A DNA stretch of 64,000 nt, taken from contig NZ_DS483475.1 of the NCBI RefSeq assembly GCF_000154285.1, positions 62,001-126,000 on the forward strand, in the 5' to 3' direction. The stretch is from Amedibacillus dolichus DSM 3991 (lineage in GTDB: Bacteria > Bacillota_I > Bacilli_A > Erysipelotrichales > Erysipelotrichaceae). Shown piece by piece: positions 1-64,000 of this stretch (positions are counted from its first letter, which is position 1; the number at the start of each line of letters is the position of its first letter). The notes under the pieces are model-generated. The model did not search any database and was not told the DNA's origin. It worked only from the letters and a program-made list of their open reading frames with translations. The position numbers and the translations under genes are program-made.

Positions 1-757
1 TATTGTTAATAAAGCGTACTTGAAGGATTACTCCGTTATTGATGTTAAGAATGTAGCCGTTGATATAGAAAAGCTTCCACCGGATACTTTGCTTATACCA
101 CAAAAATATGAAGGGGTGGATACAAGCTATTATTGCCCGAATACTTCTTGTGATGTAGTTATGATTAAAAACGGGAACCGTTTCATTAACCATCATGCAT
201 ACTCCGTAGATATGACACTTAATCGCAAGGATCCGATCGTACTTGTTGTAGGAGAGATTCCTAATTGGTCTGCGACAAATATGCTGTTGAAGAATACGGA
301 TAAAAATAAGCAGGCACTTCATAGCTATTTGAAAACAAATGGTTTATTAGAAACCGTGCACCTGAAAACAACCGATGATTATTATGAATTAGCAAAAAAT
401 GAAAGTAATACCCTGTTTGTAAGATATAGCATAGTGTTCTTGCTTTATATTCTGTTGGCATTTATTTTCCAATATCAAAGTATTTATATCCAATTTGATC
501 AGTGTAAGCATGAATATGCGATAAATTATCTATTAGGGAAAACGTTTTGGCAGCGATATGGTAATATTTTAAACAACAACATCTTAATGTATAGCTTTGT
601 GCTTATTTATGGGATTTTCTTTGCACAGATGACATATTTCCAATTATTGGCATATTTGCTTTGCGCAATCATCGTGGATATATTGGTTGCTTATTATATG
701 ATCCATTATTTTGAAAAGCATAAAGTAATCGCTATTTTGAAAGGAGAACAATCATGA
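1..757 (+). CDS. Bacteriocin-associated ABC permease (5' truncated by window)
   Basis: This is the C-terminal part of an integral membrane protein. The reading frame is open to the window edge (first complete codon at base 2), so the N-terminus lies outside. An extracytoplasmic stretch of about 140 residues is followed by four hydrophobic segments in the last 110 residues, starting near bases 430, 590, 640 and 680. It ends in an ATGA overlap with the ABC ATPase gene, so the two are translationally coupled. The arrangement resembles the seven-TM bacteriocin-associated (lactococcin 972 type) permeases that pair with a small MacB-like ATPase. The partner and the topology support this; the substrate is unknown. 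It could also be a general MacB/FtsX-like export permease. Confidence 0.6.
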   Translation, partial: IVNKAYLKDYSVIDVKNVAVDIEKLPPDTLLIPQKYEGVDTSYYCPNTSCDVVMIKNGNRFINHHAYSVDMTLNRKDPIVLVVGEIPNWSATNMLLKNTDKNKQALHSYLKTNGLLETVHLKTTDDYYELAKNESNTLFVRYSIVFLLYILLAFIFQYQSIYIQFDQCKHEYAINYLLGKTFWQRYGNILNNNILMYSFVLIYGIFFAQMTYFQLLAYLLCAIIVDILVAYYMIHYFEKHKVIAILKGEQS

Positions 758-1419
758 GTGTAATCGAAGTAAAAAATATTGCAAAGTCATTTGGTTCAAA
801 GCGAGTTTTTCATGACTTTAGCTTAGATATTGAAGAACATACCTTTGTTGCAATCGTCGGAGAATCGGGATCGGGTAAATCGACACTCTTGAATATGCTT
901 GGTCTGCTGGATCGTCCGGAAAGCGGAGATATAACTTTATTTGGGAATGTGAATGTGAAACCTTTTTCTTTCCAAGCACAAAGGCTATTAAAAACAAAAA
1001 TCGGCTATTTGTTTCAAAATTTTGCCTTGATTGAAGAAAAAAGTGTTGCTTATAATTTGAATCTAGCTTTTGATAAAGAAAAGAAAGTTGTTAAAGCCGA
1101 AAAAATACGGAATGCTCTTGCGAAAGTTGGTTTAATCGGATATGAGCAAAAGGAGGTTTTTGAATGTTCCGGAGGTGAGCAACAAAGAATCGCTATTGCG
1201 CGATTGTTGTTAAAACCTTGTGAGCTGATCCTTGCAGATGAACCAACCGGTAGTCTTGATGAAAATAATAAGCAGGAAATCTTTTCACTTTTGAAGCAGC
1301 TACAAGCAAGCGGCAAAACAATTGTTGTTGTAACACATGATAAAGAGCTTATGGAAATTGCAGATAAAGTGATCGTGCTTGAGAAAGCTGATCATGCTGC
1401 TAAGCAGGCAGTTGCTTAA
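754..1419 (+). CDS. ABC transporter ATP-binding protein, bacteriocin-export type
   Basis: A 221-aa cytoplasmic ATPase that would energise the permease just upstream. Walker A (GESGSGKS, about residue 36), the Q-loop (LFQNF), the signature CSGGEQQR, Walker B LILADEPT and the switch His (VVTHD) are all present, so the domain is complete. It has the MacB/LolD-like short length and the SGGEQQRIAIAR pattern. The Shine-Dalgarno AAGGAG at 741-746 sits 7 nt before the ATG, which overlaps the permease stop. The family exports peptides or lipoproteins or gives bacteriocin immunity. No bacteriocin precursor is visible in the window; it may lie upstream. Confidence 0.85.
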   Translation: MSVIEVKNIAKSFGSKRVFHDFSLDIEEHTFVAIVGESGSGKSTLLNMLGLLDRPESGDITLFGNVNVKPFSFQAQRLLKTKIGYLFQNFALIEEKSVAYNLNLAFDKEKKVVKAEKIRNALAKVGLIGYEQKEVFECSGGEQQRIAIARLLLKPCELILADEPTGSLDENNKQEIFSLLKQLQASGKTIVVVTHDKELMEIADKVIVLEKADHAAKQAVA

Positions 1420-1525
1420 GATTCAGGATCAAGAGATAAAATGAAATATGAGTGAATCATATTTGTAGTCCACACTTAATTATTGCATTAACATATTTTT
1501 GCTTTTATCTAATGGAGGTGAACCT

Positions 1526-2182
1526 ATGAAAAACAAAGCTAATATCTTTTTATTCACTGCATGTCTGTTTACATTTGGACTAATCGCTTATAATATGCTT
1601 ACTTATGAAAAAAATCAAATTGAATTTAAGGAAATCGAGGAAGTAATTACAATCGATTGGGAAGAACGAGAGCAGGCAATCAATCCCAAGGACTTTGTTT
1701 CTGCTTATGATGAAGATGCTGTTTACTTGGCTAGTAATTTTGAAATCATGTTAGTAAATGTAGAGCAGCCTTTAGTTATCTCGGCAATTTCACAAGAGGA
1801 TCGTCATACGTTTGCGAAAAAAGAATATCGGTTGCTTATTAAAGATGAAAAAGATCCGGTTATTGAGTATCATGGTCCAAAAGTTATCAAGCATGCGGAT
1901 ATGAATGATTTTCGTTTAGAGGATTACCTAGAGGTCTATGACATTGGAGATACTACCGCAGAGAAGTATCCGCTAACCTGTAAAGACAGCCTTACGGAAT
2001 CAGTGTATAATCTCAGCGACGATAAACAAATGTATGTAACCGATGCCGGTTATATGTATCGTTGTGATGGAAATTCCACATGTGATTTTGATGAAGGCAT
2101 TCATCATGTGAAGATAATTGCTGATGACGGGCATGGAAGAACCAGTGAAAAAGATTTGGTCTTAGAGGTTGAATGGTATTAA
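1526..2182 (+). CDS. Unknown membrane-anchored extracellular protein
   Basis: A 218-aa protein that I do not recognise. It has an N-terminal hydrophobic anchor (residues about 6-22, after MKNKAN) followed by an acidic extracellular region. The C-terminal half reads like a beta-sandwich, with a pair of Cys residues in the last 30 residues (YRCDGNSTCDF) that could form a disulfide. The ATG at 1526 is preferred over an upstream TTG because GGAGGTG (1514-1520) is well placed before it. It stands alone between the ABC operon and a strong terminator, about 105 nt after the ATPase. It may be an accessory surface protein of the ABC module or an Ig-like adhesion domain; neither is proven. Confidence 0.55.
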   Translation: MKNKANIFLFTACLFTFGLIAYNMLTYEKNQIEFKEIEEVITIDWEEREQAINPKDFVSAYDEDAVYLASNFEIMLVNVEQPLVISAISQEDRHTFAKKEYRLLIKDEKDPVIEYHGPKVIKHADMNDFRLEDYLEVYDIGDTTAEKYPLTCKDSLTESVYNLSDDKQMYVTDAGYMYRCDGNSTCDFDEGIHHVKIIADDGHGRTSEKDLVLEVEWY

Positions 2183-2184
2183 AT

Positions 2185-2223
2185 AAAGCTTGTGTATTGG
2201 CTATATCGATACACAAGCTTTTT
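2185..2223 (+). terminator. Intrinsic terminator
   Basis: A 12-bp perfect stem (AAGCTTGTGTAT pairing with ATACACAAGCTT), an 11-nt loop and a T-run directly after the stop of the anchored protein. It closes the first transcription unit. Confidence 0.85.
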
Positions 2224-2340
2224 AAAAGTTTAAACAGAAAAGAAGAAGCGTATGCGAAAAGATGGTTTAAATGAATTTTGAAAGCTCTCCCCTTAAGGAT
2301 CTTTTATGAAAATTTTGAAAAATTTAATAGGGAATAAGGG

Positions 2341-2368
2341 TGTCTTGTGTTAAAATAAAGCAGAGGTG
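2341..2368 (+). promoter_or_regulatory. Extended -10 promoter candidate and RBS of pepV
   Basis: TGTTAAAAT at 2348-2356 matches an extended -10 (TGnTANNNT). No good -35 lies at the right distance. AGAGGTG at 2362-2368 is 6 nt before an ATG at 2375 and decides that start over the overlapping GTG at 2366. Confidence 0.4.
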
Positions 2369-2374
2369 AAGAAT

Positions 2375-3781
2375 ATGGATTGGAAAAAATGTTTCACATC
2401 TTATCAAGATGCATTTATAAATGATTTACGTGGGCTGTTGGCGATTGATTCTACGCGAGATGATAGTAGTGCCACAATCAACGCTCCTTTTGGAAAGGGG
2501 TGTCGCCAAGCTTTGGATTATATGTTTGCGTTAGCAAAACGCGATGGCTTTATGTATCAGGACTATGATGGTTATGCCGGTGTAATTTGCTATGGCGATG
2601 GTGAGGAAAGTGTTGGTGTCTTGGCACATTTGGATATTGTTCCTATCGGTGAAGGGTGGAGTAAGGACCCTTTTGGTGGTGAAATTGTAGATGGCTATTT
2701 GTTTGGGCGTGGCAGTGAAGATGATAAAGGACCGGCAATGGCTGCATATTATGCAATGAAGATGCTGAAGGATCAGGGAATACAGCTACAGCGTAAAGTA
2801 ATGTTGATTTTAGGCTGTGATGAGGAAAGCGGCATGCAATGTATGGAGCATTATAAAAAGCACGGGGAAATTCCGACATTGGGATTTACACCTGATGCTG
2901 ATTTTCCGGTTATTTACGGAGAAAAAGGCGGTTTACATGTTGATTTGTTAGGTGAAATCGACAACAGTGTGATTGAAGAAATTCATGCCGGAGAAGCCTT
3001 GAATATTGTGATCGGTAAAGCTGATATGCAGGTGCATAACTGGAAAGAAGAATACGCAGCGCTTTTTGATTTTTATTTGCAATGCTATGATTTAAAAGGC
3101 GAAGTTACTTATGAAAATTCTCATGCAACGCTTCATATTGAAGGAAAAGCGGCGCATGCCATGGAGCCGTATATGGGAGTAAATGCTGCCTTACATTTAT
3201 TTAATTTTGTCGGTACTGCGATGGGGGATACGTTTGCGAAAAAAACATATCAGCTTTTAGCGAATTGGCAAGGGAAAGAGCTAGGTATCCTCATCGATGG
3301 TGCGGATATGGGCTTTTTAACGATGAATCTTGGCAAGGTGGATATCGAAAACGGAAAGGCAAAACTGCAATTGGATATCCGCTATCCTAACGATGCCGAT
3401 GTGCATACTATGCGTAAAGCCATTGAAGAAGCTTGTCAGGGATATGAGCTGACACCACATGTTTATAACAAGGCAAATCCTTTATTCGTAGATCCGAATT
3501 CAGAGCTTGTGCAAACTTTAACGAGTGTTTATCAAGCTTATTCCAATGACTACGAAACTAAAAATATGACGATTGGCGGAGGAACCTATGCCAAGAAATT
3601 CGAGCATTTCGTTGCTTATGGTCCACTGTTTCCAAAGCAGGATAAGCCCAAAGGGCTTGTTGTCGGTGGCTGCCATCAGGCTGATGAAGGAATTGCTCTG
3701 TCCGATCTATTTACCGCAACTGCGATTTATACAGAAGCAATTGCACATTTAGCAGGAGGAAATCAATATGAGAATGCGTAA
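2375..3781 (+). CDS. pepV: M20 family dipeptidase PepV
   Basis: A 468-aa cytoplasmic dizinc aminodipeptidase that hydrolyses dipeptides. The metal and catalytic motifs of the M20/PepV family are present in order: LAHLDIVP (His ligand), GRGSEDDKGP (bridging Asp), GCDEESG (catalytic Glu and Glu ligand), FTPDADFP (Asp ligand) and GGCHQADE (final His ligand). Residues about 190-340 form the lid insertion typical of PepV. In B. subtilis the PepV gene (ytjP) also lies near trmB, which is the next gene here and overlaps this one by 14 nt. Length matches the family (about 470 aa). Confidence 0.9.
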   Translation: MDWKKCFTSYQDAFINDLRGLLAIDSTRDDSSATINAPFGKGCRQALDYMFALAKRDGFMYQDYDGYAGVICYGDGEESVGVLAHLDIVPIGEGWSKDPFGGEIVDGYLFGRGSEDDKGPAMAAYYAMKMLKDQGIQLQRKVMLILGCDEESGMQCMEHYKKHGEIPTLGFTPDADFPVIYGEKGGLHVDLLGEIDNSVIEEIHAGEALNIVIGKADMQVHNWKEEYAALFDFYLQCYDLKGEVTYENSHATLHIEGKAAHAMEPYMGVNAALHLFNFVGTAMGDTFAKKTYQLLANWQGKELGILIDGADMGFLTMNLGKVDIENGKAKLQLDIRYPNDADVHTMRKAIEEACQGYELTPHVYNKANPLFVDPNSELVQTLTSVYQAYSNDYETKNMTIGGGTYAKKFEHFVAYGPLFPKQDKPKGLVVGGCHQADEGIALSDLFTATAIYTEAIAHLAGGNQYENA

Positions 3782-4421
3782 ACTTCCATGGGCAGAGGAA
3801 TTTCTTGCCGAAGCTGAGGTAGTCGTAAAAAAACCGCAGGATAATGCAGGCAAATGGAAACAGCTTTTAGCATGTGAAACCTTGCATGTTGAGGTTGGAA
3901 CCGGAAAAGGGGATTATTGGATTCAGATGGCACAACAGTATGCTGATGAAGGCTGGATCGGAATTGAGAAAAACAGCAGTGTAGCTGCTTTAGCTGTACG
4001 TAAATATACCAAGCTTGAAAACCCCGGTAAAAATATGCTGTATATTCAAAATGATGCCGAGAGCATTCAAAGCTGGTTTGCTGAAGGTGAGATCGATGTC
4101 CTACATTTGAATTTTTCCGATCCTTGGCCTAAAAAACGCGCACATAAGAAACGTTTGTCCAATCGAAAATTTATCGAACAATACGCACATATCCTTAATG
4201 AAAACGGAGAAATTCAAATGAAAACCGATAATTCTTCGCTTTTTGAATACTCCCTGTTGGAATTTCAAAACGCCGGGTGGTTTCTATGGGACGTAAGCGT
4301 TGATTTTCGCCGCTGTGAGCATGCGGAAGATGTAATTACGGAATACGAACATCGCTTCATGGAAAAAGGGCAGCCCATCTATCGTGCAGTTTGGAAAAAG
4401 AAAATGAAAGAGAATGCATAA
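3768..4421 (+). CDS. trmB: tRNA (guanine-N7-)-methyltransferase
   Basis: A 217-aa SAM-dependent enzyme that makes m7G46 in the variable loop of tRNA. SAM motif I reads VEVGTGKGDYW. The TrmB signature FSDPWPKKRAHKKRL is present, as is the C-terminal TEYEHRF motif. The start follows AGGAGGA (3754-3760) and gives MRMRKLPWA, close to the family's usual N-terminus. The start overlaps the end of pepV, which points to coupling in one operon. Confidence 0.95.
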   Translation: MRMRKLPWAEEFLAEAEVVVKKPQDNAGKWKQLLACETLHVEVGTGKGDYWIQMAQQYADEGWIGIEKNSSVAALAVRKYTKLENPGKNMLYIQNDAESIQSWFAEGEIDVLHLNFSDPWPKKRAHKKRLSNRKFIEQYAHILNENGEIQMKTDNSSLFEYSLLEFQNAGWFLWDVSVDFRRCEHAEDVITEYEHRFMEKGQPIYRAVWKKKMKENA

Positions 4422-4438
4422 TTTATGAAAAGATGTTT

Positions 4439-4466
4439 TTGTTTTTCATAAAATGAATGGTATAAT
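4439..4466 (+). promoter_or_regulatory. Candidate sigma-A promoter before the thioredoxin-like gene
   Basis: TTGTTT (4439-4444), a 16-nt spacer and TATAAT (4461-4466). The -35 lies inside an AT hairpin formed by TATGAAAA (4424-4431) and TTTTCATA (4443-4450), so the hairpin may end trmB transcripts while this promoter starts the next unit. Confidence 0.55.
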
Positions 4467-4503
4467 AAATACAGATATTTATCAATATAAGGAGCTAGAT
4501 AGC

Positions 4504-4845
4504 ATGAAAGAATATATGAAGGAAATCCATTCCTTGGAAGAATTTGAAGCGGCAGCGCAAGATAAATTGAGCGTTTTTGTATTTTCTGCGAATTGGTGTC
4601 CGGATTGTCATTTTATCACACCCTTTATGCCGGAGCTAATTACCAAATATAAGCAAATCGCTTTTTATTATGTTGATCGCGATACATGTATGGATATTTG
4701 TCTACAATTACAAATTATGGGGATTCCAAGCTTTGTGGCTTATTCTAAGGGCGAAGAAATCGCAAGATTTGTTTCTCGTCTTCGTAAGACGAAAGATGAA
4801 ATTGATACATTTCTTTCTGAATTACCGCATGGAGAGGAGAAGTAA
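4504..4845 (+). CDS. ytpP: Thioredoxin-like protein, YtpP type
   Basis: A 113-aa thioredoxin fold protein with the redox centre NWCPDC near residue 31, and a cis-Pro region MGIPSF about 45 residues later. The CPDC pair differs from the CGPC of classical thioredoxin and suits YtpP-type thiol proteins. The ATG at 4504 is chosen because AAGGAG (4489-4494) precedes it; an upstream in-frame ATG at 4453 lacks a ribosome site and lies before the -10. The same gene sits between trmB and murC in B. subtilis. Confidence 0.75.
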   Translation: MKEYMKEIHSLEEFEAAAQDKLSVFVFSANWCPDCHFITPFMPELITKYKQIAFYYVDRDTCMDICLQLQIMGIPSFVAYSKGEEIARFVSRLRKTKDEIDTFLSELPHGEEK

Positions 4846-4847
4846 AT

Positions 4848-5597
4848 ATGTCAATATTTCAAAAAATTACCAATCTGTTATTTGAAGAAAACGATGTTGA
4901 TGTTATAGCTGAGGACGAATTAGAAGATATTTCTTTACAAGAGGAAGAAAAGCAGAAGGAAAAGCGCCTGGCAAAAGCCGCAGCGGCGGAAAAAGAGGCA
5001 AAGCAGACAGCAGCGAATCAACAGCCACAGCCTAAAAAGCAGGAAGCAAAGCTTGAGGACTCTTCGGAGTTGAAAAAAGCGGTACGTATTGATTTAAAAG
5101 AAGAGAAAGATTCTAAAAAAGCCACTGCATCAAAGCGTTCCTATTCAAGTGTTTCTCATCGCAGCACGGTTTTAGAAGAACAAAAGGAATTTGAATTTAC
5201 CCCGGTAATTTCTCCAATCTTCGGTGCTAGTGATGTTGAAACAGATAAAGCAAAGAAAAATACAAGTGTACTCTTACCAAAAAGCAAAAAGCAAAATCCA
5301 CTGGGAACAGTGATTTCTCCTTACTATGGTTTGGGGGAATTAGAGGAAATGGAGGAGCAAGCAAAAGAGGATATTCTGCGTAAGGCAGAAGAAGAAATGG
5401 AAAGCGAGGAAGATTTTGTTGCTTTCGAAGAAAGTGAAAAGATTGAACTTGATGAAACCGATTTAGACAGCATACCGTTAGATGATTTGATTGTAGATAA
5501 CGATACAGAGGAAGATGAAGAAGATATGATGCAGATTTCCTTGTTTGGCGACAGCACACCAATTAAGGAAAGCGATAACGAGAATAAGAAGGTGTAA
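4848..5597 (+). CDS. Acidic protein with duplicated SPxxG motif
   Basis: A 249-aa soluble, highly charged, probably disordered protein. It begins with a short amphipathic segment (MSIFQKITNLLF), then an E/K/A-rich helix (residues 25-95). Two copies of a hydrophobic linear motif follow, VISPIFG (120-126) and VISPYYG (155-161), and an acidic tail closes the protein. No enzyme domain is visible. It starts 2 nt after the thioredoxin stop and ends 4 nt before murC. In B. subtilis the translocase gene sftA occupies this slot, and I recall (unverified) similar SPxxG motifs in the linkers of FtsK/SftA proteins. A role in division or wall synthesis is an inference from position. Confidence 0.6.
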   Translation: MSIFQKITNLLFEENDVDVIAEDELEDISLQEEEKQKEKRLAKAAAAEKEAKQTAANQQPQPKKQEAKLEDSSELKKAVRIDLKEEKDSKKATASKRSYSSVSHRSTVLEEQKEFEFTPVISPIFGASDVETDKAKKNTSVLLPKSKKQNPLGTVISPYYGLGELEEMEEQAKEDILRKAEEEMESEEDFVAFEESEKIELDETDLDSIPLDDLIVDNDTEEDEEDMMQISLFGDSTPIKESDNENKKV

Positions 5598-5601
5598 TAG
5601 T

Positions 5602-6906
5602 ATGCATTATCATTTTATTGGAATTAAAGGATCGGGAATGGCTTCCTTAGCAACGATTGTTGCTGATCGTGGAGATGAGGTAAGCGGTTCTGATATTGCA
5701 AAATATATTTTTACACAGAAACCGTTAGAGGAGCGAGGCATTGTTATTCGTGAATTTGCTAAGGAAAACATTTGTGAAAATTCCGTTGTTATCATCGGAA
5801 ATGCTTTTGATGAAAGCAATCCAGAGGTAAAGCAGGCAATGTCCATGCCTTCGGTAACTACCTATTGGTATCATGAATTTTTAGGTAAGCTGATTGAAGA
5901 ATATACCTCTGTTTCGGTTGCCGGTACACACGGAAAAACGACAACCACCGGCATGGTTTCTCATATGATGAGCCTTGTTGCACCAACGGGATATTTGATT
6001 GGTGATGGAACCGGAGAAATGCCGCAAGACAGCAAATATTTTATCGTTGAATCATGTGAGTATAAACGTCATTTCTTAGCTTATCGTCCAAACTATGCGA
6101 TTTTGACAAACATTGAATTGGATCATGTTGACTATTATAAAGATCTAGCCGATTATTGTGATGCCTTCGAAGCATTTGCCAACCAAGTGAAAAAAGGAAT
6201 CGTGATGTTTGGTGATGATGCCAATGTACGCTCGCTTAAGGTAACAACTAAGCACCTATACTATGGGTTAGAGGAAGATAATGACGTTCGGGCAGTTAAT
6301 GTAATTCAAAATGAGAATGGTATGTCTTTTGATGTCATTTATCAAAATACAGTATTTGGCAGTTTTAAATTACCGTTTGTAGGGAAGCCTTTATTATGGA
6401 ATTCCTTGGGTGTTATTGCCTTGGGTATCATGGAGGGCTTAAGTGCACAAATATTGCAGGAAGGGCTAGCCAGCTTTCCTGGCGTAAAGCGCCGTTTTAC
6501 GATTGAGGAAAATCATGGCAATGTTTATATTGATGATTATGCGCACCACCCGACAGCTGTACAGTATATGATTGAAGCAGCTAGAACAAAATATCCAAAC
6601 CGCAAAATCATTGCGTTATTCAAACCGGATCGATATTCACGTATTTATTATTTCATGGATCGTTTCGCACAAGCCTTGAATTTAGCTGACGAAGTATTTT
6701 TGTGTAACTTTCCAGAAAATGCAGCAAAGGAGGAAGGTATTGATATTACCATTCAAGACTTAGCTGATAAGATTGAAAAAGCAGTTGTCATTGAGGAAGA
6801 TGAAGCCGCAGCACGTATGCTGGCAAAGCGCGGTCCTGCTGTTTATCTGTTTATGTCCAGTAAAGATATTTATAAATTGAAAAATATTGTAAAAACTTTT
6901 CAATAG
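5602..6906 (+). CDS. murC: UDP-N-acetylmuramate-L-alanine ligase
   Basis: A 434-aa cytoplasmic Mur ligase that adds L-Ala to UDP-MurNAc. The N-terminus has the Rossmann motif HFIGIKGSGMASLA, the central domain has the ATP loop VAGTHGKTTTTGM, then YKRHF and NIELDHVDYY, and the C-terminal domain carries DDYAHHPTAV. The ATG at 5602 fits the family N-terminus and follows AAGAAGGTG; an upstream in-frame start at 5545 overlaps the preceding gene and is not needed. It is a little shorter than many MurC proteins but has all motifs. Confidence 0.95.
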   Translation: MHYHFIGIKGSGMASLATIVADRGDEVSGSDIAKYIFTQKPLEERGIVIREFAKENICENSVVIIGNAFDESNPEVKQAMSMPSVTTYWYHEFLGKLIEEYTSVSVAGTHGKTTTTGMVSHMMSLVAPTGYLIGDGTGEMPQDSKYFIVESCEYKRHFLAYRPNYAILTNIELDHVDYYKDLADYCDAFEAFANQVKKGIVMFGDDANVRSLKVTTKHLYYGLEEDNDVRAVNVIQNENGMSFDVIYQNTVFGSFKLPFVGKPLLWNSLGVIALGIMEGLSAQILQEGLASFPGVKRRFTIEENHGNVYIDDYAHHPTAVQYMIEAARTKYPNRKIIALFKPDRYSRIYYFMDRFAQALNLADEVFLCNFPENAAKEEGIDITIQDLADKIEKAVVIEEDEAAARMLAKRGPAVYLFMSSKDIYKLKNIVKTFQ

Positions 6907-6937
6907 TGTTGTAAAAGTTTACAATATGCGTTAAAAT
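6884..6937 (+). promoter_or_regulatory. Hairpin and promoter at the murC/ytxG junction
   Basis: An inverted repeat spans the murC stop: arm 6884-6900 and arm AAAAGTTTACAATAT (6913-6927), complementary apart from two bulged A residues. A sigma-A-like promoter overlaps the second arm: TTGTAA (6909-6914), 17 nt, TAAAAT (6932-6937). The palindrome could be a weak terminator, an operator, or both. Confidence 0.5.
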
Positions 6938-6955
6938 AGAATGCGAGGTGTTTTG

Positions 6956-7339
6956 ATGGGATTAAATGAATTATTTGAATTAACAAGTCAGGTAGCAAGC
7001 ACTGCGCTGCCGATTATCGGTTGTATTGTCTTGGTTTATCTTGCGATTTTCTTTAAGCACCTGATTACCGTAGTAAAGGAAGCAAACAAAACCGTACAAA
7101 GCTTAAAAGCGACATTAGATACCACCGAAAGACAGCTAAATGCTTTGGATAAACCACTGAATACCTTAAACGAATTAAGTGAAACCGTTGATTATGTTCA
7201 TGAGGCGGGAAAGCATGCGGTTCGTTCAACACTGGTAACGATCATTGAGAATTTTTCAGTGATTAAAGATTGGTTTTTAGGAAAAGCAAACAAGAGCAGT
7301 AGCGATGCAGAAACAAGTGAGGATATATCCCATGAATAA
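6956..7339 (+). CDS. ytxG: YtxG-like DUF948 membrane protein
   Basis: A 127-aa protein with one N-terminal transmembrane segment (residues about 17-37) followed by a long amphipathic, coiled-coil-like cytoplasmic helix, the usual shape of DUF948 proteins. It lies directly after murC and before a YtxH-like gene and ccpA, the same order as ytxG in B. subtilis. The ATG at 6956 follows GCGAGGTG. Function in the family is unclear; general stress or envelope association has been reported for B. subtilis ytxGHJ. The stop overlaps the next start by 8 nt. Confidence 0.65.
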   Translation: MGLNELFELTSQVASTALPIIGCIVLVYLAIFFKHLITVVKEANKTVQSLKATLDTTERQLNALDKPLNTLNELSETVDYVHEAGKHAVRSTLVTIIENFSVIKDWFLGKANKSSSDAETSEDISHE

Positions 7340-7871
7340 TACACACGATTTTAAAGAAAATATTGATGCCGCAGAACAGGAAACCAAATTTAATATTATC
7401 ACACTAGCGGAAGATGAGAACGAAGAAAGCAAACGTATCGTCGATGATGTTCTTGAACAAATTTCACGGCTATACAGAGATTTTCGTGAATGGCTGAAAA
7501 ATAATGCTTCAAATGAGGAGGCGGCTATTTATTTTGCTAGAGTAAAGCAAGAAAGCGCTAGGCTATTAGCACAGGCAAAAGAAAAAATAGATGCCTTTCA
7601 AGAGCGAGATGATGTGCATGCGGGAAAGCAAAAAGCAAAGGCTTTCGGCGCTAAGATGGTTGATGATTTCAATAACGGGGTAGAGGATTTGCTTCAAAAC
7701 GAACACGTATCCAAAGTTGTTGACGGAATCAGTGATACCATCGAACAGGTGCGTCAAGATGAACGTGTGAAAAGCGGTATAAAAAAATTAAAGAAGGGAA
7801 CCTTATCGGTTGCAAAGCGCGCCTATGAAGGCTTAAAGCATGTTTTAGATGAGGACGAGCAGGAGGATTAA
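7332..7871 (+). CDS. YtxH-position coiled-coil protein
   Basis: A 179-aa soluble, Cys-free, charged helical protein of unknown function. Heptad-like stretches run through most of its length and it ends in an acidic tail (DEDEQED). Unlike Bacillus YtxH it has no obvious N-terminal membrane anchor, so it is assigned by position and helical character only. It overlaps the ytxG-like gene by 8 nt and ends 3 nt before the CcpA-like gene, which argues for one operon. Confidence 0.5.
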   Translation: MNNTHDFKENIDAAEQETKFNIITLAEDENEESKRIVDDVLEQISRLYRDFREWLKNNASNEEAAIYFARVKQESARLLAQAKEKIDAFQERDDVHAGKQKAKAFGAKMVDDFNNGVEDLLQNEHVSKVVDGISDTIEQVRQDERVKSGIKKLKKGTLSVAKRAYEGLKHVLDEDEQED

Positions 7872-7874
7872 ATT

Positions 7875-8870
7875 ATGAAGAGAATTACCATTTACGATGT
7901 AGCAAAAGAAGCCGATGTATCACTAGCTACGGTTTCCCGCGTTATCAATGGCAGTGAAGTTGTTCGCGAGGATACACGAATCAAGGTACAGGAAGCAATT
8001 GAAAAGCTAGGATATAAACCTAATGCGATTGCACAAGGATTGGCATTATCCAAAACAACAACGATTGGTTTGATTGTACCGGAAGCTAGCTATTTCTATA
8101 CCGGACAAATCATTAACGGACTGATTGATGTAGCAAAGATTTATAAGTACAATATTATGCTTCATACAACAACAGAAGGCATTACCGAAATGAATGATAT
8201 TATTGAAAATATTATCAAATCTCGTGTTGATGGCGTTGTTATTTTTAATGATAAGCTGAATAAAGAAGAATTAAATCAATTAACTCGCTATCAGGTACCA
8301 ATCGTAGTCATTGGAAATCGTATGAGTGATGAAACCGTAGGATCTGTCTATGTCGATTATGCTAAGCTGGCTTTTGATTACGCTTGCGACTGCATCAAAC
8401 AGGGGAAAAAGCAGATTGCTTTAATTGAGGATCGTAAGAATCCTGCCATGATCAAACAGCTGCGTGAAGGGCTTACCAGAGCTTTTGAAGAAAATGGCAT
8501 GACATTCGAAAATTATATTGAAATTCCAAAAGAATATCGCTCCAGCTACTTGTTTTTAAAGGAATATTTAACTAAGGAAAATCGTCCGGAGGTTGTCATT
8601 ACGTATCGTGATTCCCAAGCTATGGCTGTCATGAACACAGCAAAGGAAGCAGGAATTTCGATTCCGGAGGAAATGGAGCTAGTATGTATTCTTGATAGCA
8701 AATACAATGCGATGGCTCGTCCGCAAATTTCCGGATTTAAAATTCCGGATTACGATCTAGGTGCGGTAGCTATGCGTCTATTGACAAAAATGCTGCATGA
8801 AGAAAATGAAGTGAGCGATAAAGAAATAGAGTTAAGCTATATTTTCACTCCGCGAAAATCAACAAAATAG
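7875..8870 (+). CDS. ccpA: LacI family regulator, CcpA-like
   Basis: A 331-aa transcription factor. The N-terminal LacI helix-turn-helix is clear (TIYDVAKEADVSLATVSRVING, residues 4-25, followed by the hinge-helix region RPNAI-like KPNAIAQGLA). The rest is a periplasmic-binding-protein fold. CcpA binds HPr-Ser46-P and cre sites for carbon catabolite control. Its place between the ytx genes and tyrS matches B. subtilis ccpA. It could be another LacI regulator, but context favours CcpA. Confidence 0.75.
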   Translation: MKRITIYDVAKEADVSLATVSRVINGSEVVREDTRIKVQEAIEKLGYKPNAIAQGLALSKTTTIGLIVPEASYFYTGQIINGLIDVAKIYKYNIMLHTTTEGITEMNDIIENIIKSRVDGVVIFNDKLNKEELNQLTRYQVPIVVIGNRMSDETVGSVYVDYAKLAFDYACDCIKQGKKQIALIEDRKNPAMIKQLREGLTRAFEENGMTFENYIEIPKEYRSSYLFLKEYLTKENRPEVVITYRDSQAMAVMNTAKEAGISIPEEMELVCILDSKYNAMARPQISGFKIPDYDLGAVAMRLLTKMLHEENEVSDKEIELSYIFTPRKSTK

Positions 8871-8871
8871 A

Positions 8872-8900
8872 TTGACAAATCATAAAAAGCTTTTTATACT
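8872..8900 (+). promoter_or_regulatory. Sigma-A promoter of the tyrS T-box transcript
   Basis: Consensus TTGACA (8872-8877), 17-nt spacer, TATACT (8895-8900). Transcription should start near 8907, giving a leader of about 230 nt before tyrS. Confidence 0.9.
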
Positions 8901-8906
8901 AAAGAC

Positions 8907-9114
8907 AATGCGATGAAAAGAAAAGAGCATGATGAAAATGCGCAGAGAGACGGTTGGTTGGTGAAAAACCGTAGATGGAAATCATGCATACACCTTGGAG
9001 CAGTCTTATGCAAAGTAAGACCGTTACTCACGTTACGAGATAGAGTATCCTGCCAGTCAGGTAAACTAAGGTGGTACCGCGTATGTTTAACGCCCTTGGA
9101 AAGGGGCGTTTTTT
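8907..9114 (+). ncRNA. T-box riboswitch leader, tyrosyl specifier
   Basis: A T-box leader that reads the charging state of tRNA-Tyr. The T-box core AAGGTGGTACCGCG lies at 9068-9081. Upstream are the stem I AGAGAGA element (8944-8950) and the apical GGTTGGTGAAAAACC. The likely specifier is the Tyr codon TAC at 8989-8991, followed by ACCTT and GGAGCAG as in other T-boxes. The terminator stem is AACGCCCTT (9089-9097) with AAGGGGCGTT (9101-9110) and a T-run. The T-box sequence would pair in the competing antiterminator when uncharged tRNA binds. Confidence 0.95.
9089..9114 (+). terminator. T-box regulated terminator of tyrS
   Basis: GC-rich stem AACGCCCTT/AAGGGGCGTT followed by six T residues; the off-state structure of the T-box switch. 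Confidence 0.9.
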
Positions 9115-9135
9115 ATTTGGAGGAAGGATTAGAGC

Positions 9136-10368
9136 ATGAAGTTATTTGATGAATTAAAATGGCGAGGACTGATTGATAACGTTACCAGTCCGGAATTAGA
9201 GGAAAAATTAAACAACGGAGGATTAACCTTTTATATCGGAACCGATCCAACCGGTGATAGTCTACACATCGGACATTATTCCAGTTTGCTATGTGCAAAG
9301 CGTTTAAAGGAGCATGGTCATCACCCCTTGATGCTTGTTGGAGGGGCAACCGGCTTTATCGGAGATCCTAAAGCAACCGGAGAGCGCAGCATGCTTACCA
9401 AAGAGGTACTGGAGCATAACTATCACTGCTTAAGCAAGCAGATTGAAGAATTGTTTGGCTTTGAAATGGTAAATAATCTTGATTGGACAAAAGATATCAC
9501 GATCATTGATTTTTTGCGCGACATTGGTAAGCTATTTAATGTTAGCTATATGATGAATAAGGAAACCGTTAAACGTCGTTTGGAATCCGGCATTAGCTAT
9601 ACAGAATTTTCTTACATGATCCTACAGGCACATGACTTCTTACATCTTTATGAAGAAAAAGGCTGTACATTGCAAATCGGCGGACAGGATCAGTGGGGAA
9701 ATATTACCAGTGGTTTAGAGTTGATTCGTAAAAAGCATGGTGCCGATGTTGAATGCTATGGTTTGACCATGCCATTGATTACCAAAGCCGATGGAACGAA
9801 ATTCGGAAAGAGTGAAACCGGAACGGTTTGGTTGGATAAAAACAAAACCTCTGCTTATGAAATGTATCAATTCCTATTAAATTCCGAAGATGAAAAGGTC
9901 ATTGACTATCTTAAAAAGTTAACCTTCTTGAAAAAAGAAGAAATTGATACCTTAGAGGAATGTGTAAAAACAGCCCCTCATCTTCGTGAAGCACAAAAAG
10001 CATTAGCTAAAGAGGTTGTAACCTTCTTGCATGGAGAAAACGAATATAACAAAGCAATCAAAATTTCCGAAGCTTTGTTCAAAGGTGATGTGAAAACATT
10101 ATCCTCAGAAGAAGCATCAGATGCCTTAAAAGGCTTTGAAAAACGTGAAGTAGCGGATCATATCACATTAACAGAAGCTTTGGTTTCCAGTGGGATCGCC
10201 TCAAGTAAACGAGAAGCAAGAGAATGGATCAAGGGAAATTCTATTCAGGTAAACGGTGAAAAAATTACCGATGTAGACTTTGTTGTATCAAGTGAGCATG
10301 CCCTTTGTCATAAGGATACATTGATCAAACGTGGAAAACGAAACTATTTTGTAATTACACAGAAATAA
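9136..10368 (+). CDS. tyrS: Tyrosyl-tRNA synthetase
   Basis: A 410-aa class I aminoacyl-tRNA synthetase that charges tRNA-Tyr. The HIGH-type motif LHIGHY (residues about 43-48), GGQDQWGN of the Tyr pocket and the KMSKS-type KFGKS loop are present. A C-terminal S4 RNA-binding domain covers about residues 340-405. The length and KFGKS motif fit the TyrS1 group. The T-box leader directly upstream with a TAC specifier independently supports the identity. Confidence 0.97.
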   Translation: MKLFDELKWRGLIDNVTSPELEEKLNNGGLTFYIGTDPTGDSLHIGHYSSLLCAKRLKEHGHHPLMLVGGATGFIGDPKATGERSMLTKEVLEHNYHCLSKQIEELFGFEMVNNLDWTKDITIIDFLRDIGKLFNVSYMMNKETVKRRLESGISYTEFSYMILQAHDFLHLYEEKGCTLQIGGQDQWGNITSGLELIRKKHGADVECYGLTMPLITKADGTKFGKSETGTVWLDKNKTSAYEMYQFLLNSEDEKVIDYLKKLTFLKKEEIDTLEECVKTAPHLREAQKALAKEVVTFLHGENEYNKAIKISEALFKGDVKTLSSEEASDALKGFEKREVADHITLTEALVSSGIASSKREAREWIKGNSIQVNGEKITDVDFVVSSEHALCHKDTLIKRGKRNYFVITQK

Positions 10369-10378
10369 ACTATATCAG

Positions 10379-10403
10379 GAGCTTGCGTTGCAGGCTCTTT
10401 TTT
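10379..10403 (+). terminator. Intrinsic terminator of tyrS
   Basis: GAGCTTGC (10379-10386) pairs with GCAGGCTC (10390-10397) and is followed by a T-run. Confidence 0.85.
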
Positions 10404-10429
10404 ATTGATTGTCAAATTAGAAAACTGCT

Positions 10430-10438
10430 CATAGTATA
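10430..10438 (+). promoter_or_regulatory. Possible sporulation -10 element (sigma-K/E type) of dpaA
   Basis: CATAGTATA fits the sigma-K -10 pattern CATAnnnTA and lies 19 nt before the dpaA start. No convincing -35 is present at the right distance. The call relies partly on knowing that spoVF is a late mother-cell operon in B. subtilis. Confidence 0.35.
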
Positions 10439-10456
10439 GCCTAGGGAGGGGAAACA

Positions 10457-11200
10457 TTGTTCATAGGAGTAGTATGCAAAGATGAGCGAATGCAGCAGGT
10501 AGCAGATCAATTGGCTAAGGATTATCATGTTCAATTCATTTGTAATAGAGCAGATTTTCTATCTTGCAGTAACAAAATTGATGTCTGCATCTTACCGATT
10601 CATGGATTGATGGAAACGGATATTCTGCTTTCGGATATAAAGAAAATGAAAGAAAATGTTATCGTGTTCAGTGGTCTTTACGATGCAGAACTAAAAACCC
10701 ATTTTCATCAAATTTACTTTTATATGCTGGAGGAAATCGTTATTCAAGAGAATGCTATTTTAACTGCTGAGGGAATATTAAATGAAATCCTTAGCTGCAG
10801 TGCAAGAAGCATTTATGACTTAAAAGTTGATATCGTTGGATATGGCTATTGCGGAAAAGCGATTTATGAAATGCTGAAACATTTACAAATGGAGGTGCGT
10901 GTCATTCGCAGAAGCTGTCAACAAGAAGGGGATTTCTTTCCATTAGCAAAATGGGATCAACCAAATGACATAATTATTCATACAGCGGTTGGTGAAGTGT
11001 TGAATAAGGAGCGAATGCAGCGATGGAGAACGTATCCGATTATTTTTGATATCGCAACACCGCAGGTCATTGATCTTGATTATGCAAAACAGAAAGGGAT
11101 TCAAGTTAAGAAAATGAAAAACATACCTGCGAAATATGCAAGCATTACAGCAGGGAATATTATTTATCGTTTTATAAGGGGGAAGCTTTGTGAAAAATAA
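10457..11200 (+). CDS. dpaA: Dipicolinate synthase subunit A
   Basis: A 247-aa NAD(P)-binding subunit (SpoVFA) of the enzyme that makes dipicolinic acid, the Ca-chelating spore core solute, from the DapA product. A Rossmann motif VDIVGYGYCGKAIYEML lies near residues 129-145, and a helix-rich C-terminus follows. It is shorter than B. subtilis SpoVFA (about 297 aa). It starts at TTG 10457 behind GGGAGGGG and overlaps dpaB by 11 nt. The expected place of action is the mother cell during sporulation. Confidence 0.85.
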   Translation: MFIGVVCKDERMQQVADQLAKDYHVQFICNRADFLSCSNKIDVCILPIHGLMETDILLSDIKKMKENVIVFSGLYDAELKTHFHQIYFYMLEEIVIQENAILTAEGILNEILSCSARSIYDLKVDIVGYGYCGKAIYEMLKHLQMEVRVIRRSCQQEGDFFPLAKWDQPNDIIIHTAVGEVLNKERMQRWRTYPIIFDIATPQVIDLDYAKQKGIQVKKMKNIPAKYASITAGNIIYRFIRGKLCEK

Positions 11201-11771
11201 ACATATTCTATTTGGAATCTGTGGTTCCTTTTGCAATCATCAGGCGATTTTAAAGCAACTAAAAAAGCTTTGTATGGATAATGACGTACAAGTTATTGTC
11301 AGCGAAAATGTCTATACCTGTGATACACGTTTTTTTAAGCACGACGAATTTTTAAAGACATTGGAGACAATTAGCACCCATAAGGTTTGGCATACGATCA
11401 TTGAGGCAGAAGCAATCGGTCCGTCAAATCAACAGGATATCATGGTAATTGCGCCTATGAGTGCAACGGTGGCTGCTAAGCTGGCAAACGGAATCTACGA
11501 TCACCCGATCACACTTGCGGCAAAAGCGATGCTACGAAACGGGAAAAATATCGTATTCGGTATTGCAACGAATGATGGCTTAGGCATCAGCGGTGTAAAT
11601 ATTATGAAGTTATTGTCATTCAAACAGTTTTATGCAATTCCGTTTCGTCAAGATGCTCCATTTCAGAAGGAACGAAGTGTGGTAGCAAAATGGGAGCTGT
11701 TAGAGGAATCCTTAGATCAAGCACTTATCAACAAACAACTACAACCGCTTTTGTTAGGGAGTAAGCAATGA
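11190..11771 (+). CDS. dpaB: Dipicolinate synthase subunit B (flavoprotein)
   Basis: A 193-aa flavoprotein of the Dfp/UbiX fold (SpoVFB), the second subunit of dipicolinate synthase. The N-terminal FGICGSFCNHQ phosphate/FMN loop and the central APMSATVAAKLANGIYDHPITLAAKAMLRN region, described here by its APMSATVAAKLANGI core, are typical. It starts with GTG at 11190 inside the end of dpaA and its stop overlaps the dapA start (ATGA). The tight coupling implies a fixed stoichiometry. Confidence 0.88.
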   Translation: MKNKHILFGICGSFCNHQAILKQLKKLCMDNDVQVIVSENVYTCDTRFFKHDEFLKTLETISTHKVWHTIIEAEAIGPSNQQDIMVIAPMSATVAAKLANGIYDHPITLAAKAMLRNGKNIVFGIATNDGLGISGVNIMKLLSFKQFYAIPFRQDAPFQKERSVVAKWELLEESLDQALINKQLQPLLLGSKQ

Positions 11772-12622
11772 AAAAGATATTAACAGCACTTATCACACCA
11801 TTTGATAAAAACGGAAATGTTGATGATACGGCACTTATATGTTTGGTGAAGGATCAAATCAAAAAAGGCGTTGATGGCTTTGTAATCTGTGGAACAACCG
11901 GAGAAGCTGCGACCCTTAGCAAGCAAGAACGATTGCATGTTTTAGATACGGTAATCGAATGTAATCAAGGACGCGTAGAACTATGGTATGGCTGTGGCAC
12001 CAACAATACGCAAACAACCATCGAAGCCTTAAAAGAGGTAGAGGAAAAAGCCATACAGGGCGTGTTGCTAGTAGTTCCGTATTATAATCGACCGAATCAA
12101 GCAGGTTTATGTCAACATTTTGAAAAAGCCGCACATTCTACAAAGCATGCTGTCATGCTGTATAATGTGCCAAAGCGATGCGGTGTTGGCTTGGAGCTTA
12201 AAAGTATTTGTTATTTAATTGAACATTGTGCAAATATCAAAGCATTAAAGCATGCCTCATGTGATTTAACATTGATTAAAGAGCTTCATGCCATATATCC
12301 TTCTTTTCAGGTTTATAGCGGAGAGGACAGCTTAGTAAAAGAAGGCATAGCTTGTGGAATGTGTGGTATTGTTTCGGTTATGTCGCATATCATTCTTCCC
12401 AATATGCGGGAGTTGTTAATGGGGAAGGAAGCTGCAGGTACGATATGTAAGGAATGTGCTGCCTTATGCTTTTGCGATGCTTCTCCTGCACCGGTAAAAT
12501 ATATGCTGTATCGCAAAGGATTTTGTACACCAAAGGTACGCCTGCCCCTAGTGGAAATTGATGCTGAAAAACAGCGTTTCATTGATCAATGGCTTCAAAA
12601 AAACGACAATCTTCTTTCATAG
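11768..12622 (+). CDS. dapA: 4-hydroxy-tetrahydrodipicolinate synthase
   Basis: A 284-aa TIM-barrel aldolase that condenses pyruvate with aspartate semialdehyde. It shows GTTGEAATL (pyruvate-binding Thr pair), the catalytic Tyr in YNVPKRCGV and the Schiff-base Lys in ALKHASCD. Its start overlaps the dpaB stop, so the enzyme is probably made together with dipicolinate synthase and supplies it directly. The variant residues around the active site (YNVPKR instead of YNVPGR) and its location suggest a sporulation-dedicated copy; a separate lysine-pathway DapA may exist elsewhere. Confidence 0.9.
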   Translation: MKKILTALITPFDKNGNVDDTALICLVKDQIKKGVDGFVICGTTGEAATLSKQERLHVLDTVIECNQGRVELWYGCGTNNTQTTIEALKEVEEKAIQGVLLVVPYYNRPNQAGLCQHFEKAAHSTKHAVMLYNVPKRCGVGLELKSICYLIEHCANIKALKHASCDLTLIKELHAIYPSFQVYSGEDSLVKEGIACGMCGIVSVMSHIILPNMRELLMGKEAAGTICKECAALCFCDASPAPVKYMLYRKGFCTPKVRLPLVEIDAEKQRFIDQWLQKNDNLLS

Positions 12623-12650
12623 GATATGCAATAATGAAAAAGGGGATATG

Positions 12651-12824
12651 ATGCGAGTAAAGGTTTTTCAAGAAGAAGATGAAGATGATTTAAGCGAGGT
12701 GATAAATACATTTTTGCAAGAGCATGCGGATATACGCGTTTGTGATATCAAGCTTTCTACCGATATACTAGAAGATGAAGAGGATACACTGACGCTATTT
12801 ACGGTGCTTTTGATTTATTTATGA
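12651..12824 (+). CDS. Small Cse60-like sporulation protein
   Basis: A 57-aa acidic protein (MRVKVFQEEDEDDLSEVI at its start, IKLS and LLIYL near the end). The pattern of a VKVF start, an acidic helix, then a DIK(Y/L)S strand and a final LIIY-like strand recalls B. subtilis Cse60, a small sporulation-specific protein. The recollection is from memory and needs a profile search. The ATG at 12651 follows AGGGGA; a longer frame from 12558 would overlap dapA. Position 28 nt after dapA, in a dipicolinate operon, supports a sporulation role. Confidence 0.55.
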   Translation: MRVKVFQEEDEDDLSEVINTFLQEHADIRVCDIKLSTDILEDEEDTLTLFTVLLIYL

Positions 12825-12850
12825 TAATTCTGCACATATTTACCATACTA
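12822..12850 (+). promoter_or_regulatory. Sigma-G/F-like promoter candidate
   Basis: CATACTA at 12844-12850 equals the forespore sigma-G -10 consensus; TGATAA (12822-12827) at 16 nt is a partial -35. It would drive the DUF1540 gene 20 nt downstream. Confidence 0.4.
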
Positions 12851-12870
12851 GCAGTACGGAGGTGTTGAAA

Positions 12871-13035
12871 ATGCAGAAAAAAACCGAGATTTTATGCAGT
12901 GTGGCAAGCTGTGTTTATCATAAGGATAATCGTTGTGAAGCAGAAACGATTTCCGTTGCTTGTGATAATTGCGTATTGCCGCATCGTTGCAGTGAAACGG
13001 AGTGTAAATCATTTCGTAATAAAATCGAACGCTAA
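12871..13035 (+). CDS. DUF1540 small Cys-rich protein
   Basis: A 54-aa protein with eight-residue-spaced Cys/His clusters: LCSVASCVYH, RCEAETISVACDNC, HRC and ETECKSF. The order C-x4-C-x-Y-H, C-x-A-x2-I-x-V-x-C-x2-C, ET-x-CxSF is the DUF1540 signature, probably metal-binding. The start is set by ACGGAGGTG at 12856-12864. A perfect CATACTA -10 upstream suggests forespore expression. Function of the family is unknown. Confidence 0.8.
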   Translation: MQKKTEILCSVASCVYHKDNRCEAETISVACDNCVLPHRCSETECKSFRNKIER

Positions 13036-13036
13036 C

Positions 13037-13064
13037 GAAACGACCTATGGGTCGTTTTCATTTT
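13037..13064 (+). terminator. Intrinsic terminator of the DUF1540 gene
   Basis: GAAACGACC (13037-13045) pairs with GGTCGTTTT (13050-13058), a short loop, then a T-rich tail. Confidence 0.75.
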
Positions 13065-13090
13065 GGTATTTTTCAGTTGTATGTTATAAT
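13063..13090 (+). promoter_or_regulatory. Sigma-A promoter candidate of the lipoprotein operon
   Basis: TTGGTA (13063-13068), 16 nt, TATAAT (13085-13090), 18 nt before the lipoprotein ATG. Confidence 0.6.
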
Positions 13091-13107
13091 ACTAGCGAGG
13101 TGATTTC

Positions 13108-13665
13108 ATGCGCAAATTTGGCGTGCTGTGTCTTGTCGCTGCCGTTTTGTTGATGGGCTGTAGCTATCCTCGTACCGGTGATGAAGAAAGCATGAAAACT
13201 TATGAAAGCTATATTGATGCTGTTATCAGTAATCAAGGGATCGAATCCACTATGATTCCTTTTGATTATGATTTTCATGTGTATAAAATGGAAGATGATA
13301 CCTATGAATACGAAATTGCAATCTTTGACCCAAGTGTTGCTATGTATAATATTACTGCCATCGCTGTTAATCCCGAACTTGACAGCAATACCAACGTGCA
13401 CCCCTGCCTTGGGATTTTAGGGGCAGATGCTCAAGAGAGCTTTCACATGGTCCCTTATCAATCCAATCCCCAAAAGGGATTTTATCGTGGGTTTGTTTTA
13501 GAAGGAATTTCCACCGAAAGTCAGTTTACTTTACAGGTCATGGTTTGTTGGAAAGACAGTGCCTTGCTGAAGGAACAGCGTGTGTTTTTTAATGTACATT
13601 TTGCTTTAGAAGCAGATGATACCGCTGTGGGTGAGAAAGAAACCAGAGTACGAAGTGAAGAGTGA
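13108..13665 (+). CDS. Putative lipoprotein of unknown function
   Basis: A 185-aa secreted lipoprotein. The signal peptide (MRKFGVLCLVAAVLLMGC) ends in lipobox LMGC, so Cys18 should be acylated and the protein held on the outer face of the membrane. The mature part has about 165 residues rich in beta-strand-like segments and no motif I know. It is the first gene of a unit that continues 12 nt later with the MurJ-like flippase, so a role near wall synthesis is possible but unproven. Confidence 0.65.
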   Translation: MRKFGVLCLVAAVLLMGCSYPRTGDEESMKTYESYIDAVISNQGIESTMIPFDYDFHVYKMEDDTYEYEIAIFDPSVAMYNITAIAVNPELDSNTNVHPCLGILGADAQESFHMVPYQSNPQKGFYRGFVLEGISTESQFTLQVMVCWKDSALLKEQRVFFNVHFALEADDTAVGEKETRVRSEE

Positions 13666-13677
13666 GGTTTTTAAAAT

Positions 13678-15348
13678 ATGAGTGAGAATAGAAAAACGAT
13701 GTCATCGCGGAGTCAATCGTTGATTGCCGGTGGGCTTATTTCCGCTGCCGGTCTTTTTCTGTCCAAATTTATCGGTTTATTTTATATGTCCCCCTATTCC
13801 ATTATTTTGGGTGGGGCAGGTAGTGAGAATCTTGCCAATTACGGCTTAGGTTATAATATCTATGCCTACCTGTTAATGATTGCTACGGCAGGTTTTCCAT
13901 TTGCGATTGCGACTCTTGTTGCCAAGTATGCTTCGCGTGGCGATTATAAAACCGTTTTGTTAATCAAACGGCTATCTAGCAGATTGATGATTGCTTTGGG
14001 ATTTACGACCATGATCATCGTTATTCTGTTTTCCTCTCCGCTAGCAAAGTTGATGATGGGAGATGGAAACAGTGATATAAGTGTTACCCGTAATGTATTG
14101 ATCATTATCTCATTTGCTTTATTCTTTGTGCCATTTTTATCAAGTATTCGCGGCTTTTATCAAGGAATGAAGGAAATGCAGGTCTATGCAATATCTCAAA
14201 TTATCGAACAGCTTGTACGCGTAGGCTTCTTGCTGGCAACAAGTGCTTTTGCGGTTTATGTGTTAAAGCTTGATCGTGTTTGGGGTGTTTATTTAGGCTT
14301 AGCTGCCGCTAGTATTTCTGCCATTGTTGCTTATCTGCATTTGAAATATCATGATCGTACAAAACTGCGCGAGTTAAAACACTTAGCTGCAAAGCAGGAG
14401 TGTGTGCCAAATAAGGACAAAGCCGAGCTGATAAAAGAATTGATTTTTATAACGGTTCCCTTTCTATTGGTTTCTGTATTTGGTTATTCGGATATGATCG
14501 TTAATACATTATTTATGAAAAGCGGTCTTTTGGCACATGGCAATACCTTTCAGGAATACACAACCATAACCGGTATCATTAACAGCAATGTTTCGAAAAT
14601 CATCAATATTCCGCAGATTTTAGCTCCCGGTTTTTCCAGTGCAATTATTCCGCATATTACCATAGCATTAGAGGAAAACAATCTTAAGCTGATTCGTAAA
14701 AATATTCGTGATTGCATTGACATTGTTTTGTATATCGGTATTCCAGTTTGCTTCTGTTTATTTCTATTCTCCAAGGGAATTTACGGTGTGCTTTATCCGG
14801 CAGGTGGCAAGCAGGCAATGGATATTCTTAACTTAGGTGCAGATATTACCGCTTGGTTTTCTTTAGAGGCATTGTTTTCAACCATCGCTCCGATCATTAC
14901 TTCATTGATGATGGCATTACGGCTTCGTCGTGTCGGCTTACGCAATCTATTGATATTTGCTGTTTGTAAGGTAGGCTCTAGCTATTTCTTCTTAAAATGG
15001 TTGGGCTATCCGGGGTTGGTTGTATCCTCTGCACTTGGCTATACATTATTAATTTCCTTAAATATCTATGCTTTAACGAAGCAGTATCATGTTCAATGGG
15101 TTTATACCTTACGCAAGCTTGCCTTTATTGTTTTAGGACTTGGTGGTATGGCAGCAATTGCGACTCTTTTCAATCTTTTCGGCATAAATGGCTATGGTGG
15201 AAGCTGGGTTACCAATTTCACCGAATTGGCTGTTGTCGGCTTATGCAGTGTACTAGTCTACTTCGGCATTACCTATTGCTTCCAGCTTCCTCAGCTGTTG
15301 CTGCATATTGATTTAACAACGATGATAAGCAAACGAAAGAGGGGATAG
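13678..15348 (+). CDS. murJ: Lipid II flippase, MurJ/YtgP (SpoVB superfamily)
   Basis: A 556-aa polytopic protein with about 14 hydrophobic segments, belonging to the MVF/PST flippase superfamily (SpoVB, YtgP/MurJ, Wzx). An N-terminal motif of SxxxSAAGLFLSKFIGL type and the internal SSIRGFYQGMKEM motif are typical for YtgP. It would move lipid II across the membrane. In B. subtilis ytgP is next to an rsuA-type gene, and here the pseudouridine synthase starts 1 nt after the stop. SpoVB is the main alternative. Confidence 0.75.
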   Translation: MSENRKTMSSRSQSLIAGGLISAAGLFLSKFIGLFYMSPYSIILGGAGSENLANYGLGYNIYAYLLMIATAGFPFAIATLVAKYASRGDYKTVLLIKRLSSRLMIALGFTTMIIVILFSSPLAKLMMGDGNSDISVTRNVLIIISFALFFVPFLSSIRGFYQGMKEMQVYAISQIIEQLVRVGFLLATSAFAVYVLKLDRVWGVYLGLAAASISAIVAYLHLKYHDRTKLRELKHLAAKQECVPNKDKAELIKELIFITVPFLLVSVFGYSDMIVNTLFMKSGLLAHGNTFQEYTTITGIINSNVSKIINIPQILAPGFSSAIIPHITIALEENNLKLIRKNIRDCIDIVLYIGIPVCFCLFLFSKGIYGVLYPAGGKQAMDILNLGADITAWFSLEALFSTIAPIITSLMMALRLRRVGLRNLLIFAVCKVGSSYFFLKWLGYPGLVVSSALGYTLLISLNIYALTKQYHVQWVYTLRKLAFIVLGLGGMAAIATLFNLFGINGYGGSWVTNFTELAVVGLCSVLVYFGITYCFQLPQLLLHIDLTTMISKRKRG

Positions 15349-15349
15349 T

Positions 15350-16042
15350 ATGCGATTAGATAAGTATTTGGCTCATGCACAGCTTGGAACACGCAAAGAA
15401 GTAAAAAAATTGATACGTTCCAAGCGTGTACGTGTGAATGATGAAATTTGCACAAAAGAGGATCGACAGCTGCAAAAAGAGGATTGTGTCTATGTTGATG
15501 ATGAACTGTTGGTTTATGATGAGCTTGTTTATCTAATGCTCTATAAACCACAAGGAGTTATCAGCGCCACAGAGGATCGTGTGCATACAACGGTCATGGA
15601 CATCTTTGATGCTCCCTTACCTAAGAATTGTTTTCCGGTTGGACGCTTAGATATTGACAGTGAAGGCTTGCTGCTGATAACAAACGACGGACAACTTGCT
15701 CATCAGCTTCTATCTCCGAAAAAGCATGTCGATAAGACCTATTATGTTGAGTGCGAAAAAACTCTTTCATCAGAGGATCTTCAGCTTTTGGAAAGCGGAA
15801 CGATTCAATTGGACAAAGAACATGTTTTACCAGCCCAAGCAAAGCGTATTTCCGCAAACAGCTTATATCTTACCATACAGGAAGGAAAATTCCATCAAGT
15901 CAAGCGTATGCTGCAGGCATGTGGAAATAAGGTTTGTTATTTAAAAAGAATATCCATGGGTTCTTTGCAGCTAGATAAAAGCTTAGCACCCGGAGAGTGG
16001 CGTTATCTCAGTGAGGAAGAAATACGAGGGCTTAAACAATGA
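15350..16042 (+). CDS. rsuA: 16S rRNA pseudouridine synthase, RsuA family
   Basis: A 230-aa enzyme with an N-terminal S4 RNA-binding domain (MRLDKYLAHAQLGTRKEVKKL) and a pseudouridine synthase domain holding the catalytic Asp in GRLDIDSEGLLLITNDG. The later KEGKFHQVKRM-like motif (EGKFHQVKRML) completes the family signature. The target of RsuA is U516 of 16S rRNA; RluE/RluB-type targets cannot be excluded. The start follows AGAGGGG and the end overlaps folA by 4 nt. Confidence 0.88.
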   Translation: MRLDKYLAHAQLGTRKEVKKLIRSKRVRVNDEICTKEDRQLQKEDCVYVDDELLVYDELVYLMLYKPQGVISATEDRVHTTVMDIFDAPLPKNCFPVGRLDIDSEGLLLITNDGQLAHQLLSPKKHVDKTYYVECEKTLSSEDLQLLESGTIQLDKEHVLPAQAKRISANSLYLTIQEGKFHQVKRMLQACGNKVCYLKRISMGSLQLDKSLAPGEWRYLSEEEIRGLKQ

Positions 16043-16500
16043 TTGCGATGATTGTCGCAGTGGATAAAAACGGATTGATTGGGAATAAAAACCGTTTGCC
16101 ATGGCACTGCCCGGAAGATCTAAAACATTTTTATCGAACTATTAAAAATCATGAGCTTTTAATGGGTAAGCGAACCTTTGATAGTATCCGATTAAAAGAT
16201 AATGTAGTGCATGTTGTTACACATCAAACAATCAAAGAGCAGGACAACATTCGTATATGCACAGATTTATCTGCCTTCTTAAAGCAATGGCAGACAAGTG
16301 AGAAAACCTTGTTTGTTTGCGGAGGAGCTAGCATTTATCAACAGGCATTCCCTTTTTGTTCAGAAGCGTATGTTTCTGTCATTGACGGAGAATACCAAGG
16401 AGATTGCTATTTGCCGCCAATGGATTTTTCGCTATTTCAACAGAAACAAAAAATACCTATGAATGGCTTTGTTTTATATCATTTTAAGGATCGGAGATGA
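16039..16500 (+). CDS. folA: Dihydrofolate reductase
   Basis: A 153-aa NADPH-dependent reductase of folate metabolism. The conserved features are IVAVDKNGLIGNKNRLPW, the proton-relay Asp in CPEDLKHF, MGKRTFDSI and the NADPH loop CGGASIYQQAF. It is a little shorter than the usual 160 aa. The start overlaps the rsuA stop (ATGA), and the end overlaps the first Met of pdp. Trimethoprim sensitivity cannot be judged from this. Confidence 0.93.
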   Translation: MIAMIVAVDKNGLIGNKNRLPWHCPEDLKHFYRTIKNHELLMGKRTFDSIRLKDNVVHVVTHQTIKEQDNIRICTDLSAFLKQWQTSEKTLFVCGGASIYQQAFPFCSEAYVSVIDGEYQGDCYLPPMDFSLFQQKQKIPMNGFVLYHFKDRR

Positions 16501-17807
16501 TGGCTATGCAAATACTCGATATTATTGAGAAAAAGAAGCAGGGCTTTGAACTTTCAAAGGAAGAAATTGATTATTTTGTATCGGGATACACAGAAAACCG
16601 ATTACCTGATTATCAAATAAGTGCTTTATTGATGGCAATTTGTTTACAATCTATGACCGCAAGAGAAACTGCTGATTTAACAGCGGCGATGTTAAATAGC
16701 GGAGAGCGAATGGATCTACCAAAGATTCAAGGTATTACCTGCGATAAGCATTCCACCGGTGGCGTCGGTGATAAAACAACACTTGCTTTAACACCGATGG
16801 TTGTAGCTTGTGGTGCTAGAGTAGCAAAAATGTCTGGCCGGGGATTGGGCCATACCGGAGGGACACTGGATAAACTGGAGGCTATAAAGGGCTTTAATGT
16901 TCAAATGAGTGAGGAAGCCTTTCTTAATCAAGTTAATACATTAGGTCTTGCCATTATCGGTCAAAGTAAAAATCTAGTTCCGGCTGATAAAAAGCTATAT
17001 GCTTTACGCGATGTAACCGCAACGGTTCAATCCATACCGTTAATTGCCTCTAGCATCATGTCTAAAAAGCTGGCATGTGGCAGCGATACCATTCTTTTAG
17101 ATGTGAAATATGGAAAAGGAGCTTTTATGCCAACTCCGCAAAAGGCTTTGGAGCTAGCAGAGGCAATGTTGGATATCGGTAAACATTTTCATAAAGATGT
17201 CCGAGCACTTATTTCCAATATGAATGAACCACTTGGCTTTGCAATCGGCAATGCACTTGAGGTAAAAGAGGCGGTGGAAACACTTAAGGGGAAGGGACCT
17301 AAGGATTTCTTAGAGCTATGCCTATGTGCCGGTTCACAAATGCTTCAACAGGCAAAGCTTGCAAAGGACGATACAACTGCAAGAGCGATGCTTTTAGAAG
17401 TAATTGAAAACGGTAAAGCATTGGATAAGCTATTGGATATGGTAGCCTTACAAGGTGGAGACAGCAATCAGTTGAAGCACGTAGAATTGCTTCCTCAGGC
17501 TGCTTATACGATTGATATCCCTGCAAAACAAACAGGTTATATTCATGAAATCCATGCACTTGCTTTAGGAAAGTTAGCTATGCGATTAGGTGCCGGAAGA
17601 ATACGATTAGAAGATAACATTGATCCTGCTGTCGGAATTGTACTGCATAAAAAATGTGCGGATTATGTTTGTGAAGGCGAAACACTAGCAACGATTCATA
17701 CACAAAAAAAGCTGTCAAAAGAATGGCTTGCGGATTTCTATGCCGCTTACTCAATTCAATCAACTGCGATTTCAAAAACGCCGTTGGTTTATAAAATTAT
17801 CATGTAA
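16500..17807 (+). CDS. pdp: Pyrimidine-nucleoside phosphorylase
   Basis: A 435-aa enzyme that splits uridine/thymidine nucleosides with phosphate. The family signature KMSGRGLGHTGGTLDKLEAI, the phosphate-binding KHSTGGVGDKTTL and VPADKKLYALRDVTATV are intact. Similarity along the whole length is to B. subtilis Pdp rather than to E. coli DeoA. Three nearby Met codons (16497, 16500, 16506) could serve as start; AAGGA at 16486-16490 best fits 16500. It is the last gene of the lipoprotein-murJ-rsuA-folA unit; its terminator was later duplicated by an IS insertion. Confidence 0.93.
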   Translation: MAMQILDIIEKKKQGFELSKEEIDYFVSGYTENRLPDYQISALLMAICLQSMTARETADLTAAMLNSGERMDLPKIQGITCDKHSTGGVGDKTTLALTPMVVACGARVAKMSGRGLGHTGGTLDKLEAIKGFNVQMSEEAFLNQVNTLGLAIIGQSKNLVPADKKLYALRDVTATVQSIPLIASSIMSKKLACGSDTILLDVKYGKGAFMPTPQKALELAEAMLDIGKHFHKDVRALISNMNEPLGFAIGNALEVKEAVETLKGKGPKDFLELCLCAGSQMLQQAKLAKDDTTARAMLLEVIENGKALDKLLDMVALQGGDSNQLKHVELLPQAAYTIDIPAKQTGYIHEIHALALGKLAMRLGAGRIRLEDNIDPAVGIVLHKKCADYVCEGETLATIHTQKKLSKEWLADFYAAYSIQSTAISKTPLVYKIIM

Positions 17808-17826
17808 ACACTCTTTGTGAGTGTTT
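17806..17826 (+). repeat. Left copy of 21-bp direct repeat (target duplication)
   Basis: A palindromic 21-bp sequence with core ACACTCTTTGTGAGTGT, repeated exactly at 19667-19687 on the far side of the IS remnant. It is the hairpin of the pdp terminator. Confidence 0.85.
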
Positions 17827-17828
17827 GA

Positions 17829-17861
17829 GACTGTTGACAAAAGGGTCGACAGTCATTTTTT
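17829..17861 (+). terminator. Terminator hairpin inside the IS left end
   Basis: GACTGTTGAC (17829-17838) pairs with GTCGACAGTC (17845-17854) with one G-U pair, followed by ATTTTTT. It partly coincides with the terminal inverted repeat and restores termination after pdp, whose own T-run was displaced. Confidence 0.7.
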
Positions 17862-17874
17862 AATATGATAAAAT

Positions 17875-17970
17875 AAAAAAGGCAAAAAGATGACTAATTT
17901 ACCCAAAACCATATGACTCTTTTTGCCTTTTATAATGCCAAAAATAGTATAATAATGAAGGGTAAATTAG
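17875..17970 (+). promoter_or_regulatory. IS transposase leader: hairpin, -10 and RBS-masking repeat
   Basis: A 14-bp stem (AAAAGGCAAAAAGA with TCTTTTTGCCTTTT, 17877-17931) is followed by TATAAT at 17948-17953. CTAATTTACCC (17894-17904) is the exact complement of GGGTAAATTAG (17960-17970), which abuts the ribosome site TTAGGAG (17968-17974). Transcripts starting about 17960 lack the first arm, whereas read-through transcripts could mask the ribosome site. Confidence 0.6.
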
Positions 17971-17982
17971 GAGTGATACCAT

Positions 17983-18294
17983 ATGGCAATGACAAGAAGA
18001 AATTGTAAAAATGATACGATCATATTGAATACAATAGAAGGATTAGTACCACAAGATCATGAAGTACGAAAACTAGAATCCTGTATAGACTGGAGTTTTA
18101 TCTATCCTTTGGTAGAACATCTATATAGCGATTTTGGCAGACCAAGTATTGATCCTGTGGTACTTTTTAAAATGCTTTTTATAAATATCGTGTTTGGAAT
18201 AGGCTCTATGAGAAAGACCTGTAAAGAAATTCAGGTAAATTTGGCATATCGGTGGTTTTTAGGAATCTCCATGGATGAACAAGTACCAAATTAT
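17983..18294 (+). pseudogene. IS1182-family transposase, N-terminal fragment
   Basis: Only the first about 104 residues remain. The sequence around SFIYPLVEHLYSDFGRP, VVLFKMLFINIVFGIGS and LAYRWFLGISMDEQVPN is the N-terminal domain of IS1182/DUF772-type transposases. The frame then runs into the left end of the IS3-family element and stops at 18324 after ten foreign codons. The catalytic DDE part is absent from the whole interval, so it cannot transpose. Confidence 0.85.
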
Positions 18295-18344
18295 TGGTAC
18301 TATGTCAAGATTTCGGACAACTAAAATATAAGAATTTTCAATTT

Positions 18345-19163
18345 TTAGTTTAAATTATTCTGGTAGTAGTTTTTTTCATATTTGTTTGGAGATTGGTAAT
18401 CACAATGAGAATGTATTCTTACTGTATTGTAAAATCCTTCTATGTATTCAAATACCATCTGATAGGCTTCTGAATAGTCATTTATCTTTTTTCTGTTTAG
18501 CCATTCTCTTTTTATCAATGCATGAAATGATTCTATGCATGCATTATCCCATGGATTCCCTTTTTTAGAGTAACTGCCGATCATTCCTACCGTTAGATTA
18601 TAGTATTTTTTTGATGTGAATTGAACACCTCTGTCACTGTGTATTACTACCGGATTATCTGTTTTTCTCCTCCTTTTTGCTTCTTCCAGACATTTTAATA
18701 CTTCCTCTACTTCCATTGTTTTTGTTAGTTTCCAGGCTATTATTTTTCTTGAGTATAAATCCATTATACTTGTCAGATACACAAATCCTTCTTCCTGTGT
18801 CCAAATATAGGTTATATCTGTACACCAGGCTGAATTCGGCTTTTCAGGATTGAAATTACGTTTTAGAATATTCTTCAGTTTTGATGAAAAATCACTGTCC
18901 TTAGTGGTTATTGTGCATGGTCTGATATAATGGGCTTTAATACCCATCTCACGCATAATATTGCCCACATATTTTTCGCTGACTTTTATTCCTGACTGAT
19001 TCAGTTTTACAGTTATTTTCGGTGCTCCATAAATTTCATGTGATTCCTCATAAATTGCTTTTATTTTTTTACTGAGTTCCTGTTTTCTAACTTTTTGTTT
19101 AGAAGGTTTTCTGTTAACATAATCATAATATCCTGATTTACTGACATTAAGTTTATCGAGCAT
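18345..19163 (-). CDS. IS3-family transposase OrfB (copy 1)
   Basis: A 272-aa DDE integrase domain protein counted from its first Met; the true product is probably the OrfAB fusion, since the frame continues upstream to the OrfA frameshift site. An HTH_21-like region (SKSGYYDYVNRK, HEIYGAPKIT) precedes the catalytic core: Asp in WCTDITYI, Asp in VIHSDRGVQFTS and Glu in NACIESFHALIKREW. It differs from copy 2 by one residue (Tyr in KAIYEESHE, His in copy 2). Confidence 0.92.
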   Translation of the reverse strand: MLDKLNVSKSGYYDYVNRKPSKQKVRKQELSKKIKAIYEESHEIYGAPKITVKLNQSGIKVSEKYVGNIMREMGIKAHYIRPCTITTKDSDFSSKLKNILKRNFNPEKPNSAWCTDITYIWTQEEGFVYLTSIMDLYSRKIIAWKLTKTMEVEEVLKCLEEAKRRRKTDNPVVIHSDRGVQFTSKKYYNLTVGMIGSYSKKGNPWDNACIESFHALIKREWLNRKKINDYSEAYQMVFEYIEGFYNTVRIHSHCDYQSPNKYEKNYYQNNLN

Positions 19164-19231
19164 ACCGGAAATCGAAGCATTATTATCATTCTGCTTTTTT
19201 ATTTTGATTTGATAATAAAGTTCCTGTTTCG

Positions 19232-19522
19232 TTATTTTCCCAGTATGCCAATAGCCTTTTTTAAGACATCAAGCGCATCCTGTGTATCTTTAAGCTCCTT
19301 ACGCAAACGAGCAATTTCTTTAGCTTCATCACTAGAGAAATTACCAGAACCTCTGGAAACAATAGTACCATTATTTTTATCAGCATCTTTCACCCATTTA
19401 TGAACAGTACTGTCAGCAATGTCAAAACGTTTAGCAATAGAAAGTTTAGATTCATCAGGATGATCAAGTACATACTGAACAACTCCTTGTTTAAATTCAT
19501 CTGTAAATGTAGGTTTAGCCAT
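19232..19522 (-). CDS. IS3-family OrfA (copy 1)
   Basis: A 96-aa DNA-binding protein with a helix-turn-helix (residues about 10-45, around SKLSIAKRFDIADSTVHKWV) and a C-terminal leucine-zipper-like helix (LRKELKDTQDALDVLKKAI). Near its end the coding strand has A-AAA-AAG in frame (plus-strand CTTTTTT at 19256-19262), the canonical -1 slippery heptamer, which would fuse it to OrfB. Confidence 0.9.
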   Translation of the reverse strand: MAKPTFTDEFKQGVVQYVLDHPDESKLSIAKRFDIADSTVHKWVKDADKNNGTIVSRGSGNFSSDEAKEIARLRKELKDTQDALDVLKKAIGILGK

Positions 19523-19666
19523 AATTAAATTCCTCTTCTTTCTGTGTTAATAATTTATGACAGTATACCATAAGATGCTTTAACTCTCACATTTAACTGA
19601 TACGGTTTTTATTCTAGCATCAGAAAAGCGATACTCTATTTGGAGTACCACTTTGTCAACAGTCTG

Positions 19667-19694
19667 AAACACTCTTTGTGAGTGTTTTTTTATC
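19667..19694 (+). terminator. Original pdp terminator (right direct-repeat copy)
   Basis: Hairpin AACACTC/GAGTGTT with a TTTGT loop followed by seven T residues. The hairpin (19667-19687) is the right copy of the 21-bp direct repeat, and it now sits just before comGA. Confidence 0.8.
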
Positions 19695-19752
19695 CTTTTT
19701 TTACTTTTTTTGTCTTTTTTACGTATTAGATATATGTAAGGAGGAATTTTAT

Positions 19753-20748
19753 ATGAATGATGAAATGGAATTATTGATTACGTTTATGCTGAAATATGAT
19801 GCAAGTGATGCACATTTCGTTTTGCGAAAGGAGCGGCTTGATGTACAACTGCGAACTGCCTATGGCATGAAGGAAATCAAACACATGGCTTTATCTGCGG
19901 CTTTTTTTCGTTATTTAAAATTTATCGCTAATCTCGATCTAGCGGCAGCCAGCCTGCCACAAAGTGGCAATTTTACCTTCAGTTATCAAGAAAAACCATA
20001 TTATTTTCGTTTTTCTACGATTTCCAATATGGATACGGAAACCGGAGTTTTACGTATTTTAAACAATCACGATGAAATTTTATTAGAAGATTTAAGCCGT
20101 GAGGAGCGTCAATATGAAAGCTTTTTACGTTGGACACGTATGCGCAGCGGGCTTTGCATCTTATGTGGCCCTACGGGGAGTGGAAAATCAACAACGCTGC
20201 ATGCACTTTTAAAAAGAATTGCCACAACACATAGACTGCAGGTTGTTTCTTTAGAGGATCCCATTGAAATCCATGATGATGCTTATTTACAGCTGCAAAT
20301 CAATGAAAAAAACAATTTTACATACGAGCAGGGGATACGTCAGCTTTTGCGTCATGACCCGGACGTTATCATGATCGGTGAGGTCCGCGATCCTAGCACT
20401 GCCCAAATGGTGCTTCGCTGTGCATTAAGTGGGCATATGGTGTTTACAACATTGCATGCCAAGTGCTGCAGCGAAGCAATCAAACGCCTCAATGAATTCG
20501 GAATTTCCAATGAGGAGCTGTTGCATACCTTGACTGCTGTTTGCGCACAGCGTTTATATCCGTCTTTACAAACAGAGGGGAGGGTTTGTATTTATGAGAT
20601 TTTGGAACTTGATGAGCTGCAATACTACCTTCAAAAAAAGGAACTGTCTAACACGCATGCCACCATTTTTGATAAGATTCAAGAAGCAGTCGAATGCCAA
20701 TGGATCAGTAAAGAGGCAGCACTCATCGACCTTGAAAATACCCCTTGA
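19753..20748 (+). CDS. comGA: Competence pseudopilus ATPase ComGA
   Basis: A 331-aa GspE/PilB-type secretion ATPase that powers the DNA-uptake pseudopilus from the inner face of the membrane. Walker A is GPTGSGKSTT (about residue 137), the Asp box is LEDPIE, Walker B is IMIGEVRD and the His box is TTLHA. It lacks the long N-terminal domain of GspE, as ComGA does. AAGGAGG at 19738-19744 sets the start. Any promoter must lie in 19688-19740, after the terminator; only weak TTGTCT and TATATG elements are seen. It is the first gene of comG. Confidence 0.93.
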   Translation: MNDEMELLITFMLKYDASDAHFVLRKERLDVQLRTAYGMKEIKHMALSAAFFRYLKFIANLDLAAASLPQSGNFTFSYQEKPYYFRFSTISNMDTETGVLRILNNHDEILLEDLSREERQYESFLRWTRMRSGLCILCGPTGSGKSTTLHALLKRIATTHRLQVVSLEDPIEIHDDAYLQLQINEKNNFTYEQGIRQLLRHDPDVIMIGEVRDPSTAQMVLRCALSGHMVFTTLHAKCCSEAIKRLNEFGISNEELLHTLTAVCAQRLYPSLQTEGRVCIYEILELDELQYYLQKKELSNTHATIFDKIQEAVECQWISKEAALIDLENTP

Positions 20749-21685
20749 TGAATGGGAATTTTTAGCACATATCTTACGCAATGGATATCCCTTAGAAGTA
20801 GCATTGGATTTTCTTGAGCTTCCTAGTGAAACCATCAAACAACGTTTGAAGCAAGGCTATAAGGTAAGCGATGCACTTTTTTGCGATGGACAAGGCAGTT
20901 TTTATGAGCATGTCCGCTTCTTTGTGAAGCTGCTTCCCTTAGAAGATGCCATCATACAGTCCGTTCAGCTTAGCGCAGCCTTTGAGAATATCAAAAGTAC
21001 CTTGAAAAAAAGTGCTGTCTATCCTTGTGTACTGCTGCTTTCTGCATTTGTTTTACTATTCTTTTTTACCAATGCCATTATTCCAACTATGATGCAGACA
21101 TTTTCCGATATGAATGATTTTAAGACATTATCGTTGTTGGTGCAGCTTGTTCGTTCTATATGCCTGCTATTCGTATTCCTTCTAGTGCTAATGGGCATTG
21201 CATTGCTGTATCTTTATTCCCACAAACCGCTGCTTCTTCGATTGCTCATGAAATATCCCATAAAACCGGTTAAAGAATATCTTTCTTATCGCTTTGCAAC
21301 CTATATTCTTCAACTACAACGTTGTGGGATTTCCACGCAGCAAATGATGTGCTATTTCGATACCTTAGCAAAACAGCAACTATTCAGTATGTATATGAAG
21401 CGTTTAAATCAACTGCTTTCGGAAGGCAATGAGCTATATCAAAGCCTTATGCAGCTAGAATGCTTTACTTCTCGCTTTTTGCAAATCTTTCCAATCGGCA
21501 TGGCAAGTAATCGCCTAGATGATTTTTTGGAAGGGTACCAAAAGCAACAGCTTCATCAATGGCAAAAGCAATTAAAAAAAGTAAGTATTTGGATTCAACT
21601 TATTGCTTATAGCTTTGTCGGTTTGGTTGTTTTCTTAGTTTATCAAATCATGCTTGTTCCTCTAAGTATGCTAGAGAACATGTGA
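20732..21685 (+). CDS. comGB: Competence pseudopilus membrane platform ComGB
   Basis: A 317-aa GspF/PilC-type polytopic protein that anchors pseudopilus assembly. It shows a cytoplasmic N-terminal domain (EWEFLAHILRNGYPLEVALDFL), a first membrane segment near residues 100-125, a second near 150-175 and a last one at the C-terminus, the usual GspF pattern. The start is uncertain: TTG at 20732 gives a family-like N-terminus and overlaps comGA by 17 nt, while in-frame ATGs at 20594-20657 would lie deep inside comGA. Confidence 0.88.
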   Translation: MKIPLDEWEFLAHILRNGYPLEVALDFLELPSETIKQRLKQGYKVSDALFCDGQGSFYEHVRFFVKLLPLEDAIIQSVQLSAAFENIKSTLKKSAVYPCVLLLSAFVLLFFFTNAIIPTMMQTFSDMNDFKTLSLLVQLVRSICLLFVFLLVLMGIALLYLYSHKPLLLRLLMKYPIKPVKEYLSYRFATYILQLQRCGISTQQMMCYFDTLAKQQLFSMYMKRLNQLLSEGNELYQSLMQLECFTSRFLQIFPIGMASNRLDDFLEGYQKQQLHQWQKQLKKVSIWIQLIAYSFVGLVVFLVYQIMLVPLSMLENM

Positions 21686-21697
21686 AAGGAGAAAAAA

Positions 21698-21997
21698 ATG
21701 AAAAATGAAAAAGGTTTTACCATTTTGGAAATGATGATCGTACTTTCGATTATTGCCCTGATATTTTTATTGACGCTGCCAAACATTCAACAAAAAGAAG
21801 ATATTATTCGTAAAAAAGGGTGTGAAGCGTTGGTTGAAGTTGTGAATGCACAGATTCTGTTATATGAAATCGACCATCTCGTACCACCTACAAACATTTC
21901 TCAATTGATTAAGGGTGGCTATTTGAAAGAAAGTCAAAAGCGTTGTCCCGATGGCGCAAGCATTCAGATTCGCGATGGACAGGCGTATGCAAAATAA
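21698..21997 (+). CDS. comGC: Major competence pseudopilin ComGC
   Basis: A 99-aa prepilin. The short leader MKNEKG is followed by the class III cleavage site G/FTILEMMIVLSIIALIFLL, with Phe+1 and Glu+5, and a hydrophobic N-helix. The C-terminal half holds a CPDG motif (RCPDGAS) as in ComGC. It is the main subunit of the DNA-uptake pseudopilus and needs a prepilin peptidase encoded elsewhere. Confidence 0.93.
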   Translation: MKNEKGFTILEMMIVLSIIALIFLLTLPNIQQKEDIIRKKGCEALVEVVNAQILLYEIDHLVPPTNISQLIKGGYLKESQKRCPDGASIQIRDGQAYAK

Positions 21998-22364
21998 GGG
22001 CTATACATTAGTAGAAATGCTCGTTGTTTTATCGATTTTAAGCATGCTCACGCTGCTATTTGCTTTTTCTTATCGCTCTTTAAAAGAGAATACAACCTAT
22101 TGGAGTCAAAGTATTTATGAAAGACTTTTACAAGCACAAACAACCGCTATGACGCAAAAAAGGAGAGTTTTTGTAGATTTCCAAGGCAATCGCATGAGCA
22201 TTGATGGGGCTTCCTTAAAGCTATCGACCGATTGCGGCTATCATCAATTTCATTTTAATACTTTTGGCAATCCCTCCAAAGCGCTCTCCATCACCTGTGC
22301 CATAGGAAGTGAACAACGCGTAATTGTTGTAGAATTAGGAAGCGGAAGGCTGTATGTTCGATAA
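21987..22364 (+). CDS. comGD: Minor competence pseudopilin ComGD
   Basis: A 125-aa minor pseudopilin with cleavage site NKG/YTLVEMLVVLSILSML (Glu+5). It overlaps comGC by 11 nt. The globular part has one Cys in STDCGYHQFHF and another in SITCAIGS, and ends in beta-strands like GspH/ComGD. A start at 21975 (12 nt upstream) is also possible. Confidence 0.88.
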   Translation: MQNKGYTLVEMLVVLSILSMLTLLFAFSYRSLKENTTYWSQSIYERLLQAQTTAMTQKRRVFVDFQGNRMSIDGASLKLSTDCGYHQFHFNTFGNPSKALSITCAIGSEQRVIVVELGSGRLYVR

Positions 22365-22521
22365 AAAGGGAATGATTTTATTGGAAAGCTGCTTATTCTT
22401 CATGCTTTGTATGCTGCTAACCGCACTGATCTTCAGGTGCGCTTTGGCACTGCATCAGCGTGATAGCGTGAAACGCGATTGGTTTCATGATGAGGAGATA
22501 AGGGAAATCTATGAATCGTAA
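22354..22521 (+). CDS. comGE: Very short ComGE-like pseudopilin
   Basis: A 55-aa protein with leader MFDKKG, cleavage site G/MILLESCLFFML (Met+1, Glu+5) and one hydrophobic helix, then only about 25 polar residues. It overlaps comGD by 11 nt and comGF by 11 nt. The position and prepilin signal identify it as the ComGE slot, although B. subtilis ComGE is about twice as long. It may be a minimal pilin stalk lacking the globular head. Confidence 0.75.
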   Translation: MFDKKGMILLESCLFFMLCMLLTALIFRCALALHQRDSVKRDWFHDEEIREIYES

Positions 22522-22903
22522 GGGCTATACATTGCTGGAAATGCTTGTCGCAATGTTTTGTATTGCTATTAGTCTTTTGCTACTTACCGGAATTTTAAAA
22601 CCACTCCTTTCAATTCAAGAACCCTCTTATATAAGCGAGGATATTTTAGGTATTCGTCAATTACGATTGCTTTTAGCACAAAGCTATCATCTTCAGGTCG
22701 ATGAAGATAAGCTTACATTTCGCTATCATGGAAATGAAGCAAAGCTTCTTCTCCACAATCATCGTTTAGTACGCCAAGAAGGTTATATTATTTATTTAAA
22801 GGATCTTGATGCAATCCATTTCAAACAAAAGGGAAACCAAATTTATTTATATTGGAGGCGAGAACAAGATGAAAAGCATGCGCTGCTTACCTATCGGGAA
22901 TAA
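22511..22903 (+). CDS. comGF: Minor competence pseudopilin ComGF
   Basis: A 130-aa pseudopilin with cleavage site RKG/YTLLEMLVAMFCIAISLLLL (Glu+5). The globular part carries the ComGF-like pattern ISEDILGIRQLRLLLAQS then LTFRYHGNEAKLLLHNHRLVR. It overlaps its neighbours on both sides (11 nt and 35 nt). Confidence 0.85.
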   Translation: MNRKGYTLLEMLVAMFCIAISLLLLTGILKPLLSIQEPSYISEDILGIRQLRLLLAQSYHLQVDEDKLTFRYHGNEAKLLLHNHRLVRQEGYIIYLKDLDAIHFKQKGNQIYLYWRREQDEKHALLTYRE

Positions 22904-23258
22904 GGGATTTATCAGTGTTTATGCGTTGATTGTTTTACAAATCGTGCTTATGACAATTTCCTTATTTTCCTTGCGCATTACGACCCTTCAAAATGCTGCA
23001 ATGGCAGATTCACCAATTGATCTTTATATCTTGCAGTCAATCAAATCACAAATTGCCAAGCAAGAAACTGATGAAAATATCGTTGAAGGAGAAGAACTTA
23101 CAGAGGAAGAAAGCACGACACATTGGCAGGAGGTATATCATGGAGAAACGATTGTCTTTAGCAGATCGGAAAATGAAATCAAGATTCGCTATCAACATCA
23201 TACAATTGTTTGTATGCTAAATGATGCCGATGAAATCATGAGCTATGAATATATTTAG
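22869..23258 (+). CDS. comGG: ComGG-like atypical pseudopilin
   Basis: A 129-aa protein with one N-terminal hydrophobic helix after NKGFISVYALIVLQ. It keeps the KGF start of a prepilin but has Tyr, not Glu, at +5, like GspK/ComGG tip pilins. The remaining 90 residues are acidic and unrecognised. GGAGGCGA at 22855-22862 places the start at 22869, inside the end of comGF. Confidence 0.7.
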   Translation: MKSMRCLPIGNKGFISVYALIVLQIVLMTISLFSLRITTLQNAAMADSPIDLYILQSIKSQIAKQETDENIVEGEELTEEESTTHWQEVYHGETIVFSRSENEIKIRYQHHTIVCMLNDADEIMSYEYI

Positions 23259-23292
23259 ATTTTGGCGCGCATATTAAAGATGGAGGTATGCT

Positions 23293-23622
23293 ATGCTTAC
23301 TGTTTTGATTAGCTGCTTAATATTTAGCTGTTTTCTGCTGCTTGGTAATGTTTTGATGTTTGTAACTTCCGTTGTATATGGACTGATTCCTTTCTTTGCA
23401 CTTTCCTTACTACCACTTTCGCACATTTATCGAAAGGCGAATTGTAAACCATTGGAATGGAAGGATTATGGGATTGCGTTGATACTTACGCTGTTCTTTC
23501 TTGTTCTGTTGTATTTTTGGCAGGTGTCGCTTTCCTATGTTTTGTTTTGGTATATATATCTATCTGTTTTTGTTGCCATAGAGCTTTATGCCGGAAACAG
23601 ACGCTTCAAAAGCCTGCAATGA
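23293..23622 (+). CDS. Small membrane protein at the end of the comG operon
   Basis: A 109-aa protein of unknown function with four hydrophobic segments (residues about 2-22, 24-45, 62-80 and 84-102) and a short polar tail. It starts 34 nt after comGG behind GATGGAGG and shares its terminator, so it is probably co-transcribed with comG. No family is recognised. Confidence 0.55.
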   Translation: MLTVLISCLIFSCFLLLGNVLMFVTSVVYGLIPFFALSLLPLSHIYRKANCKPLEWKDYGIALILTLFFLVLLYFWQVSLSYVLFWYIYLSVFVAIELYAGNRRFKSLQ

Positions 23623-23652
23623 TGTTTTCTACTGCTTTAGCAGGCTTTTTTG
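23608..23652 (+). terminator. Intrinsic terminator of the comG operon
   Basis: AAAAGCCTGC (23608-23617) pairs perfectly with GCAGGCTTTT (23640-23649) and is followed by T residues. The first arm overlaps the last codons of the small membrane protein. Confidence 0.85.
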
Positions 23653-23665
23653 ACTACAAAAGGAT

Positions 23666-23693
23666 TTGACAAATAAGAGAAATTGATTACAAT
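23666..23693 (+). promoter_or_regulatory. Sigma-A promoter of efp
   Basis: TTGACA (23666-23671), 16 nt, TACAAT (23688-23693). The leader is about 30 nt. Confidence 0.8.
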
Positions 23694-23728
23694 AGGATAG
23701 GATATAAAAAGAGAAAGGTGAATAGAGT

Positions 23729-24292
23729 ATGATCAGTTCCAATGATTTAAAGCCGGGTATGACCATTCAACAGGACGGTGAGATTTATACCATTCTTGAA
23801 CAAAGTCAAAATAAGACAGCTCGTTCTGCGATGGTTGTAAAGGCAAAGGTAAGAAACTTAAGGACAGGAGCCAATGTAGAATTGTCATGGGGTGGGGGAG
23901 ATAAGGTTACTCCCGCTTTGATTGACAAACGTGAAATGCAGTATTTATATGATACAGATGAAGCACTTGTATTTATGGATAATGAAACTTATGAACAGAT
24001 TGAAATTGCCAAAGAACGCTTAAAGTGGGAAATTAATTTCCTGAAAGCAAATGATAATGTGAATATTTCCATGTATGAATCGGAAATTCTCGGTATTATT
24101 TTACCGGATAAAGTTGCTTTACGCGTTGTCGAATGTGAGCCGGCTGTAAAAGGCGATACCGCAACCGCCGCTAGCAAAAATGCAGTAGTAGAATCCGGCT
24201 TAGAGGTAAAGGTGCCGCTTTTCATTTCACAAGATGAAATTATCCTAATCAATACTTCCGATGGAAAATATTCCGGAAGAGCCAAAGATTAA
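23729..24292 (+). CDS. efp: Elongation factor P with non-canonical tip loop
   Basis: A 187-aa translation factor that rescues ribosomes stalled at polyproline. The three EF-P domains are present, with the C-terminal signature around KGDTATAASKNAVVESG. The domain I loop, which normally reads PGKG with a modifiable Lys, reads SQNKTARSAMVVKAK, so the tip position appears to be Arg. TAR-type loops resemble the YeiP paralogue, but the rest of the protein is EF-P. No modification enzyme gene is seen in the window. Confidence 0.9.
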   Translation: MISSNDLKPGMTIQQDGEIYTILEQSQNKTARSAMVVKAKVRNLRTGANVELSWGGGDKVTPALIDKREMQYLYDTDEALVFMDNETYEQIEIAKERLKWEINFLKANDNVNISMYESEILGIILPDKVALRVVECEPAVKGDTATAASKNAVVESGLEVKVPLFISQDEIILINTSDGKYSGRAKD

Positions 24293-24302
24293 TGTTTTTT
24301 AA

Positions 24303-24341
24303 AACGATGCGGGAACAAAATTACCGTATCGTTCTTTTTTT
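24303..24341 (+). terminator. Intrinsic terminator of efp
   Basis: AACGATGCGG (24303-24312) pairs with CCGTATCGTT (24324-24333) with one mismatch, then a C and seven T residues. Confidence 0.85.
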
Positions 24342-24386
24342 CGTATAAAAATGCGGATAATGATACAAAAGCAGCGGGCTTTTTGA

Positions 24387-24392
24387 TATAAT
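24387..24392 (+). promoter_or_regulatory. -10 element before the coiled-coil membrane protein
   Basis: TATAAT at 24387-24392, 27 nt before the start codon. No good -35 is visible at 16-18 nt. Confidence 0.45.
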
Positions 24393-24419
24393 TAAACTTA
24401 AGAATTAGGAGGGCTTTTC

Positions 24420-25283
24420 ATGGAAAAACTTTCACGTGTAAAAAAATACGCAGAGCTTCGAAAATCAATAGAAACCGAAAATGCAATCAGTGATGTATCG
24501 CGCGATGCAATGAGCAGTGAGCAGCAGGAGGCGTTGAAAAAATTTGATTCTTCGATTTTAAAGCGTGCCAATATTGAAAACGAAACCACACCGAAGCGTG
24601 AAAAAAACGAACCGCTGCAGCAAAGGGAAGCTAGCGATGTCGAGGATACTTTTACCAATGAATATTTAGATGATTTTATTCGTGAGGTACGTGAATATAA
24701 TATAAAAAAAGGAACTCGTGAAAACGAGGATACCCAAATTGATATTTTATCACAGCTAAGTGCTGCCAATCGTGCAAAACGAGCACATTATGTCGAACAG
24801 ATTGAAGATATCAAGGAGGCTGTTCCTTCTGATCTTGCACAGGCAGTTGCCAATCTTGTCGAAGATGATAACAATTCTTCTCAGGCTTCTGTAGAACATG
24901 AGGATCTATATGCTACTACCGAAATGTTGCTCGATAATGATACAAATTCACAGACCTCTCTTGAGGATATGGTAGAATCTTTGCAAAAGACACAGCCATT
25001 GCCAACGGCAGATGAGGAAACAGCTGTAAGTGAGGATACAGAAGATATAGATAATGAAGAAACGAATTTTGAAAACGATACAATGCATCGCAAACTAATG
25101 GAGGAAACTCAGCAGCTTCGCGTTCAAATGGACGAATATGAAGAAGAACTGACAGACTTATCCGATGGTGTTGAGAAAAACAATCGTATTTTAAATTTCA
25201 TTCTTGCATTTTTGATTTTTATTTTATTAGCTATTATTGGCTTTATTGCTTATTATATTTGGAAAGGTGGAATGCTGTCATGA
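24420..25283 (+). CDS. Unknown acidic coiled-coil protein with C-terminal anchor
   Basis: A 287-aa protein that I do not recognise. The N-terminal helix RVKKYAELRKSIE is basic, followed by a long acidic, Ser/Thr/Asn-rich disordered region. A predicted coiled coil (residues about 215-260, MHRKLMEETQQLRVQMDEYEE) leads to a single transmembrane helix (about 262-282) with a tiny tail. It looks like a tail-anchored cytoplasmic protein. The stop overlaps the cmk start by 4 nt, so it is coupled to cmk and der. A structural or scaffold role is a guess. Confidence 0.55.
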   Translation: MEKLSRVKKYAELRKSIETENAISDVSRDAMSSEQQEALKKFDSSILKRANIENETTPKREKNEPLQQREASDVEDTFTNEYLDDFIREVREYNIKKGTRENEDTQIDILSQLSAANRAKRAHYVEQIEDIKEAVPSDLAQAVANLVEDDNNSSQASVEHEDLYATTEMLLDNDTNSQTSLEDMVESLQKTQPLPTADEETAVSEDTEDIDNEETNFENDTMHRKLMEETQQLRVQMDEYEEELTDLSDGVEKNNRILNFILAFLIFILLAIIGFIAYYIWKGGMLS

Positions 25284-25942
25284 TCCGTTTTAATATTGCC
25301 ATTGACGGTCCAAGTGCGGCTGGAAAAAGTACCATTGCGAAAATTTTAGCAAAGGAATTAGGCTATGCTCATTTGGATACCGGTGCAATGTATCGCTGTG
25401 TGGGCTATTATTCTAAACTTCATCACGTCGATCAAAAGGACGAAGATGCGTTGGTAGCGATGATGAAAGAGATGGAAATCGCCTTTGATTCCGATGGACA
25501 TGTATTTATCAACCAAGAGGACGTATCTACGGAAATCCGTCAAAACGATATTTCTATGATGGCCAGCAACGTATCGGCATTTCCGAAGGTAAGGGCACAT
25601 TTGGTGAATCTACAACAAAAAATTGCAGCAAATAAAGGGTATATTTTAGATGGCCGAGACATCGGTACAGTTGTCTTGCCTGATGCGGAGATTAAAATTT
25701 TCATGGTTGCCAGTGTTGAGGCACGAGCAAAGCGTCGTTATAAGGAATATTTAGATAAACAAATCGAAGCGGATTACGATGTCATTTATAAGGATATCGA
25801 AACAAGGGATTATCAAGACACTCATCGTGCGACCTCGCCTTTAAAAAAAGCAGAGGACGCACTTGAAATCGACACTTCTGCCATGTCGATTGATGAGGTC
25901 GTTATTGCAATTCAAAGCTATATATCCGCAAAGCTAGGATAG
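25280..25942 (+). CDS. cmk: Cytidylate kinase
   Basis: A 220-aa nucleoside monophosphate kinase that phosphorylates CMP/dCMP. P-loop [16 protein letters not shown]-binding LDTGAMYR and [13 protein letters not shown] are all present. The ATG at 25280 lies in an ATGA overlap with the previous stop and follows AAGGTGG; a longer frame from 25259 adds seven non-family residues. It is followed after 13 nt by der, as in many Firmicutes. Confidence 0.95.
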
Positions 25943-25955
25943 GAGGCTGATATCA

Positions 25956-27266
25956 ATGATACATGGAGTTGTCGCAATTGTCGGACGTCCGAATGTCGGA
26001 AAATCAACGATTTTTAATCGCATCATCGGCGAACGAAAAAGCATTGTAGAGGATACCCCTGGAGTAACAAGAGATCGCATATATGGAAAAGCCGAATGGC
26101 TGACAAAAGAATTTCGATTGATTGATACCGGCGGTATTCAATTGGAAGATCAGGATTTCCAACAAGAAATTCAAATGCAGGTGGAAATCGCTATTGAAGA
26201 AGCCGATGCGATCGTTTTTGTTGTCAGCGGTCGTGAAGGGGTTACCCGAGATGATGAATACATTGCCCGCCTATTGCAGAAAACAAATAAAAAAATCATC
26301 TTAGCTGTTAATAAAATTGATGATGAAAGTTTACAGCCAAGCATTTATGAATTTTATCAGCTTGGTGTTGGTGATCCAATTGCCGTTTCTGGGTCCCATG
26401 GCATTGGAATCGGTGATATTTTAGATGAAATCGTCCACAGCTTTCCAAAAAAAGCTTTTAATGAATATGAAGGTATGACGCGTTTTTGTTTGATTGGACG
26501 TCCGAATGTCGGAAAAAGTTCTTTGGTAAATGCCATTCTTGATCAAGACAGAGTAATTGTTTCCAATATTGAGGGAACAACACGCGATGCAATTGATACT
26601 CCTTTTACAAGAGAAGGAAAGGATTATGTCGTAATTGATACGGCCGGTATTCGCCGTCGCGGAAAGGTTTATGAAAATATCGAAAAATACTCTGTTCTAC
26701 GTGCGATGAGTGCGATTGAGCGCAGTGATGTCGTCTTAGTAGTGATTGATGGTGAAACCGGTATTCGAGAACAGGATAAGCATGTTGCCGGTTATGCCCA
26801 TGAAGCAGGCAAAGGCGTTATTATCGTTTATAACAAATGGGACGCTGTTGAAAAAGATGAGCGAACCATGGTAAAAATCGAAAAAGAAATTTATGCACAT
26901 TTTCTATATTTGAATTATGCACCGATCGTTTTTGTATCTGCATTAAAAAAACAACGCATTCATACACTGCTTCCGATGATTGATGAAGTACATGATTATT
27001 CTTTGCTGCGCATTCCAACCAATGTATTAAATGAGGTTATTATGGACGCTCAACTTATGACACCACCTCCGACACATAAAGGGCAGCGGTTAAAAATTTA
27101 TTATGCTTCACAGGTTTCAACAGCACCGCCGACACTTGTTTTATTTGTGAATGATCCGGAGCTGCTGCATTTCAGTTACAGCCGCTATTTAGAAAATCGT
27201 CTGCGTGAAGCATTTGGATTTAAAGGCACAACATTGCGTATTATCGCCCGTGAGAAGAACAACTAA
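25956..27266 (+). CDS. der: Ribosome biogenesis GTPase Der (EngA)
   Basis: A 436-aa protein with two tandem GTPase domains and a C-terminal KH-like domain; it assists 50S assembly. Domain 1 has [11 protein letters not shown] and DTPGVTRDR. Domain 2 has [20 protein letters not shown] and NKWDAVEKD. The C-terminus (about 350-436) is the KH-like part. Length and motif order match Der exactly. Confidence 0.97.
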
Positions 27267-27290
27267 TGGTACCTTATGGTATCATTTTTC
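27266..27290 (+). terminator. Intrinsic terminator of the cmk-der unit
   Basis: ATGGTACC pairs with GGTATCAT (one G-U) around a short TTAT loop, then five T residues. It begins at the last base of the der stop. Confidence 0.75.
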
Positions 27291-27324
27291 ATTCCTATTA
27301 TAGATTTTAACCGTCCGTTCATGC

Positions 27325-27330
27325 TATAAT
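27325..27330 (+). promoter_or_regulatory. -10 element of prfC
   Basis: TATAAT preceded by TGC (TGn-like extended -10 region ATGCTATAAT), 33 nt before the prfC start. The -35 region is weak. Confidence 0.5.
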
Positions 27331-27363
27331 AGGACAGCATTTGGAATTTAAAGGAGGTATTGT

Positions 27364-28953
27364 ATGGCAAATATCATAGAAGAAATCAAACGCAGAAGAA
27401 CCTTTGCCATTATTTCCCACCCCGATGCCGGGAAAACAACGCTTACGGAAAAGCTGCTATTGTATGGTGGGGCTATTCAACAGGCAGGTAGTGTAAAAGG
27501 ACGAAAGGCCAATAAGCATGCTGTCAGTGATTGGATGGAAATCGAGAAACAAAGAGGAATTTCGGTTACCAGCAGCGTATTGCAATTTGAATATGATAAT
27601 TGCTGTATCAATATCCTAGATACACCCGGACACCAAGACTTTTCCGAAGATACCTATCGCACACTTATGGCAGCGGATTCCGCCGTTATGGTAATTGATG
27701 CCAGCAAAGGTGTTGAAGCACAGACAAAAAAACTATTTAAGGTTTGCTTATTACGCAAAATTCCAATCTTTACCTTTATCAACAAAATGGATCGTCAAGC
27801 CAAAGATCCTTTTGAACTTATGGAGCATATTGAACAAGAGCTTGGTATTGCTACTTATGCGATGAATTGGCCAATTGGATCTGGCAAAGAATTTAAAGGT
27901 GTATATGAACGTGATCATCAGCGTATCATTGCTTTTCATGGCGGAGATCATGGACAACGAGCAGCGGATATTTCCGAAGGAAGCTTGGAGGACGAATCCT
28001 TCCGTGATATTTTAGGCGATCATTTCTTTGAAAAGCTTAAGGAAGATAGTGAGCTTTTGGACATTGCCGCAACAGAATTTGATCCTGAAGCCATTGCGAA
28101 AGGAGAACTGACACCGGTCTTTTTCGGTAGTGCTTTAACCAATTTTGGAGTTCAGCCTTTTTTAGAACACTTTTTATCCATGACTTCATCTCCTTTACCA
28201 CGTGAAAGCAGCAAAGGAATGATTGATCCTTTTCAAGATAACTTCTCTGCCTTTGTTTTTAAAATTCAAGCCAATATGAATAAAGCACATCGCGATCGTA
28301 TCGCCTTTATGCGTATTTGCAGCGGAAAATTTGAAAAGGGCATGGAGGTTACTCTTGTTCAACAAAATAAGAAAATCAAACTTTCACAGCCACAGCAATT
28401 TATGGCACAGGATCGTGAAATTGTCGAAGAGGCCTATGCCGGTGATGTCATCGGTGTCTTTGATCCGGGAATTTTCTCTATCGGAGATACGCTTTGTAGC
28501 AAAGAAAAATTTGAATTTAAAAAAATTCCGACCTTTGCGCCAGAGCATTTCGCACGTGTAACACAAAAGGATACCATGAAGCGTAAACAGTTCATGAAGG
28601 GGATTACCCAAATTGCCCAAGAGGGTGCTATTCAAGTCTTTCAAGAGATCAACATCGGTATGGAAGAAATCATTGTCGGTGGAGTAGGTGTCTTACAGTT
28701 TGACGTATTAGAACAGCGCTTAAAAAGTGAATATAATGTCGATATCAAGCTGGAGATTTTACCTTATCAATGTGTTCGCTGGATTGATGATCAAAGCCTC
28801 GATCCAAACACTTTAAATTTAACCCAAGATTCCAAACGAGTTCGTGATCTAAAAGGACGTAATCTGATTATTTTCATGAACAATTGGGGAATCAAGTGGG
28901 CACTTGATCAAAACAAAAACTTATCTCTCAGTGATGTCGGAACTATTGAGTAA
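27364..28953 (+). CDS. prfC: Peptide chain release factor 3
   Basis: A 529-aa translational GTPase that recycles RF1/RF2. G1 is SHPDAGKTTLTEKLL, the switch region carries KQRGISVTSSV, G3 is DTPGHQDFSEDTYR and G4 is NKMDR. Domains II and III follow (VGVLQFDVLEQRLKSEYNV). AAAGGAGGT at 27350-27358 gives the start. It sits alone between two terminators and breaks the der-spoIVA neighbourhood, where B. subtilis has gpsA. Confidence 0.95.
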   Translation: MANIIEEIKRRRTFAIISHPDAGKTTLTEKLLLYGGAIQQAGSVKGRKANKHAVSDWMEIEKQRGISVTSSVLQFEYDNCCINILDTPGHQDFSEDTYRTLMAADSAVMVIDASKGVEAQTKKLFKVCLLRKIPIFTFINKMDRQAKDPFELMEHIEQELGIATYAMNWPIGSGKEFKGVYERDHQRIIAFHGGDHGQRAADISEGSLEDESFRDILGDHFFEKLKEDSELLDIAATEFDPEAIAKGELTPVFFGSALTNFGVQPFLEHFLSMTSSPLPRESSKGMIDPFQDNFSAFVFKIQANMNKAHRDRIAFMRICSGKFEKGMEVTLVQQNKKIKLSQPQQFMAQDREIVEEAYAGDVIGVFDPGIFSIGDTLCSKEKFEFKKIPTFAPEHFARVTQKDTMKRKQFMKGITQIAQEGAIQVFQEINIGMEEIIVGGVGVLQFDVLEQRLKSEYNVDIKLEILPYQCVRWIDDQSLDPNTLNLTQDSKRVRDLKGRNLIIFMNNWGIKWALDQNKNLSLSDVGTIE

Positions 28954-28956
28954 TCC

Positions 28957-28985
28957 AAAGGACAGCTTATGCTGTTCTTTTCTTT
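28957..28985 (+). terminator. Intrinsic terminator of prfC
   Basis: GGACAGC pairs with GCTGTTC around TTAT, followed by TTTTCTTT. Confidence 0.75.
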
Positions 28986-28989
28986 AAGC

Positions 28990-29016
28990 ATAATCTTGAG
29001 TGTTTATTCATAAGCT
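28990..29016 (+). promoter_or_regulatory. Sigma-E-like promoter of spoIVA
   Basis: ATAAT (28990-28994), 14-nt spacer, CATAAGCT (29009-29016), compared with sigma-E ATATT and CATACAnT. The same 14-nt spacing occurs before spoIIM and the spoIIIAH-like gene. spoIVA is a known sigma-E gene in B. subtilis. Confidence 0.5.
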
Positions 29017-29041
29017 TAGAATGACTAAGGGAGGTAACATC

Positions 29042-30520
29042 ATGAATACCACAGAGATTATGAAAAATATAGCACAGCGATGTGGCGGTGATATATACTT
29101 AGGTATTGTCGGTCCGGTTCGTGTCGGAAAATCAACATTTATTAAAGAATTTATGGATAAAGCAGTGCTTCCGTATGTTCCTGATGAATATGAAAAAGCA
29201 CGTATGATTGATGAACTGCCACAAGCGGGAATTGGTAAAACGATCATGACTACAGAACCGAAATTTGTACCAAACAATGCAGCAACCATTGAATTTGATG
29301 ATGGATTTAAAGTAAATGTACGATTGGTAGATTGTGTCGGCTTTGTCATACCCGAAGCAAAAGGATATAAAGATGAAGATGGTGTACGCATGGTTCGAAC
29401 ACCATGGAGTGAAGAACCGATGCCATTTAACGAAGCTGCTAAGTTGGGAACACAAAAGGTTATCCAAGATCATTCTACAATCGGAGTTGTAATCACAACA
29501 GATGGATCGATATCAGATTTAAGTCGTGAGGCCTATATTGAAGCAGAAGCCGAGGTTATTGATGAATTGCAAAGTATCGGAAAGCCATTCATTATCATTG
29601 TAAATAGTGCCGATGTTCATTCGATGGCTTGTAATGCTGTTGTTGAAAAGCTAAAGGAAAAATACAATGTACCGGTACTAGCAATTCGAGCAAATCAATT
29701 AAGCGAAGCAGATATTCATAATCTTCTGCGGGAAGCACTGTATGAATTTCCGGTGTCGGAAATCAATATCAATATGCCGAAATGGGTTGCTGTTTTAAAT
29801 GACGATCATTGGCTGAAGCAAAGCTTTAATGAAACCATCGCAAATAGTATGGCAAGTGTCGAAAAACTTCGTGAAGTTGAAAACATTGCAGCTATACTTG
29901 CCGAAAACGAATATATTGATGGTAGTAATCTTGCAACCATTGATGCAGGCAGTGGTTGTGTTGCTGTTGATATCAGCATTCGAAATGGGTTGTATAACGA
30001 AATTTTAAAGGAGATTATGGGAGTTGAAATCCATGATAAAGCCGAACTTATTTCTTTGATGCAGGATTACAGCAAAGCAAAGAGGGAATATGATACTGTT
30101 TCCAGTGCTTTGAAAATGGTGAAACAAACCGGTTATGGCTTTGCCAGTGCTTCCCTTAGCGATATTGAGCTAAGCAAGCCCGAAATCATCAAACAAGGCA
30201 ATCGCTATGGAGTACGCTTAAAAGCGGTTGCCCCAAGCATTCACATGATCAAAGTAGATGTTGAAAGCAGCTTCGAACCGATTATCGGCTCTAAACAACA
30301 AAGTGAAGAGCTGATCCATTATTTACTACGTGATGAAGGAGAAAACGAACAAGCGATTTGGGATTCTGAAATTTTCGGTCGCAAACTTTCCGATTTAATA
30401 CGTGATGGACTCAATGCCAAGCTATCCATGATACCGGAAGCTGCACGCTTAAAGCTTCAGGATATCCTTACGAAGCTCGTTAATAAAGGTAAGGGAAATG
30501 TTATTGCCGTAGTGCTTTAA
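29042..30520 (+). CDS. spoIVA: Stage IV sporulation protein A (spore coat ATPase)
   Basis: A 492-aa TRAFAC-class ATPase that polymerises on the forespore surface as the coat basement layer. The Walker A motif GPVRVGKSTF, the Sensor-like TTEPKFVPN segment, DCVGFVIPEA and NSADVHS are typical. The long C-terminal part ends hydrophobic (GKGNVIAVVL), as in SpoIVA, which uses its C-terminus to bind SpoVM. The ATG at 29042 follows AGGGAGGT (29028-29035). Next to hup, as in B. subtilis. Confidence 0.96.
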   Translation: MNTTEIMKNIAQRCGGDIYLGIVGPVRVGKSTFIKEFMDKAVLPYVPDEYEKARMIDELPQAGIGKTIMTTEPKFVPNNAATIEFDDGFKVNVRLVDCVGFVIPEAKGYKDEDGVRMVRTPWSEEPMPFNEAAKLGTQKVIQDHSTIGVVITTDGSISDLSREAYIEAEAEVIDELQSIGKPFIIIVNSADVHSMACNAVVEKLKEKYNVPVLAIRANQLSEADIHNLLREALYEFPVSEININMPKWVAVLNDDHWLKQSFNETIANSMASVEKLREVENIAAILAENEYIDGSNLATIDAGSGCVAVDISIRNGLYNEILKEIMGVEIHDKAELISLMQDYSKAKREYDTVSSALKMVKQTGYGFASASLSDIELSKPEIIKQGNRYGVRLKAVAPSIHMIKVDVESSFEPIIGSKQQSEELIHYLLRDEGENEQAIWDSEIFGRKLSDLIRDGLNAKLSMIPEAARLKLQDILTKLVNKGKGNVIAVVL

Positions 30521-30568
30521 TACCACATTTACGCATACTATGTGAAATCATATTCTTTGTGTTTTTTA

Positions 30569-30597
30569 TTGAAATAGTTCACGTTCAATGGTATCAT
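30569..30597 (+). promoter_or_regulatory. Sigma-A promoter of hup
   Basis: TTGAAA (30569-30574), 17 nt, TATCAT (30592-30597). Confidence 0.65.
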
Positions 30598-30621
30598 ATA
30601 AGTATGTTGGAGGTATAAAAC

Positions 30622-30906
30622 ATGAGTGAAATTCTTAACAAAAAAGCGTTAGCAGAAAGCTTAGCTGAAAAATTAGAAATGACAAAAAAAGATGCTGGTG
30701 TCGCTGTTGATACAGTGTTTGAAGAAATTACTGCCATTCTTGCAAAAGGCGGAAAAGTTGAAATTTCCGGTTTTGGAAAATTTGAAGTTGCAGAAAGACC
30801 TGAACGTATGGGAATCAACCCCGCTACAAAGGAACAGATTAAAATTGCTGCTTCAAAAGCCCCAAAATTCAAAGCTGCTAAAGCTTTAAAAGATGCTGTA
30901 AAGTAA
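30622..30906 (+). CDS. hup: HU-family DNA-binding protein
   Basis: A 94-aa nucleoid protein that bends DNA as a dimer. The helical N-half (NKKALAESLAEKLEMTKKDAG) and the conserved GKVEISGFGKFEVAERPER lead into the beta-arm, which reads RMGINPATKEQI. The intercalating Pro is kept, but the usual Arg before Asn-Pro is Ile. The final KAAKALKDAVK helix is normal. RBS TTGGAGG lies before the ATG. Confidence 0.95.
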   Translation: MSEILNKKALAESLAEKLEMTKKDAGVAVDTVFEEITAILAKGGKVEISGFGKFEVAERPERMGINPATKEQIKIAASKAPKFKAAKALKDAVK

Positions 30907-30931
30907 TAAAAGCTCTAACAAAAAAGACTCC

Positions 30932-30960
30932 ATGACAAGCACAAAGCTTGTCATTTTATT
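30932..30960 (+). terminator. Intrinsic terminator of hup
   Basis: A 9-bp perfect stem (ATGACAAGC with GCTTGTCAT), loop ACAAA, then TTTATTT. Confidence 0.85.
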
Positions 30961-31010
30961 TATAAACTTCCGGCAAATTTATATATACCTATTCAATAAA
31001 CGAGAAACGA

Positions 31011-31037
31011 GGTTAGTCTTGATTGTTTGTACTAACC
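31011..31037 (-). terminator. Weak hairpin after the small membrane protein gene
   Basis: GGTTAGT (31011-31017) pairs with ACTAACC (31031-31037). On the minus strand it follows the stop at 31052, with only a poor T tract. Confidence 0.35.
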
Positions 31038-31051
31038 CCATTTAATGAAAA

Positions 31052-31447
31052 TCAATCATGAATATAGAACTTTTGTTTATAATGCAAAATAAGTAGCATG
31101 ATATATAACACTAAGAAACTTCCAAATACAAATATATTTAATTGTATTTGACTATACATTAGATTACGCAATGCAAAAGGAAGATATTTTGATAAGAATA
31201 CAATCGAAAGAATTTCACCTATGCCTATATACACCGTTATAGCATTGAAAACTATTTTTCTTATAAAGAAGCAATAGATATAAATACACATAATAAGAAA
31301 GTATATAGCCATATTCAATAATAAATTAAGGCTTACAGTGTATTCAGTCAATTCATTATAAATTGGCATATTGATATAAGTATTTAATACTAACACATAC
31401 GGCAACACGACAATAAAGATATTAGGAAGAATTTTTTTGTTTTCCAT
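31052..31447 (-). CDS. Small four-TM membrane protein, unknown
   Basis: A 131-aa hydrophobic protein with about four membrane helices (residues near 8-26, 40-62, 66-86 and 100-122) and short charged ends. No motif is recognised. Its base composition is very AT-rich compared with the flanking housekeeping genes. It is divergent from a MerR-type regulator 140 bp away with similar composition, which suggests an acquired regulator-target pair. Confidence 0.5.
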   Translation of the reverse strand: MENKKILPNIFIVVLPYVLVLNTYINMPIYNELTEYTVSLNLLLNMAIYFLIMCIYIYCFFIRKIVFNAITVYIGIGEILSIVFLSKYLPFALRNLMYSQIQLNIFVFGSFLVLYIMLLILHYKQKFYIHD

Positions 31448-31586
31448 AAAATATCACCTGCTTACGTTCAACCACCAAAATAATATACTGCGCATATCAA
31501 TAAATAATATAATTAGCAAAATCCTCATTTATTTCTTTACTTTCTTCCATACTTTAATGATATGTTAATAGAGGAGGTGAAATAAT

Positions 31587-32372
31587 ATGTTACAGATAAA
31601 TAAATTTGCAAAGTTATGTCATTGCAAGGCTTCACTATTAAGATATTACGATTCGCATGGAATATTAGTTCCATGTTATATTGATGATTTAACAGGATAT
31701 AGGTATTATCAAAGTGAACAAGCTTTAGATTTTTATAGGATTAAACAACTTCAAAGTTGTGGATTGTCCATTAAAGAAATTAAAGCATGTAAAAACAAAA
31801 GTGATGATGAAGTGATCGGTATTTTAAATATGAAACTAAACGAACAAAAACAAATCGTCAATTCAATAGAAAATCTAATCCATACATATCAGGAGGATAA
31901 AATGAAATTAGAAGAAACCGTTAATAAATTTAACAAACAGCATTTGCTGAATGTAGAATCAAAACATAATAAATTGAATCTATCTATACATGGAAATAAT
32001 TTGTGTCTAAATTTTAATAAAAAAACAGATAAAATAGCAGAATTGCTAAATACTATGCAAAAACAATCACTTATTTATTTTGAAGATTTTGATGATTTAA
32101 CAATGTATGAAAATGAAACATGGAATTATACAAAGATTGCATCTGGTTGGAATACTAAAAATGAATTGTTAAAAATGATTGAACAGTCCCAAATTGATAA
32201 AAAAATATGTATTCATCTATTTAATATCAATGAATCTATAAATCTATTTGATATTGCGGATATTATGAATTTGGCTGATGAAAATGGATACCATACAGAT
32301 ACAAGCTTGTTTAATGTAAGCTTATCTTTAGATGGGATAAACAATTATGCAATCGTTTATGTAGATAAATAA
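31587..32372 (+). CDS. MerR-family transcriptional regulator
   Basis: A 261-aa regulator with an N-terminal winged helix of the MerR family: INKFAKLCHCKASLLRYYD, then DDLTGYRYYQSEQ and an effector-linked helix DFYRIKQLQSCGLSIKEI. A coiled coil follows (about 75-120), and the C-terminal 140 residues may be an effector domain of unknown ligand. AGGAGGTGA precedes the start. Being divergent from the small membrane protein, it probably controls that gene and itself. AT-rich codon use suggests transfer. Confidence 0.75.
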   Translation: MLQINKFAKLCHCKASLLRYYDSHGILVPCYIDDLTGYRYYQSEQALDFYRIKQLQSCGLSIKEIKACKNKSDDEVIGILNMKLNEQKQIVNSIENLIHTYQEDKMKLEETVNKFNKQHLLNVESKHNKLNLSIHGNNLCLNFNKKTDKIAELLNTMQKQSLIYFEDFDDLTMYENETWNYTKIASGWNTKNELLKMIEQSQIDKKICIHLFNINESINLFDIADIMNLADENGYHTDTSLFNVSLSLDGINNYAIVYVDK

Positions 32373-32401
32373 ACTTATTTTGCAATATTTACGATAAAAA
32401 C

Positions 32402-32424
32402 AAATGGCTTAATTGCCATTTTAT
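32402..32424 (+). terminator. Short terminator-like hairpin after the MerR gene
   Basis: AAATGGC (32402-32408) pairs with GCCATTT (32414-32420), followed by TAT only; weak. Confidence 0.4.
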
Positions 32425-32484
32425 CAAATATATATTACTTCGCATAATGTATGTTATGTAATTTTAATAGATATTTGACAGTAT

Positions 32485-32506
32485 AATAAAAAGGACATTT
32501 GTCCTC
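32485..32506 (-). terminator. Terminator after gatD (minus strand)
   Basis: AGGACA/TGTCCT stem (32492-32505) followed on the minus strand by TTTTTATT. Confidence 0.6.
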
Positions 32507-32508
32507 TT

Positions 32509-33252
32509 TCATTTCAATATATTCAAGCGCTTTAACATAGCTTGTTTGGCTTTTAACTCTAAGGTATCATCTAATGGCTGTAAATCCTGCAATCGAATAT
32601 TTGGATTTCGTTTTTTCAATCCTTTATAAATTACAAAATCAGCAATTTCCGGATTTTTCGGTAAAAGCGGACCATGCATATAGGTAGCTAATACTTTTCC
32701 ATTGTAAAATCCTTCCTGTTTGCCCTCAAAACTATTTCCAAAGCCATGCAACACCTTACCGAGAGTGCTATTTACATTTTTCGTCTGTCCGCCGTGATTT
32801 TCAAAACCAACAACCGTATAGGTATTTCCGTCTAAATCACAGGAAATCGCAATATCTCCGATACAACGCCTTCCGTTTTCTCCGGTATCTGTATAATAAT
32901 CAAAGAATTTCAAGGCTTCGATTTTCTCATGATGTGCATTGATATAATATTGTCCGAATAATTGATAACCCCCACAAATCAAAAGAACAAAGCTTCCTTC
33001 CTCCATCGCCTTTTGAATGTTATCCTTGCGAGCTAATAAATCCGAAATTAAAATCATCTGTTCTTTATCTGCCCCACCGCCAAGAAACAATATATCGTAG
33101 GAAGATAAATCACATTCCTGACCGATGCTTAAAGTGTCGATTATGACCTGAATTCCTCGATCTTCACAACGCTTGCGGAGTACCAACATATTTCCTTTAT
33201 CTCCGTATAAATCCATAATATCATGGTATAACCAGCATATTTTCAAATCCAT
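32509..33252 (-). CDS. gatD: Lipid II isoglutaminyl synthase, glutaminase subunit
   Basis: A 247-aa class I glutamine amidotransferase (CobB/CobQ-like). It releases ammonia that MurT uses to amidate D-Glu of lipid II to D-iso-Gln. The catalytic Cys lies in LLICGGYQLFG and the His in ATYMHGPLLPKNP. It starts on the last base of the murT stop (TAATG overlap), so the two subunits are translated together. Confidence 0.9.
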   Translation of the reverse strand: MDLKICWLYHDIMDLYGDKGNMLVLRKRCEDRGIQVIIDTLSIGQECDLSSYDILFLGGGADKEQMILISDLLARKDNIQKAMEEGSFVLLICGGYQLFGQYYINAHHEKIEALKFFDYYTDTGENGRRCIGDIAISCDLDGNTYTVVGFENHGGQTKNVNSTLGKVLHGFGNSFEGKQEGFYNGKVLATYMHGPLLPKNPEIADFVIYKGLKKRNPNIRLQDLQPLDDTLELKAKQAMLKRLNILK

Positions 33253-34580
33253 TATGATTTCCCTCCCTTAATCTTATTAACTATCAGAGTTCTAACCGGT
33301 TGTAGGGCGGTATATGTCGCAACCACATACAATTTCCCATCGCAGTCGAAAAGTGCCTCAACGGCTTCAGAAAGGCTCTCCTTTATAATCAATTTATCAG
33401 GATCATAACCACTGTATTTCAAACGCAATGCCATGTCGTAGCAACGTGTACCGGAAATGATGATATGTTTTGTACTCGTGCTTAACAGTTTTTCAAAATG
33501 TGTATCATAAATCCAAGATATATCACAACCATCTTGAGTATTATCATTTAAAACAACCAAAACAGAACGTTCTTCTGCATCTTCTTCGATTACCTTCATA
33601 ACCTCATTTGCACCGGTAGGATTTTTAATCAAATTCAAAATAAGCGTTTGTCTTTCCCTCGTAAATGTTTCGTTTCTACCATCTGGGACAACAAAATTCG
33701 CAAAGCCTTGCTTTACTGCTTCTTGAGATACACCAAAATATTTTGCACAGCACAATACTGCCATGCAGTTATACATCGTATAAAGTCCACCTTGTGGGGC
33801 TTCAAAGCTCATACCATCATAAAGAAAAGTACGCTTGGGAATCGAAACCACTTCTCCGACAGCATCAAGTGGCGGTGTCGAGAAATCACATGCTTCACAA
33901 GCAAACTCGCCGATATGAGAATATTGATAAAAACGATAATGCAAGCGAGAACCACAACGCGGACAAAACTTTCCTTCACTTGCTTCACTTGTTTCAATAA
34001 GACTGCTCTTGCAACGCTTTATGCCATAATAAAGTGCCTTTGCATGCTTTGCCACATCAGACAAACGTACAACATTAGGATCATTAGCGTTTAAAATAAG
34101 CATTCCCTTGAAATCGCTGATACTGTTTTCAATACGTGAAATAAGCTGCTCCATTTCTTTTGCCCGATCCAACTGATCACGAAAAAAATTAGTAACAACC
34201 AATGCAGAAACCGGCAACCCCTTTATAATATAAGGGATATTCAATTCATCGACCTCTAAAACAGCAGCATCTGCCTTTATTCTTCCTCGTAAGTCGGCAT
34301 TGGTAAGCATTGTCGTCGTAACACCAGCTAAAAGGTTATCCCCTTTTCGATTGCTGATGACGTGCTTTCCATCAGCCAAAAAAGCTTCCGTCAGCATATT
34401 AGCCGTTGAGGTTTTCCCATTCGTACCGGTAACAAGAACAATCGGCCCGCTCATTTGCAGCTTTTGCAATATATTAGGATCTATTTTTAAAGCAATGGTT
34501 CCAGGCAGCGAGCCTCCTCTGCCAATCAATCGCAATCCGAATGCTGCTAATTTTGTTATCATAATGGCAATGATCTTCAT
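33252..34580 (-). CDS. murT: Lipid II isoglutaminyl synthase, Mur ligase subunit
   Basis: A 442-aa Mur ligase-like protein with ATP loop VTGTNGKTSTANML (about residue 50), the activated-site DELNIPY, FFRDQLDRAKEM and a four-Cys zinc ribbon (CPRCGSRLHYRF to FACEACDF). The ribbon is a hallmark of MurT. The internal ATG at 34580 follows AAGGAGG and gives the hydrophobic MKIIAIMITKLAAFG start; a 31-residue extension upstream has no ribosome site. Divergent from purC. Confidence 0.92.
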   Translation of the reverse strand: MKIIAIMITKLAAFGLRLIGRGGSLPGTIALKIDPNILQKLQMSGPIVLVTGTNGKTSTANMLTEAFLADGKHVISNRKGDNLLAGVTTTMLTNADLRGRIKADAAVLEVDELNIPYIIKGLPVSALVVTNFFRDQLDRAKEMEQLISRIENSISDFKGMLILNANDPNVVRLSDVAKHAKALYYGIKRCKSSLIETSEASEGKFCPRCGSRLHYRFYQYSHIGEFACEACDFSTPPLDAVGEVVSIPKRTFLYDGMSFEAPQGGLYTMYNCMAVLCCAKYFGVSQEAVKQGFANFVVPDGRNETFTRERQTLILNLIKNPTGANEVMKVIEEDAEERSVLVVLNDNTQDGCDISWIYDTHFEKLLSTSTKHIIISGTRCYDMALRLKYSGYDPDKLIIKESLSEAVEALFDCDGKLYVVATYTALQPVRTLIVNKIKGGKS

Positions 34581-34752
34581 ATATATCCTCCTTGCCTTCT
34601 CATCAACATATATAGTATGGCTTTTCAATATTTCTATATCATTATACATGAAATTGATAAAAAAGGTACCCATTATAGAAATACGAAGCAGATTATTTCA
34701 TATTTTTTTACCTAAGACGAAAAAAATAAGTAGAAATATATGGAAATGGTGT

Positions 34753-34758
34753 TATAAT
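34753..34758 (+). promoter_or_regulatory. -10 element of purC
   Basis: TATAAT preceded by TGT (TGGTGTTATAAT context), 30 nt before the ATG. The -35 is weak, and I see no obvious purine-box or purine-riboswitch structure. Confidence 0.45.
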
Positions 34759-34787
34759 ATTTACGTTATTCGATATGGAGGTTTAAC

Positions 34788-35471
34788 ATGAAAAAAATCT
34801 ACGAAGGTAAAACAAAAGATGTTTATGCATTAGAAAATGGAAACGTCATGCTGAAGTTCAAAGATGACTGTACCGGAAAAGACGGTGTATTCGATCCAGG
34901 TGAAAATGCTGTAGGTCTAACCATTGAAGGTATTGGAAAAGCGAACCTTGAAACTTCAATTCACTTCTTTGAGATTTTAAAAGATGCCGGGATTAAAACA
35001 CATTATGTAAGTGCAGATGTAGAAAACGCAACAATGGAAGTTCTTCCGGCTAAAGTATTCGGTAAAGGATTAGAAGTAATCTGCCGTTTAGTTGCAACAG
35101 GTAGCTTCATTCGCCGTTATGGTGATTATATGGAAGATGGTACTGTGCTTGAAGGTGGTTATGTAGAAACTACCCTTAAAGACGATGCAAAAGGTGATCC
35201 GCTAATCACAAGCGATGGCTTAGCTGCTTTGGGAATTATGACTACCGAAATGTATGAAAGCATGAAAGAACAGACTTTGAAAATTACAAAAATCGTTGCT
35301 GGCGATTTAAAGAAAAAAGGTCTTGATCTTTACGATATTAAATTTGAATTCGGATACAACAACGATGAAGTTATCCTAATTGATGAAATTGCTTCCGGAA
35401 ATATGCGCGTTTATAAAGACGGCAGCATCGTTGATCCGGTTGATCTAACAAACATTATTCTAGGAAAATAA
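34788..35471 (+). CDS. purC: SAICAR synthetase
   Basis: A 227-aa enzyme of purine synthesis that joins aspartate to CAIR. The start [24 protein letters not shown], the signature [15 protein letters not shown] and [15 protein letters not shown] are typical. It is a lone pur gene with its own promoter and terminator; no other purine biosynthesis gene is in the window. Confidence 0.95.
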
Positions 35472-35487
35472 GGAATAAAGCTAAATG

Positions 35488-35522
35488 AAACCGCAAGAAC
35501 ATAAAATCCTGCGGTTTTTTAT
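35488..35522 (+). terminator. Intrinsic terminator of purC
   Basis: AAACCGCA (35488-35495) pairs with TGCGGTTT (35510-35517), then T-run. Confidence 0.85.
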
Positions 35523-35558
35523 TACTTATTCAACTATGTTAAGGATATCAATTTTTCG

Positions 35559-36302
35559 TTATTTAACAGCACCACAACCGGAGCAGATATAACCTGTTGT
35601 AATCGTTTCGTCCCAAGCCTCCTGTACCACTATATTGATAGTATGATAGCTACCACAATTATAATTACCTGCAAGAAGTTGAGATTCACTATGTACTCCC
35701 CAAGCATTATCAGTTTCAAATTGTGCATTACAACCGTTGCAAACACAAACAGTACCATACACCGCATCATGATGCACGACTGTGGTTTGAGGTACCCAAT
35801 TATGTATATGCTGTGGCTTGGTTGTGTTGCCTCCGTTATTTCCTCCAATGGAAGGATTGGAGTTGCTAGCGTTGTTTGTGTGATTTTGATTTTGTGAGCT
35901 ATCAACGGAGTTGGAGTTCACAGTATTGTTGTTAGCATGGCTGCTTTGATCTTGTTTATCAGAGCTATCGTTTGTATTACTTTGGTTTTCAGCTTTGTTG
36001 TTATCGGGTTTAGAAGCCTTATTCTGCTTGTTGTTTTTTTCCTTATTGCTTGTGGTTTGATGCTTCTGTTTCTCCGACTGTTTGGTTGAAGGCTTATCTT
36101 GAGGCTGATTGTGCATAGCATACCACACGCCGCCTATGATGAGGCAAGCAATTAACAGCATCGCGATGCCTGCTAAGATTGCTTTTTTCTTAGAAATCCT
36201 ATGTCCGAAGAGGACAATGATATTCTTTGACTCATCATCGTCCTTCTTCTCATCAACCTTTGGTATTTGCTTGCTTTTATCGAAATCCTTGTTATCCTGC
36301 AT
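35559..36302 (-). CDS. Membrane-anchored protein with HxH/CxxC surface domain
   Basis: A 247-aa protein. A charged cytoplasmic N-terminus (1-40) and one membrane helix (about 41-62) are followed by a 100-residue Asn/Ser/Lys/Gln-rich extracellular linker. A compact C-terminal domain (about 165-247) holds HIHNW, CVCNGC, a Cys in NYNCGSYH and CSGCG, plus a repeated pattern with EAWDETI. The Cys/His layout suggests a metal-binding surface domain seen in many gut Firmicutes, function unknown. It follows mrp by 30 nt on the same strand. Confidence 0.6.
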   Translation of the reverse strand: MQDNKDFDKSKQIPKVDEKKDDDESKNIIVLFGHRISKKKAILAGIAMLLIACLIIGGVWYAMHNQPQDKPSTKQSEKQKHQTTSNKEKNNKQNKASKPDNNKAENQSNTNDSSDKQDQSSHANNNTVNSNSVDSSQNQNHTNNASNSNPSIGGNNGGNTTKPQHIHNWVPQTTVVHHDAVYGTVCVCNGCNAQFETDNAWGVHSESQLLAGNYNCGSYHTINIVVQEAWDETITTGYICSGCGAVK

Positions 36303-36332
36303 GGCTCATCTTCCTTTCAGCAATGTTTTCTA

Positions 36333-37169
36333 CTACTTTTCAAACTTTGCAAGCAGCTTTTCTACTGCCGGAGCAATGCTAGAGCGAATCTGTTCACGAT
36401 ATTCACTTGTGAAGTCATCGTCTTTATAAATTTGACTGACACTGTCCATCATCGGAAGCTCTGCCCATAATTCTACACCGTTAACTTCTAGGAAATGCTC
36501 TACATCTTTATGTGCGAAGATCTCAATTCGTTTACCGCAATCCGGACATTGAACATAGCTCATGTTTTCGATAATGCCAAGCACCTCAACATTCGCCTGT
36601 TTACACATATTGATGGCTTTGGAAACGATCATAGAAACCATCGGCTGTGGTGTAGACACCATAACTACACCGTTTAACGGAATGCTTTGCATAACGGTCA
36701 AGGCAACATCACCGGTTCCCGGAGGCATATCAATCAACAAGAAATCCAATTCTCCCCAAATAACATCAGTCCAAAACTGTTTAACGGCATTCCCAACGAT
36801 TGGACCACGCCAAATAACCGGTTGCATTTCATCTTCCATCAAAAAGTTTAAAGACATGACTTCGATACCGTCCTTATCCACAACCGGCTGGATAGCATCA
36901 TTAGAGCCATAGGCAGCTTCCTTTTCAAGACCGAATAAGCGTGGAATGCTTGGTCCGGTAATATCGGCGTCCATAACACCGACACGATATCCTTGTTTAT
37001 TTAATTCCTTTGCCAACAGGGTTGTCATACTGGATTTTCCGACTCCCCCTTTGCCGCTCATCACACCGATAACATGTTTGATTTTGTTTTTCGGATTGTT
37101 TGTGATACCGCAGGCATCTTCGCTCTTTTGACAATTTCCCTTGCTGGGACAAGTATTACAATTACTCAT
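36333..37169 (-). CDS. mrp: Mrp/NBP35-family Fe-S carrier ATPase
   Basis: A 278-aa P-loop ATPase of the ParA/MinD superfamily that carries and transfers iron-sulfur clusters. The deviant Walker A is VMSGKGGVGKSSMT, followed by DADITGPSIPRLFG and DMPPGTGD. The N-terminus adds a Cys motif (CNTCPSKGNCQ) as in Nbp35-like proteins, and a CPDCGK pair lies in the C-terminal half. It starts 3 nt after xerD. Confidence 0.9.
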   Translation of the reverse strand: MSNCNTCPSKGNCQKSEDACGITNNPKNKIKHVIGVMSGKGGVGKSSMTTLLAKELNKQGYRVGVMDADITGPSIPRLFGLEKEAAYGSNDAIQPVVDKDGIEVMSLNFLMEDEMQPVIWRGPIVGNAVKQFWTDVIWGELDFLLIDMPPGTGDVALTVMQSIPLNGVVMVSTPQPMVSMIVSKAINMCKQANVEVLGIIENMSYVQCPDCGKRIEIFAHKDVEHFLEVNGVELWAELPMMDSVSQIYKDDDFTSEYREQIRSSIAPAVEKLLAKFEK

Positions 37170-37172
37170 TTC

Positions 37173-38108
37173 TTAATCCTCCTTATGCTTCTTCGCTCGT
37201 GGGTGGAACGAAGTATAAACACTTTGCAAACGCTTGTTTTGCACATGTGTGTAAATCTGTGTTGTGGAAATATCGCTATGTCCTAACAGCTCTTGAACAA
37301 CACGCAAATCCGCTCCGCCATCTAATAAATGAGAGGCAAAGCTATGTCGAAAGCTATGTGCAGATAAACGCTCATCAAGACCTAGTGCCAATAACCTTTT
37401 CTTTATCATAACGTGAATATATTGACGTGTGATTTCCTGTCCTTTGGCGTTTATAAACACAAAATTGCTGCGTGCATACCGCTGTTTTCTTACCTTTGTC
37501 AAATAGTTCTCTAAGGCTTTTTTACAACGTGCATGCATAGGCACCATGCGCTCCTTATTTCCTTTTCCGATGACTCTTAAAAAGCCTTGCTCAAGATAAA
37601 CCTGTTGGAGCATAAGACTACAGCATTCACTGACACGTAAGCCACAGCCATACAACAGCTCCACGATTGCTTTATCCATGATTTCCGCATCACTGTCTCT
37701 AAAGCTATCAAGCAGCCTCTCAATATCCTGCATATTAAAGTAAACAGGAAGATGCTGCACTGCTTTTTTAGTACGAATATTTTGTACGGGATTGAGAAGC
37801 TTTGGATAGGTCATGCTCAAATAGCGATGAAATACATGTAGGCTTGTAATCATGTGATTGATTGATGCCGATGATTTCTTTTTATGGATACATTGACCTT
37901 TTTCATCATAGTGATCTTGTCGTAAATATTCCAAGAAATCCTGCACATGCGAATAATCAATATTCTCTACCTCTTCGATCTTGCATGTTTGCATATATTG
38001 AACATATTGACGCAAATCATTTGTATAAGAAGCAATGGTTGCTTCTGCTTTGCGATCAATGGCTTGAATATAATGCAGGTAATCCTGACATACATCGGTT
38101 AGCTTCAA
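37173..38108 (-). CDS. xerD: Tyrosine recombinase XerD-like
   Basis: A 311-aa site-specific recombinase. The N-terminal SAM-like core-binding domain covers residues 1-105. The catalytic domain has the Arg in YGCGLRVSECCSL, the HSFRHSFASHLLDGG pair, GHSDISTTQ and the nucleophile Tyr in IYTHV. XerC/XerD resolve chromosome dimers at dif. XerD is favoured because spoIIM lies close upstream, as in B. subtilis. No mobile-element partner is nearby. Confidence 0.85.
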   Translation of the reverse strand: MKLTDVCQDYLHYIQAIDRKAEATIASYTNDLRQYVQYMQTCKIEEVENIDYSHVQDFLEYLRQDHYDEKGQCIHKKKSSASINHMITSLHVFHRYLSMTYPKLLNPVQNIRTKKAVQHLPVYFNMQDIERLLDSFRDSDAEIMDKAIVELLYGCGLRVSECCSLMLQQVYLEQGFLRVIGKGNKERMVPMHARCKKALENYLTKVRKQRYARSNFVFINAKGQEITRQYIHVMIKKRLLALGLDERLSAHSFRHSFASHLLDGGADLRVVQELLGHSDISTTQIYTHVQNKRLQSVYTSFHPRAKKHKED

Positions 38109-38157
38109 ATTTCATCACCTTGTATATTATAAAACAAACCTTATAAAACTTCAAATT

Positions 38158-38823
38158 TTAACGTCGAAGATAATAGGGCTTCAACACATGGCAACCGTTG
38201 TTTCCATCTTTAACGGCTTCTATCAATACGCTGACTGCTTCTTCCTTATTTTCATCATATACAAATTGCAGCGTTTTAGGGGAAAGCCGATGCAAAGTAA
38301 GTTCTGTACACAGCTCTGCAACCCGAGCAGCACGATGAACGATATAGCAACGCCCCTTTTCCGCTAATAGCGAGCTTGTTTTTTCGCAAAACTCCGGAAA
38401 GCTTAAATATGCTTCATGACGGGCGATTTTTAGACTTTCCCTTTCATTGAGATGTGAATGCTCTCCTACCTTAAAATAAGGTGGATTGCATACAACCACA
38501 TCAACTGCCGGAAGCGAGGCTTCCTTATAATCCGCACAAAGAATATCGGCATGCACAATGCCATGATGTCGCATATTCATACGTGCAAGCTCTGCCGCTT
38601 CTTCTTGAATTTCAACCCCATATAAATAGCTTGGCTCATAGCGATTGGCAGCCAGAAGCAATGCGCCGTTGTTCGTTCCGACATCTAATACGCGTTCCCC
38701 CTTGTTGATCTTCATGAATTCTGCCAACAATGCCGTATCGGTATTCATACGAAACATATCCCTACGTTGATATAAATATATATCCGTACCATGTAAATAT
38801 TCATAGGTTAAATTCTTATCCAT
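38158..38823 (-). CDS. trmN6: tRNA1(Val) adenine-N6 methyltransferase, TrmN6-like
   Basis: A 221-aa N6-adenine methyltransferase. SAM motif I is VLDVGTNNGALLL and the catalytic N6-MTase motif is VVCNPPYF. The N-terminal DIYLYQRRDMFRMNTDTALLAEF segment, summarised here by its MFRMNTDTALLAEF core, is typical of YfiC/TrmN6, which makes m6A37 in tRNA1(Val). It lies between spoIIM and xerD. Confidence 0.82.
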   Translation of the reverse strand: MDKNLTYEYLHGTDIYLYQRRDMFRMNTDTALLAEFMKINKGERVLDVGTNNGALLLAANRYEPSYLYGVEIQEEAAELARMNMRHHGIVHADILCADYKEASLPAVDVVVCNPPYFKVGEHSHLNERESLKIARHEAYLSFPEFCEKTSSLLAEKGRCYIVHRAARVAELCTELTLHRLSPKTLQFVYDENKEEAVSVLIEAVKDGNNGCHVLKPYYLRR

Positions 38824-38856
38824 ACTATCACCTGCAATGCTTTAATTATAACGTAT

Positions 38857-39459
38857 TTATAAGAGATTGAATAGACGAATACATTCGATTCCGATGGTTG
38901 ATTTCAAATAGCTTCCAATCAGAACAATGACGAAGCAAAGAAAAATATCATTTAAAATCGAATTTAAAAGTCGCTTGTAGTCTAAGCGCTCTCGGTTGGT
39001 GGTGCTGTAAATGATATACATCGAAAGCTGTATCGCACTGGCAGCAATCAAAAAGGTAAACATCAAATCAAATAACACCTGTGGAATCAGGGCTAAAAGA
39101 ATACCGAGGATTCCCTTCCATTCGTATGTAAGAATAAACAAAGCACAAGAAAAGCCAATCTGTACTCCTTTCGTAAAAATAACCAAGCTGATCAATGGAA
39201 TCCCGATAAAGCTGGTTCCTAATAGAAAAACAAAGAGAATAAATAAGATACCTAGAAAAAACTGCGATATAAAATAGTCGTATTTCTCTACGCCGGCATC
39301 AATGGTTGTTAAAAAGCTGGAAAGCTGTTGAATATCGGATAGATTGATAAAGCTTGATAAAAAAAGTCCCATTAAAGAGCCGCAGAAAACAAGCACTGCA
39401 ATATAAAGATAAACATTTTTATACTTACGCAAAAAGCCATGATAGCGATGCTTCTTCAT
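38857..39459 (-). CDS. spoIIM: Stage II sporulation protein M
   Basis: A 200-aa polytopic membrane protein of the SpoIIDMP engulfment complex. About five hydrophobic segments with the central pattern FTKGVQIGFSCALFI and the end LIGSYLKSTIG are SpoIIM-like. The ATG at 39459 follows GGGTGAT; an upstream start adds four residues. A sigma-E-like promoter lies just upstream, in line with mother-cell expression. Confidence 0.88.
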   Translation of the reverse strand: MKKHRYHGFLRKYKNVYLYIAVLVFCGSLMGLFLSSFINLSDIQQLSSFLTTIDAGVEKYDYFISQFFLGILFILFVFLLGTSFIGIPLISLVIFTKGVQIGFSCALFILTYEWKGILGILLALIPQVLFDLMFTFLIAASAIQLSMYIIYSTTNRERLDYKRLLNSILNDIFLCFVIVLIGSYLKSTIGIECIRLFNLL

Positions 39460-39474
39460 TTTATCACCCAATTC

Positions 39475-39503
39475 ACTATATGAAAAAAGAAAGAAACTTA
39501 TCC
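39475..39503 (-). promoter_or_regulatory. Sigma-E promoter of spoIIM
   Basis: Minus strand: GATAAG (-35, within 39497-39503), 14-nt spacer, CATATAGT (39482-39475), seven of eight matches to CATACAnT. Confidence 0.6.
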
Positions 39504-39511
39504 GTTCTTTC
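39483..39511 (-). terminator. Terminator after dinB (minus strand)
   Basis: GAAAGAA pairs with TTCTTTC, followed by TTTTTTC on the minus strand. It overlaps the spoIIM promoter spacer. Confidence 0.55.
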
Positions 39512-39526
39512 CTTCGTCATAATCTG

Positions 39527-40696
39527 TCATTTTTTTAAAAGTTCGCTGGCTTTCATCAACTTTCCCGTTGATAGTTGTTTATTCAACTGCTTTAAGATAT
39601 CCGTACTATCCGTAGGCTCTGCCTTTACGTCTTGAAATAAATTGATTTGATCCACCGTTCGCGTTTTTGAAAATAAAGAACCAAGTCCAATACCCAAATG
39701 TCGAATTTCCTTACCATTGTTATGCTGATCAAACAATAAAAGCGCATGTTCTAATAAGACATCGGCATCATTGGTATATTCACTAATCGTTGTACTGCGC
39801 ACGGCATTGGTAAAATCGGCATAACGAATCGAAATCGAAATCAAAGCACCACGTAAATCCTCCTGCTTAGCTCTTTGTGAAAGCTTATTGGCCAGGCGTT
39901 TGAATACGCTCTTTACCTCCTCATATTCTACGATATTGGTATCTAGGGTCGTTGATTGGGAAATTGATTGTACACTTGTATTGTAATCCAACCGATTACT
40001 ACCAAAGCCTCGTGCGTTTTGTATGAGCTGATACGCATGCTTTCCCATCAATGCCATGATTTTCGCTTCATTTGCAGGATTTGCAAAATCACCGATCGTA
40101 TAAATTCCCTGTCGTTCTAGTAAAGGTACGGTTTTTTTTCCGATTCCAAACATATCCGCAATGGACAACGGCCAAAGCTTCCGCTCGATTTCCTGACGAC
40201 GAAGTACCGTGATTCCCATGGGCTTGCGCATATCACTAGCCATCTTTGCCAAAAATTTACTGGGGCCTACACCGATGCTGCAAGGAAGTCGCAGATCCTC
40301 ATAAACTCCTTTCTGAATCCTCCATGCCAAGTCCAACGGACGCTTGTATGCACGAATTGCCTCAGTAACATCAATATAGCATTCATCAATACTAGCCGGC
40401 TCAAGATAGGGAGAAAAGCGTTTTACATAGTTGAAAAAACGTCTGCTCAGCTCCTCATACCATGCATAATCTCCTTGTACAACAACAAGCTGTGGACATT
40501 TTTCCAATGCCATATGCAATGGCATAGCACTATGGACTCCATAATTTCTTGCTTCATAGCTGGCGGTTGATACAACGCTTCTGCGATGCATTCCGGCAAC
40601 CACAACCGGCTGTCCCTCCAAGGCAGAGTTTTTTAAAACCTCTGCACTTGCAAAAAAGGAATTCAAATCTATATGAAATATTACTCTTCCTGCCAT
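39527..40696 (-). CDS. dinB: DNA polymerase IV (Y family)
   Basis: A 389-aa translesion polymerase. Catalytic carboxylates lie in IFHIDLNSFFASAE and in PASIDECYIDVTEA; the finger motif SYEARNYGVHSAMPLHMA, the helix-hairpin-helix FGIGKKT and the little-finger domain follow. It lacks an obvious QLxLF clamp motif at the very end, but has QINLFQD near residue 360. No LexA-type operator was identified. It is 44 nt after spo0A on the same strand. Confidence 0.92.
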   Translation of the reverse strand: MAGRVIFHIDLNSFFASAEVLKNSALEGQPVVVAGMHRRSVVSTASYEARNYGVHSAMPLHMALEKCPQLVVVQGDYAWYEELSRRFFNYVKRFSPYLEPASIDECYIDVTEAIRAYKRPLDLAWRIQKGVYEDLRLPCSIGVGPSKFLAKMASDMRKPMGITVLRRQEIERKLWPLSIADMFGIGKKTVPLLERQGIYTIGDFANPANEAKIMALMGKHAYQLIQNARGFGSNRLDYNTSVQSISQSTTLDTNIVEYEEVKSVFKRLANKLSQRAKQEDLRGALISISIRYADFTNAVRSTTISEYTNDADVLLEHALLLFDQHNNGKEIRHLGIGLGSLFSKTRTVDQINLFQDVKAEPTDSTDILKQLNKQLSTGKLMKASELLKK

Positions 40697-40740
40697 ATCA
40701 TCGCCTCATCAGATAGTATAACGGAATTTGTTAAAAATTA

Positions 40741-41568
40741 CTAGCGATAGCTCTCCATGACATGCATTTTATTTTTCATACGATGTTCTAAGCGAAGTTT
40801 ATCGGAAATCATCGCAATAAATTCGGAATTGGTTGGCTTTGCCTTACTAGCCGATATCGTATAGCCGAAAATATCATCAATCGCATCAATATTGCCACGA
40901 TTCCACGCTACCTCAATCGCATGACGAATGGCACGCTCTACCCTTGATGGTGTCGTTGCATACTTCTTGGCAATTTCCGGATACAACACCTTTGTAATCT
41001 GCCCTAAGAAATCGACATTGATATAGGTTTCCAAAATCGCTGTTCGCAAATACATATAGCCTTTGATATGTGCGGGAATACCGATTTCATGTAACAACTC
41101 GGTTATTTCAGATTCCAATTCCAGCTTGGCTCTGCGCTTTCCCTCATCGGCATTAAGATCCAGCTGATTATCCGCTAACGATTGTGCAGCTCCTTGATAG
41201 CCGACGATTCCATTAAGACGTGCCAATAGCTGACTGATTTCAAAAGGCTTCATCAAAATATAATCAACCCGAAATTTATGTATAGCGCTTACAATCATAT
41301 CGTTGATAAACGGCGTCGTACAAATGATATGATCCACCTCAATATGCTGCTTTTTCAAATCGTATAAAACACTGATTCCGTCCTTCTTTGGCATAATCAA
41401 ATCAAGAATCAACACATCAATGTGTTTACCTCGCAATTCCCGTATGCAATCTTCCCCATTTGCTGCACTTCCGATGATGCGGTAATTGCTGTTTTTAAAC
41501 ACTTCCTTTATGCTGTTAAGAATCTCTGTACTATCATCAACAGCATAAACACTCATTTTGTTTTCCAT
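40741..41568 (-). CDS. spo0A: Sporulation master regulator Spo0A
   Basis: A 275-aa response regulator. The receiver domain (1-125) has the acidic pair in VDDSTE and the phosphorylated Asp in [13 protein letters not shown]. The C-terminal DNA-binding domain carries the recognition helix region [18 protein letters not shown], nearly invariant in Spo0A, and [24 protein letters not shown] precedes the start. It follows recN-spoIVB as in all endospore formers. Confidence 0.98.
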
Positions 41569-41589
41569 TATTTCTTCCTCCTACGCACT

Positions 41590-41632
41590 ATTATAGTAAG
41601 GATTGCCGCACAATAACAGTTCTTTTGTCGAA
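41590..41632 (-). promoter_or_regulatory. spo0A promoter with a 0A box
   Basis: Minus strand: TGTTAT (41618-41613), 17 nt, TATAAT (41595-41590). A perfect 0A box, TGTCGAA, occupies 41626-41632, about -43 to -49 from the likely start, a position suited to activation by Spo0A-P. Confidence 0.65.
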
Positions 41633-41664
41633 AGCGTTGTTCTTTTTAAGAAATTTGTTTAAAA

Positions 41665-41697
41665 CAATAAAAAGAACGACCGCAATCGTCGCTCTTT
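41665..41697 (-). terminator. Terminator between spoIVB and spo0A (minus strand)
   Basis: AAAGAGCGAC pairs with GTCGTTCTTT (one G-U) around GATTGCG, followed by TTATTG on the minus strand. Confidence 0.75.
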
Positions 41698-41717
41698 CAG
41701 CTTTCTTACCACAACAA

Positions 41718-41734
41718 GGTCGAAAAGGGTCGAA
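41718..41734 (-). promoter_or_regulatory. Tandem 0A-like boxes
   Basis: Two GGTCGAA heptamers (41718-41724 and 41728-41734), six of seven matches to TGTCGAA, are spaced 10 bp apart, so on the same face of the helix. They lie just after spoIVB. Confidence 0.4.
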
Positions 41735-41740
41735 CACTTT

Positions 41741-42748
41741 TTATAGGTTTCTTGAAGCATTCAGCATAAATTCAATGTATAGTCCATAGCCACTCATAGG
41801 ATTGCTTGTTACTACATGGGTGATTGCTCCGATGATTTTCCCGTTTTGCACGATTGGTGATCCACTCATGCCCTGAACGATCCCATTTGATGCTTGCTTC
41901 AAGCGTTCATCTTTAACAACAAATTCAATCCCTTTAACAGAGGGCTCGCTTTGTTTATGCAGCTTCGTGATCTCAATGGTAAAGGCTTCTATCTTTTGTC
42001 CTTTTATAACTGTATAAAGTGTTGCCTCACCTAGCTCTATCTCCTCCTGCTTCGCCCATGGCAAACGTTTTACCTGCTTCGGTAATGCCGTGTAAGTGCC
42101 ATAAATACCGAGGGTGGAATTTGTTTTTACATCACCCAAGCGATCACTATATAAAATATTCGCATGCTTTTCACCCGGGACATTGTTTTGTGCCTTTTGA
42201 ATCGAAGTAACGATTGCCGGATATATACTGCCCTGTGATGCCTGTGCCAGCTGTTTGATTTCAACATCGTAAATTTCATGTCCTAATGCTCCATAGCTTT
42301 GATTGCTTGGATCATAATAGGTTAAAGTACCTACACCGGTAAGCTTGTCCTTGACATACAGACCGGTTTTATAGGAATTACTGGCTGTATCAAAGACAAT
42401 CGGAATGCTTGCTTCCAAATGCTCATTATTGCGTAGAAAACCAATGGAAACAAGAGGACTGCCTTGCTTATTGAAGGAACGTAACACCGCAAACAGTTCA
42501 TCTATCGAGTGTATGCGTTTGCCATCAATTGATTCGATGATATCCCCAGAGCGAAGAACATTTGATGGATCATACGTGGTATTATCAATCGTAAAGCGAT
42601 AAGTTCCACTTACCATAACTCCATCGTACGTAAGCTCAATACCGATGCTGTCTCCGCCAAGGTAAATCTCATCGGCAGCATGCAGCGGCAAAAAGTTTCC
42701 AAAGCAGATCGAAGCAGCAAGAATAACTGCCATAAAATATTTACGCAT
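41741..42748 (-). CDS. spoIVB: SpoIVB serine peptidase
   Basis: A 335-aa S55-family protease that signals from forespore to mother cell by triggering pro-sigma-K processing. A signal/anchor sequence (about residues 5-25), a PDZ domain (about 35-115, with RSGDIIESIDGKRI) and the peptidase domain are present. The catalytic Ser is in GMSGSPIVQNGK and the His in ALGHEIYD; VTSNPMSGYG is also conserved. An imperfect forespore -10 (CAGACTA, minus strand) lies upstream. Confidence 0.94.
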   Translation of the reverse strand: MRKYFMAVILAASICFGNFLPLHAADEIYLGGDSIGIELTYDGVMVSGTYRFTIDNTTYDPSNVLRSGDIIESIDGKRIHSIDELFAVLRSFNKQGSPLVSIGFLRNNEHLEASIPIVFDTASNSYKTGLYVKDKLTGVGTLTYYDPSNQSYGALGHEIYDVEIKQLAQASQGSIYPAIVTSIQKAQNNVPGEKHANILYSDRLGDVKTNSTLGIYGTYTALPKQVKRLPWAKQEEIELGEATLYTVIKGQKIEAFTIEITKLHKQSEPSVKGIEFVVKDERLKQASNGIVQGMSGSPIVQNGKIIGAITHVVTSNPMSGYGLYIEFMLNASRNL

Positions 42749-42806
42749 GATTTCACCTCCTGTACTTTAGTCTGCCACGAGTTTCCATCATGCGTATATG
42801 AAATTA

Positions 42807-44465
42807 TTACCTATTTTGTTGTGCTGCGTTATATAGCTCCTTTGCTGCCTCCAACGCAGAGGAAGAAAGCGAGTTATTGGAAATAAGTGCCAATGCCTCA
42901 AAGCGCTCCTGTTCGCTCAACAAACGAATTGTAGTTGATGTAGAAGCAGCTGCTTGATGCTTTTCAACCATATAGTGATGATTTGCACAAGCCGCAACAC
43001 TTGCAAGATGGGTAACACAAAACACTTGGATATGCTTTCCCAATTCTTGCATTTTCTTTCCGACCGCAAAAGCAACTGCACCACTGACTCCGGTATCAAT
43101 TTCATCGAAAACAATCGTTTCGATTCCCTGCAGCTCACTGAATACCGTTTTTAAGCCAAGCATGAAACGGGATAATTCACCGCCACTAGCAGTTTGTGAT
43201 AATGGTTTTAAAGCTTCTCCCGGATTCATAGATATATAAAATGCAATCCTATCAATCCCATCACGATTCCCTTCAAATTCATCAATTTGCACATGGAATT
43301 TAGCATTTTCTAACTGCAAATCATGCAACTGTGCCAAGATTTGCGTCTCCAAATCCTTTGCCTTTGCAACACGAATGTCATGCAGTGTCTTTGCTTTTTG
43401 CATATATTGTCGATGCGCTTTCTCACATAGCACCTCATGCTTCTTAAGAAAATCATTTCGATGCAAGATACGATCGATCTTTTGTTCCAAATCCTCACGC
43501 TTACGCATGACCGCTTGAAAACTTCCTCCATATTTACGCAATATCTTATGAATCAAAAAGCTACGTTCCTGCAGCTCGTGAAAACGCTCCTCATCAAAGC
43601 TTAATGTTTCATAATGCTCTCGAATATCACCGATGCACTCATCAAGATTATAGTAAAGATCCAACAAACGCTGTGCCTGCTCTTGAAAAAAACGATCCTC
43701 ACTAAGCGAGTCCAATTCACGATATGCCTCATAAATAGAAGCCGTACCATGCTGTTCATCTTCTAGAAGCGATAAAGCGGAATGTACTCTTGACGTAATT
43801 TTTTCATGTGCCTGCATGCGTTTTACTTCTTCATCTATCTGTTCTAATTCATTTTCTGATAGCTGAGCCTGATCAATTTCGTTAAGCTGATAGGTCAAAA
43901 GCTCCAAATCCTCTTCATTGTAATCGTTATGCAGTGCCGATTCCAGTTCATCAGCCAACATGCGATATTCCTTAAAGGCAGCTGCCGTCTCTTTTTTTTG
44001 CTGAGCACAGTCTGCAAAAGCGTCGAGTAGCTGAAGATGATAACGCTGATTGAGGAGATATTGAGTATCATGCTGACTATGGATATCGACAACACCGGAA
44101 ACGACTTCCTTTAAAAATCCCACATTTACCATACGCTGATTGATACGGGCAACACTTTTCCCGGCCCGTGTAAATTCACGTGATGCGATAAAGGTAGTAT
44201 CCTCTAAATCATAACCGGCTTCTGATAGCAGCTGATAACAGCGGGAGTTTTCTCGGACACGAAATACTCCTTCGATGATTGCCTTTTCACTTCCTTCACG
44301 AATCAAGCTCGTCTGAATGCGATCGCCCTTTAAAATACCAATAGCGTCCATTAACAAGGATTTACCGGCACCGGTTTCACCCGTAAAGGCAGACATTGCT
44401 TCATCAAAAGAAATACGTATTTCATCAATCAATACAAAGTCCTTCACATACATTTCCAGTATCAT
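42807..44465 (-). CDS. recN: DNA repair protein RecN
   Basis: A 552-aa SMC-like ATPase for double-strand-break repair. The N-terminal Walker A is GETGAGKSLLMDA. The coiled-coil arms fill about residues 160-370. The C-terminal signature is TASGGELSRFMLGLK, followed by Walker B IVFDEIDTGVSGAVA and CVTHLASVA. The stop of the upstream tlyA is 1 nt away. B. subtilis has ahrC/argR between them, missing here. Confidence 0.96.
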   Translation of the reverse strand: MILEMYVKDFVLIDEIRISFDEAMSAFTGETGAGKSLLMDAIGILKGDRIQTSLIREGSEKAIIEGVFRVRENSRCYQLLSEAGYDLEDTTFIASREFTRAGKSVARINQRMVNVGFLKEVVSGVVDIHSQHDTQYLLNQRYHLQLLDAFADCAQQKKETAAAFKEYRMLADELESALHNDYNEEDLELLTYQLNEIDQAQLSENELEQIDEEVKRMQAHEKITSRVHSALSLLEDEQHGTASIYEAYRELDSLSEDRFFQEQAQRLLDLYYNLDECIGDIREHYETLSFDEERFHELQERSFLIHKILRKYGGSFQAVMRKREDLEQKIDRILHRNDFLKKHEVLCEKAHRQYMQKAKTLHDIRVAKAKDLETQILAQLHDLQLENAKFHVQIDEFEGNRDGIDRIAFYISMNPGEALKPLSQTASGGELSRFMLGLKTVFSELQGIETIVFDEIDTGVSGAVAFAVGKKMQELGKHIQVFCVTHLASVAACANHHYMVEKHQAAASTSTTIRLLSEQERFEALALISNNSLSSSALEAAKELYNAAQQNR

Positions 44466-44466
44466 T

Positions 44467-45249
44467 TTACCACCTCTTTACATGATATTCTCTTACTATT
44501 TTTACCAAATCAAAGCTGCGATGGCAGGGTTCTTCCTTAATATGCATTACAAACTCCTTATTGCCTCCCCGTCCTAAAATCGAGCTTGCCTGCAAATGAT
44601 GCACATAAAGTTGTAAGGAGCAAACATAGGCCAACATATCCTTTAAAACTTGAACATGTACCCGCTCCTCTTTGACAATACCATGCTTGTTTACATAAGC
44701 ATTTCCAGCTTCGAATTGCGGCTTAATCAATATCACCAATTCCTTATGTTTCATACAGCTGATCAATGCCGGTAAAATCAGCTTTACGGAAATAAAGGAA
44801 ACGTCCATACAAGCAAAATCCGGTTGAGGAGAGAACATATCCTTCGTTAAATAACGGCAGTTTACTCCCTCCATATTGACAATACGTGGATCTTGCTTCA
44901 AATGCTCTAGCAGCTGATCATGTCCTACATCAACCGCATAAACACGTTTTGCACCTTGTCGTAAACAAACATCACTAAATCCACCGGTACTAGCACCGAC
45001 ATCAATGCAAATACGATCCTGCAAGCATATTTCAAAATCCTTTAGCACATCATAGAGTTTAAAGCCGGCACGACTTGCCAACACCAGCTCCTCTTGAAAA
45101 ACCGTTACTTCCTTTCCTTCCTCGATGACAAAGCTGTTTTTCATGATCGTTTTTCCATCAACCGAAACACAGCCTTTTTTAATAGCGTCCTGCGCACGTG
45201 TACGAGTTGTGAAATATCCTTTTTCTACTAAATACTGATCTATTCGCAT
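44467..45249 (-). CDS. tlyA: TlyA-family rRNA 2'-O-methyltransferase (YqxC)
   Basis: A 260-aa protein with an N-terminal S4 domain (MRIDQYLVEKGYFTTRTRAQDAI) and an FtsJ-like methyltransferase domain (DVGASTGGFSDVCL, AVDVGHDQL, DVSFISVKLILPAL, LIKPQFEAG with the catalytic Lys). TlyA modifies 16S and 23S rRNA ribose; older names call it a haemolysin. It overlaps dxs by 10 nt. Confidence 0.9.
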   Translation of the reverse strand: MRIDQYLVEKGYFTTRTRAQDAIKKGCVSVDGKTIMKNSFVIEEGKEVTVFQEELVLASRAGFKLYDVLKDFEICLQDRICIDVGASTGGFSDVCLRQGAKRVYAVDVGHDQLLEHLKQDPRIVNMEGVNCRYLTKDMFSPQPDFACMDVSFISVKLILPALISCMKHKELVILIKPQFEAGNAYVNKHGIVKEERVHVQVLKDMLAYVCSLQLYVHHLQASSILGRGGNKEFVMHIKEEPCHRSFDLVKIVREYHVKRW

Positions 45250-47120
45250 GAATGCTCCTTTAACATATCTTTAATTACTTGAAATAAGGTTCCCAGATCC
45301 ACTTGCTCGACCTTACGCAGCTTTGGTATGCTGCCATGCTCTACAAAATGATCTCGCAGCCCGATACGCACAAACGTATTTTTCAAACCATGATCATTGG
45401 CATACTCTACAATTGCACTGGATAAGCCTCCAATTTGAACATCACTCTCATACACAATGATTGGCAGCTGCATAGCACAAAGTTCTTCTAACATTTCAGT
45501 ATCGAAGGGTTTGAAAAAACGTGCATTTACAACTCGCAGTGAAAGCTGATTAGCCTCAGCCTTTTGAACGATTTTATCAACATCACTGCCATAACTGATA
45601 ACGACCAGCTGTGGCTCTCCCGTATCCTGATAGCTCCACGTTCCGGCTTCAATATAGGAATAAGCAGACAGCTTCTTATAAGGAACACTCCCTCTTGGGT
45701 AACGAATTGCATACGGATATTGATTCTGTTGAAAAGCGGAATAGATTAAATTTTGCGCTTCCTCACTATCCTTCGGCTGTGCCAAAATCATATTAGGAAT
45801 CGGCCGCAGCATTGCAATATCAAACACGCCATGATGCGTTTCACCATCTTCACCTACAAGACCACAACGGTCGATCCCGATAACGACCGGCAGCTTCATA
45901 CGCGCGACATCGTGATGAATCTGATCATAAGCTCTTTGTAAAAACGAAGAATATACAGAAATAAACGGACGTTTTCCCGCAGCCGCAAGACCAGCCGCAA
46001 AAGTCATGGCATGCTCCTCAGCAATACCACAATCAAAGGAACGCTGTGGATAGGCTTCAAAAAACTTTTGTAGCTTCGACCCGCTTTTCATTGCCGGTGT
46101 AATTGCCACAATATCTTGATTGTCATGTGCTAAATCCAACACTGTTGCGGAAATGACCTCACTCCAGCTTTTATGCTGTGGGGGATTTTTCGCAAGAGAT
46201 TGTCCGGTTTTCGGATCAAACTGTGAAACCCCATGCCAAGCTCCCTCTTCATCATGTTCGGCAAAAGAATAACCTTTTCCCTTTTGGGTAATCACATGCA
46301 GTACGATCGGTCCTTCATGCTGTTTCGCAATTTTTAATACCTTTACCAAATTTTTAATATTATGCCCATCAACCGGCCCCAAATAATCAATGTTAAATTC
46401 TCCGAAAATCGAAGTATCTACAATATTATCCTTTACTGCATTTTTTACTCGCTTCATGGTGTCAAGCACATTGCTTCCCAACCTTGTTGTTGACAAGGAA
46501 TGCTTTAAATCATCTTTTAAGTGCGTATAAGAACGACTTGTCCTAAGTCTTGTAAAAGCCTCGTCCATGGCACCGACATTTTTGGAAATCGACATATTAT
46601 TATCATTGAAAATAATAATCATATTCCGCTGCTCACTACCTATTTGATTAAGTGCCTCCATAGCCATACCACCGGATAATGCCCCATCACCGATAATCGG
46701 CAAAATATGAAAATGCGAACCGTCTAAATCACGAGCCACCGCCATTCCCAAGGCAGCCGACAACGATGTTGAGGAATGTCCTGCCTCCCATGGATCATGG
46801 ACACTTTCTCCACGTTTTTGAAAGCCGGCAATTCCCTTATATTGACGCAGATTGGAAAAATCTTTTAAGCGCCCTGTCAACATCTTATGAACATAGGACT
46901 GATGACCTACATCAAAGATAAATTTATCCTTTGGGGAATCAAACACATAATGCAATGCCAAAGTAAGCTCGACAATACCGAGATTGGAGGATAAATGTCC
47001 TCCGGTTTTGGAAATACTTTGAATTAAAAATTCCCGAATATCCCCGGCAAGTTCATTTAACTCCTCAAAGCTGCAGCTCTTGATATCACAAGGCTCTTTG
47101 ATATCATACAGGTTCATCAC
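45240..47120 (-). CDS. dxs: 1-deoxy-D-xylulose-5-phosphate synthase
   Basis: A 626-aa thiamine-diphosphate enzyme that starts the non-mevalonate isoprenoid pathway from pyruvate and glyceraldehyde-3-phosphate. The ThDP motif GDGALSGGMAMEALN with NDNNMSIS, the DVGHQSYVHKMLTGR N-terminal pattern and the DRCGLVGEDGETHHGVFD pyrimidine-domain motif, are clear. The adjacent ispA uses the downstream products. Confidence 0.97.
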   Translation of the reverse strand: MMNLYDIKEPCDIKSCSFEELNELAGDIREFLIQSISKTGGHLSSNLGIVELTLALHYVFDSPKDKFIFDVGHQSYVHKMLTGRLKDFSNLRQYKGIAGFQKRGESVHDPWEAGHSSTSLSAALGMAVARDLDGSHFHILPIIGDGALSGGMAMEALNQIGSEQRNMIIIFNDNNMSISKNVGAMDEAFTRLRTSRSYTHLKDDLKHSLSTTRLGSNVLDTMKRVKNAVKDNIVDTSIFGEFNIDYLGPVDGHNIKNLVKVLKIAKQHEGPIVLHVITQKGKGYSFAEHDEEGAWHGVSQFDPKTGQSLAKNPPQHKSWSEVISATVLDLAHDNQDIVAITPAMKSGSKLQKFFEAYPQRSFDCGIAEEHAMTFAAGLAAAGKRPFISVYSSFLQRAYDQIHHDVARMKLPVVIGIDRCGLVGEDGETHHGVFDIAMLRPIPNMILAQPKDSEEAQNLIYSAFQQNQYPYAIRYPRGSVPYKKLSAYSYIEAGTWSYQDTGEPQLVVISYGSDVDKIVQKAEANQLSLRVVNARFFKPFDTEMLEELCAMQLPIIVYESDVQIGGLSSAIVEYANDHGLKNTFVRIGLRDHFVEHGSIPKLRKVEQVDLGTLFQVIKDMLKEHSCE

Positions 47121-47133
47121 AATCCTCCTCTCT

Positions 47134-47982
47134 TTACTTCTTACGCTTTATCAAAGCATCAAACACCGGCTTCATGGCTGAGTGATCAATGCGCAATGCC
47201 AAGCAATGCTGCCATGCTTGATCATAGTATTCTTGAGCCAGCTGTGTAGCTCTTTCAACACCAAGCAGAGAAACATAAGTTGATTTATGATTACCAGCAT
47301 CACTCATAATATCTTTTCCAAGTTCCTCACAGGTGCTTGTAACATCAAAAACATCATCTTGAATTTGAAAAGATAATCCCATCGCATAACCGATACTTTT
47401 CCAGACTTCAAAGTCCTCTTCATGATTGGCCAATACCGCAGCACACAAAAGCGGTAGTGTGATCAGCTTTCCGGTTTTATATTCATGCACCCTTTGCAAA
47501 GCTTCAATGGAAACATCACATCTTCCCTCTGCCTCCAAATCGTAAATCTGTCCTAACACCATGCCATTTGCTCCGCTATATGATGAAATAAGTGATTCTA
47601 AGGATACAAGCTGACTTGCAGTGGCATCGCTTTTTAAAACCTCATGAAACGCTTGGGTAAGCAAAGCATCTCCGGCCAAGATTGCCGTTGCTTCGTCAAA
47701 TTGAATATGGCAGGTCGGCCTTCCTCTTCGCAAGGTATCATCGTCCATTGCCGGAAGATCATCATGAATAAGCGAATAGGTATGAATCATCTCGATTGCC
47801 GCCGCACATGGAAAACCTTTTTCCTCTGCGATACCATAGGCTTTTAAAGCTGAAAACAACAGCTGCGGGCGAATTCTTTTCCCACCTGCCAATAAGGAAT
47901 ACAGCATTGCTTCCTTTACTTTACTATCCTTAATGTCATTTAGACAGTTTTGTAAATACTCTTCAAAGCTATTCATCACCAT
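47134..47982 (-). CDS. ispA: Farnesyl/geranyl diphosphate synthase
   Basis: A 282-aa all-helical prenyltransferase. First Asp-rich motif LIHDDLPAMDDD, second FQIQDDVFDV, and the GGKRIRPQLL start are typical of short-chain IspA. It supplies chains for undecaprenyl and quinone synthesis. It overlaps xseB by 14 nt. Confidence 0.95.
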   Translation of the reverse strand: MVMNSFEEYLQNCLNDIKDSKVKEAMLYSLLAGGKRIRPQLLFSALKAYGIAEEKGFPCAAAIEMIHTYSLIHDDLPAMDDDTLRRGRPTCHIQFDEATAILAGDALLTQAFHEVLKSDATASQLVSLESLISSYSGANGMVLGQIYDLEAEGRCDVSIEALQRVHEYKTGKLITLPLLCAAVLANHEEDFEVWKSIGYAMGLSFQIQDDVFDVTSTCEELGKDIMSDAGNHKSTYVSLLGVERATQLAQEYYDQAWQHCLALRIDHSAMKPVFDALIKRKK

Positions 47983-48181
47983 TCACCTTTTGATATGTAT
48001 GAATCAGCTCATTCACACGACTTTCAAAACCCTGAAGCTGCGTATTGCAGGAGTTTACCAACTTTAATCCTTCTTCAAAAAGCGCAATTGCTTCCTCCAA
48101 TTCGATATCGTTTTTTTCCAACAATGAGACAATTTCCTCTAAACGCGTCATAGAAGCACGAAATGCTAATTTTTCTTCCAT
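47969..48181 (-). CDS. xseB: Exonuclease VII small subunit
   Basis: A 70-aa helical protein with the XseB motif RLEEIVSLLEKNDIELEEAIALFEEGLKLV (positions about 9-38; core ELEEAIALFEEGLKL). It stabilises XseA for single-strand DNA degradation. It overlaps xseA by 16 nt and ispA by 14 nt. Confidence 0.93.
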   Translation of the reverse strand: MEEKLAFRASMTRLEEIVSLLEKNDIELEEAIALFEEGLKLVNSCNTQLQGFESRVNELIHTYQKVNGDE

Positions 48182-49509
48182 TCGATTTCCTCCTTTTCCA
48201 ATACCGATGCAGTCGCAAAGCCGTCCTGCATACGAATACGAATCATCTTTTGTAAATCAAGATCATGAATTGATTTTATTACCTGATCCTTCTGATAAAC
48301 GATCTGGTATCCTCTTGACAGTATTTTCAATGGACTGTAAGCGTCCAATAAAGCACTGTTTTTTATAATATTGGCTTGTGCATCAGCATATAATTTCTCC
48401 ATTTGCAAGCTCATAGCACGCTTTTGTTCTTTTAAGTGCTGTGAGGAGCTTACGGTCATTTTCTGCGAATAAACAGCCAGATCGTTTTGTAGCTTACTAA
48501 GCTGTTTTCGTGTAACCGCAAGGTTTTGCTGCATATATCCAAATGCCTTGATGTGCATCGCAAGCTTCAAGCGTTCCTGATCGATATAGCTTAACGGATC
48601 TTGAAGATAGCGGGAAGCCTTGATGTGCTCAAGATGCTGACGTTGCAGTATCAACTGATTTTCAATTTTATGTAGCAGCTTTGTTTGTATCTGTGCAAGC
48701 TGTTGCTTTACCTCATAAATATCCGGTGTAATCAACTCTGCTGCTGCCGTAGGTGTAGCGGCTCTGGCATCACTGACATAATCTACCAAGGTGGTATCAC
48801 TTTCATGTCCCACTCCACTAACAAGAACTGTTTGCATATCCGCAATAACACGCGCTAAGGATTCATCGTTAAAACACCATAAATCTTCAATCGCACCGCC
48901 GCCTCTTGCCAACAAAATCACATCGTGCCCCATCGCATCAGCTTCCTTCAACATTGTGATAATGGATTGGCTGGCTTGTATTCCTTGTACCTGTGCAGGA
49001 TACAAGGAAACGTTTGCTATCGGCCATCGTCTGGCAATCGTCGCAATCATATCCTGTAAAGCGGCTCCGCTTTTGGCAGTTACCAAGCCAATACTCATCG
49101 GATAAAGCGGCAACGGCTTTTTCCGTTCAGGTGCAAACAAGCCCTCCGCTGCCAGTTTTTTCTTAATTGCCTCAAGCTGTAAAAACAAATCACCTAAGCC
49201 GTCATTTTGAATTGCCGTTACATACAGCTGCAGGCTCCCTCCTGCTTCATACATAGAAACAGAGCCGCTGACGATAACCTGCATTCCTTCTTTCACATCA
49301 ATGGTGCAGCGTGCGGCATTGCTCGCAAACATCACACAGCTGATTTTGGCACGCGTATCCTTTAAGGAAAAATACCAATGTCCGCTGCGATGCTTCGTAA
49401 GATTGGATATTTCCCCTTTGATTTTAAGGGAGCGAAGGCGCATATCCTGATCTAAAGAGCTTTTAATATAGTGTACCAAAGAAGTAACACTATGCATGAC
49501 TTGGCTCAT
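48166..49509 (-). CDS. xseA: Exonuclease VII large subunit
   Basis: A 447-aa nuclease. The N-terminal OB-fold (LKIKGEISNLTKHRSGHWYFSLKD region, core GHWYFSLKD), the catalytic domain with ARGGGAIEDLWCFNDE and SGVGHESDTTLVDYVSDARAATPTAAAE (core GHESDTTLVDYVSD) and the long C-terminal coiled coil are present. The start overlaps the nusB stop by 4 nt. folD, found here in B. subtilis, is absent. Confidence 0.96.
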   Translation of the reverse strand: MSQVMHSVTSLVHYIKSSLDQDMRLRSLKIKGEISNLTKHRSGHWYFSLKDTRAKISCVMFASNAARCTIDVKEGMQVIVSGSVSMYEAGGSLQLYVTAIQNDGLGDLFLQLEAIKKKLAAEGLFAPERKKPLPLYPMSIGLVTAKSGAALQDMIATIARRWPIANVSLYPAQVQGIQASQSIITMLKEADAMGHDVILLARGGGAIEDLWCFNDESLARVIADMQTVLVSGVGHESDTTLVDYVSDARAATPTAAAELITPDIYEVKQQLAQIQTKLLHKIENQLILQRQHLEHIKASRYLQDPLSYIDQERLKLAMHIKAFGYMQQNLAVTRKQLSKLQNDLAVYSQKMTVSSSQHLKEQKRAMSLQMEKLYADAQANIIKNSALLDAYSPLKILSRGYQIVYQKDQVIKSIHDLDLQKMIRIRMQDGFATASVLEKEEIEWKKN

Positions 49510-49886
49510 AGACGATCCAATACCCCATTGATCAAACGATACGTATCTTCATCACAATATTTCTTTGCTAAATTAACCGCCTCATCAATAACAATTGCTT
49601 TAGGAGCAGTTTCAAAATCCAGCTCACAAGCTGCCATTAAAAGAATTGCTTTTTCAACATAACCAAGACGCTCAAAGGTCCAATCATCACGTAGGGTTTC
49701 ATCGATATGTCCTACATAAGTATCCTTATAGCGAATAGCATCTATCGTTATCGTATAAAGAAACGGATCGATTTCATTGCTCTGTGTATTTTCATATACA
49801 CACTCCTTGATATCCTTTGATAATAAAAAATGCTGATAAAGAGAAGTCATTGCGATTTCCCGTAGCTTATGTCTGCTTAATGTCAT
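49506..49886 (-). CDS. nusB: Transcription antitermination factor NusB
   Basis: A 126-aa helical protein that binds boxA RNA with NusE in rRNA antitermination. The start SRHKLREIAMTSLYQHFL and the end TAPKAIVIDEAVNLAKKYCDEDTYRLINGVL (core AIVIDEAVNLAKKY) are conserved. It is in the yqhY-nusB order of B. subtilis, with one extra gene in between. Confidence 0.93.
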   Translation of the reverse strand: MTLSRHKLREIAMTSLYQHFLLSKDIKECVYENTQSNEIDPFLYTITIDAIRYKDTYVGHIDETLRDDWTFERLGYVEKAILLMAACELDFETAPKAIVIDEAVNLAKKYCDEDTYRLINGVLDRL

Positions 49887-49898
49887 ATAGTCCTCCTG

Positions 49899-50804
49899 TT
49901 AATTTATATTTTTATAAGGCACCTGTGCACTTGGCACAACCTCACTTGCCGGTTTGGCATGCGTTGGCTGATCGTCGAAAAAAATATGCGGATCAAATGC
50001 CTTTAACACATCTTTCTTGGTGATTCCACCAAGGAAAAAAGCTTCATCAATGCGTACATTCCAAGCACGCAGTGTACGAATGACCCGTTCGTGAGCAGGT
50101 GCGTTACGAGCCGTAACCAATGCTGTACGAATCGGTGAATTTGTTTCATCAAAATTTTTCTGCAAATCAGAAATGGTTTTTAAAAACTGCGCAAACGGTC
50201 CTTTGTTTAAATTGTTGCGAGCATTTTCCTTTTCATTTTGTACGAAAGCGGAAAGTCCCTTTTGCTGATAGATCTTTTCGGAATCATCACTAAACAAAAC
50301 CGCATCTCCATCGAAAGCAATACGAATCTGGTCGATTTGATGCTTTGGATCGTAGTTAAGAATCGGATCGGTATAAATACGTCCTGCCGCAAAACCACTG
50401 TTAATCGCCTGCTCTACATCATGGCTGTCGGCAGATAAAAACAAATCGACATCAAAGGCTTCCAAATAATTGGATAAGGAGCTGCCACCACTTAGCACTG
50501 CACGTGATATATCCAAGCCGTAATGCTCAATAGAATGAAAAATACGAAGGCTGGTATCCGCACTATTTCTTGACATTATGATAACCTCAACATAGCGTTT
50601 ATCACTAATCGTATTCAAATTCAACAATGCTTTAACCAACGCAAAACCACTTCCAGGTGCCAGCACCTCATCTTCATGAGCAATTTGATATTCACTGTAT
50701 GCCGCCAATCCCTGCTCCTCATAAATTCGATTTTCTTCATCTAAATCAAACAATGCCCGCGAAGAAATTCCGACAACAAGATAATCCTTTAGATTCAATC
50801 CCAA
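49899..50804 (-). CDS. Cytosolic 5'-nucleotidase (NT5C1 family)
   Basis: A 301-aa HAD-like nucleotidase of the family of eukaryotic cN-I (5'-nucleotidase, PF06189-like). Typical segments are FDLDEENRIYEEQGLAAY (core FDLDEENRIYEEQG), EVIIMSRNSADTSLRI, FLSADSHDVEQAI, RIAFDGDAVLFSDDSE and FLGGITKKDVL. It would dephosphorylate (d)NMPs in the cytoplasm. The start is probably TTG 50804 after GAAAGGGTG; a TTG at 50822 is possible. It interrupts the asp23-nusB order. Confidence 0.85.
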   Translation of the reverse strand: MGLNLKDYLVVGISSRALFDLDEENRIYEEQGLAAYSEYQIAHEDEVLAPGSGFALVKALLNLNTISDKRYVEVIIMSRNSADTSLRIFHSIEHYGLDISRAVLSGGSSLSNYLEAFDVDLFLSADSHDVEQAINSGFAAGRIYTDPILNYDPKHQIDQIRIAFDGDAVLFSDDSEKIYQQKGLSAFVQNEKENARNNLNKGPFAQFLKTISDLQKNFDETNSPIRTALVTARNAPAHERVIRTLRAWNVRIDEAFFLGGITKKDVLKAFDPHIFFDDQPTHAKPASEVVPSAQVPYKNIN

Positions 50805-50854
50805 ACCATCACACCCTTTCAAAAAACGAAAAAAGAAACCCGTAAGGATTTCTC

Positions 50855-51184
50855 TTAAAATATAAAGCCGACAACACGGATATCAATCATATCTGGTGTA
50901 TATCCGGTCATATGTTCAATATTTTCAAAGATCTTGCCTTGCACGTCTACACAAACTTGATTCACGTTTGCATTATAATTCACTTTCACATCAGCACTCA
51001 ACAACAGCTGATCATTCACAATCTTACAAGTAATCGCATACTTGAAAGGAGCATTGCTCTCCGCTAACTTTAAACGTTCGTCCTCTTCAATCACATTTTT
51101 CGCAATTGTCTGAAAAGCCGATTTGTTCAAAGCTATTACACCAATCTTGTTATTGTCTTTTAATACTATATATTCCTGCGCCAT
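50855..51184 (-). CDS. yqhY: Asp23/Gls24 family protein (YqhY-like)
   Basis: A 109-aa small alpha/beta protein of the Asp23/DUF322 family. The GVIALNKSAFQTIAKNVIEED start and the VNQVCVDVQGKIFENIEHMTG helix (core VQGKIFENIEHMTG) fit the family. In B. subtilis YqhY is linked to acetyl-CoA carboxylase control and lies next to nusB. It is the first gene of the long minus-strand unit running to spoIVB; TATAAT (minus strand, 51213-51208) is a candidate -10. Confidence 0.8.
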   Translation of the reverse strand: MAQEYIVLKDNNKIGVIALNKSAFQTIAKNVIEEDERLKLAESNAPFKYAITCKIVNDQLLLSADVKVNYNANVNQVCVDVQGKIFENIEHMTGYTPDMIDIRVVGFIF

Positions 51185-51394
51185 ATTATCACTCGCTTTC
51201 TATTGCTATTATATCAAAAAAAAGGAGGATTTGAAAGTAACTTAAATAAATATTTTCCAAGCTATAAATAGCTTTCATATATTAAAATATATTCCGATGA
51301 CATCGGTTATCTATTATACTTATCAAGTAATATTTAAAATCTTATAAACCTTTTATTCTATTTTTAATTATTTACAATTTATCATCAAAATCAT

Positions 51395-51430
51395 ACAAAA
51401 CAAAAGCCTCCACCGATATGGCGGAAGCTT
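51395..51430 (-). terminator. Terminator of the ABC exporter operon (minus strand)
   Basis: AAGCTTCC pairs with GGAGGCTT (one G-U) around an 11-nt loop, followed by TTGTTTTG on the minus strand. Confidence 0.75.
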
Positions 51431-51443
51431 GTAGATAGCTGTA

Positions 51444-53825
51444 TTATCTCTTTCTTATCTTTCTAAGCTTATATGCATTGTTTAAAATAATACAAATGAT
51501 GAATTGCACAACAATAGAAACTAATAAAACCGATATACCGGTGGATATACTAATGCTTGTATTGCCGTATTGCTGTGCAAGGAAGCCATCTGCCACATTG
51601 ACACTGTCCATATAGGTCGTAGGGAACAGATGTGCATACTGTGCTATGCCTCTGACTAACTTCGGTAAATATACAAATCCCAAAATTACTAGCAATGCGG
51701 TAATAAGCACAAACATATCTTCTCGTATCAAGAACGATAGTATATATACGAAAATACTTAAGTTGATCGTAAATAAAACACCAAGGAAGAACCACTTCTT
51801 GAACATACTAATCATGCTTACCGCTTGCCATACTCCTTCACTGTTTTGAAGCATGAACGGCTGTTGTAGTCCAGCATTGCCTGTAAATAGGGTTGTAATC
51901 AAAAGAATAGAAAGTAACAATACGGAATACATGGCAACCGTAAATACGATGCCAAGCATAAGTTTCGTTAAAAAGGTCTTTTTGCTTTGTAAAGGATATA
52001 AAACACTGATGTCCAATCCCTTTACATAATCTAAAGTAAAGAACTGCGCTAAAAGATAGATGCAACAAATCGTAAGAATGATTGGTAAAATGAGCTTAGT
52101 AAGCGATGTGGTAAAGCTTAAACCATAGATTGGGAAGTCTATGTTCTCGTATGCAAGATCATGCTCTTGTAAATATTCGAAATAAGCAATCTGTTGTTGG
52201 AAGAATTGAATACCATCTATATTTTCGCTTTCGTTATGCTTTAAATCAGTTATTTGTTTTTCCAATATCTTAGGATAGAGAGTATAGACTGTTTCCCAAT
52301 CCTCTTTTTCAATACTGCTTAACACTTTTTTGTAATCTTCATTATCATTTTTAGAATCTTTTATTAGATTCCCATAATTTATATATTCAGCACTGCCTTT
52401 CTTATGCTCTGACTGTTCTTTTTGCACCTCTTGTATATATTTTTCATTGTTTATGATCTGTCCTTTTATTGTTTCTTCTAATTTTGATTGATTCCCCATA
52501 TTCATCAAAAGGAATACAACTGCCACAACAACCGTAAGTAGTATCATCACGATGTTGGACTTTCTGCATAATACCCGCTTGCTCGTGAACTTGATATATC
52601 CCCATATTCCTTTCGTTGCTTTATCATTGTGATAGGTTTCTTTTGATTCATTGGAAACAACCATGACTTTCTCTTTTTTCTTCCATGAGAAATCACAGAA
52701 GAAATAGTATGCTGCCATTAACACAAGGTTGCTTATAGTAAGCACAATAACACCGTTTATGAAATTGATATTGGCATTTCCTAACGTGAACATCATCTCT
52801 CCGCTGATTACCTGTAAGGAATTAAAATAGGTTGTCGGGAACAAGTGTGCTACATCATACAATGGAACAATGTTGGTTGTAACCCACATACCACCTAGAA
52901 TCACCGCCAAAGAGAAAAGTAAACATACGATATTTCTCTTTAAGAAAGTAGAAATAACAGAAACTGTATTTATGATGAATAGAACAACTAAAGTTCCAAG
53001 CAATGCTAATTGTGGAAGTAATGTCATGAAGGAAACATACACATCATCTCCCTTTAATGTATAAGTTAAAACAGGTGAATGTATCGTTCCGATGCCTTCG
53101 ATCACACCGGCATATAACAAGATGAAGGTAGCAAAAAATATAAACAGTCCAAACCCCAAAGCTACATTAGCTAACATTTTTGAACCTAGCTTTTTAAATT
53201 TGCTTAGCGGTAAGGTCTTATGCACATCAATGCGATCTACATAAGAAGAACAATACAGATTAGAGGCAAGAAAAACAATCAAGATAGCAAAGATGAGCGG
53301 AAAATAATTATTAATCATATCTACTAAAAAAGAAAACCCATGAATAGAACCGAAACGTGTTTCAAAATATGATCCGTTTTCTGCCATATACAATGCAAAC
53401 TTTTTATTTACTCTATTCACATCATTCATTTCTTCATCAATATGTCCTACCGATTCATTAAATTCGACGCCAAGATCTATTAGTTTAGCATCAGCTTCAT
53501 AATAACTTTTCCAATCTCGATCTAACAGACTCTGTGAACGTATTTCGTGATATTTCTTTTCCTTTTGCAGTATATCTAATTGTTTTGATATAAGGTTGTA
53601 TGTTTCAGAGCCTTTTTCATACGTATCAAGCCATTCTTCAGAACCTTTTATACTCTGCTCTATGCCTGCTAACTCTTGTTCACGATTTTCTGTATTTTCA
53701 AATGTATAAGCAACATTTATTTCACCTTTATACATGAAAGTAATAAAAAAAATCACCAACAACAATAAGATTATATTAAGCTTCTTCTTCCCATTCTTTT
53801 TGATTAAAAAAGTAAAGAAATTCAT
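51444..53825 (-). CDS. ABC permease made of two fused homologous halves
   Basis: A 793-aa membrane protein. Each half has one N-terminal helix, a charged extracytoplasmic coiled region of about 120-150 residues and about five more helices. The halves share aligned landmarks: GFSF and GLSF before the second helix, then AHLFPTTY near residues 327 and 735. This points to an internal duplication of an ABC-2-type permease. It overlaps the ATPase stop by 4 nt. The family may export peptides or give antimicrobial resistance; the substrate is unknown. It is intact, although its ATPase is frameshifted. Confidence 0.75.
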   Translation of the reverse strand: MNFFTFLIKKNGKKKLNIILLLLVIFFITFMYKGEINVAYTFENTENREQELAGIEQSIKGSEEWLDTYEKGSETYNLISKQLDILQKEKKYHEIRSQSLLDRDWKSYYEADAKLIDLGVEFNESVGHIDEEMNDVNRVNKKFALYMAENGSYFETRFGSIHGFSFLVDMINNYFPLIFAILIVFLASNLYCSSYVDRIDVHKTLPLSKFKKLGSKMLANVALGFGLFIFFATFILLYAGVIEGIGTIHSPVLTYTLKGDDVYVSFMTLLPQLALLGTLVVLFIINTVSVISTFLKRNIVCLLFSLAVILGGMWVTTNIVPLYDVAHLFPTTYFNSLQVISGEMMFTLGNANINFINGVIVLTISNLVLMAAYYFFCDFSWKKKEKVMVVSNESKETYHNDKATKGIWGYIKFTSKRVLCRKSNIVMILLTVVVAVVFLLMNMGNQSKLEETIKGQIINNEKYIQEVQKEQSEHKKGSAEYINYGNLIKDSKNDNEDYKKVLSSIEKEDWETVYTLYPKILEKQITDLKHNESENIDGIQFFQQQIAYFEYLQEHDLAYENIDFPIYGLSFTTSLTKLILPIILTICCIYLLAQFFTLDYVKGLDISVLYPLQSKKTFLTKLMLGIVFTVAMYSVLLLSILLITTLFTGNAGLQQPFMLQNSEGVWQAVSMISMFKKWFFLGVLFTINLSIFVYILSFLIREDMFVLITALLVILGFVYLPKLVRGIAQYAHLFPTTYMDSVNVADGFLAQQYGNTSISISTGISVLLVSIVVQFIICIILNNAYKLRKIRKR

Positions 53826-54440
53826 GCCTTTACCTCAATAAGCGTACGGTCATGTATTTGCAGAACGGTATCGCAATATGCAACAATCTCGTCTTTATAA
53901 TGGGAAGATAATAAAATCGTTTTGCCTTGTTTTTTTAGGTTTAAGATCTGTTGGAAGAAATGCTTACGATTATCCTCGTCAAGTCCGTTCGTGATTTCGT
54001 CCATGATCAAATATTTCGCATCACTTACCAGATATAAGCCAATAACCAATCGCTGTTTCATACCTAGAGAATATTTCCTTGTCGGTATCTTGATATAGCC
54101 GCCCATATCCCATTCCTCAATGATCTGATTGATGTCTACATCGGATTTCCATGTATTCTTCACAAAGCGAAGATAATCTAAGCCGCTTAGGTTCTTATCA
54201 AGCCATTCCACACTTTCAAAATAGAAAATATCCTGCATTTTCTTTTCCGCATCGACACCATCAAAAAGAACCTCTCCGCCCTTTGCATGTAATAAATTTA
54301 CCATCGTACGAAAGAGCGTTGTTTTCCCCGTTCCGTTTTCCGCAACGACACCGTATATGATATCATCATGAAATGTATAGTCTACATTCGTTAAAATCGG
54401 GTGTCTTGTTTCAATCGTAATGTTTTTTTAGTTCAATCAT
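53822..54440 (-). pseudogene. ABC ATPase with one-base frameshift
   Basis: The frame from 54304 (160 aa) holds the signature YSLGMKQR, Walker B YLIMDEITNGLD and SSHYKDE but lacks Walker A. The missing part lies upstream in another frame: ATG at 54440 starts MIELK, and after a run of seven A (plus-strand T7, 54423-54429) the coding continues as NITIETRHPILTNV and Walker A AENGTGKTTLF. With six A the frame would be continuous. It may be a pseudogene, a phase-variable tract, slippage-corrected, or a sequencing error. Confidence 0.8.
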
Positions 54441-54740
54441 ATCAGTACCTTCTTCCCTCTATCATAATTAGTATAAAAGATAGGTGTTACTTTGCGAAGA
54501 AATAACCGCCTATCTTAAAGATTACATGACCGATTATTCAAAATTATAAATACGAAAGTTTAATTAGATTATTGTTTTTAGTATATATTGTGATAATGAA
54601 AGCGTAACTATCTTCCTGTTTATATTATAAAACATAAAACAAATAGCAGTCAATTATTTCCTTAATATTCATCAATACATTAACTTAAGTACATACTTTC
54701 AAACATATTTCCTCTCGCCTCTATATTTTTATCTGAATAT
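54441..54740. other. AT-rich intergenic region upstream of the ABC operon
   Basis: No gene is seen. An inverted repeat, GATAGG-x-GTTA (54479-54489) with TAAC-x2-CCTATC (54503-54514), lies about 40-75 nt upstream of the ATPase start and is followed on the minus strand by CTTTTAT. It could be an attenuator or an operator. The remaining bases are AT-rich with no recognisable motif. Confidence 0.45.
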
Positions 54741-54773
54741 AAAAAACGATGAGCAACCATCATTCGCTCATCA
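54741..54773 (-). terminator. Terminator of the spoIIIAH-like gene (minus strand)
   Basis: TGATGAGC pairs with GCTCATCG (54747-54773) and is followed by TTTTTT on the minus strand. Confidence 0.8.
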
Positions 54774-54803
54774 TTAAAAACAATATGCAATTTATAAAAG
54801 TCG

Positions 54804-55307
54804 CTATTTCTTAAAAGTAACCTCCACAAAATAGGCATTGTTTGTAATACTGCTGGTTTTAATTAAAATATCCTTTGCGACCTCTTTGGATTCCTTCGGC
54901 TCAAAAACATTTACAATACAGGTTGTATCCTTGATTTCCACTGCACATTTATAACCGGATTCTTCCAATTTTTTAACGATTTCCTCTTGCATCTGTTTTC
55001 GTTTTTCAACATCGTCCATTGCGGCAATTGCCTGCTTCTTTACTTCCTCACTTGCGTTTTCATCAGCAACACTTTCACTTTGCTTATTATATTCTACCTC
55101 TAGCTTTTGATTGATGGTTTCCTGCAACTTACCAACTGGATCCTCCTGCTTTTGATTTTCTGATGTATCCTTCGTTTTTGCCACTTCTTTTTCACTGGTA
55201 TTTTGAATCGAAGCGGTAACCTGATCGTCTGGTAAGGTTACATAATATACAGATAGCATAAGAACAAAGGAAAACATCGTTAAAAATGCAAGTGCTTGTT
55301 TATTCAT
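54804..55307 (-). CDS. spoIIIAH: SpoIIIAH-like sporulation channel protein
   Basis: A 167-aa protein with one N-terminal membrane helix (residues about 5-24, FLTMFSFVLMLSVYYVTLP), a charged helical middle with EEVKKQAIAAMDDVEKRKQMQEEIVKKL (core AIAAMDDVEKRKQMQEE) and a C-terminal YscJ/FliF-like ring-building fold (YKCAVEIKDTTCIVNVF). SpoIIIAH forms the mother-cell side of the SpoIIQ-SpoIIIAH channel. It stands alone here, without spoIIIAA-AG. A sigma-E-like promoter lies upstream. Confidence 0.82.
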   Translation of the reverse strand: MNKQALAFLTMFSFVLMLSVYYVTLPDDQVTASIQNTSEKEVAKTKDTSENQKQEDPVGKLQETINQKLEVEYNKQSESVADENASEEVKKQAIAAMDDVEKRKQMQEEIVKKLEESGYKCAVEIKDTTCIVNVFEPKESKEVAKDILIKTSSITNNAYFVEVTFKK

Positions 55308-55326
55308 AAAAAGCCCTCCTTGCTAC

Positions 55327-55354
55327 ATACTATGCAAAGAGAGCTTTTCCTATA
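55327..55354 (-). promoter_or_regulatory. Sigma-E-like promoter of spoIIIAH
   Basis: Minus strand: TATAGG (55354-55349), 14 nt, CATAGTAT (55334-55327). Spacing equals that at spoIIM and spoIVA. Confidence 0.5.
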
Positions 55355-55355
55355 C

Positions 55356-56726
55356 CTAAGAAAAGATTTCCTTCAAACGATTTAGCCATTCTTCATAATA
55401 AGCCTGCTGATACTGCATAAAATCATGATATGAAATGACTCGTGTTTCCAATTCCTCAATAAATGTAACAAAGGCTTTGTTGATGGCAATCATCTTATCA
55501 TCATGAATAATATCAATCCGACCGATTTCACACAAAGAAACCGCTAGGATCTTTGCGCATTCATTATGCACCAGTTCCGCCTCCTCCATCGGAAGTTTTA
55601 AGAAGCTGGTATTGAGCCAATAATTATCTACCAAATAATTCTTAATAACATTTAAGAACAGTGTAAAATCCTCCATATTATTTCCCGGCTCGATAGCAAA
55701 CAGCATCTTAAAAAACACAAACCAATCGTAATCCTTATTTAGAACAGATATCAAATGATTTCCTAGTGTATGAATGAAAATATCTTGGGAATGGAAATTT
55801 GCGTCCATTTCGATTTCGTTTTCAAAATCCATTTTTATAGCATTCATTTTTCGAAAGGTGCGAAACAATGCGGAGATACGATCATTGTTTCCTCCGTCAT
55901 AGCGAATATCCTTAATAAAAATATAATGTCCTAAAATCGCTGATGTCTTTTTTAAATTCAAAGTGAAGCCAATGCTTTCATTTAGCTTTAAAGCAAACAA
56001 ATCGTTAATTTCTTTTGAAATCAGTTGTTCAAAGGAATTTTCGGTAATTCCGGTATCAAGTCGTGATTCCTCTTGCATTTGATCATAGATAATTTTCAGC
56101 TGATGATCCGTCAGTGTTAAATTGGCTTTGATAGAGCCTAACAGTTCCTTCATAAAATCATCATATACATAATAATTGGTATTTTTATATACCAACTTAT
56201 GCTCGATATCTCCCCAAAAGGAGTGTACCAAGGCCTTGATTTGTAATTCGACATTGATTTTATGTCCATTTTTCAAATAATATCCATCTATTCGATAAAT
56301 GGCAAAGCCGTTCTTTTGAATTTGCGGTTGGCGGGATTGCACATCTAAAAAGAAATTTGGATTCTGTTCATGATAATAATAACCGTCCTCTGCATTTTTT
56401 TGATTCAGGGTTTCACGTAAATGCTTTAAAACATGAAATTCATCTTCGATAAAACGACATTCGATAATAAAGCCAATCAAATCGCTTAAATGATCGAGAA
56501 TTTGCTGAGCGGTATCGTTTTCCACATAAAAACGATTGCGAATAATCTTTTCCCGTAGACTTTCCTTCGATTTGATACGAGAATTCATATCAACGATCAT
56601 GTCCTGTCCGACAAATAAATATTTCAAATAATCATGAATTTCTTCTACCGCCTCACGATACAAGGGCATATTGGAATCCAAAAGCCGTAACGTATCATCA
56701 ATTGTATCAAATACCTTTAATCGCAC
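55356..56726 (-). CDS. Divergent RelA/SpoT-domain protein
   Basis: A 456-aa soluble protein. Residues about 45-195 look like an RSH nucleotidyltransferase domain: SRIKSKESLREKIIRN, then DLIGFIIECRF, and VELQIKALVHSFWGDIEHKLVYKN. The GYRSLH-type substrate motif is replaced by NGFAIYRIDGYY, so (p)ppGpp synthesis is doubtful. The C-terminal 260 residues are unrecognised and helix-rich. It overlaps the ribF stop by 10 nt. It could bind nucleotides as a sensor rather than synthesise alarmones. Confidence 0.65.
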   Translation of the reverse strand: MRLKVFDTIDDTLRLLDSNMPLYREAVEEIHDYLKYLFVGQDMIVDMNSRIKSKESLREKIIRNRFYVENDTAQQILDHLSDLIGFIIECRFIEDEFHVLKHLRETLNQKNAEDGYYYHEQNPNFFLDVQSRQPQIQKNGFAIYRIDGYYLKNGHKINVELQIKALVHSFWGDIEHKLVYKNTNYYVYDDFMKELLGSIKANLTLTDHQLKIIYDQMQEESRLDTGITENSFEQLISKEINDLFALKLNESIGFTLNLKKTSAILGHYIFIKDIRYDGGNNDRISALFRTFRKMNAIKMDFENEIEMDANFHSQDIFIHTLGNHLISVLNKDYDWFVFFKMLFAIEPGNNMEDFTLFLNVIKNYLVDNYWLNTSFLKLPMEEAELVHNECAKILAVSLCEIGRIDIIHDDKMIAINKAFVTFIEELETRVISYHDFMQYQQAYYEEWLNRLKEIFS

Positions 56727-57661
56727 AAAACCTCACCTACTCTTTCTTGAAAATACTTTCTTGCGACTTGCTTATCCTGTGCAAGCTGTCTTTGCAAAGC
56801 CTGCGCATCAGAAAATTTTTCTTCTTTGCGTAAATAGCTTAGGAAACGAAAGATAACCCTCTGTTCATAAATAGTCGTATCAAAATCCAACAAATGTGCT
56901 TCGATAGAAATATTCTTTTGATAATTATAGGTCGGATTATGCCCGATATTGATAATCGCCTCATACCATCGTCCTTGCACCTTCACCTCTCCGATATAAA
57001 CACCGCCTGCCGGAATAACATAGCGATAGCTTAGCTTTAAATTGGCAGTCGGAAATCCATACCTTCGTCCGAATTGATTTCCTTTAACAACAATCCCCTC
57101 CAATTCATAGGGGCGCTGTAAAAATACATTTGCCTGCTCGATGTTTCCTTGTCGCAAAAGTTCTTCGATTCGAGAGGAACTGATCTTCTTTGCATCGCTG
57201 CTAACTTGCGCCACAACATCAACTGTAAAATATGGTTGTTTTTTAAGACTTTCGCTATTTCCCTCACCCCGATAGCCGTAATGAAAATCATAGCCGCATA
57301 CTAAGGTTTTTAGCTTCAACGGCTTTAAAACAAGTTCATGAAAATCCTCAACACGCAACTGCTGCATATCCTTTTCAAAAGTAAGAATGATCCATGTTTC
57401 AATTCCTAATTCTTCGGCAATTTCGATACGCTTATGCATCGGCGTTAAATGCTCCAGATCGTCCATTTGCTTGATTACCGCCCATGGATCCGGCTCAAAA
57501 GTAATCAATGCCGGTTTGGCATTTTGAGCCTTGGCATGAGCAAGCACATGAGTTATCAGCTGTCGATGCCCTACATGCAAGCCATCAAAATACCCAATAC
57601 ATGCCACCAAAGGAGTATCCGGCTGTATCGGGTGTCGTAAATCAAAATGTATTATTTCCAT
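56717..57661 (-). CDS. ribF: Bifunctional riboflavin kinase/FAD synthetase
   Basis: A 314-aa enzyme that makes FMN and FAD. The N-terminal adenylyltransferase domain has CIGYFDGLHVGHRQLI and the ISSSRIEELL end. The C-terminal kinase domain has GNQFGRRYGFPTANL and the catalytic-region IEAHLLDFD. The Met at 57661 gives the family N-terminus (MEIIHFD); a 10-residue extension is possible. Adjacent to truB, as in most Firmicutes. Confidence 0.95.
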   Translation of the reverse strand: MEIIHFDLRHPIQPDTPLVACIGYFDGLHVGHRQLITHVLAHAKAQNAKPALITFEPDPWAVIKQMDDLEHLTPMHKRIEIAEELGIETWIILTFEKDMQQLRVEDFHELVLKPLKLKTLVCGYDFHYGYRGEGNSESLKKQPYFTVDVVAQVSSDAKKISSSRIEELLRQGNIEQANVFLQRPYELEGIVVKGNQFGRRYGFPTANLKLSYRYVIPAGGVYIGEVKVQGRWYEAIINIGHNPTYNYQKNISIEAHLLDFDTTIYEQRVIFRFLSYLRKEEKFSDAQALQRQLAQDKQVARKYFQERVGEVLCD

Positions 57662-57669
57662 AGTTTCAC

Positions 57670-58500
57670 CTACCACAATCCACGCACACAACGAAACACA
57701 TTTCCATGGTCTCTTTCATAGATAGCAACTGCCTCTAGGTGATCCATAATAACAGCCCTATCTTCCTTACAATCCAATCGTACGTGCTTTCCATTATAAA
57801 TATCCTTCATCGGTTCATAAGTAATTTGTGGCAAATGCGCCAACACCTCTGCCACACTATGTAAGGAAAAATGTCCTGCTTCGACATCTTCCAACGTTAC
57901 ACAGTCCGCCAAGGAAAAACGACCGACCTTTGTTCGAACCAGTGATTTCATACAGCCTAGATTTCCACTTGCTTGCGCAACATCGCGACAAAGTGAACGA
58001 ATATAGGTACCACTGCTGCAAGCAACTCGAAAGCGCATGCTTTCTTCATCTAAAACTTCTAGCTCGTAAAAAGTAACATCGCGCATAGGCACCTCTACCG
58101 CTTCCTTGTTTCGTGCATATTCATACAACTTTTTCCCATTTACTTTAATACTGGAAAGCATTGGCGGAAGTTGCTTTTGTTTTCCTAAAAAGGTATGTAA
58201 CAGCGCTTGCAAATCGATAATCGGAGTAATTTCTTTTTCCGCTAAAACCTCGCTCCAAATATCATCACCGAGGGTTTGCTTACCCAATTCCAATTCCGCT
58301 ATGTATTCCTTATCCGTATCCTCAAGAAACGGCAGTACCTTACAGGCTCGTCCAATCAACACCAAAAGTACCCCGGTCGCATTCGGGTCCAATGTACCGC
58401 TATGACCGATTTTTTTAGTTTTCAATATATGCCGCAAGCGGGCAACCACATCGTGTGATGTCATTTCCGCTTCTTTGCGAATCAATAAAACTCCGTCCAT
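57670..58500 (-). CDS. truB: tRNA pseudouridine-55 synthase
   Basis: A 276-aa enzyme that makes psi-55 in the T-loop of tRNA. The start MDGVLLIRKEAEMTSHDVV, the catalytic Asp in GHSGTLDPNATGVLL and CSSGTYIRSLCRD are typical. The usual PUA-like tail is short. It is followed on the same strand after 8 nt by ribF. Confidence 0.96.
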   Translation of the reverse strand: MDGVLLIRKEAEMTSHDVVARLRHILKTKKIGHSGTLDPNATGVLLVLIGRACKVLPFLEDTDKEYIAELELGKQTLGDDIWSEVLAEKEITPIIDLQALLHTFLGKQKQLPPMLSSIKVNGKKLYEYARNKEAVEVPMRDVTFYELEVLDEESMRFRVACSSGTYIRSLCRDVAQASGNLGCMKSLVRTKVGRFSLADCVTLEDVEAGHFSLHSVAEVLAHLPQITYEPMKDIYNGKHVRLDCKEDRAVIMDHLEAVAIYERDHGNVFRCVRGLW

Positions 58501-58592
58501 TTTTAATCACCTTTCCCATTATACTATAAATCTTACTTTTAGCCTACTAGAATAACAAATCACACAACTTTCCATAATTGTATGACTTATGC

Positions 58593-58598
58593 TATAAT
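58593..58598 (+). promoter_or_regulatory. -10 element of ttcA
   Basis: TATAAT with TGC before it (TTATGCTATAAT), 23 nt before the ttcA start. Confidence 0.5.
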
Positions 58599-58621
58599 AA
58601 GTGCCTTAAGGAGTGTGTCGC

Positions 58622-59581
58622 ATGGATTTACAAACAATTTTACGTAGTATTCGCAGAGCGGATATCGATTATGATTTAATCGCAGATGGCGATCGTATTG
58701 CTGTCGGTGTAAGTGGTGGCAAGGATAGTATGGTTTTACTAAGTGCCTTACACATGTATTCAAAATTTAAAGGTAAAAATTTTCAGGTTGTCGGCATTCA
58801 TATAAAGCTTGGTTTTCCAAACATGGATTTTCGAGAGGTCGTATCGTATTGTGAACAGCTCGGCATTGAATTTCATATCATTGATTCCAAGGTATATGAA
58901 ATCTTACAAAAGCACCCCGATGCGAATGGCAACATCAAATGCAGTCTTTGCAGTAAATTTAAAAAAGCAACCGTTATCGAAGCTGCTAAGCAATTCAACT
59001 GTCATAAGGTCGCGTTTGGCCATCACAGTGATGATGCGGTTGAAACCCTACTGATGAATGCTATTTTCGGCGGTAAGCTTGCTGTCTTTTTACCGAAAAT
59101 GTATATGTCAAGAACCGATATCACTTTCATTCGTCCATTGATTTATGCATTCGAAGAGGATATTCTCATTGCCCAACAAAAAAATAATATTCCTTATGTA
59201 GAAAGCACCTGTCCAAACGATGGCTTTACACAGCGTCAGGAAATGAAGGAGATGCTTCATGAATTTTATAAAAAATATCCGATGGCACGCTATAATTTCC
59301 AAAATATGCTTTCCAATGAAGAACAAGTAGAGCTATGGCATAAAACCACAGCACGTGTCGCAAAGCGCAATCATGATAAGCCCATGCAAATTTTATTGGA
59401 GGAGCAGGATTTACAGCTTGGTCAGCGTGGCAGACATTTCTTTTTGATCTATTCACCAAAGCAACTTCCGGATTTGCGACATCACAAAAAAATACCACAT
59501 AGCGACGCAGATAGGCTGTTATCCAAACAGCTAACGCTTCATGACTATATGGAAAGCATCAAAGCAGAATTGGATTTATAA
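58622..59581 (+). CDS. ttcA: tRNA 2-thiocytidine synthetase-type protein TtcA
   Basis: A 319-aa PP-loop ATPase. The adenylation loop is VGVSGGKDSMVLL; the CSLC pair (about residue 103) and a further Cys in ESTCPND can hold the Fe-S cluster of TtcA, which thiolates C32 of tRNA. GHHSDDAVETLLMN is the second PP-loop motif. The start at 58622 follows AAGGAG. TilS-like or TtuA-like alternatives are less likely. Confidence 0.82.
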   Translation: MDLQTILRSIRRADIDYDLIADGDRIAVGVSGGKDSMVLLSALHMYSKFKGKNFQVVGIHIKLGFPNMDFREVVSYCEQLGIEFHIIDSKVYEILQKHPDANGNIKCSLCSKFKKATVIEAAKQFNCHKVAFGHHSDDAVETLLMNAIFGGKLAVFLPKMYMSRTDITFIRPLIYAFEEDILIAQQKNNIPYVESTCPNDGFTQRQEMKEMLHEFYKKYPMARYNFQNMLSNEEQVELWHKTTARVAKRNHDKPMQILLEEQDLQLGQRGRHFFLIYSPKQLPDLRHHKKIPHSDADRLLSKQLTLHDYMESIKAELDL

Positions 59582-59608
59582 AAATCGGGATTAATTCTCG
59601 ATTTTTTT
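59581..59608 (+). terminator. Intrinsic terminator of ttcA
   Basis: AAAATCGGGA pairs with TTCTCGATTTT, followed by more T residues. Confidence 0.75.
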
Positions 59609-59715
59609 ATATTTTCTTTCTAAATCTTTTGATTTAAAAGAATCCTATACAAATCATACACATAAACAACCAATATAGCTTTTACAAATATTATCCAAAT
59701 TCATGATTTTTCAAA

Positions 59716-60720
59716 TTATTTCGAAAAGTTATGAACCGTACCTTTGGGAAATGTAATTATCAATCTTGTATATTCCTTTTCTTTAGAAGCAATATCCAAA
59801 TGCAATCCTAATCTATCACACAGCCTTTTTGATAGATACAGCCCCATACCCATTGCATTTGCTTTGTTTCTGTTTGAACCGGTAAACCCCTTTTCAAACA
59901 CGCGGGATATATCCGATGCTTCGATTCCACAGCCGTTATCCTCAATCATAAGCAAAATATTGGTTTCGTTATCCTGACTGTATATCGTAAGCTTGTTTTC
60001 CTGCTTATCAAAATATTTGATCGCATTTTGCATGATTTGAGATAAAATAAAAATCAGCCATTTTTCATCAGTATAAACGATCTTCTCAATATCTCGAATA
60101 TCAATCGTTACTTTATGCTCCATAAGCGAATAACGAAACTTCAAAATAACCTTATGGATTACTTCATCTAAGTATAATTGTTTTACAAAATAGTCTTTTT
60201 CCGTGTTTTCGCTTCTTGCATAGTAGAGCATTTGTTCCACCAATTGAAATATCTTATCGGTTTCTTTTTTTAACGAATAATTTTTCATATTGTCAAACGT
60301 CAAGGACAAAGCACCAATCGGTATTTTGATTTCATGCGCAAAGCCTTCCACATAGTCTTGATACGCTTGCTTTTCCTCTGTGATTCTACTGATTTCATCA
60401 TTCATAGCTTTACAAGCTTTTTTTAGTGCATAATAATAGGCTTCATTTTGAAATTCCTTTGGCTTTGGTAAAATATCTGCAATATAGTAAGCTTCTTGTA
60501 ATCCATCTACTAAGTCAATAATCTGTCTTGATGCACTTCGCTTCTTTTGATACATGCACCACTCCAAAAGTCCTTGTATGCTGATGAACACAATTATAAG
60601 CAATACAACAAACAGCATGTCTACACCATAGAAAAGTAAAACAACTGAAACCAAGGAAAGAAAGAAAAGCTGAAACAATAGCTCTGTTATTTTTTCTTCT
60701 AAGTATGTAAAAAAACTCAT
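59716..60720 (-). CDS. Sensor histidine kinase, BceS-like
   Basis: A 334-aa intramembrane-sensing kinase. Two adjacent membrane helices (about residues 18-54) with almost no outside loop are typical of BceS-type kinases that read the transporter state. The H-box is GFAHEIKIPIGALSL, the N-box MQNAIKYFD and the G-boxes EDNGCGIEASD and MGMGLYLSKRLCDRLGL. The ATG at 60720 overlaps the response-regulator stop (ATGA). Its partner regulator upstream is destroyed by an IS and a frameshift. Confidence 0.88.
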   Translation of the reverse strand: MSFFTYLEEKITELLFQLFFLSLVSVVLLFYGVDMLFVVLLIIVFISIQGLLEWCMYQKKRSASRQIIDLVDGLQEAYYIADILPKPKEFQNEAYYYALKKACKAMNDEISRITEEKQAYQDYVEGFAHEIKIPIGALSLTFDNMKNYSLKKETDKIFQLVEQMLYYARSENTEKDYFVKQLYLDEVIHKVILKFRYSLMEHKVTIDIRDIEKIVYTDEKWLIFILSQIMQNAIKYFDKQENKLTIYSQDNETNILLMIEDNGCGIEASDISRVFEKGFTGSNRNKANAMGMGLYLSKRLCDRLGLHLDIASKEKEYTRLIITFPKGTVHNFSK

Positions 60721-60876
60721 AGCTTCCAACCCTTTCCGCGTATATTCTCTAATAAATGAACGATTCCGATTTCCTTCATTTTCTTCTTTAGACGGGTCAT
60801 ATTAACCAATAATACATTCTCATCTAAATAATATCTATCATTCCATAGCTTTTCGAGCAGCTCTTCCTTACCGATA
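60717..60876 (-). pseudogene. Response regulator, C-terminal fragment
   Basis: On the minus strand this reads as the end of an OmpR-type winged helix: IGKEELLEKLWND, YYLDENVLLVNMTRLKKKM and NIRGKGWKL, then TGA overlapping the kinase start. The N-terminal part lies on the far side of the IS (62208-62708). Removing the IS and one ATA target copy rejoins the frame exactly, giving NEDKIIGKEELL. Confidence 0.9.
60874..60876. repeat. 3-bp target duplication (left), ATA
   Basis: ATA flanks the IS3 copy 2 on the left; the same ATA follows it at 62205-62207. Confidence 0.8.
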
Positions 60877-60926
60877 TGGTACTATGTCAAGATTTCGGAC
60901 AACTAAAATATAAGAATTTTCAATTT

Positions 60927-61745
60927 TTAGTTTAAATTATTCTGGTAGTAGTTTTTTTCATATTTGTTTGGAGATTGGTAATCACAATGAGAATGTATTC
61001 TTACTGTATTGTAAAATCCTTCTATGTATTCAAATACCATCTGATAAGCTTCTGAATAGTCATTTATCTTTTTTCTGTTTAGCCATTCTCTTTTTATCAA
61101 TGCATGAAATGATTCTATGCATGCATTATCCCATGGATTCCCTTTTTTAGAGTAACTGCCGATCATTCCTACCGTTAGATTATAGTATTTTTTTGATGTG
61201 AATTGAACACCTCTGTCACTGTGTATTACTACCGGATTATCTGTTTTTCTCCTCCTTTTTGCTTCTTCCAGACATTTTAATACTTCCTCTACTTCCATTG
61301 TTTTTGTTAGTTTCCAGGCTATTATTTTTCTTGAGTATAAATCCATTATACTTGTCAGATACACAAATCCTTCTTCCTGTGTCCAAATATAGGTTATATC
61401 TGTACACCAGGCTGAATTCGGCTTTTCAGGATTGAAATTACGTTTTAGAATATTCTTCAGTTTTGATGAAAAATCACTGTCCTTAGTGGTTATTGTGCAT
61501 GGTCTGATATAATGGGCTTTAATACCCATCTCACGCATAATATTGCCCACATATTTTTCGCTGACTTTTATTCCTGACTGATTCAGTTTTACAGTTATTT
61601 TCGGTGCTCCATAAATTTCATGTGATTCTTCATGAATTGCTTTTATTTTTTTACTGAGTTCTTGTTTTCTAACTTTTTGTTTAGAAGGTTTTCTGTTAAC
61701 ATAATCATAATATCCTGATTTACTGACATTAAGTTTATCGAGCAT
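60927..61745 (-). CDS. IS3-family transposase OrfB (copy 2)
   Basis: A 272-aa DDE catalytic subunit, identical to copy 1 except for His in KAIHEESHE. All three catalytic acidic residues are present, so the element may be active. Production as an OrfAB fusion through the upstream slippery site is expected. Confidence 0.92.
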   Translation of the reverse strand: MLDKLNVSKSGYYDYVNRKPSKQKVRKQELSKKIKAIHEESHEIYGAPKITVKLNQSGIKVSEKYVGNIMREMGIKAHYIRPCTITTKDSDFSSKLKNILKRNFNPEKPNSAWCTDITYIWTQEEGFVYLTSIMDLYSRKIIAWKLTKTMEVEEVLKCLEEAKRRRKTDNPVVIHSDRGVQFTSKKYYNLTVGMIGSYSKKGNPWDNACIESFHALIKREWLNRKKINDYSEAYQMVFEYIEGFYNTVRIHSHCDYQSPNKYEKNYYQNNLN

Positions 61746-61813
61746 ACCGGAAATCGAAGCATTATTATCATTCTGCTTTTTTATTTTGATTTGATAATAA
61801 AGTTCCTGTTTCG

Positions 61814-62104
61814 TTATTTTCCCAGTATGCCAATAGCCTTTTTTAAGACATCAAGCGCATCCTGTGTATCTTTAAGCTCCTTACGCAAACGAGCAATTTC
61901 TTTAGCTTCATCACTAGAGAAATTACCAGAACCTCTGGAAACAATAGTACCATTATTTTTATCAGCATCTTTCACCCATTTATGAACAGTACTGTCAGCA
62001 ATGTCAAAACGTTTAGCAATAGAAAGTTTAGATTCATCAGGATGATCAAGTACATACTGAACAACTCCTTGTTTAAATTCATCTGTAAATGTAGGTTTAG
62101 CCAT
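61814..62104 (-). CDS. IS3-family OrfA (copy 2)
   Basis: A 96-aa helix-turn-helix protein identical to that of copy 1. The slippery heptamer A-AAA-AAG lies at the plus-strand CTTTTTT, 61838-61844. After slippage the frame reads GYWHTGKITKQELYYQIK and continues without stop into OrfB. Confidence 0.9.
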   Translation of the reverse strand: MAKPTFTDEFKQGVVQYVLDHPDESKLSIAKRFDIADSTVHKWVKDADKNNGTIVSRGSGNFSSDEAKEIARLRKELKDTQDALDVLKKAIGILGK

Positions 62105-62204
62105 AATTAAATTCCTCTTCTTTCTGTGTTAATAATTTATGACAGTATACCATAAGATGCTTTAACTCTCACATTTAACTGATACGGTTTTTATTCTAGC
62201 ATCA

Positions 62205-62207
62205 ATA
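62205..62207. repeat. 3-bp target duplication (right), ATA
   Basis: Right copy of the ATA duplication of IS3 copy 2. Confidence 0.8.
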
Positions 62208-62708
62208 ATTTTATCTTCATTCATAAAGAAGTAATACAAAATACGAAATTCATTTCTTGTCAGTTCAATGCTTTGCTCCTGATATTTCAAAACAGATAAA
62301 TGTAAATCAAGAGTGCAGCCCTTTTTTCACAAGCTTACGGAAATTGTTCAGGTTTGATAGTTTCAATGCACGCTTGATCTTTTCAAGCAGAATAAGCGTG
62401 TCGTACGGCTTAGTGATAAAGTCAATTCCACCGGCTTGAATACTTTTTAATTCATCGGCATTTGTATCTCTGCTAGTTACAAAGATAATCGGTACTGACA
62501 TGACTTGTTTTATTTTCCTACATACTTCATAACCATTTTCATACGGCAGATTAATATCAAGCAAGACTAAGTCTACGCTATATTTTCTTAATTCCTCTAT
62601 CAGCTTTTCAAAATCAGTTAATAAAAGCGTTTCGTAGCCTTGTGTGCGCAATAGCTTAGAAAGCTCCAAACGAGTGATTTCATCATCTTCGATAATCGCT
62701 ATTTTCAT
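62208..62708 (-). pseudogene. Response regulator, N-terminal fragment with frameshift
   Basis: The receiver domain is intact: MKIAIIEDDEITRLELSKLL, phospho-acceptor Asp in VDLVLLDINLPYENG and the Lys in FITKPYD. The frame stops at 62307 after VKKGLHS because of a run of six A (plus-strand T6, 62322-62327). With five A it would read VKKGCTLDLHLSVLKYQEQ and then SIELTRNEFRILYYFF, the start of the winged-helix domain, up to the IS. The gene is thus doubly broken. It is an OmpR/BceR-type regulator for the kinase downstream. Confidence 0.88.
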
Positions 62709-62766
62709 TTTCTCACTTCCTTTACACCTTATTATATAAAATTCATAATAGGAGAGCTAGATAATT

Positions 62767-64000
62767 CTAACTCTCCTCATTGATATTTCGTTTGAAACCG
62801 ATATAGGTTGCTATCCAATAAATTCCGTAAACGAAGAAGAAAATTGCCAAACCACCTATGAAATAGAACAAGTAAATAAATTCATTTGCCAAAAGGACTT
62901 TATAAACATTGTTAAGTGAAGCTAACATACAGAAACTTGCAAGAATCGAATAAACAACCGGAACACCAAATAATATCAACAATTGTTTTCTGATTGTTTT
63001 AAATAAAGATTTATCATTTACACCTAATCTTTGCAATGTTTGATAACGATATTTGTACTTTGTAGAATCACTTAATGATTGAATAGCAAGAATTGTTCCA
63101 ACAGCAGAGATTAAAATAAAAGCAATATATAAGCAGATACTTGCCATAATAGCAGTCATAGTATTTTGTTCTTCTATAACAGTACCTCTTATGGATACTC
63201 TATAATATTCATTATGTGTTGTTCCACCTTCATCTTCTACTACCAATAAATGATTTAATTCCGTTGCTAACTTTTCTTCTAATTTTGCAGTCGTTTCCTC
63301 TTTTGTATCAACGATTAAGTGTTCTTCTAATATTTCCAATCCTTCCACATATTCATCAGGAATAACAGCTATAAATCTGCCTCTACTTGTCATGCTAAGC
63401 CAAAAAGATTTTGTGTCAATTCCTTTTAAATGTAAATCTCTATTAGAAATTTTAAGATTTTTTATATCATTGTTATCTTCAACTATATAAAGTGATTGAC
63501 TATCAGTTAAAAGAAAATACTCATTCTCTTTTAACTCTATTGTATCCATTCCTCTTAATTTCAATAAGGTATTGTAATCACTTAACTTCATTACTGGATC
63601 AAATTTATAAAATTGTTCGTCTCCATAAAGACTTTGTAATTGATGATTTGAATCTTTATAAACATTATATTCAAAGGTTTTATTAATTGTATAATCTTCA
63701 TCAATCACAGCTACATATTCATTAAAGTCATCAAATGGTTGTTTTGGGTCAAAGACATGCACATCATACGGTGCAGTCTGCTCTATACTGCTCTTATACA
63801 CACCTTTATTGATACTAGAAAAATTCAGACATAGCATGGAAAGCGTCCCAAACGTAAAATTCATCGTTCTTGCCTTCGACGCAAAAGTTCTTGTAACAAA
63901 GAGATTATCTTTTTGATATTTCATTTTTTTACTTTTTAGCAGAATTGATAATAACATATCAGCACAAGTTGCAGAAATACCATAAATACTGATTATTAAC
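62767..64000 (-). CDS. BceB-type ABC permease (5' end beyond window)
   Basis: This is the C-terminal part (at least 410 aa) of an FtsX-fold permease. The frame is open to the window edge, reading ISIYGISATCADM before the first internal Met at 63957. A conserved KYQKDNLFVTRTFASKARTMN segment (core DNLFVTRTFASKA) precedes a membrane helix. A large extracellular domain of about 200 residues follows, and then three final helices. This layout is that of BceB-type transporters for antimicrobial-peptide resistance. It lies 58 nt upstream of the response regulator on the same strand. Confidence 0.82.
   Translation of the reverse strand, partial: LIISIYGISATCADMLLSILLKSKKMKYQKDNLFVTRTFASKARTMNFTFGTLSMLCLNFSSINKGVYKSSIEQTAPYDVHVFDPKQPFDDFNEYVAVIDEDYTINKTFEYNVYKDSNHQLQSLYGDEQFYKFDPVMKLSDYNTLLKLRGMDTIELKENEYFLLTDSQSLYIVEDNNDIKNLKISNRDLHLKGIDTKSFWLSMTSRGRFIAVIPDEYVEGLEILEEHLIVDTKEETTAKLEEKLATELNHLLVVEDEGGTTHNEYYRVSIRGTVIEEQNTMTAIMASICLYIAFILISAVGTILAIQSLSDSTKYKYRYQTLQRLGVNDKSLFKTIRKQLLILFGVPVVYSILASFCMLASLNNVYKVLLANEFIYLFYFIGGLAIFFFVYGIYWIATYIGFKRNINEES

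What the first reader, a model, noticed from the sequence alone, without database searches (positions are those of the whole stretch)
55356..56726. RelA/SpoT-like protein with a changed substrate motif and unknown C-terminal half
The SRIKSKES start and VELQIKALVHSFW-x4-EHK end of an RSH synthetase domain are kept, but the central GYRSLH motif is replaced by GFAIYRI. A 260-residue helical C-terminus is attached. It could be an inactive alarmone-like sensor or a synthetase with another substrate, such as toxic small alarmone synthetases.
Basis: partly seen in the sequence, partly recalled or inferred. Interest (0 to 1): 0.6.

Follow-up and report, generated by a model that had tools for sequence, protein, structure and literature searches.

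The report
RSH-type enzyme with rebuilt acceptor site
This gut-bacterial gene encodes a relative of the enzymes that make the stress signal ppGpp; it keeps the part that grips ATP but carries a different, strictly conserved motif where the second substrate binds, so it probably transfers pyrophosphate onto something other than GTP/GDP, and it is an ordinary, long-kept chromosomal gene rather than a toxin.

Summary
ORF 55356-56726(-), 456 aa, has a significant RelA_SpoT domain (residues 49-184), and the predicted fold matches RelP/RelQ. The donor-side (ATP) residues known from RelP are kept: R50, K52, S56, K60, R63, D82, E160, H176. The acceptor G-loop NGYRSLH is replaced by QPQxQ(K/R)NGFxIYRxDG.

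The replacement is not drift. In 58 homologues down to about 30% identity, residues 133-148 are the most conserved window of the protein, and dN/dS is 0.015-0.08. The protein is single-copy and vertically kept in part of the window's family (an Erysipelotrichaceae-type lineage), usually in truB-ribF-(rRNA methylase)-RSH-(SpoIIIAH-like)-Asp23 order. All 46 such carriers checked also have a long Rel; only 2 have a canonical small synthetase. Distant full-length members occur in one other Bacilli genus and in Acetoanaerobium. The helical C-terminal half has no recognisable relative.

A sister branch with the same altered loop but another C-terminus sits beside a DGQHR/DndB-like gene in 4 loci, two on lactococcal plasmids.

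Best reading: an ATP-dependent pyrophosphotransferase with a non-canonical acceptor, housekeeping rather than toxSAS. The acceptor is unknown and activity untested. A conserved dead sensor is the main rival.

The parts
55356..56726 (-). Variant RSH protein, 456 aa, GTG start
56731..56738 (-). Shine-Dalgarno-like AGGTGAGG, 4 nt before the GTG
   Evidence: sequence
56172..56597 (-). RelA_SpoT (SYNTH) domain, residues 44-185
   Evidence: Pfam PF04607 residues 49-184; Foldseek RelP prob 1.00
56538..56579 (-). ATP-donor block R50-x-K52-xxx-S56-xxx-K60-xx-R63 (= SaRelP R78, K80, S84, K88, R91)
   Evidence: residue roles from PMC5794853
56451..56483 (-). Mg-binding D82 (= SaRelP D107), G85, C90, R91, F92; position 87 (= adenine-stacking R112) is I here
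   Evidence: PMC5794853
56283..56330 (-). Altered acceptor motif QPQIQKNGFAIYRIDG, residues 133-148, replacing NGYRSLH; most conserved window of the family
56181..56249 (-). E160-L-Q-I-K ... FW ... E175-H176 ... YKN (= SaRelP E174, H190)
55356..56171 (-). C-terminal half, residues 186-456, all-helical, no recognisable relative
   Evidence: no Pfam or PDB match; low-confidence model
56717..57691 (-). ribF (riboflavin kinase/FAD synthetase), overlapping upstream gene; conserved neighbour
57670..58500 (-). truB, conserved neighbour
54804..55307 (-). SpoIIIAH-like small membrane protein, conserved downstream neighbour (Pfam score below cut-off)
50855..51184 (-). Asp23 family protein, conserved downstream neighbour

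Best explanation
It is a housekeeping member of a distinct branch of RSH synthetase-fold enzymes. It binds ATP-Mg in the usual donor site and transfers the pyrophosphate to an acceptor that is not positioned by the usual G-loop tyrosine and GYRSLH loop. The replacement loop QPQxQ(K/R)NGFxIYRxDG, with invariant Q133, Q137, N139, R145 and D147, forms a different acceptor site, and the helical C-terminal half probably selects or presents the acceptor or regulates activity. Shown: domain, donor residues, conserved altered motif, purifying selection, vertical synteny. Inferred: catalysis. Unknown: the acceptor (a different nucleotide, or an RNA, are the obvious candidates; the neighbourhood of tRNA and rRNA modification genes is a weak hint only).
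For: Donor residues equivalent to SaRelP R78, K80, S84, K88, R91, D107, E174 and H190 (roles from PMC5794853) are invariant or 57/58 in 58 homologues. Residues 133-148 are the most conserved 16-residue window of the whole protein, and dN/dS is 0.015-0.08 in close pairs. The variant branch separates from canonical SAS and long Rel with 100/100 support. Sister proteins beside DGQHR genes keep the same loop type, so the loop is a character of the whole branch. Single copy, syntenic with truB/ribF in most loci, usually the only RSH besides long Rel. Foldseek matches RelP.
Against: No activity data. The second adenine-stacking Arg (SaRelP R112) is lost in most Erysipelotrichaceae-type members (T, I, S, K or N in 52 of 58 rows), though kept in the other Bacilli genus and Acetoanaerobium; this could mean weaker or different ATP binding. 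In FaRel2 the Tyr-to-Phe change at the G-loop impairs catalysis (PMC11782079), and this family has Phe in 50 of 58. Model confidence is moderate for the domain and poor for the C-terminal half.
Confidence: 0.5

Rival explanations
1. Catalytically dead sensor: the domain binds ATP or an alarmone and relays the signal through the helical C-terminal half, without chemistry.
For: Loss of the G-loop Tyr and of GYRSLH, and loss of one adenine-stacking Arg in most members. A second RSH beside an intact long Rel in every Erysipelotrichaceae-type genome checked.
Against: Both Mg-binding acids (D82, E160) and the whole triphosphate-binding block are invariant or nearly so in 58 sequences, which a pure sensor need not keep.
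Confidence: 0.25
2. It is still a (p)ppGpp (or pGpp) synthetase with a divergent G-loop in which Phe stacks on guanine, functionally replacing RelP/RelQ.
For: Canonical small synthetases were found in only 2 of 46 Erysipelotrichaceae-type carriers against about 45 of 138 family genomes without it (not corrected for kinship). Phe, or Tyr in 4 of 58, could stack.
Against: Position 141 also tolerates H, L and C; the Arg and His of GYRSLH are absent and a wholly different invariant motif is present. All four carriers of the other Bacilli genus checked have it alongside a canonical SAS.
Confidence: 0.17
3. Toxin of a toxSAS toxin-antitoxin or anti-phage system.
For: The sister branch sits beside DGQHR/DpdB-like genes, in two cases on plasmids, and toxSAS enzymes have the same fold.
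Against: The window branch has conserved chromosomal synteny in about 50 genomes, no antitoxin-like partner, no PADLOC match, and no full-length phage or small-plasmid copies.
Confidence: 0.08

Closest known systems
RelP/YwaC and RelQ/YjbM small alarmone synthetases (PDB 6fgk, 6ewz, 5ded)
   Same: SYNTH fold, all triphosphate- and Mg-binding residues, ELQI/EIQI and EH motifs
   Different: No GYRSLH, no G-loop Tyr, usually no second adenine-stacking Arg; an extra ~270-residue helical C-terminus; NCBIfam YjbM equivalog scored 38 bits against a cut-off of 320
toxSAS tRNA pyrophosphokinases (FaRel2, CapRel)
   Same: ATP-donor chemistry in the same fold; non-alarmone acceptor (tRNA) is a precedent (PMC11782079)
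   Different: FaRel2 uses the canonical acceptor Tyr (Y128) and is encoded with an antitoxin; here neither is seen
Long Rel/RelA/SpoT
   Same: SYNTH domain family
   Different: Only the SYNTH domain is recognised here; the genome has a separate 743-codon long Rel
RSH + DGQHR/DndB-like gene pair (L117, L118, L120, L121)
   Same: Same altered loop, Q-x-NG-x-x-x-Y-(K/R); profile match over residues 24-215, E=5e-28
   Different: Unrelated C-terminus, keeps the GxR Arg, His at the Tyr position, sporadic and partly on plasmids

Membership tests
RelA_SpoT SYNTH domain (PF04607) | Pfam gathering score | tested here: met
   48.2 bits against 27; all 31 members of A2 match
RelA_SpoT SYNTH domain (PF04607) | RSH fold | tested here: met
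   Foldseek top 40 matches are RelP/RelQ-type structures and RelSeq, prob 1.00; whole-model mean pLDDT only 56.7, domain blocks mostly 60-86
RelP/RelQ small alarmone synthetase | Triphosphate and Mg donor residues | tested here: met
   R50, K52, S56, K60, R63, D82, E160, H176
RelP/RelQ small alarmone synthetase | Two adenine-stacking arginines | tested here: not met
   R50 kept, R112 equivalent is I87 here and R in only 6 of 58
RelP/RelQ small alarmone synthetase | G-loop Tyr and GYRSLH acceptor motif | tested here: not met
   NGFAIYRIDG; F in 50 of 58
RelP/RelQ small alarmone synthetase | (p)ppGpp synthesis | not testable with these tools
   needs enzyme assay
toxSAS | Adjacent or fused antitoxin | tested here: not met
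   conserved neighbours are ribF or a NOL1/NOP2/sun methylase upstream, SpoIIIAH-like or Asp23 downstream
toxSAS | Acceptor-site Tyr | tested here: not met
Long Rel/RelA/SpoT | HD hydrolase, TGS and ACT domains | tested here: not met
   only RelA_SpoT found by Pfam at E<=1

The most novel reading that the evidence does not exclude
A housekeeping RSH enzyme that is not an alarmone synthetase at all: it pyrophosphorylates an RNA end or another cellular molecule as part of normal growth control in Erysipelotrichaceae-type gut bacteria, with its own acceptor-recognition motif.
Probability: 0.3. Interest if true: 0.8.

Novelty: new variant of a known kind. Interest (0 to 1): 0.55.

Why it matters
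RSH synthetases are usually described as makers of (p)ppGpp or (p)ppApp, or as tRNA-modifying toxins, and characterised ones rely on the G-loop tyrosine. A vertically inherited, strongly constrained branch that keeps the ATP half and rebuilds the acceptor half would widen what this fold does in normal physiology, in a common gut lineage. A simple in vitro assay would settle whether a new product exists.

Tried and rejected
(1) Chance or degenerate motif: rejected by invariance in 58 homologues and low dN/dS. (2) toxSAS or defence gene: no PADLOC match, no mobile full-length copies except a 2.6-Mb record filed as a plasmid. (3) Alternative alignment of YR with the YR of GYRSLH: less likely, because NG aligns with NG in the mixed alignment and the predicted hairpin length puts F141 at the Tyr position. 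(4) C-terminal identity: no Pfam, PDB or PHROGs match; two AlphaFold jobs gave low confidence there; profile comparison with the sister branch C-terminus failed. (5) Literature: no held paper found on this branch; the 2020 PNAS survey of SAS subfamilies is not held, so prior classification of this branch cannot be excluded. (6) Clostridia could not be sampled systematically.

Full report
OBSERVATION. The ORF at 55356-56726 (-) has 456 codons, a GTG start with a good ribosome-binding site, and overlaps the end of ribF by 10 nt. It matches Pfam RelA_SpoT over residues 49-184 at 1.5e-12 and PDB small alarmone synthetases by sequence and by predicted fold.

ACTIVE SITE. Residue roles are taken from the SaRelP structure paper PMC5794853: adenine between R78 and R112, triphosphate on K80, S84, K88 and R91, Mg on D107 and E174, ribose on H190, acceptor base on G-loop Y151. 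In the mixed alignment these correspond to R50, (I87), K52, S56, K60, R63, D82, E160, H176 and (F141). All but R112 and Y151 are invariant or nearly so in 58 homologues. The canonical acceptor loop (NGYRSLH) is replaced by QPQxQ(K/R)NGFxIYRxDG, with Q133, P134, Q137, N139, G140, R145, D147 and G148 invariant in all 58 and Y144 in 55 (Phe in 3). The 133-148 window is the most conserved 16 residues in the protein. Nei-Gojobori dN/dS in close pairs is 0.015-0.08. So the loop was rebuilt and then held, not lost. The GxR Arg is kept in the other Bacilli genus and Acetoanaerobium members and in the sister branch, and lost in the Erysipelotrichaceae-type ones.

FAMILY. 58 of 196 genomes of the window's family carry it, usually once, some split at contig ends. 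In the order-level survey 96 of 295 genomes match, from 22 of 79 genera, all in the window's own family. In the phylum survey the only other full-length hits are four genomes of one genus of the same class; in the family of that genus five of eight genomes have a full-length copy. A 34%-identical full-length homologue is in Acetoanaerobium noterae, Clostridia. The genus code of the other Bacilli carriers is not named by the tools; I take it to be Turicibacter-like from general knowledge only. Contig titles for the nearest relatives name Longicatena and Erysipelotrichaceae. Tree: variant branch against canonical SAS and Rel 100/100, with rough bootstraps and a long branch.

NEIGHBOURHOOD. In 49 of 54 loci with a readable upstream gene the gene directly follows ribF or a NOL1/NOP2/sun rRNA methylase (RsmF/RsmB-like) that itself follows ribF in most loci, on the same strand and usually within 20 nt; downstream is the SpoIIIAH-like gene or the Asp23 gene in 45 loci, 12-83 nt away. 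Three loci have dnaX instead. The order truB-ribF is standard in Bacillota (general knowledge), so the neighbourhood shows stable inheritance and likely co-transcription more than function.

CO-OCCURRENCE. All 46 Erysipelotrichaceae-type carriers tested have one long Rel; only two (G104, G165) also have a canonical small synthetase. All four carriers of the other Bacilli genus have long Rel, a canonical small synthetase and the variant. About 45 of 138 family genomes without the variant show a canonical-type match. The difference is large (Fisher p=6e-5) but genomes are related, so it is only suggestive.

SISTER BRANCH. Four loci carry a 310-390 aa RSH with the same loop type (Q(K/A)NGHxIYK) directly followed by a DGQHR-domain gene (Pfam DndB, PADLOC DpdB-like): L118, L117 and lactococcal plasmids L120, L121. 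The SYNTH parts align with the window family at E=5e-28 over residues 24-215; the C-termini do not. It is rare: 2 of 290 order genomes, 1 of 392 phylum genomes.

MECHANISM. Kept donor site plus a rebuilt, constrained acceptor site best fits pyrophosphate transfer to an unusual acceptor. toxSAS enzymes show that this fold can use tRNA (PMC11782079), but FaRel2 keeps the acceptor Tyr and comes with an antitoxin. A Tyr-to-Phe change impairs FaRel2, so canonical activity is unlikely here. A dead sensor remains possible.

LIMITS. No assay; moderate model; C-terminal half unexplained; Clostridia unsampled; the main survey of SAS subfamilies was not available.

Noticed in passing
L118:3174-5351, L117:808-3017, L120:5845-8029, L121:5845-8032: Two-gene unit of a short variant RSH followed by a DGQHR/DndB-like (PADLOC DpdB-like) gene, twice on lactococcal plasmids, one of them near DNA methyltransferase and abortive-infection genes: looks like an undescribed mobile defence-type pair.
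   Followed up: partly
window 51444-54430: ABC permease (793 aa) plus an ABC ATPase whose Walker A part lies upstream of any usual start codon and behind in-frame stops; probably a broken ATPase gene. The pair is inserted between the SpoIIIAH-like and Asp23 genes that are adjacent in relatives.
   Followed up: partly
window 60927-62104: Insertion-sequence-like pair (DDE transposase and a small helix-turn-helix protein) near the conserved cluster, judged by eye.
   Followed up: no
L067:4373-5344: One relative (G103) has an in-frame TAG in the N-terminal part of the variant RSH gene; sequencing error or a decaying copy.
   Followed up: no
L163, L162: Two further unusual RSH-domain proteins in genomes G141 and G102 (YRGVH motif; a diverged YRSLH type with large insertions).
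   Followed up: no
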